The notes under the pieces were generated by a model, which was not told the origin of the DNA, did no database searches, and saw only the letters and a list, made by a program, of their open reading frames with translations. This document shows, piece by piece, positions 1-21,154 of a DNA stretch of 21,154 nt (position 1 is the stretch's first letter; the number at the start of each line of letters is the position of its first letter). Source of the DNA: a virus; the IMG/VR virus record IMGVR_UViG_3300000117_000129, positions 1 to 21,154 of that record. One strand, 5' to 3'. Position numbers and translations under genes: made by a program.

Positions 1-3
1 GGC

Positions 4-276
4 ATGAAGGTGGCAGCAGTGAGTTTGTTGTGTCAGGACCATCGTGTCTGGACATCAATGAAAAATGCAGGGACCCCGTGCCCTGTAAACGGATTTATCG
101 GTGCTGAAGCTGCAGCTTATTGGGAAGAAAATCCTGAAAAAATTCCAGAGGGTTCTCCTTACAAAGAAGATTATTTGCAAATAAAAAAAGATGAAACAAA
201 GGAGTTTAGTGATGCTAACCAGATTGCTCTTTTTAAAGCTATGTTTATTCTTACTACTGGTCTCCTCTTATTCTAA
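4..276 (+). CDS. Unknown small protein, possibly 5'-truncated by the window edge
   Basis: An open frame runs from the left edge; the first ATG visible is at position 4, and the codon before it is also open, so the true start may lie outside the window. The visible product is 90 residues with two Cys in the first part (LLCQDH, TPCPV), then a WEENPEKIPEG stretch and an acidic/lysine segment. The last 65 bases overlap the signal-peptide region of the next gene in another frame. I do not recognise a family. The overlap makes the C-terminal 20 residues the least certain part, but the stop at 274-276 is the only one available in this frame. Confidence 0.5.
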   Translation: MKVAAVSLLCQDHRVWTSMKNAGTPCPVNGFIGAEAAAYWEENPEKIPEGSPYKEDYLQIKKDETKEFSDANQIALFKAMFILTTGLLLF

Positions 277-1984
277 AGCAGACTGTTTACCTGACGCAAC
301 AGGTAAAAATTTTTTAGGTCTTTGTACACCTGGCGTAACAACCACTGAAGATACACAAATTGACATTACTGAAGAAGACTTAGGTACAGAAATTGTTACA
401 ACAACCACAACTACTGTCACAAACACTGAAGTAACTGTCACTAATCCAGACTCTGGAGACCTTTTAGACGGCACTAATGGTTATGTTTCTTCAGGAAACG
501 AAGGAGACATGGATATTGATTGGGGTGGCCAAGGTCCTGCTAGTATGCCTACAGGTAATGGTTGTTATGGATTAGGAACAGATAAATGTGCAGCTATTAC
601 AGGATCAGGTAATACTACTTCGACAATGGGAGTTCCAGGAATGGGGACCACGTTTATACAAACAGTTGATTTCTCTGAACTCAATATTAGTAATGGTGGT
701 GAAGTAACTTATTCTATTGAGGTAGATAAACAAGATGATCAAGATCGAATATACATGCACGTTACAGGACTTAACGGAAATAGTCAGGTCTTTTCAGGCA
801 CTGACATCTTGTCTGAGTCTGGAGTATCAACAGGCTACCAATCTTATAACGGGTCTTTCGATTTCAGTGGTGTATTAAATAGAGTTACCATTGAAGTAGG
901 TGGTAGAGATATCAATCTTGCCGTAGGCCCAGTCTTTGATGATGTGAGTGTCAACGTATTTTATAATGTAATTAACACAATTATTACTCAACAAATAACT
1001 ACAATAGAAGAAATTTATTATCTCAATCTTTTAGATACAGAGATAAACTTTGCAGAAGAAGTCTTTGAATTTAATGACATATCTACCAACGATATTGGTG
1101 AGATAGAGTTTATGCCTTTTGAACCTGAGTATGAAGAAGTGACTTATGAATCTGTTGAAATGGAAATGCAGGAATTAGAAACGGACTTTGATTATGTAGA
1201 GGTATCTTATGATGTAACTTACGACGCACCTGTCACAATGGATCTATTACCACCACCTGAAATGAATATGGATTTTGAAATGCCAATTAATATTGAAACT
1301 GTATCTATAGAGATTGAAATGGAAATGAATTTAGAACTACCTTCACTAGAAGATATGCCCCCTCCTCCTGATATGATGGCCTCAGTAGAAGAGATAGCAC
1401 CACCGATGGAGATGGAGGACGTGCCTCCGCCTATGGAAACAGAACCTGAAGTAGAGATTGAAGTAGAACCTGTTGAAACAGAAGTAGAGGAAACAAAACC
1501 TCAAATGGAAGAAGTTCAAGAAGAACCTGAGATGACTGAACCTGAGCCTGAAGAAGCTCCTGAAGAGGTAGAAGAAGTTGAAGAGACAAAAGAACCTGAA
1601 GAAGAAGCACCTGAAGAAGTGAAAGAGGTAGAAGAAGAGACTAAAGAAGAACCTAAAAAAGAAGAAAAAAAAGAAGAGCCAAAGAAAGAACCTAAAAAAC
1701 AACCTTCAGCTAAAGAAAAAGCTGCAAGTAAAATAGTCAAAAAGATTGATGATAAAGCTAGATATGATGATGCAGCTCAAACAAAAACGTTGATTGTTAT
1801 GCAAATTCTTGGTAATACAAAATCATTCTTTGATACACAAAAGCTAATGCCTGACTTAGAAGCATTCTTTACTAATGAAACCATTCCTGATAATATTATA
1901 CCTACTAATAATATTGGACAATATTTAATGTTTGGAGGAAGCGACAGTCTTATGGATAAAATGATAGACAGTCAGTATAAATAA
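212..1984 (+). CDS. Exported protein with Glu/Pro/Lys-rich linker (late-region protein)
   Basis: A 590-residue product of unknown function. An upstream ATG at 191 is in frame, but AAAGGAG at 198-204 sits 7 bases before the ATG at 212, so 212 is chosen. The protein then begins directly with a clean signal peptide (MLTRLLFLKLCLFLLLVSS, likely cleaved near SKA-D). Next comes a Thr/Asn/Gly-rich beta-type region (residues about 20-260). From about 290 to 510 it is very acidic and low-complexity, with PPP(E/D)M repeats followed by long runs of EEV, EEP and KKEEPKK that recall TonB-type extended linkers. A folded-looking C-terminal domain of about 80 residues (KTLIVMQILGNTKSFFDTQ ... QYLMFGGSDSLMDK) closes it. 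A signal peptide is unusual for a virion protein. It may be a late exported or tail-associated protein; the function is unresolved. Confidence 0.8.
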   Translation: MLTRLLFLKLCLFLLLVSSYSKADCLPDATGKNFLGLCTPGVTTTEDTQIDITEEDLGTEIVTTTTTTVTNTEVTVTNPDSGDLLDGTNGYVSSGNEGDMDIDWGGQGPASMPTGNGCYGLGTDKCAAITGSGNTTSTMGVPGMGTTFIQTVDFSELNISNGGEVTYSIEVDKQDDQDRIYMHVTGLNGNSQVFSGTDILSESGVSTGYQSYNGSFDFSGVLNRVTIEVGGRDINLAVGPVFDDVSVNVFYNVINTIITQQITTIEEIYYLNLLDTEINFAEEVFEFNDISTNDIGEIEFMPFEPEYEEVTYESVEMEMQELETDFDYVEVSYDVTYDAPVTMDLLPPPEMNMDFEMPINIETVSIEIEMEMNLELPSLEDMPPPPDMMASVEEIAPPMEMEDVPPPMETEPEVEIEVEPVETEVEETKPQMEEVQEEPEMTEPEPEEAPEEVEEVEETKEPEEEAPEEVKEVEEETKEEPKKEEKKEEPKKEPKKQPSAKEKAASKIVKKIDDKARYDDAAQTKTLIVMQILGNTKSFFDTQKLMPDLEAFFTNETIPDNIIPTNNIGQYLMFGGSDSLMDKMIDSQYK

Positions 1985-2139
1985 TGAAAAAAGACCTAAC
2001 AAAAAAACAAAAAGATACGATGGCTAAACACAAGGTACATCATACAGCTAAACACATGAAAGTTATGAAAGATGCAATGTTAAAAGGTAAAACTTTTACA
2101 GCTGCACATAAAATAGCTATGAAAAAGGTAGGAAAATAA
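1984..2139 (+). CDS. 51-residue Lys/His-rich protein
   Basis: The start codon overlaps the previous stop (TAATG at 1982-1986), which implies translational coupling. The product is 51 residues, strongly basic and rich in Lys, His and Met, with KKDLTKKQKDTMAKHKVHH at the N-terminus and a repeated AxHKxAMKKVGK-type end. It has no Cys and no membrane segment. I recall similar His/Lys/Met-rich peptides next to late genes of marine phages, but know of no demonstrated function. A nucleic-acid-binding or packaging-accessory role would fit the charge but is only a guess. The gene is short, but its tight fit between two genes supports it. Confidence 0.7.
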   Translation: MKKDLTKKQKDTMAKHKVHHTAKHMKVMKDAMLKGKTFTAAHKIAMKKVGK

Positions 2140-2140
2140 T

Positions 2141-2653
2141 ATGGAAGCTGAGTTCGGTGGCGTAAAATTTAAAGGTGGAAAGATCTTTGGATTACTTGTT
2201 GCACTGTCAACATTGATTGGTGGATTATACGGTGCCTTCGTTGCATATAAAGATTACACTGATTTTAAGGAAGTAGTTTCTGCGTATGTGGCCCCCGATC
2301 TAAGCGGATTTGATAAAAAATTAGCAGTAACAGAAGAGAAGATGAACAAAGAAGTTGCTGTTCTACAAACTGAAGTAGAAATGATTATGCAAGAAATGAC
2401 CATGCTACTTGGTGAAGTTTCACTAATATCAGATGTGGCCAATGAATTAAAAAATGATCTACGAACAGATTTACGTAGAGTAGAAAAAATTATTGAAGAT
2501 GTAGAACAACAAGTAAAGCAAGACTCTCGTGAAAATTCATCTGATATAAAACATGCTATACAAGAAATTGAAGATGATATGACAGCGCTAGAGGAAAAGA
2601 TAACTGATGTTATACAAAAGACTTTAGCTAATCCTCTATCACAAATGAAATAA
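2141..2653 (+). CDS. Single-pass membrane coiled-coil protein
   Basis: A 170-residue product that starts one base after the previous stop, with AGGAAAA upstream. The N-terminus is short and ends in a membrane segment (residues about 14-36, IFGLLVALSTLIGGLYGAFVA). A long heptad-rich, charged region follows (about 55-165), with LQTEVEMIMQEM and VEQQVKQ heptads. This layout (cytoplasmic N-terminus, one membrane span, long coiled coil) matches inner-membrane spanins and some membrane-anchored tail or lysis proteins, and the late-gene position fits. There is no sequence motif that settles it, and no outer-membrane lipoprotein partner is visible next door. The stop TAA (2651-2653) abuts the stop of the convergent helicase gene. 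Confidence 0.75.
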   Translation: MEAEFGGVKFKGGKIFGLLVALSTLIGGLYGAFVAYKDYTDFKEVVSAYVAPDLSGFDKKLAVTEEKMNKEVAVLQTEVEMIMQEMTMLLGEVSLISDVANELKNDLRTDLRRVEKIIEDVEQQVKQDSRENSSDIKHAIQEIEDDMTALEEKITDVIQKTLANPLSQMK

Positions 2654-4099
2654 TTATACCAACCAACTTTTAAGATCTTCACCTAAAACCTCTGTAGCAA
2701 TATCAATTTTGCTACGCAAAGCTTTAACTATTCTTTCATCCACTGTCTTATCAGCAATAAGATCTACATAAGTAACTTTATGTTTTTGTCCAATACGATG
2801 TGCTCTGTCTTCAGATTGTAATCTAATTTCTAAATCATAGTTGTTGCTGTAGTAAACCACAGTATGACTAGCAGTAAGAGTAAGACCATAACCTCCTGTC
2901 TTTGGATTAGCAACCAGGTAAGTAAGGTTATTTTCTTTATTTTGAAAGTTAGATATAATCTGATCCCTCTGGTCCACAGGCGTATCGCCATAAAAGCTAG
3001 CGACATATTCTTTTCCATATTTTGTTTCCAGGGCTTTGGTAATTGATTGTATGTCGTATCTATAATTAGCCCAAATAATAACTTTACCATCTGTTTCCTC
3101 CAATAGGTTTAGTAATTCTTTTACACGATTACTTTTTATTTCTTGCACTGTGCCATCATCTGTTGTGACATGACCACAAGTTATTTGATGCAATCTCATC
3201 ATTTGAGTCAATGCTGAAAAAGCTGTCATTGTTTTATCCTCTAACTCTGCAACTGCAAATTGTTTCATTTCATTGTAGGCTTTAACTTGTTCAGAAGTAA
3301 GCTCTACACTTCTCTTCATGTATATTTTCTCAGGAAGATCTAAACACTCTTCTTTTAAAATACGTGATGAAAAGGATTCTAGCTTACCATTCAACTCATC
3401 TAGCCTTACATACTTTATAATATGATTATAGCTATGAGCACCGCCTGCAGCATTTCTTTGAGACATCAAAGCGTATCTAGATTTAAATGCCCAGAAAGAA
3501 CTGTATCCAAGTAAACTCTCATCTAAAAAACCACATTGAGTATACAAATCTAAGGGTGATTTAGTAACAGGAGAACCTGTTAAAATTCTTCTATATCTAG
3601 CAAACTTACCTAGCTTGATTGCACTTTTGGTTCTAGTAGCGGTAGGTGACTTGATTGTAGTTGACTCATCAATTGCCATTAAAGTTGAATGTGATTTTAG
3701 AAACTCTAACGCAGCTGTGTATCCTTTTGTAGTACTAAGAGCTTCTACATTTACTAAAAATATTGTTAAGTTTTCACTAAAAACTTTTAAACCTTCAAAT
3801 TCTTCTTTTTGTTTTTTATTTGGTGAAGGTGTCCAACAAACAATATTTGATTTTATTCTATCAGGTAAATGTTTAGGGAACTCTTGGTTCATCCAGTTTC
3901 TATAAACACCTTTTGGTGCAACTATAAGAACGCCATTAATTTTTCTTTTTTCATGAAGAATGGCTAAGTTGTCTATCAATACTTTTGATTTACCTGTTCC
4001 CATCTCCATAAAAAATGCATAGGAAACACGATCCCAGGACTTTTCTAATACTGATTGTTGATGTAAAAAAGGTTTTGTTTTGTAAGTATAATCTTGCAT
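2654..4099 (-). CDS. SNF2-like SF2 DNA helicase/translocase
   Basis: A 481-residue SF2 ATPase. An in-frame ATG exists at 4141, but AAGGAG (complement of 4109-4114) lies 9 bases before the ATG at 4099, so 4099 is used. Motif I is MGTGKS (residues 33-38). Motif II is the variant AIDES rather than DEAH. Motif III is LTGSP. The C-terminal lobe has the SNF2-type signature NYDLEIRLQSEDRAHRIGQ, with the arginine finger in motif VI. Length and domain order match compact phage SNF2-like helicases that accompany PolA-type replication modules. It is alone on the minus strand between plus-strand genes and has its own promoter (4155-4127). It probably remodels DNA during replication or recombination; the exact substrate is unknown. 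Confidence 0.93.
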   Translation of the reverse strand: MQDYTYKTKPFLHQQSVLEKSWDRVSYAFFMEMGTGKSKVLIDNLAILHEKRKINGVLIVAPKGVYRNWMNQEFPKHLPDRIKSNIVCWTPSPNKKQKEEFEGLKVFSENLTIFLVNVEALSTTKGYTAALEFLKSHSTLMAIDESTTIKSPTATRTKSAIKLGKFARYRRILTGSPVTKSPLDLYTQCGFLDESLLGYSSFWAFKSRYALMSQRNAAGGAHSYNHIIKYVRLDELNGKLESFSSRILKEECLDLPEKIYMKRSVELTSEQVKAYNEMKQFAVAELEDKTMTAFSALTQMMRLHQITCGHVTTDDGTVQEIKSNRVKELLNLLEETDGKVIIWANYRYDIQSITKALETKYGKEYVASFYGDTPVDQRDQIISNFQNKENNLTYLVANPKTGGYGLTLTASHTVVYYSNNYDLEIRLQSEDRAHRIGQKHKVTYVDLIADKTVDERIVKALRSKIDIATEVLGEDLKSWLV

Positions 4100-4126
4100 T
4101 TCTATATTCTCCTTATTTCTCCCATA

Positions 4127-4155
4127 AATATATACTTGCAAAAAAAATAAATCAA
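4127..4155 (-). promoter_or_regulatory. Sigma70-type promoter for the SNF2-like helicase
   Basis: On the minus strand, TTGATT (4155-4150), a 17-base spacer and TATATT (4132-4127) precede the gene by about 30 bases. The -10 box is followed by TATGGG, the same GGG-type discriminator seen after the promoters near 11307, 18181 and 18669. Confidence 0.55.
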
Positions 4156-4164
4156 GTGTATTGT
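4136..4164 (+). promoter_or_regulatory. Divergent sigma70-like promoter for the replication genes
   Basis: TTGCAA (4136-4141), 17 bases, then TATTGT (4159-4164) lies about 18 bases before the ATG at 4182. It overlaps the minus-strand promoter, so the two could compete. Both boxes are imperfect. Confidence 0.4.
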
Positions 4165-4181
4165 GAAAAAAGAAAATTAGA

Positions 4182-4520
4182 ATGACAGTTTACGTAATTC
4201 AAGAAATGCCATACAAGGATGTCCTCAGTGCTGAGGAATATGGTAATTTAAAATCAGTAATAGAACCTGGTTTACAATTAATTTTAAGTCCTGATCCCAT
4301 CACAAATAAAATAAAAAAAGTTTTAAAAGACTTTAATGATGATGATTATTTATTATTAATTGGTGATCCAAGCATAATAGGTATTGCATGTGCTGTAGCT
4401 TCTGATATAAATATGGGACGCTTCAAAGTTTTGAAGTGGGATAGGAGAAGAGAAAAATATTTTCCTATAGAAATAAACACAAGGAGAAATGAGAATGAAC
4501 AAAACGGAAATCAACTTTGA
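4182..4520 (+). CDS. Conserved small phage protein, unknown function
   Basis: A 112-residue product at the head of the replication genes. It contains a hydrophobic core (LKDFNDDDYLLLIGDPSII, residues about 49-67) followed by GIACAVASDINMGRFKVLKWDRR. The DDYLLLxGDP and GRFKVLKWD segments are of a type I recall from many uncultured marine phages in the same position, where they carry no known function. No catalytic motif is visible. The last 26 bases overlap the next gene. The upstream SD is weak (TTAGAATG), and the promoter at 4136-4164 lies just in front, so the leader would be short. Confidence 0.8.
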   Translation: MTVYVIQEMPYKDVLSAEEYGNLKSVIEPGLQLILSPDPITNKIKKVLKDFNDDDYLLLIGDPSIIGIACAVASDINMGRFKVLKWDRRREKYFPIEINTRRNENEQNGNQL

Positions 4521-5055
4521 AGATGACGTCTTTGCAGATGTCGATGATACTTCATTAAAAGCTTTAGCAGATAAATGTAAGCAACTTGAATTTGCAGAAC
4601 AAGAAGTTGCTGAACTTGAAAATTCATTAAAAGAAAAAAAAGAAGCTGCAAGAAAATTGTCTGAAGAAGACATTCCTCTTTTCTTAGCTGAAAAGGGTTT
4701 GTCTAGTATTACATTAGATAATGGAACTGAAGTAAAAATATCTGAAGAGATAAGACCTGGCGTAAAGGTTGCTGATAGACCTTTCTGCTATGCTTGGCTC
4801 AGGGACAACGGATATGGTGACATAATTAAAAACAATGTTTCAGTATCTTTTGGTATGGGTGAAGACTCACAGGCACTTAAATTAAAAGCAGCTATACAAG
4901 ATTTAGGAATGGCAGGCACAGAAAAAGAAGATGTGCACTATCAAACTATGAAAGCATTCGTAACTGAGCAACACAAAAAGGGCGTGTCTTTGCCAGACGA
5001 ATTTGGTGTGTACGTAGCCAATAAAACAAAACTCGTACAGAAACGAAAAATATAA
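4495..5055 (+). CDS. Coiled-coil phage protein upstream of the ssDNA-binding candidate
   Basis: A 186-residue product. AAGGAG at 4481-4486 is 8 bases from the ATG at 4495, which is preferred over the ATG at 4489. An acidic N-terminus (FEDDVFADVDD) is followed by a coiled coil (residues about 25-58: FAEQEVAELENSLKEKKEA). A compact domain follows with IPLFLAEKGLSSITLDNGTEVKI and then FCYAWLRDNGYGDIIKNNVSVSFG. Proteins with a coiled coil, then a short beta domain and then AWLRxNGxGDxIK are common beside ssDNA-binding and recombination genes in phages and are usually named only as DUFs. A recombination or replication accessory role is inferred from position alone. Confidence 0.8.
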   Translation: MNKTEINFEDDVFADVDDTSLKALADKCKQLEFAEQEVAELENSLKEKKEAARKLSEEDIPLFLAEKGLSSITLDNGTEVKISEEIRPGVKVADRPFCYAWLRDNGYGDIIKNNVSVSFGMGEDSQALKLKAAIQDLGMAGTEKEDVHYQTMKAFVTEQHKKGVSLPDEFGVYVANKTKLVQKRKI

Positions 5056-5068
5056 CAAGGAGTAACGA

Positions 5069-5866
5069 ATGACGCAAAACGCACAAACGAAACCTCAGCA
5101 ACAAGAAGTTGTTGAGAAAAAAACTGCTTCTATTGTAGAAGTAGGAGCCTTTGAAGCAGATGCTTCTTTAGGTCTTCAAGACTTACAACAAGACGATCTA
5201 GCAACACCAAGAATAAAAATTCTTATGAATGGTTCTGATGAACTTGAGGCAAATGAGAACCTCAAGATGGGACAAATTTATAACAATGTTACTGGTGATG
5301 CTTTTGATGGCAAAGAAGGTATCATAGTTGTGCCTTGTGCTTATCAAAGACAGTACGCAGAATGGCTTCCTACTAGAGGTAAAGGTAATCCACCTCAAGC
5401 CACATACGATGCTAACAGTGACATCTTGACTAAGACTACTAGAAATAAAGAGGATAATAAGGATTATCTAGAAAACGGTAACTATATTGAAGCAAATGCA
5501 AACCATTTTGTAATTGTATACGATTCAAAGACAGGCGTTGGCACTCCTGCTTTGATCACAATGAAATCTACTCAACTCAAGAAGAGTAGAAAATGGAACT
5601 CCATGATGCTTAATATTAGGATACCAGGATCTAATGGACCTTTTAATCCTCCTTCATTTAGCCATATGTACAAACTCAAAGTCAAAAAAGAAGACAATGA
5701 TAAAGGCAAATGGTTCGGTTGGGAGATTGAATTAGTTGGGCCTGTAACTAACATGGACTTGTATAATCAAGCAAAGCTTTTTCATTCAAGTATTAAATCA
5801 GGTGAGGTACAAGCAAAACCAGAACAGGACCAGGAATTATCTGGTACTAGTCAAACACCATTCTAA
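5069..5866 (+). CDS. Probable phage ssDNA-binding protein
   Basis: A 265-residue product with AAGGAG shortly before the ATG. The first 20 residues are Gln/Lys-rich and the last 25 are Glu/Gln/Ser-rich, ending SGTSQTPF. The middle (residues about 40-230) has the alternating beta pattern of an OB-like domain, including PRIKILMNGSDELE, GIIVVPCAYQRQYAEW, HFVIVYD and WFGWEIELVGPV. Such proteins in marine phages sit between the preceding coiled-coil gene and the primase and are annotated as putative ssDNA-binding. The C-terminal PF tip resembles the partner-recruiting tail of SSB, although it is less acidic. A strong terminator follows 9 bases after the stop. Confidence in a real gene is high; in the function, moderate. 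Confidence 0.75.
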   Translation: MTQNAQTKPQQQEVVEKKTASIVEVGAFEADASLGLQDLQQDDLATPRIKILMNGSDELEANENLKMGQIYNNVTGDAFDGKEGIIVVPCAYQRQYAEWLPTRGKGNPPQATYDANSDILTKTTRNKEDNKDYLENGNYIEANANHFVIVYDSKTGVGTPALITMKSTQLKKSRKWNSMMLNIRIPGSNGPFNPPSFSHMYKLKVKKEDNDKGKWFGWEIELVGPVTNMDLYNQAKLFHSSIKSGEVQAKPEQDQELSGTSQTPF

Positions 5867-5874
5867 TTTAATTA

Positions 5875-5896
5875 GGGGGCTAACGCCCCCTTTTTT
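5875..5896 (+). terminator. Intrinsic terminator
   Basis: GGGGGC (5875-5880), loop TAAC, GCCCCC (5885-5890), then six T. The 6-bp all-G/C stem in an AT-rich genome and the T-tract make this a strong terminator after the ssDNA-binding candidate and before the primase. Confidence 0.9.
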
Positions 5897-5911
5897 CTCA
5901 AGGGGTAGGAA

Positions 5912-7456
5912 ATGTTAGAATACGATATAGGTACGTTCAAAAGTATTTTCAGAGGCTTGGATAGAGCCTATGGACAATATCGTGTTGGTGAACAAAAAGA
6001 AAATGGTAAGCAAGGAGGTAAGGCTTACATAACTAAAGGTCAGATCACAGATCAAATGTGGCAAGATCATTTAGATGGTAAACAACCTAGCTTAGGTATC
6101 ATACCTATCATGGATGATTCTAAATGTTATTGGGGGTGTATTGATGTTGATATGTATCCTCTTAATCTCAAAGAACTTGTACAAAAAATTACTTCAAAAA
6201 AATTACCTCTCATAGTTTGTAGATCAAAATCAGGTGGAGCACATATATTTATATTTGTAAAAGAACCTGTAACTGCGCAGCTAATGAGAGAAAAACTATC
6301 TGATTTTGCAGCTTTTCTCGGCTTTGCAAACTGTGAAATATTTCCAAAACAAATAGAGATAAGAGCTGATCGTGGTGATACAGGTAACTTTCTGAACCTT
6401 CCTTATTTTGGTGGTAGTAATCCTGAGATAACAGAACGTTTTGCAATTACAAAAGAAGGTAAAGCTTATACTTTATTAGAATTTTTTAAGTTACATAATG
6501 ATCATGCTTTAACAGAGGCTGATTTAAAAAGAATTTCTGCAACTAAGAAAACAACCTCAGTAGGTTTTGATGGTCCTCCATGTCTAGAACATCTTATGAA
6601 TGAAAAAATACCTGAAGGTGGTAGAGATAATACTTTGTATCAGTATGCAGTATATGCCAAAAAGAAGTGGCCTGAAGAATGGCAAGATCAATTAGATGCT
6701 TTCAATCACAAGTTTATGGATCCTATTTTACCTTCTAAACAGGTATTAAAAACAATTAGTCAGCATGAAAAAAAGGATTATCAATTTAAATGTAAGGATC
6801 AGCCGATGTGTTCTGTTTGTAATGCATCTCTTTGTAAGGCTAGACAGTACGGTATTGGTAACGATTACAATCATACTGTAACAGATCTTACAAAATACGA
6901 GTCAGATGAATCTGTTTGGTTCTTAAATGTAGATGGACGTAGACTTTGTATTGGCACCGATGAATTCTTTGATCAAGCTAAGTTTAGAAAAGCGTGTATG
7001 AATACATTAAATGTGTTGCCTAATAAAATGGCAGCTCGTGATTGGGATGCTCGTATACAAAGTTTACTAGCAGTTGTAGAGGTTATAGAGATGCCTGAAG
7101 AGGTCACAAAAGTAGGCAGGTTCGATAATTATTTAGAATCTTTCTTGTCAGATCAAGGTGAAGCCATGACTATTGATGAGATATTAATTGATAAAGCATG
7201 GACACCTGAGGATGAAGAAGTAACTTATTTTAGATTAACTTCGTTAGAAAATTATTTAACAAAGAAAAGATTTAGTAATTTTAGTTCGACACAAATGTGT
7301 GCCAGGATTAGAGAACTTGATGGTGATTCTACAAAGAAAAAAATTAGAGGTAAGTTATATCATCTCTGGTATATACCAAATAAATTTAAGGAGTTAGATA
7401 AAAAAGATGCAACTGATTTACCTTTGCCTGATTTAGCATCTACTACACCTTTCTAA
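5912..7456 (+). CDS. Archaeo-eukaryotic-type primase (TOTE-like AEP) with Cys cluster
   Basis: A 514-residue protein. The N-terminal half has the AEP primase/polymerase signatures: YWGCIDVDMYP with metal-binding D78 and D80, SKSGGAHIFIFV with H111 in the nucleotide-binding motif, and then CEIFPKQ and GNFLNLPYFGG, the set typical of TOTE-type primase domains. A central Cys cluster (C294, C300, C303, C308; CKDQPMCSVCNASLC) probably binds zinc. The C-terminal 150 residues look helical and end STTPF. The gene starts 16 bases after a terminator, with AGGGGTAGGA in front, and its stop overlaps the helicase start (TAATG). It is likely the replicative primase, since no DnaG-type primase is present in the window. 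The TOTE link rests on motif recognition only. Confidence 0.85.
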   Translation: MLEYDIGTFKSIFRGLDRAYGQYRVGEQKENGKQGGKAYITKGQITDQMWQDHLDGKQPSLGIIPIMDDSKCYWGCIDVDMYPLNLKELVQKITSKKLPLIVCRSKSGGAHIFIFVKEPVTAQLMREKLSDFAAFLGFANCEIFPKQIEIRADRGDTGNFLNLPYFGGSNPEITERFAITKEGKAYTLLEFFKLHNDHALTEADLKRISATKKTTSVGFDGPPCLEHLMNEKIPEGGRDNTLYQYAVYAKKKWPEEWQDQLDAFNHKFMDPILPSKQVLKTISQHEKKDYQFKCKDQPMCSVCNASLCKARQYGIGNDYNHTVTDLTKYESDESVWFLNVDGRRLCIGTDEFFDQAKFRKACMNTLNVLPNKMAARDWDARIQSLLAVVEVIEMPEEVTKVGRFDNYLESFLSDQGEAMTIDEILIDKAWTPEDEEVTYFRLTSLENYLTKKRFSNFSSTQMCARIRELDGDSTKKKIRGKLYHLWYIPNKFKELDKKDATDLPLPDLASTTPF

Positions 7457-9006
7457 TGAAAACAAAAATAATTTTAGGTCCCCCTGGTACAGGTAAAACA
7501 GAATATCTTTTGAGAAGAATAGAAGAAGAGCTAGCTGATGGCACTGATCCTACACGTATAGGTTACTTTGCTTACACAGTAAAAGCTGCTAATGAAGCAC
7601 GGACCAGGGCTATGAGTCGTTTCCAACATTTAGATAAAAAAGATTTTATGTATTTTAGAACATTACATAGTTTGGCTTTTAGACAGCTAGGTGTTACTAA
7701 AAACGATGTTATGAAAGACGAACATTTTAGAGAGCTATCTAATTTATTAGGTATAAAACTTTCTAATACTAATCGTAAAATGGATACGTTTGGTTTTCAA
7801 ATGCAAGATGATGTCTTTGCTAAAGTTATAGATATGGCAAGAGTGCGTAACATAACTTTGAAACAGCAGTTTCAGGAAATAGGTCATCTTGAAGGAGGTT
7901 GGATGAAACTTAAATACATAGCAGATGGTATCAAAGAGTATAAAAAAACTCGCAATTTATATGACTTTACTGACATGATTATACAGTTTAATAAAAGCAA
8001 TAATGATGAAATTATTCCTGAGTTTGATGTTTTTATTATTGATGAGGCACAGGATTTATTGCCTATACAATGGACTATGGTTAAAAAAATTATGAATAAA
8101 GCTGCTAGAGTTTATGTAGCAGGAGATGATGATCAGTCTATATTTAAATGGGCAGGTGCTAATCCACAAGATTTAATAGGATTAAATGGAGAAAGATTTA
8201 TATTAGATAAGTCACATAGAGTTCCTTTAGAAGTTCACAAAATAGCTACAAAATTAATTAATAAAGTTAAGAATAGAATACCAAAAGTATGGGCACCTAA
8301 AACTTCTGAAAGTCGGGGATCTGTATTGACTCATGTTACACGTAACTCTGTCTATCAACAAATAGAAAAAGACAAGGGACAATGGCTCATAATGGCTAGA
8401 GATAATTATACTTTAGAACAAATAGCAGAGGAGATGAGAGTCAGAGGTTTTTACTATTCTATGTATGGTATACCTTCTGTTAGCACAAAAAGACTAACAG
8501 CTATCATGGCTTGGACTGATTTATCTAAAAATAAAAAAGCAATATCAGTAGATAGAATAAGAACAATGTATCATTATATGACTGTTAAAAAAGGTGTAGC
8601 TTATGGTCATAAAGGATTGTCTACGGCAGATCCTGAAAAATTATATACCTTCGAAGAGTTGAGTGTTTATCATGGTTTGATGGTGCCTTCTCATAGAATA
8701 TGGCATCATGCTCTTGATCGAATGCCTGCTCACGAAGTTACTTATATAGTTTCCTTGTTACGTAGAAAAGAAAAACTGAATCAAGAACCACGGATCAATT
8801 TATCAACTATACATGGTGCAAAAGGTGGTGAAGCAGATAATGTTATGTTGGTTACTGATCTTCCTAGAAAAGCGGATGAATCTTATTTTCAAAATCCAGA
8901 TGATGAAAGACGAGTATTTTATGTTGGTATGACACGAGCTAAAAAAGCCTTACATTTAGTTAGATCAGAAACTGACAGAGAGTTTCATGAGGCTTTTCAT
9001 GGGTGA
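7456..9006 (+). CDS. UvrD/Rep-like SF1 DNA helicase
   Basis: A 516-residue SF1 helicase. It has Walker A GPPGTGKT (residues 8-15), motif Ia near YFAYTVKAANEA, motif II VFIIDEAQD, motif III VAGDDDQSIFKWAGA, motif V TIHGAKGGEADNVML and motif VI RRVFYVGMTRAKKAL. All key residues are present. At about 516 residues it is shorter than cellular UvrD (about 720), which is normal for phage members of this family. The ATG overlaps the primase stop by one base, so the two are probably translated as a coupled pair. With no DnaB-type helicase in view, this enzyme is a reasonable candidate for the helicase acting with the PolA replisome. Confidence 0.95.
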   Translation: MKTKIILGPPGTGKTEYLLRRIEEELADGTDPTRIGYFAYTVKAANEARTRAMSRFQHLDKKDFMYFRTLHSLAFRQLGVTKNDVMKDEHFRELSNLLGIKLSNTNRKMDTFGFQMQDDVFAKVIDMARVRNITLKQQFQEIGHLEGGWMKLKYIADGIKEYKKTRNLYDFTDMIIQFNKSNNDEIIPEFDVFIIDEAQDLLPIQWTMVKKIMNKAARVYVAGDDDQSIFKWAGANPQDLIGLNGERFILDKSHRVPLEVHKIATKLINKVKNRIPKVWAPKTSESRGSVLTHVTRNSVYQQIEKDKGQWLIMARDNYTLEQIAEEMRVRGFYYSMYGIPSVSTKRLTAIMAWTDLSKNKKAISVDRIRTMYHYMTVKKGVAYGHKGLSTADPEKLYTFEELSVYHGLMVPSHRIWHHALDRMPAHEVTYIVSLLRRKEKLNQEPRINLSTIHGAKGGEADNVMLVTDLPRKADESYFQNPDDERRVFYVGMTRAKKALHLVRSETDREFHEAFHG

Positions 9007-9283
9007 AATTTCTAAAAGTAGAAAAGGTGTTATAGGTGAATTAACACTAGCTTCTCAATATATCAAAAAAGGTTATTGGGTTGCAATGTCTTTGTGTCCT
9101 CAAAGTCCTTTTGATTTAGTGGTTGTAGATGAAAATGGAAACTGTAAACTTATTGATGCCAAAACTACCTCACTTCGTAAAAGTGGTAGACAAAAAGGTG
9201 TGAGAATAAATAGAATGTTAAATAGTAAACAGAAAAAAATGAGAGTTAAGATAGAATATGTCGACACAAAGACCACTATTTGA
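8999..9283 (+). CDS. PD-(D/E)XK endonuclease, resolvase-like
   Basis: A 94-residue product starting at the ATG at 8999, which overlaps the helicase end by 8 bases; another ATG at 8987 is in frame. The nuclease core is visible: E14 (VIGELTLA), D39 (PFDLVVV), then IDAKTT with D53 and K55, in the spacing of small Holliday-junction-resolvase-like PD-(D/E)XK enzymes. A basic C-terminus (KSGRQKGVRINRMLNSKQKK) would bind DNA. The position between a helicase and the polymerase fits replication-intermediate cleavage. The last 26 bases overlap the polymerase gene. Confidence 0.85.
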   Translation: MGEISKSRKGVIGELTLASQYIKKGYWVAMSLCPQSPFDLVVVDENGNCKLIDAKTTSLRKSGRQKGVRINRMLNSKQKKMRVKIEYVDTKTTI

Positions 9284-11132
9284 ACCTCCTAAGGAGTGGA
9301 ACGCTCCTGAGTCTTTTCCTGATTTATCACAGGCAAAAGAAATAGCAATAGATTTAGAGACTTACGATCCTAGTATCAAGGACACCGGACCAGGTTGGGC
9401 TACAGGCAAAGGCCATGTAGCAGGCATAGCCATAGCGGTTGATGGATTCAAAGGTTATTATCCTATAAGACATGAAGGTGGCGGTAACTTCGATGAAGAT
9501 ATAGTTCGAGAAATATTTAAAAAAAGTTTTGAAAACGATGCAGATAAAATATTTCATAATGCAAGTTATGATGTAGGTTGGTTAAAGCGTTGGGGTATCA
9601 ATGTCAAAGGTAGAATTATTGATACTATGATAGCTGCAGCTTTGATTGACGAGAACAGAATGCCTGGTCAATACAATTTGAATGCAGTGGCTAGAGATTA
9701 TATACAAGAAAAGAAAGATGAGAGTTTATTATATGAAGCTGCACAGGCCTGGCAAATAGATGCCAAGGCTGAAATGTATAAACTACCTTATCAATATGTA
9801 GGTCCTTATGCAGAACAAGACGCAGCTATGACTCTAAGGCTATGGAAAGCTCTTAAAATTGAAATAAGTAGACAAGAATTAAACAGTGTCTTCAATTTAG
9901 AAACAGAACTTCTACCTGTGTTGGTAGACATGAAATGGAAAGGGGTTCGAATAGATCTAGACAAGGCTAATAATTTAAAGAAACAGATTCAAAAAGAAGA
10001 AAACACTATACTAAGATATTTAAAGAAAGAAGTTGGATTTGAAGTAGAGGTTTTTGCCCCTACATCAGTTGCAAAAGCGTTTGATAAAAAGGGTATACAG
10101 TATAACAAAACTCCAAGCGGTTTGCCAAGCTTTGATAAAAACTTTTTAGCAACACTTAATGATCCGTTTTCTAGTAAGATCGTAGAAGCTAGAGAGTTAT
10201 TCAAAGCTCGTTCTACTTTTATAGACTCCCTACTTAAACATGAAACTAATGGTCGTATCCATGGTGAGATCAATCAATTAAAATCTGACCAGGGTGGTAC
10301 GATTACAGGTCGTTTGAGTATGTCTAATCCTAACTTACAACAGATACCTGCTCGTAATGAAAAAATAGGTCCTATGATTAGATCTTTATTTATTCCAGAA
10401 GAAGGATCTAAGTGGGGTAGTTTTGATTATTCACAACAAGAACCAAGACTAGTTGTACATTTTGCAGCTTTAACTCATGGTGGACTTGATGGTGCAGATG
10501 ATTTTACAGATTCTTACAACAACGATCCTGACACAGACTTTCATTTGATAGCTGCTAACATCGCAGGTATAGAGAGAAAAGTTGCTAAGACCGTGAACCT
10601 CGGACTGTTCTATGGTATGGGTATGAAGAAACTTGGAAGTCAGTTAGGTATAGGAGAAGAAGATACAAAAGAATTATTTGAGAAATATCACAGTCGTGTT
10701 CCGTTTGTAAAACAATTAATGAATCTAGCTAGTAAGTCAGCAAATGATAATGGCCAGGTCAGAACAATATTAGGTCGTATATGTCATTTTGATTTATGGG
10801 AGCCTACAAAGTGGGGAGTTCATAAAGCTTTACAAAGAGATGATGCTATTAGAAAATATGGATCTAATCTCAAAAGAGCATTTATATACAAAGCATTAAA
10901 TAAACTTATCCAGGGTAGTGCAGCAGATCAAACTAAAAAAGCTATGATAGAAGTTTACAAAGCAGGTATCACGCCTCACATACAAGTGCATGATGAATTA
11001 AATTGTTCTTGTAAAGATGAAAAAGATATTAAGTTAATAAAAGATATTATGGAAAATTGTGTAGAACTAGAAGTACCTAGTAAAGTAGATCCAAAGATAG
11101 GAGGCTCATGGGGGACGATACAGAAGATCTAG
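9258..11132 (+). CDS. polA: Family A DNA polymerase with 3'-5' exonuclease
   Basis: A 624-residue phage PolA. The exonuclease domain is complete: Exo I IDLETY (D32, E34), Exo II HNASYDVGW and Exo III YAEQDAAMTL. The polymerase domain has motif A DYSQQEPR (D390; the cellular form is DYSQIELR), motif B RKVAKTVNLGLFYGMG and motif C VHDE (H578-D579-E580). In motif B the residue after the Asn, equivalent to E. coli Phe762, is Leu448. No 5'-3' exonuclease domain precedes it, as usual for phage forms. It overlaps the nuclease gene upstream by 26 bases and the zinc-ribbon gene downstream by 25, so it belongs to a tightly coupled operon. This is the replicative polymerase of the phage. Confidence 0.97.
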   Translation: MSTQRPLFEPPKEWNAPESFPDLSQAKEIAIDLETYDPSIKDTGPGWATGKGHVAGIAIAVDGFKGYYPIRHEGGGNFDEDIVREIFKKSFENDADKIFHNASYDVGWLKRWGINVKGRIIDTMIAAALIDENRMPGQYNLNAVARDYIQEKKDESLLYEAAQAWQIDAKAEMYKLPYQYVGPYAEQDAAMTLRLWKALKIEISRQELNSVFNLETELLPVLVDMKWKGVRIDLDKANNLKKQIQKEENTILRYLKKEVGFEVEVFAPTSVAKAFDKKGIQYNKTPSGLPSFDKNFLATLNDPFSSKIVEARELFKARSTFIDSLLKHETNGRIHGEINQLKSDQGGTITGRLSMSNPNLQQIPARNEKIGPMIRSLFIPEEGSKWGSFDYSQQEPRLVVHFAALTHGGLDGADDFTDSYNNDPDTDFHLIAANIAGIERKVAKTVNLGLFYGMGMKKLGSQLGIGEEDTKELFEKYHSRVPFVKQLMNLASKSANDNGQVRTILGRICHFDLWEPTKWGVHKALQRDDAIRKYGSNLKRAFIYKALNKLIQGSAADQTKKAMIEVYKAGITPHIQVHDELNCSCKDEKDIKLIKDIMENCVELEVPSKVDPKIGGSWGTIQKI

Positions 11133-11287
11133 TTTTTGAATGTGATGTTTGTAAAGAAGAGATAGCTCCTGTAAAAATTAGTAAAAGTGAAAATCTTTAT
11201 AAATGCCCTAGTTGTAATGCTATTCTCTACATTGAAAAGACAGTTGAATTTGAACCTGACATGGATCTAGATAGGACATTACATTGA
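11108..11287 (+). CDS. Small zinc-ribbon protein
   Basis: A 59-residue product whose start lies inside the polymerase 3' end, with AGGAGG at 11099-11104 only 3 bases before the ATG. Two CxxC knuckles (ECDVC and KCPSC) with 20 residues between form a typical zinc ribbon; the rest is acidic (FEPDMDLD). Zinc ribbons of this kind often mediate protein or nucleic-acid contacts in transcription or replication. Function is unknown. Its stop overlaps the -35 box of the promoter at 11284-11312, so it ends the replication transcription unit as the next one begins. Confidence 0.75.
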   Translation: MGDDTEDLVFECDVCKEEIAPVKISKSENLYKCPSCNAILYIEKTVEFEPDMDLDRTLH

Positions 11288-11312
11288 CTTATCCCATAAA
11301 ATACAGTATAAA
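11284..11312 (+). promoter_or_regulatory. Sigma70 promoter for the small-gene train
   Basis: TTGACT (11284-11289), exactly 17 bases, TATAAA (11307-11312), followed by ATGGG. Only one mismatch to consensus lies in each box. It sits at the end of the replication genes and points into the run of small genes from 11325 on. Confidence 0.75.
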
Positions 11313-11324
11313 ATGGGTTGATGT

Positions 11325-11411
11325 ATGAATATATTGTTATACCTAGCTTTAGCTATACTATTTTGGAAACCGATATTGTTTGTCATCATAGTAATAACAA
11401 TATTATTTTAG
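11325..11411 (+). CDS. 28-residue hydrophobic membrane peptide
   Basis: This would be the first gene after the promoter, with the start only about 6 bases after the expected transcription start and no Shine-Dalgarno. The product is MNILLYLALAIL...FVIIVITILF: two hydrophobic stretches separated by FWKP, with almost no soluble part. Its stop overlaps the AGGAG of the next gene (11409-11414). The hydrophobic pattern over the whole length argues for a real membrane peptide, but at this size chance remains possible. Confidence 0.4.
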   Translation: MNILLYLALAILFWKPILFVIIVITILF

Positions 11412-11420
11412 GAGTTAAGA

Positions 11421-11570
11421 ATGACAGATGTAACTAAATACAAATCAGTAGCAGTTAAGCTGCCGATTTGGCAAAAGTTAAAAAAACTTGGTGCCGATGA
11501 TTTTAGATCAGTAGGTAAAGTTATTGAGTTTTTATGTAACAAGGAATTTGACAATAGAAAAACAAAATGA
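11421..11570 (+). CDS. Small ribbon-helix-helix-like protein
   Basis: A 49-residue product with AGGAG 7 bases upstream. The sequence KYKSVAVKLPIWQKLKKLG then FRSVGKVIEFLCNKEF has the pattern of an Arc/CopG-type fold: a short basic strand with alternating residues, helix, turn and helix. Such proteins bind operators as dimers, so it may be a phage regulator. The next gene overlaps by 4 bases (ATGA). The fold call is from pattern, not from a search. Confidence 0.6.
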   Translation: MTDVTKYKSVAVKLPIWQKLKKLGADDFRSVGKVIEFLCNKEFDNRKTK

Positions 11571-12091
11571 GTTTTTGTCCACAGTGCATGTGCCCCGAAC
11601 ATCCGAACATGTCGTGCATATGGTGTGGATGCTTACACATAGAAGAAATAAAGGAGAAAAAAGAAATGACAAAAGACGAAGCAATTAAAGTTTTATTAAA
11701 ATATGTGACAACCGATCATGCAGACCATACTCTACAAGAGGCTGTAGACGTCTTAAAAGAAGAAAAAAAAGTCATAGATATCAACGATATTAGTAAAAAT
11801 GATGAAAAAAAAGAATTTGAAGTAGCTGTCAGTCAAAGACAGATTATTACATATAAAGTTTTGCATGACTCAGCAGAAGCAGCCGTTGCTGATGTGCAAA
11901 AGAAAGTCAAGGATAGGAACTGGATTGATATTTTGCAATTTCCTCCTGGATCTCCTTATTACAAACCGATTCCGTTTCTTGACTACCCCATTGAGAAAGT
12001 CTCTGTCAAAGAAGACATTCTCAGATCCAATCCTTTTGGAGTAGAATCTGTTGGATTTACTGCAGAAGGTAACCAGAAGTCTGACACCTAG
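11567..12091 (+). CDS. Cys-rich N-terminus plus helical domain, unknown
   Basis: A 174-residue product coupled by an ATGA overlap. Residues 4-22 form a dense Cys cluster (CPQCMCPEHP, CIWCGC), plausibly zinc-binding. An acidic/basic helical region follows (DEAIKVLLKYVTTDHADHT ... LKEEKKVID). The C-terminal half has ITYKVLHDSAEAAVADVQKKV, then a Pro-rich PPGSPYYKPIPFLDYP. An internal ATG at 11666 (M34) is preceded by AAGGAG at a 9-base distance, so a second product lacking the Cys cluster may be made. I recognise no family. Confidence 0.8.
   Translation: MSFCPQCMCPEHPNMSCIWCGCLHIEEIKEKKEMTKDEAIKVLLKYVTTDHADHTLQEAVDVLKEEKKVIDINDISKNDEKKEFEVAVSQRQIITYKVLHDSAEAAVADVQKKVKDRNWIDILQFPPGSPYYKPIPFLDYPIEKVSVKEDILRSNPFGVESVGFTAEGNQKSDT
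11651..11668 (+). promoter_or_regulatory. Internal ribosome binding site and start codon
   Basis: AAGGAG (11651-11656), 9 bases, ATG (11666-11668), in frame with the surrounding gene. By spacing and sequence it is a better initiation site than the ATG at 11567, and would give a 141-residue product. Confidence 0.5.
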
Positions 12092-12175
12092 ATGATTTAT
12101 CCTTACCCCTCAAAAGATAGGAAGTGGTGTGACAGCCTGGAGAGACAGGCACAAGTTTCAGAGAGGTTATTATGA
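12092..12175 (+). CDS. 27-residue peptide, uncertain
   Basis: It begins immediately after the previous stop and its TGA overlaps the next start (ATGA at 12172-12175). The sequence MIYPYPSKDRKWCDSLERQ is hydrophilic with one Cys. The exact fit between two genes is the only argument for it; there is no SD. It may merely be the leader of the oxygenase gene. Confidence 0.3.
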   Translation: MIYPYPSKDRKWCDSLERQAQVSERLL

Positions 12176-12831
12176 AAGAACATCAAGTATCATATGACAT
12201 CTTCACTCCGTTTGGACCAAGAGTTCTCAAAAGTTCTATTCCTCAAACAGTCGTAGATGCCATTAATTTAAGAGCAGACGAAATACTTAATGATGATAAA
12301 AAATCAGAACAATTAGATTACAGTGCTAACCTAGCAGGTAACGTCAAAAAAGAAGTGGCCTTGTCGTTAGGTGAAATAGCAGGACTAGAGAAACTTATTA
12401 ATAGATTAGCTACAGAGTATATTATGAAGTTAGTTCCTAATCAGTTTAATGCTGAGAACACAGTCATGAGCTATAGTTCATGGGTTGTGAGTCAATACGC
12501 AGGAGATTTTAATCCTCTCCATATTCATGATGCGCAGCTATCAGGTGTATTCTTTTTAAAAATACCTTCTGGCTACGAAGAAGAATATAGAAGAGAAGAT
12601 CATTACCCTAGTGTGGGTTGTCTCGAGTTCTTGGGTAGTGTTGCGAATACATTTGCGAAACACTCCTGGCTTGTGAAACCACAGATAGGTGATCTCTATT
12701 TATTTCCTAGTTGGTTGACGCACCAGGTCTATCCGTTTCGTAGTGAAGGGGAAAGAAGATCTATGTCGTTTAATATACACCTACGATCCAAGGTTCCCGG
12801 AACAGACGTTGGTAAAGGTATAGATAAGTAG
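12172..12831 (+). CDS. 2-oxoglutarate/Fe(II)-dependent oxygenase
   Basis: A 219-residue double-stranded beta-helix oxygenase of the type found widely in marine phages. The metal site is seen in NPLHIHDAQLSGVFFLKIP (H117/H119 region) and WLTHQVYPF (distal H184). The 2OG-binding Arg is in GERRSMSFNIH (R195/R196). AGAGAGG lies just before the ATG. Known members hydroxylate proteins or nucleic-acid bases; the substrate here cannot be told from sequence. It sits among small genes and is followed by a GTG start overlapping its own stop. Confidence 0.88.
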   Translation: MKEHQVSYDIFTPFGPRVLKSSIPQTVVDAINLRADEILNDDKKSEQLDYSANLAGNVKKEVALSLGEIAGLEKLINRLATEYIMKLVPNQFNAENTVMSYSSWVVSQYAGDFNPLHIHDAQLSGVFFLKIPSGYEEEYRREDHYPSVGCLEFLGSVANTFAKHSWLVKPQIGDLYLFPSWLTHQVYPFRSEGERRSMSFNIHLRSKVPGTDVGKGIDK

Positions 12832-12935
12832 TGGCACACACAGGAAGAGCAGGATTTCATAAAGGCAGGCGTAAGCTTGGTTCTAAGAAAAGAAAGAGAC
12901 GCTCTTCTCGATATAAGAATAGGAGACGCAAGTGA
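12831..12935 (+). CDS. 34-residue polybasic peptide
   Basis: The GTG start overlaps the oxygenase stop (TAGTG), and its own stop overlaps the next GTG (GTGA). It has 18 Lys or Arg residues in 34: GFHKGRRKLGSKKRKRR then YKNRRRK. The composition is like that of a nucleic-acid-binding tail. No SD is needed if the genes are translationally coupled. The overlaps at both ends support it. Confidence 0.5.
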   Translation: MAHTGRAGFHKGRRKLGSKKRKRRSSRYKNRRRK

Positions 12936-13066
12936 CTATATTAGTATATGCTTTGTTTGGAGTTGTAATTCTGCAGCTGAGTTTCGTAATCTTTTTGTTA
13001 TGGGTTATCGGAACACGGCAATATGAAATTAACAAAGAGAAGTTTAAAGATAGGTTTAGAAAATGA
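12932..13066 (+). CDS. 44-residue single-span membrane protein
   Basis: GTG start inside the previous stop (GTGA). One strongly hydrophobic span (ILVYALFGVVILQLSFVIFL, about residues 3-27) is followed by a charged tail, GTRQYEINKEKFKDRFRK. The positive tail predicts that the C-terminus lies in the cytoplasm. It ends in an ATGA overlap with the next gene. It could be holin-like or a small membrane anchor; function is unknown. Confidence 0.55.
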   Translation: MTILVYALFGVVILQLSFVIFLLWVIGTRQYEINKEKFKDRFRK

Positions 13067-13245
13067 CAAAAGATAACATAGAAGATAGGATTAAATCTTT
13101 AGCAGAAGAAAATGCTACTTTACGAGAGCAGTTACGAGATCAAAGAGAGTTAAATGAGTTTCATCGCAGGATCAATGGTGAACTCAATGAAGAACTAGAA
13201 GCTGAGAAAGAAAAACGTAAATGTCTTTGTGATGATGACAAATGA
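13063..13245 (+). CDS. 60-residue coiled-coil protein
   Basis: It is coupled at both ends by ATGA overlaps (13063-13066 and 13242-13245). It is almost entirely a charged heptad coiled coil (IKSLAEENATLREQLRD, INGELNEELEAEKEKRK) ending in CLCDDDK with two Cys. The preceding gene has a membrane span and a cytoplasmic tail, so the two might associate, but nothing proves it. Confidence 0.65.
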   Translation: MTKDNIEDRIKSLAEENATLREQLRDQRELNEFHRRINGELNEELEAEKEKRKCLCDDDK

Positions 13246-13421
13246 GAATAGTTTATCAAGGGGGTAAGCTTTACGTTAGTCATACCAAAGACGAAATAAA
13301 AGATATCCAGGATAATATTGGTCGTCCTTGTGAGATAGATCTGGGTAATATAAAAGTCTTACATGAGGACATATCTAAAATTGTCAAAGAATACATATCT
13401 GATATATCAAAAGAACAATAG
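13242..13421 (+). CDS. 59-residue conserved-style small protein
   Basis: It starts in the ATGA overlap. The product begins MRIVYQGGKLYVSHTKDEIK and continues DNIGRPCEIDLGNIKVLHEDI, an alpha/beta-looking domain with a single Cys and a helical end. No family is recognised. It is the last gene of the four-member coupled train that starts at 12831. Confidence 0.6.
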   Translation: MRIVYQGGKLYVSHTKDEIKDIQDNIGRPCEIDLGNIKVLHEDISKIVKEYISDISKEQ

Positions 13422-13452
13422 TCATTGACTTGTTCGTGCCTATATTATGGGC

Positions 13453-13611
13453 ATGTTAAAATTATTAAAGAATATATTTAAAACCCCTCAATTACATATG
13501 GACGATGGTGTTAAGCAGTTTTGTATGACTGAGTACGGCAGAGATTGGCAGTACGCTTATACTTGTTATAAGGTAGACGGTAGATTTCCGAGAGTATTTA
13601 GAAGTAAGTAG
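13453..13611 (+). CDS. 52-residue small protein near a possible leaderless start
   Basis: The product runs from MLKLLKNIFKTP to GRFPRVFRSK, with aromatic and Cys residues in the middle (FCMTEYGRDWQYAYTCYK). There is no SD. Instead TATATTATGGG (13441-13451) lies directly before the ATG, and TTGACT is at 13425-13430, although the 10-base spacing is far from ideal. The 3' end overlaps the convergent gene at 13598 by 14 bases. Unknown function. Confidence 0.5.
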   Translation: MLKLLKNIFKTPQLHMDDGVKQFCMTEYGRDWQYAYTCYKVDGRFPRVFRSK

Positions 13612-13822
13612 AAACTTTATCTTCAGGGATAGGATAAGCTGCAACACAATTCATAGTTGTCATGTGTGTCGGATCTTTTGATTTCATAAACTTGTCAAAG
13701 TTATTTGCAGCTAAGATACAAGACTCTTCTGTATCATAGTACGAGGTTCCCGCAACACGGACACAATCTTCAATAGGCTGAGTGATGCAAAAGACACCTA
13801 CTAAAAAGAATTTAAGTGTCAT
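13598..13822 (-). CDS. Small exported Cys-containing protein
   Basis: A 74-residue product whose start overlaps the stop of the metallopeptidase gene (TAATG). The N-terminus MTLKFFLVGVFCITQ is a short signal-peptide-like segment. Mature Cys residues at 20, 35 and 59 could form disulfides in the periplasm. No family is recognised. It is the last gene of the minus-strand operon. Confidence 0.65.
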   Translation of the reverse strand: MTLKFFLVGVFCITQPIEDCVRVAGTSYYDTEESCILAANNFDKFMKSKDPTHMTTMNCVAAYPIPEDKVSTYF

Positions 13823-14172
13823 TAGTTAAGTTTCTTGGTCATGAGATGTATGAGATAGTCTTTGAGATTACTTCTCGTTAGTAATTCTGTCGTAAAATTA
13901 GCGTAAGCGTTCACGATATTTTCTTCTTCTGTTATCTTTTCTAGTTCATATTGATAGTAGCACAAGTGAAACAGCTCGTGGACCAGGACGTTTAATGTTG
14001 ATTCGTTTTCCATGGCCATGATATTCTCATCTAAGACAATAGTCATGGGTGGTTTTGAATGAAAAGAGCCTTGTTGTTCACTCACCTCGTATGCTAGTTC
14101 GTGGCTCACGAGCTTTAAATGGACTTTAAAAGGCCCCATTTCAACGTATTCAGGTAATTTAGGTATCTTCAC
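13822..14172 (-). CDS. Small zinc metallopeptidase-like protein (HELFH)
   Basis: A 116-residue product with a GTG start that overlaps the previous stop (GTGA). The zinc motif is HELFH (residues 65-69, in LNVLVHELFHLCYY), and an Asn/Glu-rich helix follows (EEENIVNAYANFTTELL), where E84 or a neighbour could be the third ligand. The N-terminal half is beta-rich (FKVHLKLVSHELAYEV, MTIVLDENI). The arrangement resembles ImmA/IrrE- or SprT-like minimal metallopeptidases carried by phages. Its target is unknown. It follows three basic-protein genes on the same strand. Confidence 0.8.
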   Translation of the reverse strand: MKIPKLPEYVEMGPFKVHLKLVSHELAYEVSEQQGSFHSKPPMTIVLDENIMAMENESTLNVLVHELFHLCYYQYELEKITEEENIVNAYANFTTELLTRSNLKDYLIHLMTKKLN

Positions 14173-14291
14173 TTAGTTTTTGGCTTTATACCACGTTTTT
14201 TCATAGCAATGGCTGTTGCTGCTTGTTTTTTAAGTTTCTTGCTTCTATTACCTTTTAATTGTTTAGGCATTTGTAGTCTAGAGATAGGCAT
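14169..14291 (-). CDS. 40-residue polybasic protein
   Basis: It lies between two genes, starting 2 bases after the 70-residue gene ends and ending in an overlap with the metallopeptidase GTG. The product is Lys/Arg-rich: MPISRLQMPKQLKGNRSKK then AMKKRGIKPKTK. Composition and position match the neighbouring basic proteins, so it belongs to the same set. Confidence 0.6.
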   Translation of the reverse strand: MPISRLQMPKQLKGNRSKKLKKQAATAIAMKKRGIKPKTK

Positions 14292-14293
14292 TT

Positions 14294-14506
14294 TTACATA
14301 CCTCTAGGCACTGCCTTTTTATTTAAAAGTTTTTTAGGCATTTTTTTCCTTTTAGGTTTTTTAAGTCTATTAGGTAATTGCGGTTCTCCTATGGTACTTT
14401 TTCCTATCCTAGCTTTAAGATCACCAGGTGACATACCGAGCTTAGGTCCTTTTATAACTTTGACTTTAATTTTAGTTTTTGTTGATTTTTTTGTTTTAGG
14501 TGACAT
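14294..14506 (-). CDS. Polybasic protein with MSPK/MSPG motifs (paralogue 2)
   Basis: A 70-residue, extremely basic product. It begins MSPKTKKSTKTKIKVKVIKG, then GMSPGDLKARIGKS, then a Lys/Arg/Pro tail (LKKPKRKKMPKK). MSPKT(R/K)K and MSPG(D/E)xKAR(I/T)G recur in the next gene upstream, so the two are probably duplicates. The start overlaps the previous stop (TAATG). It is likely intrinsically disordered and nucleic-acid-binding; an internal virion or packaging role is a guess. Confidence 0.7.
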   Translation of the reverse strand: MSPKTKKSTKTKIKVKVIKGPKLGMSPGDLKARIGKSTIGEPQLPNRLKKPKRKKMPKKLLNKKAVPRGM

Positions 14507-14805
14507 TATCTTTGCCTTTTTTTATTTCCCATAGGCGTTGCTTCAGCTAGCATTTTTCTTCTTCTTCTAAAATTAGGTTTTTCTTTACCTGGCATATTGT
14601 CAGTATTGAAAGGCTTTATGGCAGAACCTGTTCTAGCTTTTCTTTCGCCTGGAGACATGGTTTTCATTTTTTTAATTCTTTCCTCAAGAGTTTTTATTTT
14701 AGCTAGAGCACCTGCTAGTCCTGCTGCTCCTGCTTTCATTGTATCCATTGCTTTATTTTTATTGATTCTATCTTTTCTTGTTTTTGGTGACATTCCTTTT
14801 GGCAT
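14506..14805 (-). CDS. Polybasic protein with MSPK/MSPG motifs (paralogue 1)
   Basis: A 99-residue product with AGGAGG 8 bases before the ATG. It starts MPKGMSPKTRKDRINKNK and has an Ala/Gly-rich helix (MKAGAAGLAGALAKIKTLEE). MSPGERKARTGSAIKPFN follows, and then an Arg-rich tail (NFRRRRKM, GNKKRQR). Shared motifs with the 70-residue neighbour indicate duplication. It has no Cys and no membrane segment. The function is unknown; the charge suggests DNA or RNA binding. Confidence 0.75.
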   Translation of the reverse strand: MPKGMSPKTRKDRINKNKAMDTMKAGAAGLAGALAKIKTLEERIKKMKTMSPGERKARTGSAIKPFNTDNMPGKEKPNFRRRRKMLAEATPMGNKKRQR

Positions 14806-14817
14806 TTTGTTTTCCTC

Positions 14818-15129
14818 CTAGGATTTCTTTTTAACGTTAATTCTACTCAACGGCCTTACGCCTTTGATTTCATTCATTGATTTACGTTTAAAAGGTGTGG
14901 GTTTTTTTGGTTTGGATTTGACATCTCTAGCTTTAGCAAAAGCTTTTTTAAGTTTTTCTACACTTATTCCTAGTTCTTCTGCTAACCGTTTAGGTTTAGG
15001 AGTTTGCATTCTTCTAGAGACAAATTCAGATGTTTTTTTATTAGAAGGAGCTTTCTTTTTGGATCCTACAAATGGAAATACACCTGTTACCTTTTTAAAG
15101 GTTTCTTTGACTGCTTTTACTTTTGACAT
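14818..15129 (-). CDS. Basic protein with short helical domain
   Basis: First gene of the minus-strand operon, 103 residues, with AAGGAT before the ATG. The ends are basic and probably disordered (KVKAVKETFKKVTGVFPFVG, FKRKSMNEIKG, INVKKKS). The middle, RLAEELGISVEKLKKAFAKAR, reads like a helix-turn-helix or similar helical DNA-binding unit. The same transcript would carry the other basic proteins and the metallopeptidase. Confidence 0.75.
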   Translation of the reverse strand: MSKVKAVKETFKKVTGVFPFVGSKKKAPSNKKTSEFVSRRMQTPKPKRLAEELGISVEKLKKAFAKARDVKSKPKKPTPFKRKSMNEIKGVRPLSRINVKKKS

Positions 15130-15167
15130 GTCTTATCCTTGTTGATTGATTGTTATAACAGCAAAAT

Positions 15168-15173
15168 ATTATA
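15168..15173 (-). promoter_or_regulatory. Candidate -10 box for the minus-strand basic-protein operon
   Basis: TATAAT on the minus strand, about 40 bases before the start at 15129. No good -35 hexamer lies 16-18 bases upstream, so the call is weak. Confidence 0.3.
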
Positions 15174-15264
15174 CTAAAAACGAGTTTTGTAGAAGTATTT
15201 TTTTACCTTATAGTTGCATAGAAATTATTTTGTTTTTTCTTTTTGTGTTTTTTTCTGAAAATGA

Positions 15265-15365
15265 GGTAACCGAGGTAACTTTTGAAGTAACCTACTGTAT
15301 TTACTATGTTTTATCGGTTACTTATCGGTTACTTACGGCTCATGGACCAGGTAACTCAGGTAACC
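15265..15365. repeat. Cluster of GGTAAC/GGTTAC boxes
   Basis: GGTAAC occurs at 15265, 15274, 15350 and 15359. The reverse-complement form GGTTAC occurs at 15316 and 15327, and AGTAACC starts at 15286. They are arranged as close pairs 9, 11 and 9 bases apart, with the outer pairs in one orientation and the central pair in the other. This is the kind of layout seen for operators or origin iterons. Confidence 0.65.
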
Positions 15366-15454
15366 GCTTCTACGTAGAACAAAGGTTTACTATCATGCCT
15401 TGCACAAGAAATAAAAGATTTATTTTTAAATATATATATTGTATATACAACTAT

Positions 15455-15925
15455 ATGAATAAATTGACGCCTAAGCAAATCAAGTTTGCTACCCTCATTG
15501 TCAGTAAAGGTGATAGAATGTCAGCTTCTGATTGTGCCAAAGAAGCAGGTTACTCTGAAAAGGCCTGCAAACAACAAGCTTCCAACTTACAAAATCCAAA
15601 GATGTTTCCTCAAGTTGTAGACGAGATAGAAAGATTACGTAGAGAATGGCAAGAGAAGTATAAAGTTAGTTACTCAAGACATATAAAACGCCTGGATGAT
15701 TTGTCTAGAGGAGCTGAAGAGTCAGGAAATTGGGCCGCTGCAGTTGCAGCTGAAAAGTCCAGAGGACAGGCAGCAGGACTTTATATTGATAGAAAAGAAA
15801 TATTGACAGGATCTATTGATCAATTATCTAAAGTTGAAGTAGAAGAAAAACTCAAAGAAATAGAAAAACAATTTAGCATTAACATAGAAGATGCTGATTT
15901 TGTTGAACTTCCTGACAAAGAATAA
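15455..15925 (+). CDS. terS: Terminase small subunit
   Basis: A 156-residue product starting at MNKLTPKQIKFATLIVSKG. This opening, followed by SASDCAKEAGYSEKACKQQASNLQNPK, is the classic helix-turn-helix DNA-recognition domain of phage small terminases. A helical oligomerisation region follows (VDEIERLRREWQEKYK, HIKRLDDLSRGAEESGNWAAAV), then LYIDRKEILTGSIDQLSKVEVE and an acidic tail that would contact the large subunit. No SD is visible: the start is preceded by an AT-only run with TATACA about 12 bases upstream, so initiation could be leaderless or SD-independent. Unusually, the large subunit is about 4 kb downstream, not adjacent. Confidence 0.88.
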   Translation: MNKLTPKQIKFATLIVSKGDRMSASDCAKEAGYSEKACKQQASNLQNPKMFPQVVDEIERLRREWQEKYKVSYSRHIKRLDDLSRGAEESGNWAAAVAAEKSRGQAAGLYIDRKEILTGSIDQLSKVEVEEKLKEIEKQFSINIEDADFVELPDKE

Positions 15926-15977
15926 TATTGCAATTCATATCTTTATGGGATAAATTATCTTGTAAGGAGAATTTAGA

Positions 15978-16199
15978 ATGAAAAGAGCATATATAAGAAT
16001 TGATTTGGACAAGACAGAGTTTGATATTATGTGTAATCACTTAAACATAACTTTGTTCGGTCGCAATGATATGAACAACCCGTTGGTCAAAATCCTTTGG
16101 CCTAAAATTAAATACAAATTAACAGAACAAGAAAAGAAAGGAGGTATTAGAAAAATAGATCATGAGCAAAATTATCGTAGGCTTACAGCAAATAGATGA
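15978..16199 (+). CDS. 73-residue protein, unknown
   Basis: AAGGAG lies at a normal distance before the ATG. The product starts MKRAYIRIDLDKTEFDIMCNHL and has a helical, basic end (YKLTEQEKKGGIRKIDHEQN). The first 30 residues could form a strand-helix unit. No family is recognised. The next gene starts inside its 3' end (overlap of 38 bases). Confidence 0.65.
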   Translation: MKRAYIRIDLDKTEFDIMCNHLNITLFGRNDMNNPLVKILWPKIKYKLTEQEKKGGIRKIDHEQNYRRLTANR

Positions 16200-16554
16200 G
16201 GGAGATACAAACCCTGGAACTGGTTTGCATGAACAGCCAATTTGGAAAATAGAAATGCGTGACAAGGAAGAGAGACTCTTGGGTAAACATAAGATGGAAG
16301 AGTACATATCAAAATCTTATGGTAAGGCTATTCACAGATTTAAAAGATGGAAAGTCAAAACACAAACAAGTGAAACACAAGTTTATGTCATAGTGTTTTC
16401 AGATAGAACTCACGAGATGCTAACACCAAATCAAATGATGAATAAATTGTTTGAAGGTCATCAAGTTCGAAAAGATCCTAAGTATGATTTTATTGAATCA
16501 GAGCTAGCAGCTAAAGGTGGGCACAGTCCAATCTTTATACCAAATGAAACTTAA
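16162..16554 (+). CDS. 130-residue protein, unknown
   Basis: It begins MSKIIVGLQQIDEGDTNPG and contains an aromatic/basic central part (KSYGKAIHRFKRWKVKTQ), a hydrophobic strand (VYVIVFSD) and a helical end (LTPNQMMNKLFEG). No recognised family. AAGAAAGGAGG lies about 20 bases upstream, so the SD distance is long. It overlaps the previous gene by 38 bases and the methyltransferase by 11. Being directly upstream of the methylase, it might be a partner, but nothing proves this. Confidence 0.65.
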   Translation: MSKIIVGLQQIDEGDTNPGTGLHEQPIWKIEMRDKEERLLGKHKMEEYISKSYGKAIHRFKRWKVKTQTSETQVYVIVFSDRTHEMLTPNQMMNKLFEGHQVRKDPKYDFIESELAAKGGHSPIFIPNET

Positions 16555-17545
16555 ACACTTAGATTTATTTTCAGGTATAGGTGGATTTAGTTTAGGTTTA
16601 GAATCTACAGGTGGATTTGAAACTGTAGCATTTTGTGATTACGACTCATATTGTCAAAAGGTTTTAAGAAAGCATTGGCCGTGGGTTACAATTTATGACG
16701 ATGTAAAGGAGTTAAATAGTGAAAGACTTGAAGCAAATGGACATACTAAAATCGACATCATCACAGGAGGATACCCCTGTCAACCATTCAGCATCGCTGG
16801 ACGTCAAAAAGGTGAGCAAGATCCGAGACACGTTTGGCCAGAGTATTTTAGACTTATCAAAGAACTCAGACCGACTTGGGTTATTGGAGAAAACGTTGCT
16901 GGACACATTAAACTCGGTCTCGACACCGTACTTGAGAACCTGGAGAGTGAAGGTTACTCCGCAAGAGCGTTTAGTATTTCAGCTTCGAGCGTCGGTGCAG
17001 TCCACCAAAGAGAAAGAGTCTGGATTGTGGGCTACTCCGAACACAATGGATCATCTACCACAGAGAAGTCCCGAGTCAGTGAAAAAACAGATGACAACAA
17101 CAAGGAAGGGCAGAACAAGACCATCCAATTTGAGAGAACAAGTGGATCCCACAATAGTGAAGATGTGGAGAACACCCGATGCTCACAGTGGCCGTGGTCC
17201 TTCTTCGGAAACCAGGATGAAGATGAAACTAGAGAAGGGGATGCCGATCAGTCTGAACGATCAGGTAGCACATCCAAGATTGATGTGGCCGACTCCGAGA
17301 GCAGCGGCAGGAATGAATTCAAAGCTGACTCAGAACATAGCGAATCTGCATCACAAGAAATACCTAGAGACAGAGGTAGCGTATCGAGAGGGAGCGCCTG
17401 GTGGTCAGTTGAACCCGACGTGGGTCGAGTGGCTCATGGGGTACCCAAAAGGGTGGACAGACTTAAATCATTAGGAAATAGTTTAATTCCACATATTCCT
17501 TATTACATAGGAAAATCAATATTGGAGGTAGAAAGAAATGGATAA
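16544..17545 (+). CDS. C5 cytosine DNA methyltransferase
   Basis: A 333-residue Dcm-type enzyme; the ATG at 16544 starts just before motif I. It has motif I LDLFSGIGGFSLGLE (AdoMet binding), motif IV GGYPCQPFSIAGRQ with the catalytic Cys, motif VI GENV, motif VIII QRERVWIV and motif IX/X RVDRLKSLGNSLIPHIPYYIG. The expected target-recognition region (about residues 165-290) is hydrophilic and rich in Ser, Glu, Asp and Asn, and looks disordered rather than like a usual TRD. That stretch is also where a second frame encodes a conserved-looking protein (16719-17474). No restriction enzyme gene is recognisable, so this is an orphan methylase, probably for self-protection or modification of phage DNA. 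Confidence 0.93.
   Translation: MKLKHLDLFSGIGGFSLGLESTGGFETVAFCDYDSYCQKVLRKHWPWVTIYDDVKELNSERLEANGHTKIDIITGGYPCQPFSIAGRQKGEQDPRHVWPEYFRLIKELRPTWVIGENVAGHIKLGLDTVLENLESEGYSARAFSISASSVGAVHQRERVWIVGYSEHNGSSTTEKSRVSEKTDDNNKEGQNKTIQFERTSGSHNSEDVENTRCSQWPWSFFGNQDEDETREGDADQSERSGSTSKIDVADSESSGRNEFKADSEHSESASQEIPRDRGSVSRGSAWWSVEPDVGRVAHGVPKRVDRLKSLGNSLIPHIPYYIGKSILEVERNG
16706..16721 (+). promoter_or_regulatory. Shine-Dalgarno and GTG start inside the methyltransferase gene
   Basis: AAGGAG (16706-16711), 7 bases, GTG (16719-16721), in the +1 frame relative to the methyltransferase. It opens a 251-codon frame and is better than the methyltransferase's own initiation region, which has no close SD. Confidence 0.6.
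16719..17474 (+). CDS. Alternative-frame gene overlapping the methyltransferase (WPTP/WVEWLMG-type protein)
   Basis: A 251-residue product encoded entirely within the methyltransferase gene in another frame, with a good SD. Its sequence is not random. Features such as LGLLEKTLLDT, TWRVKVTPQERLVFQLRAS, SGLWATPNTMDHLPQRSPE, MWRTPDAHSGRGP, LMWPTPRAAAGMN and GGQLNPTWVEWLMGYPKGW are of a type I recall as a conserved phage protein or domain beside Dcm-like enzymes. The repeated W(A/R/P)TP units are characteristic. The function is unknown; a methylase partner supplying recognition is a possibility. The alternative explanation is an old frameshift that left both readings recognisable, but a 756-base frame with an SD argues for dual coding. 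Confidence 0.65.
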   Translation: MKDLKQMDILKSTSSQEDTPVNHSASLDVKKVSKIRDTFGQSILDLSKNSDRLGLLEKTLLDTLNSVSTPYLRTWRVKVTPQERLVFQLRASVQSTKEKESGLWATPNTMDHLPQRSPESVKKQMTTTRKGRTRPSNLREQVDPTIVKMWRTPDAHSGRGPSSETRMKMKLEKGMPISLNDQVAHPRLMWPTPRAAAGMNSKLTQNIANLHHKKYLETEVAYREGAPGGQLNPTWVEWLMGYPKGWTDLNH

Positions 17546-17711
17546 CTTAACTTTAAATATCAAACGTCAACAGAGAGCATTAAGAGCTATGAGACAAGCT
17601 GAGTCGAGTGTTTGGAAACATTTTTGGTTTAGTATTTTTGGTAAAGTATGGCACAATAGCATCACTCAAAACGAGGATGGTGTGCCTTATGACAACAAAA
17701 CCAGAAACTAG
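17538..17711 (+). CDS. 57-residue basic small protein
   Basis: GGAGG sits 9 bases before the ATG, inside the methyltransferase 3' end (overlap of 8 bases). The product is MDNLTLNIKRQQRALRAMRQ then SSVWKHFWFSIFGKVWHN, an amphipathic basic helix followed by a Trp/Phe-rich segment. Unknown family. It overlaps the nuclease gene by 23 bases. Confidence 0.6.
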   Translation: MDNLTLNIKRQQRALRAMRQAESSVWKHFWFSIFGKVWHNSITQNEDGVPYDNKTRN

Positions 17712-18132
17712 ATTTTGGAAAAAACTGAAAGAAGTGACTCCGAGAATACATTGGACTAGAATAGAATCCACAAGTTCTCCAGGAGTGCCTGATTTGCACG
17801 GTGTTTTTAAGAATGAAATGGGAGATTCTGTCATGTTTTGGGCAGAGTTGAAATGTACTCGTGTGAAAAAGATAAGTATAACGCCTAAGCAAATTGCGTG
17901 GAATTACAGTTATAATTTGGCAGGTGGCAATAACTTTATCATGGCACAGGCCCTCGGGGGGAGGGGGGTGTATATATATTCAGGATCCCAGGCCCGTGAA
18001 CTCTCCATTACGGGATTGGATACTCCGCCCGTGGCCATTGTACCCTATCCATGGAACCAGGAGCTGATGCTACGCTGCTTCGATCCCGTTCTCCATTACG
18101 GGGATCTATCGCCCATTGGTGCTGATATATAG
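17689..18132 (+). CDS. VRR-NUC-like nuclease
   Basis: A 147-residue product; the ATG at 17689 is preferred because the frame upstream is coded by the previous gene. The nuclease core is GVPDLHG (D35), FWAELKC (E53, K55) and ITPKQIAW (Q68), the D...ExK...Q arrangement of VRR-NUC/PD-(D/E)XK enzymes. A conserved end follows (GVYIYSGSQARELSITGLD, then IVPYPWNQ). The 3' third is more GC-rich than the rest and contains two G6 runs (17956-17968) and two copies of the repeat that fills the following noncoding DNA, beginning at 18002 and 18090. Likely role: processing of branched or flap DNA in replication or packaging. Confidence 0.83.
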   Translation: MTTKPETRFWKKLKEVTPRIHWTRIESTSSPGVPDLHGVFKNEMGDSVMFWAELKCTRVKKISITPKQIAWNYSYNLAGGNNFIMAQALGGRGVYIYSGSQARELSITGLDTPPVAIVPYPWNQELMLRCFDPVLHYGDLSPIGADI

Positions 18133-18145
18133 TATTAGTCCGGGG
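18002..18145 (+). repeat. Repeat copies A and B, inside and at the end of the nuclease gene
   Basis: TCTCCATTACGGG occurs exactly at 18002-18014 and 18090-18102. Copy B continues into a GCCC box, GTGCT, ATATATAGTAT and CCGG. Compared without gaps to the copy at 18566, about 29 of 42 positions agree. These are therefore coding members of the same repeat family as the noncoding array. Confidence 0.65.
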
Positions 18146-18157
18146 GGACACAATGGG

Positions 18158-18186
18158 TTGACAGCAGCTCCTGATTATCCTATAAT
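18158..18186 (+). promoter_or_regulatory. Perfect-consensus sigma70 promoter P1
   Basis: TTGACA (18158-18163), exactly 17 bases, TATAAT (18181-18186), followed by GGTGGG. It is the strongest promoter by sequence in the window and drives transcription into the repeat array, starting near 18193. Confidence 0.85.
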
Positions 18187-18192
18187 GGTGGG

Positions 18193-18315
18193 ATGTTAAT
18201 GTTTCTCGGATCGTTGGTCTTTGTATTGGGGGCATTCCTCATACGATTCAAGGGTTTTCGCAAGCCTTTCTTTTGGCTCGCTACTCTGACCATTCTCCAT
18301 CACGTCGATTACTAG
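18193..18315 (+). CDS. Possible leaderless 40-residue membrane peptide
   Basis: The ATG lies 6 bases after the TATAAT of P1, where transcription should begin, so the message would be leaderless; a second ATG at 18199 is in frame. The product is MLMFLGSLVFVLGAFLIRF, a clear membrane span, then FRKPFFWLATLTILHHVDY. Its 3' end overlaps a diverged repeat copy. The small size and repeat context keep confidence low. Confidence 0.35.
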   Translation: MLMFLGSLVFVLGAFLIRFKGFRKPFFWLATLTILHHVDY

Positions 18316-18645
18316 CGTTTCGACTATAATAGCTATATCAATAGCTGCTGGTTCCGCCAGGAGATGGTAGATGTGTTTTCCATTGCCCGTGAATAGTGGC
18401 CTTTGTGCCACATTACTTATAACAGTTCCGGCTCGGCAGGAAAAGCTCACAGCTGCGTTTTCCATTGCCCGTGAATCATGCCCTGTCGACCAATAATAAT
18501 ATAACAATTTCCGGACGGCAGTAGCGGCTGACCATTTAGGTAAGCAATCTTTTGCCTCTAAACGTTTTCCATTGCCCGTGAATCTCGCCCTTTAGTGCTA
18601 CTATATATATAAAAAGCGTGTCCACCTGGTAACCTGACTGGATGG

Positions 18646-18674
18646 TTGACAGCTGCAGGAAGATCCTATATAAA
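18646..18674 (+). promoter_or_regulatory. Strong sigma70 promoter P2
   Basis: TTGACA (18646-18651), 17 bases, TATAAA (18669-18674), then TGGG. It shares GGTTGACAGC and CCTATA with P1 and sits about 30 bases before the gene at 18701. Confidence 0.85.
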
Positions 18675-18700
18675 TGGGATATAATAAAAGGAGAAAGAAG

Positions 18701-19012
18701 ATGAATAAAACATGTAAGCAAAGAGTTGAAGAAGAATGGAAAGACCGTCAGAAAGATTTACAAGATCCTGAGTTTGATCACTTGGGCTTTGACTATGTGG
18801 ATCCGCACACGTGGGACGATCAGCCCGAAGGCTATTGGCGTTGGCAGTTTAGTTGGGGCGGACCAGGAGACGAGTTGCGGGGATATGTGAACGAGAACAG
18901 AGAGCTGCATCGGCTCGAATATTGGTTCTTGGACTGGTTCGATGGGGCATCGGTGCAGGTGTCACCGGGCAGCGATCCCTGGAATAAGATGCAAGAAATG
19001 TTGGCCGTGTGA
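18701..19012 (+). CDS. 103-residue acidic Trp-rich conserved phage protein
   Basis: AAGGAG lies 7 bases before the ATG at 18701, which is preferred over the in-frame ATG at 18674 because that codon lies on the -10 box. The product begins MNKTCKQRVEEEWKDRQKDL, then FDHLGFDYVDPHTWDDQPEG, YWRWQFSWGGPGDELRGYV and LEYWFLDWFDGA. The WRWQFSWGGPGDE and EYWFLDWFDGA parts are of a type I recall from many phages without known function. The gene has its own strong promoter and its own terminator, so it is an independent single-gene unit, and it is flanked on both sides by the repeat array. The codons become GC-rich after the first 20. Confidence 0.8.
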   Translation: MNKTCKQRVEEEWKDRQKDLQDPEFDHLGFDYVDPHTWDDQPEGYWRWQFSWGGPGDELRGYVNENRELHRLEYWFLDWFDGASVQVSPGSDPWNKMQEMLAV

Positions 19013-19028
19013 AATATATAATAGTCTT

Positions 19029-19058
19029 GGCTCTGCTGATAGTGGCGGAGCCGTTTTT
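19029..19058 (+). terminator. Intrinsic terminator after the 103-residue gene
   Basis: GGCTCTGC (19029-19036) pairs with GCGGAGCC (19045-19052) through 8 pairs including one G-T, with loop TGATAGTG, then GTTTTT. It lies 16 bases after the stop codon. Confidence 0.85.
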
Positions 19059-19424
19059 CGTTATCTTCTTTTAGTTTCCATTGTGGGCGAATCGTACCCT
19101 TTCTAGTAATATATAGTATATTTACCGGGCAGCACGCCGCTGCAGGTGTGTTTTCCATTAAAGATGAATTGTAGCCTTTGCTACCATTATATAGTATATA
19201 GCGGATGCCCTGGAATCGAGTTGCACAATGTGTGTTGAGTTTTGTTCACAAACATTTTCCATTGAGGCGAATATCTAGCCTTTGGACACTATTACTATAT
19301 ATAAAAAGCCACGGCAGGGGGTTGGGAAAGTTGCGTGGTAAATTTAAACTTATGTAATGGTCTTAAATCTTTTTTAAAAGAGGTGTTGTAGTTTCTGCTT
19401 TTTTCCTATAAAGTTAGGATAGAA
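19059..19424. repeat. Noncoding tandem repeat array, right block
   Basis: About 365 bases without a gene. Repeat cores lie at 19075 (TTTCCATTGTGGGCGAAT), 19151 (TTTTCCATTAAAGATGAAT) and 19255 (TTTTCCATTGAGGCGAAT). Each is followed by CCTTT; the second forms a perfect GTAGC-CTTT-GCTAC hairpin (19171-19184). Then come ATATATAGTATA or TATATATAAAAAGC and a GC patch. Spacings of 76 and 104 echo the 82 and 107 of the left block. The end (19330-19424) is AT-rich leader DNA with TATAAA at about 19408, before the next gene. Confidence 0.78.
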
Positions 19425-19709
19425 ATGGAGAAATATACTATGTCAAATGACTTAACTCTTAGCGACATTCAAACAGTTATCAAAGCTGAATTGGAAAAAG
19501 CTAAAAGAGATATTCTGGTCAAACAGAATTCTCATGTTAATAGTATTGGTAGTGAAGTTATTAACTATCAAGCTGTTTGTCAGTATCTCGATTATGAGAT
19601 ATTTGAATTTGTAATGACCTCAAACAATCCCGAGGTTAAAAGATTTGGGCAAAAGATCATGCAAGGTCTTGCTGAAAGATTTAACATTAATGAGAGGTTA
19701 AATACTTAG
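19425..19709 (+). CDS. 94-residue helical protein, unknown
   Basis: Two starts are possible: ATG 19425 (AGGAT 5 bases before) and ATG 19440 (GGAG 9 bases before, giving 89 residues). The product is largely helical: LTLSDIQTVIKAELEKAKRD, INYQAVCQYLDYEIFEFVM, then RFGQKIMQGLAERFNINERL. No family is recognised. Short helical proteins directly before the large terminase are sometimes packaging or virion accessory factors; that is only a positional hint. A strong terminator follows. Confidence 0.72.
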   Translation: MEKYTMSNDLTLSDIQTVIKAELEKAKRDILVKQNSHVNSIGSEVINYQAVCQYLDYEIFEFVMTSNNPEVKRFGQKIMQGLAERFNINERLNT

Positions 19710-19720
19710 CCCTAAAAGTT

Positions 19721-19736
19721 GACACATCTCCGTGTC
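19721..19736 (+). other. Small hairpin before the terminator
   Basis: GACAC (19721-19725), loop ATCTCC, GTGTC (19732-19736). It lies between the stop codon and the terminator and has no T-tract of its own. Confidence 0.4.
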
Positions 19737-19740
19737 TATC

Positions 19741-19773
19741 AGCCCTCGTCCTAAAAAAACGAGGGCTTTTTTT
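19741..19773 (+). terminator. Intrinsic terminator
   Basis: AGCCCTCGT (19741-19749) and ACGAGGGCT (19759-19767) form a perfect 9-bp stem with a 9-base A-rich loop, followed by a run of seven T. It ends the unit containing the 94-residue gene. Confidence 0.95.
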
Positions 19774-19955
19774 ATGCCTGAAAACTGGCGTGCTTCCATC
19801 TGGGTTTGACTGGTATCAGCTCAAAAGCTTTCCTATATTGCCAAACCATACTAGATATGGTATCTAGATCATGGGCGACCCCCTAAATGCGGACACGGAC
19901 TTGCACAGGAAGGGCTTATATAAGTTAGAGACAGTCAGTCAGGGGGGTAAAAAAT
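19774..19955. promoter_or_regulatory. Leader region of the large terminase gene
   Basis: No gene is seen in these 182 bases. They hold a perfect inverted repeat (19851-19867), a GC-richer stretch (GGGCGACCCCCTAAATGCGG, about 19872-19891) and TATATA at about 19918. An AGGGGGG ribosome binding site lies 8 bases before the terminase ATG. A packaging signal (cos or pac) could lie here by position, but nothing in the sequence identifies one. Confidence 0.45.
19851..19867. repeat. Perfect inverted repeat upstream of the large terminase
   Basis: CTAGATA-TGG-TATCTAG, a 7-bp perfect palindrome with a 3-base centre, about 90 bases before the terminase ATG. An operator-like site or part of a packaging signal is possible. 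Confidence 0.5.
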
Positions 19956-21154
19956 ATGGAATCTATAGAAACTTTAACCACAGAAGAAGCCAAGATACTT
20001 GCAAAAAAATTAAAAATAAAAAAATTAGAATATAACGTTCAAGAACAATCACAAAAAAAATTTTTAGCATTCGTAAGAAATGTTTGGCCTGAGTTCAAAG
20101 AAGGAACTCATCATAAAATAATTGCAAAAAAATTTGAAGATATTGCATCTGGAAAATTAAAAAGACTAATCGTCAACATGCCACCAAGACACACTAAGTC
20201 TGAGTTCGCATCCTTTCTCTTTCCTGCGTGGTTCGTGGGCCAAAACCCTAAAGCAAAGATCATGCAAACTACACACACAGGAGAACTTGCTATTCGCTTT
20301 GGTCGTAAAGTTAGAAACTTAATGGATACACAAGAGTATAAAAAAATTTTCAAAACTCAGTTACAACCTGATAGTATGGCGGCAGGTCGTTGGGAAACTT
20401 TACAAGGTGGAGAGTACTTCGCTGCAGGTACAGGTGGTGCAGTAACAGGTCGTGGTGCTGACTTGTTAATTATCGACGATCCACATTCAGAACAAGACGC
20501 ACTAAGCGACACCGCCCTTGACTCAGCATACGAGTGGTACACATCAGGTCCTCGTCAACGTTTACAACCTGGGGGTGCAATCGTCATTGTTATGACCCGT
20601 TGGTCGGTAAAAGATCTCACAGGTAAGTTAATGAAGAAGCAAGGAGAACTCAAAGCAGATCAATGGGATGTTGTAGAGTTCCCTGCTATCTTACCAAGCA
20701 ACAAACCTGTATGGCCAGGATTCTGGAAACTAGATGAATTAGAATCTGTCAAAGCCTCGCTGTCCGCGGCTAAGTGGAATGCACAGTGGCAACAGGCTCC
20801 CGTATCACAAGAAGGCAGTATTATCAAACGAGAGTGGTGGAACTATTGGGAAGAAGATGACATGCCAGAGCTGCATCACATTATTCAAAGTTACGATACA
20901 GCGTTTAGTAAAAAAGAAACAGCAGACTATTCTGCCATTACAACATGGGGAGTCTTCTATCCTAAACCCAACAATGTCCCTCATCTGATACTCATAGATG
21001 CCAAACGAGGTAGATGGGACTTTCCTGAACTAAAAAAAATTGCATTCAAAGAATATAAATATTGGGAACCTGAAACAATAATCATAGAAGCAAAAGCATC
21101 TGGTCTACCGCTAACTCATGAACTAAGACAACTTGGTATTCCTGTTGTCAACTT
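19956..21154 (+). CDS. terL: Terminase large subunit, 3' end beyond the window
   Basis: Open from the ATG at 19956 to the right edge (about 399 codons seen, no stop). The N-terminal ATPase has a Walker A-type loop MPPRHTKSEFAS (residues about 75-86, in which the usual GK is replaced by TK), the motif GTGGAVTGRGADLLIIDDPHSE with Walker B acidic residues, and VIVMTRWSVKDLTG (motif III region). The C-terminal RNase H-like nuclease begins with QSYDTAFSKKETADYSAITTWG, with its first catalytic Asp, and continues through LILIDAKRGRWDFPEL and IIIEAKASGLPL, with a further acidic residue. This matches the large packaging ATPase/nuclease of the Terminase_6 type. AGGGGGG gives the ribosome binding site. 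Confidence 0.96.
   Translation, partial: MESIETLTTEEAKILAKKLKIKKLEYNVQEQSQKKFLAFVRNVWPEFKEGTHHKIIAKKFEDIASGKLKRLIVNMPPRHTKSEFASFLFPAWFVGQNPKAKIMQTTHTGELAIRFGRKVRNLMDTQEYKKIFKTQLQPDSMAAGRWETLQGGEYFAAGTGGAVTGRGADLLIIDDPHSEQDALSDTALDSAYEWYTSGPRQRLQPGGAIVIVMTRWSVKDLTGKLMKKQGELKADQWDVVEFPAILPSNKPVWPGFWKLDELESVKASLSAAKWNAQWQQAPVSQEGSIIKREWWNYWEEDDMPELHHIIQSYDTAFSKKETADYSAITTWGVFYPKPNNVPHLILIDAKRGRWDFPELKKIAFKEYKYWEPETIIIEAKASGLPLTHELRQLGIPVVN

What the first reader, a model, noticed from the sequence alone, without database searches (positions are those of the whole stretch)
18002..19320. Degenerate tandem array of promoter-bearing repeat modules between the replication/packaging genes
Directly visible: a core TTTTCCATTGCCCGTGAAT is identical at 18376, 18458 and 18565. 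Diverged copies lie at 18002, 18090, 18293, 19075, 19151 and 19255, and perhaps at 18199. Most copies go on to a CCTTT box, an AT-only TATATA(GTATA) stretch and a CCGG/CGGCAG patch. At about +67 to +81 there is a -35-like element: TTGACA at 18158 and 18646, CTCACA at 18446, CTGACC at 18528, TTGCAC at 19221 and TTGGGA at 19322. Two of these form near-perfect sigma70 promoters. The module therefore looks like a tandemly amplified unit carrying a promoter, in which some promoters stay intact and others have decayed. Possible roles are a transcription hub, an iteron-type origin (repeats plus AT-rich DNA) or a structured noncoding RNA array. The short hairpins around CCTTT change sequence but keep pairing in two copies (GTGGC/GCCAC at 18396-18411 and GTAGC/GCTAC at 19171-19184), which hints at RNA-level selection. 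It matches no standard feature class I know.
Basis: partly seen in the sequence, partly recalled or inferred. Interest (0 to 1): 0.87.

Follow-up and report, generated by a model that had tools for sequence, protein, structure and literature searches.

The report
Phage promoter locus built from repeats
Uncultured marine phages related to SAR11 phages carry, at one fixed spot between their replication and packaging genes, a row of about nine same-direction DNA repeats leading into a cluster of strong host-type promoters, most likely a control region (possibly also a replication origin) of a sort not described before in these very abundant viruses.

Summary
The repeats are real. The core TTTTCCATTGCCCGTGAAT is exact at 18376, 18458 and 18565; copies at 18002, 18090, 18294, 19075, 19152 and 19256 are supported too. 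A model built only from other phages recovers the first-half units on its own. The unit (TYTCCATT, often a CACGA/GTGAA box, an AT-rich stretch at +35 to +48, then GC-rich DNA) recurs in one orientation at the same syntenic place, endonuclease to TerL, once per genome in related IMG/VR phages. It overprints coding sequence: in the endonuclease, CTC codes 41 of 49 leucines against 3% genome-wide. Sub-arrays of 2-4 units lead into three sigma70 promoters (18158, 18646, about 19386-19412) that share TCCTATANNNNTRGGA. The promoters lie at sub-array ends, not in every unit, so the 'decayed promoter per unit' idea fails. The proposed CCTTT hairpin is lost in the close relative L001, so the structured-RNA idea is not supported. 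New here: perfect DnaA boxes cluster in the same interval in relatives (37 of 45 boxes in 18% of the sequence), although this window has none. Best reading: a cis-regulatory, probably protein-binding array controlling a locally transcribed island (0.5). Main rival: an iteron-like replication origin using host DnaA (0.25).

The parts
17689..18132 (+). Endonuclease-like gene (phrog_2165, which PHROGs labels DNA helicase, over residues 4-105); its last ~40 codons are overprinted by two array units
   Evidence: 'endonuclease' is inferred from the sequence, not from a family hit
18002..18069 (+). Array unit 1 (TCTCCATTAC), inside the endonuclease 3' end; spacing of 88 to the next unit is fixed in relatives
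18090..18138 (+). Array unit 2 (TCTCCATTACGGGG), last unit before P1
18158..18193 (+). Promoter P1: TTGACA-17-TATAAT with TCCTATAATGGTGGGA
18199..18315 (+). Small hydrophobic ORF (38 aa, MFLGSLVF...ILHHVDY); relatives at the same place; contains a degenerate unit at its start and unit 3 at its 3' end
18294..18350 (+). Array unit 3 (TCTCCATCAC)
18369..18443 (+). Array unit 4
18451..18525 (+). Array unit 5 (missing from the close relative L001)
18560..18633 (+). Array unit 6, last unit before P2
18646..18679 (+). Promoter P2: TTGACA-17-TATAAA with TCCTATATAAATGGGA
18701..19012 (+). 103-aa gene of unknown function (phrog_36747 weakly); over 200 relatives in viral contigs
19028..19053 (+). GC-rich hairpin followed by TTTTT, terminator-like, just before the third sub-array
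19072..19140 (+). Array unit 7
19144..19221 (+). Array unit 8
19248..19325 (+). Array unit 9, last unit before P3
19386..19419 (+). Promoter P3: weak -35 (TTGTAG, spacing 15) and TCCTATAAAGTTAGGA; the -10 block is kept in relatives
19425..19709 (+). 94-aa conserved helical protein of unknown function between the array and TerL

Best explanation
The region is a cis-regulatory locus of a SAR11-phage-like podovirus: an orientation-locked array of short sites (TYTCCATT plus a nearby CACGA/GTGAA box), probably bound as DNA by a phage or host protein, whose sub-arrays sit directly upstream of three host-sigma70 promoters. These drive a small, independently timed transcription island (two small genes, then the gene before TerL) at the boundary between replication and virion genes. 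Units are gained, lost and eroded while the TYTCCATT site and its rough spacing are kept, even where it overlaps coding sequence. Shown: the array, its single locus, fixed synteny, single orientation, promoter association and nucleotide-level constraint. Inferred: protein binding, the effect on the promoters, and the timing.
For: One array per genome, same strand, at the same syntenic spot in five phage records. About 40 sigma70-type promoters of at least 11 bits on the coding strand in 26 loci, all within the array locus and nearly all preceded by a unit at a narrow distance (P1 68-80, P2 75-94, P3 about 100-120 nt), none on that strand in the flanks of those loci. P1, P2 and P3 are the only exact TCCTATANNNNTRGGA matches in the window; 13 matches at up to 2 mismatches against 3.2 expected. 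A more distant clade (L067) has single doublet units, one before each of several promoters. The site is kept in coding sequence in two frames, with CTC for 41 of 49 Leu at 3.3% background. In cultured HTVC027P, which has no RNA polymerase of its own, gp30, gp33 and gp34, which lie in the same TerS-TerL interval, form their own temporal expression clusters (PMC12753301). A close relative lacks one unit.
Against: No binding protein identified. The distance from last unit to promoter varies by 10-20 nt within each promoter class and shows no clean helical phasing, unlike a classical activator site. The DnaA-box cluster points to replication as well. Whole-record scans find other sequences scoring as promoters, including a conserved one before gene 11567, so not all promoters carry units. 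The promoter matrix is E. coli's, from my own knowledge. No transcript data exist for this clade.
Confidence: 0.5

Rival explanations
1. The array is a replication origin of iteron type: a phage initiator binds the repeated sites, host DnaA binds a nearby DnaA box, and the AT-rich blocks open; the promoters supply activating transcription.
For: Direct repeats plus AT-rich blocks. Perfect DnaA boxes (TTATCCACA) fall in the 1.5 kb before TerL in 37 of 45 cases, in 18% of the sequence. Array-bearing loci have a box more often (21 of 37) than others (6 of 37), Fisher p = 6e-4, not corrected for phylogeny. In L014 and L067 the boxes lie 100-160 nt behind the units. Iteron plasmid origins combine iterons, DnaA sites and A+T-rich DNA (PMC5043065).
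Against: The window, L001 and L132 have no perfect box. Spacing of 65-130 bp is unlike 17-22 bp phased iterons. No GC-skew switch at the array. No recognisable initiator gene found. Boxes beside promoters could equally be DnaA-regulated transcription.
Confidence: 0.25
2. RNA-level element: the C-rich sense-strand sites act in the transcript, for example as Rho-loading/termination or antitermination sites that insulate the promoters from one another.
For: All units are on the transcribed strand; columns after the core are richer in C than G; in L067 units follow gene ends, once directly after a hairpin; a terminator-like hairpin at 19028-19053 precedes sub-array 3; the + strand folds slightly better than the reverse.
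Confidence: 0.13
3. Packaging (pac) region recognised by the small terminase subunit.
For: Lies between the TerS-like gene (ending at 15925) and TerL (19956); record ends fall at different places in the gene order, compatible with circular permutation.
Against: The TerS gene is about 2 kb away; the well conserved non-coding block just before TerL (inverted repeat at 19851-19867) is a better pac/cos candidate; units are promoter-associated.
Confidence: 0.07
4. Repeat-driven recombination cassettes without a binding function, maintained because they shuffle small genes.
For: Unit loss in L001; extra genes between P2 and the 103-aa gene in L113, L114, L115 and L123; tRNA-Cys inserted between units.
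Against: Selective retention of TYTCCATT inside coding sequence and across clades while the rest of the unit diverges is not explained by recombination alone.
Confidence: 0.05

Closest known systems
PeSLs (promoter early stem-loops) of T4-like phages
   Same: Intergenic promoter-associated repeat cassettes around small unknown genes, with unit gain and loss
   Different: Here a single locus in an HTVC023P-type phage, direct repeats with a conserved site upstream of the promoter, and no constant stem-loop; PeSLs are composite promoter-terminator motifs, dense in shuffled regions of T4-like genomes (as cited in PMC4503421; the original papers are not held)
SAS/ESAS of cluster K mycobacteriophages
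   Same: Short asymmetric repeats, nearly all in one orientation, tied to gene starts
   Different: SAS is a 13-bp element typically 3-7 bp before start codons, in the place of the ribosome-binding site and dispersed (PMC3203893); here sites lie upstream of the promoter in one array
Iteron origins (P1, F, RK2, ori-lambda)
   Same: Direct repeats, A+T-rich blocks and, in relatives, a host DnaA box
   Different: Spacing of 65-130 bp, embedded promoters and genes, no known initiator, no DnaA box in this window (comparison: PMC5043065)
Other repeats in the TerS-TerL interval of cultured relatives (HTVC027P GCTTGAA heptads; 023Pt_psg01 GGGCCCACCC family)
   Same: GC-rich repeats in the same interval of related phages
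   Different: Unrelated sequences; no CTCCATT sites there

Membership tests
PeSL (T4-like phages) | Strong host-type promoter in the cassette | tested here: met
   P1 and P2 at sub-array ends; not in every unit
PeSL (T4-like phages) | Stem-loop/terminator in each cassette | tested here: inconclusive
   Hairpins at 19028-19053 and 19129-19143; not constant across units
PeSL (T4-like phages) | Dispersed through a T4-like genome | tested here: not met
   One locus per genome; TerL relatives are HTVC023P/HTVC027P-type phages
SAS/ESAS | Element within a few nt of start codons, in the place of the RBS | tested here: not met
   Units lie upstream of the promoters, not at start codons
Iteron replication origin | Multiple direct repeats in one orientation | tested here: met
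Iteron replication origin | Short, helically phased spacing (17-22 bp) | tested here: not met
   Mostly 65-130 bp spacing, mean 92
Iteron replication origin | DnaA box nearby | tested here: inconclusive
   Absent in the window, present in 21 of 37 array-bearing loci
Iteron replication origin | Strand-skew switch at the site | tested here: inconclusive
   No GC-skew switch, but gene direction dominates the skew, so this is weak evidence either way
Iteron replication origin | Replication initiates there / drives autonomous replication | not testable with these tools
   Needs marker-frequency or plasmid experiments
Structured ncRNA array | Conserved stems with compensatory changes between units and relatives | tested here: not met
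   no Rfam family
pac/cos site | Terminase recognition or cleavage | not testable with these tools
   Needs virion-end sequencing

The most novel reading that the evidence does not exclude
A previously undescribed combined control/origin locus: an unknown phage protein binds an orientation-locked array, and with host DnaA couples replication of these SAR11-type phages to firing of the adjacent promoters that open the late genes.
Probability: 0.22. Interest if true: 0.75.

Novelty: new variant of a known kind. Interest (0 to 1): 0.56.

Why it matters
HTVC023P-type phages are described as widespread in the ocean (PMC9599517), yet I found nothing on how they time transcription or start replication; HTVC027P has no RNA polymerase of its own and all its early genes are of unknown function (PMC12753301). 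This locus gives named sites (TYTCCATT units, TCCTATANNNNTRGGA promoters, DnaA boxes in relatives) that make both questions directly testable, and shows a nucleic-acid site strong enough to constrain codons in the genes it overlaps.

Tried and rejected
(1) A promoter in every unit: no -10 after the other -35-like hexamers; AT-rich blocks only mildly promoter-like. (2) Conserved RNA hairpin at CCTTT: lost in L001. (3) Core pairing with the ribosome-binding site of gene 19425 (AATGGAGAA is the exact complement of TTCTCCATT): not kept in most relatives, which have AAAGGAG. (4) GC-skew evidence for an origin: none. (5) Helical phasing: the spacing periodicity is driven largely by the fixed 88 and 99 nt spacings shared by relatives. 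(6) 'The only strong promoters in the genome': rejected by whole-record scans. (7) Rfam, tRNA search and blastn against cultured phages for the window array: nothing. (8) Structure models of the two neighbouring proteins (pLDDT 80 and 74) gave no convincing PDB match. (9) Hits of TTTTCCATTN5TGAATN5CCTTT in viral contigs outside the close relatives are single, weak matches without an array.

Full report
What was checked. The window is 21,154 bases of a 31,626-base virus record. The gene order is replication genes (SNF2-type helicase, primase, a UvrD-like helicase by sequence, PolA), a TerS-like gene (ORF 15146-15925), a C5 methyltransferase, an endonuclease-like gene, the finding, a 94-aa gene, and TerL. 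TerL is nearest, at 62-70% identity, to phage 023Pt_psg01, Pelagibacter phages HTVC027P and HTVC023P, and phage DSL-LC04. A related array-bearing phage contig also sits in a single-cell genome of an uncultured alphaproteobacterium, AG-910-K03. A SAR11-like host is therefore likely but not shown.

The 19-mer core is exact at 18376, 18458 and 18565, the 10-mer TYTCCATYRS is about ten times over-represented and clustered, and longer families tie in 19074, 19151 and 19255. A model trained only on other genomes picks out window 17998, 18086, 18290, 18456 and 18564 as its top five hits.

Related sequence. Close relatives (L001/L081, L083, L084, L085, L086) share the array; L001 lacks the 18458 unit. 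Searching with the neighbouring 103-aa gene uncovered more than 200 relatives, many of whose flanks carry diverged versions of the same unit. From 320 non-redundant sites the common anatomy is TYTCCATT, a variable stretch with a frequent CACGA/GTGAA box, an AT-rich block at +35 to +48, and GC-rich DNA at +51 to +66; mean spacing is 92 nt. Five phage records have the array at the same syntenic place, in one orientation, and no second cluster. A more distant clade (L014, L019, L041, L056, L067) has doublet sites too, in L067 one ahead of each of several promoters. The cultured relatives have no CTCCATT sites there but other GC-rich repeats.

Nucleotide-level constraint. The array runs into the 3' end of the endonuclease-like gene and through the small hydrophobic ORF. 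The site is read in different frames (CTC CAT in some, TCC ATT in others), and the leucine codon under it is CTC in 41 of 49 sequences against a 3.3% genome background. This is the clearest evidence that the site works as DNA or RNA rather than as protein. The binomial value given ignores phylogeny and is only indicative.

Promoters. P1 (18158) is a perfect sigma70 promoter and P2 (18646) nearly so; P3 (about 19386-19412) has a good -10 but a weak -35. All three contain TCCTATANNNNTRGGA, which has exactly three perfect matches in the window. In 26 related loci the coding-strand promoters of at least 11 bits fall within the array locus, each class at a narrow distance behind the last unit. Whole-record scans temper this: other sequences score as high, many of them antisense to the genes, and one before gene 11567 is conserved.

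DnaA boxes. Perfect TTATCCACA boxes, rare elsewhere, concentrate in the 1.5 kb before TerL: 37 of 45, in 18% of the sequence. They lie about 190 nt before TerL in the nearer relatives, about 600-690 nt before it (at the P3 position) in more distant ones, and behind the units in L014 and L067. Presence of array and box is associated (21 of 37 against 6 of 37), but the loci are related to one another, so the p-value is only a guide. The window itself has none, so a DnaA role cannot be essential here unless another site serves.

Function. The promoter association across clades, and the unusual temporal classes of genes in the same interval of HTVC027P (PMC12753301; gene positions), favour a regulatory locus. 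The DnaA boxes keep an origin in play, and the two are compatible. RNA structure in the array is not supported. How the units act, and through which protein, is inferred and not shown.

Noticed in passing
L134:1937-1989, L136:1883-1935, L144:3902-3954, L149:3843-3895, L177:3934-3986, L184:2507-2559 and others, mostly between P2 and the 103-aa gene: A leader hairpin with core ACCGAATCCGTTTNGAAGT inside a freely covarying outer stem: 96% of cells paired, 5 pairs with changes on both sides, covariation score 0.41 against 0.17 shuffled; no Rfam family. Looks like an undescribed phage 5' UTR RNA.
   Followed up: partly
L133, L155, L157, L168, L169, L172, L178, just upstream of the 103-aa gene: Further interchangeable leader modules (GAGTCAGGAGCTGAGGAGAACC..., GCGAGTGACCCGATAGGCGAGAGGCGC, GGGGTTGG...CCAACCCC) combined like cassettes.
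   Followed up: partly
L117:4163-4236, L119:4478-4551, L121, L122, L123, L125, L127, L128, L131: A tRNA-Cys gene sits between array units in many relatives; tRNA-Cys is the reported integration site of pelagiphage HTVC022P (PMC12753301).
   Followed up: no
window 19851-19867: Perfect inverted repeat CTAGATA-TGG-TATCTAG in a well conserved non-coding block just before TerL; candidate packaging site or late promoter.
   Followed up: no
window 11284-11312: Promoter-like sequence before gene 11567 with counterparts in G004, G006 and G007.
   Followed up: no
L067:4153-5520: Doublet CTCCATTCTCCATT recurs at 579-nt steps (-1840, -1261, -682 from TerL), each ahead of a promoter and small gene, two of them with a DnaA box.
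   Followed up: partly
window 18701-19012: 103-aa protein family with 45 invariant columns in 31 sequences and no convincing PDB fold match.
   Followed up: partly
L109:3918-4865 and L108:5326-7764: Unrelated GC-rich repeats (GCTTGAA heptads in HTVC027P; GGGCCCACCC family in 023Pt_psg01) in the same TerS-TerL interval.
   Followed up: no
window 19009-19074: Possible 21-aa hydrophobic ORF (GTG start, MKYIIVLALLIVAEPFFVIFF) overlapping the stop of the 103-aa gene and the 19028-19053 hairpin (read directly).
   Followed up: no
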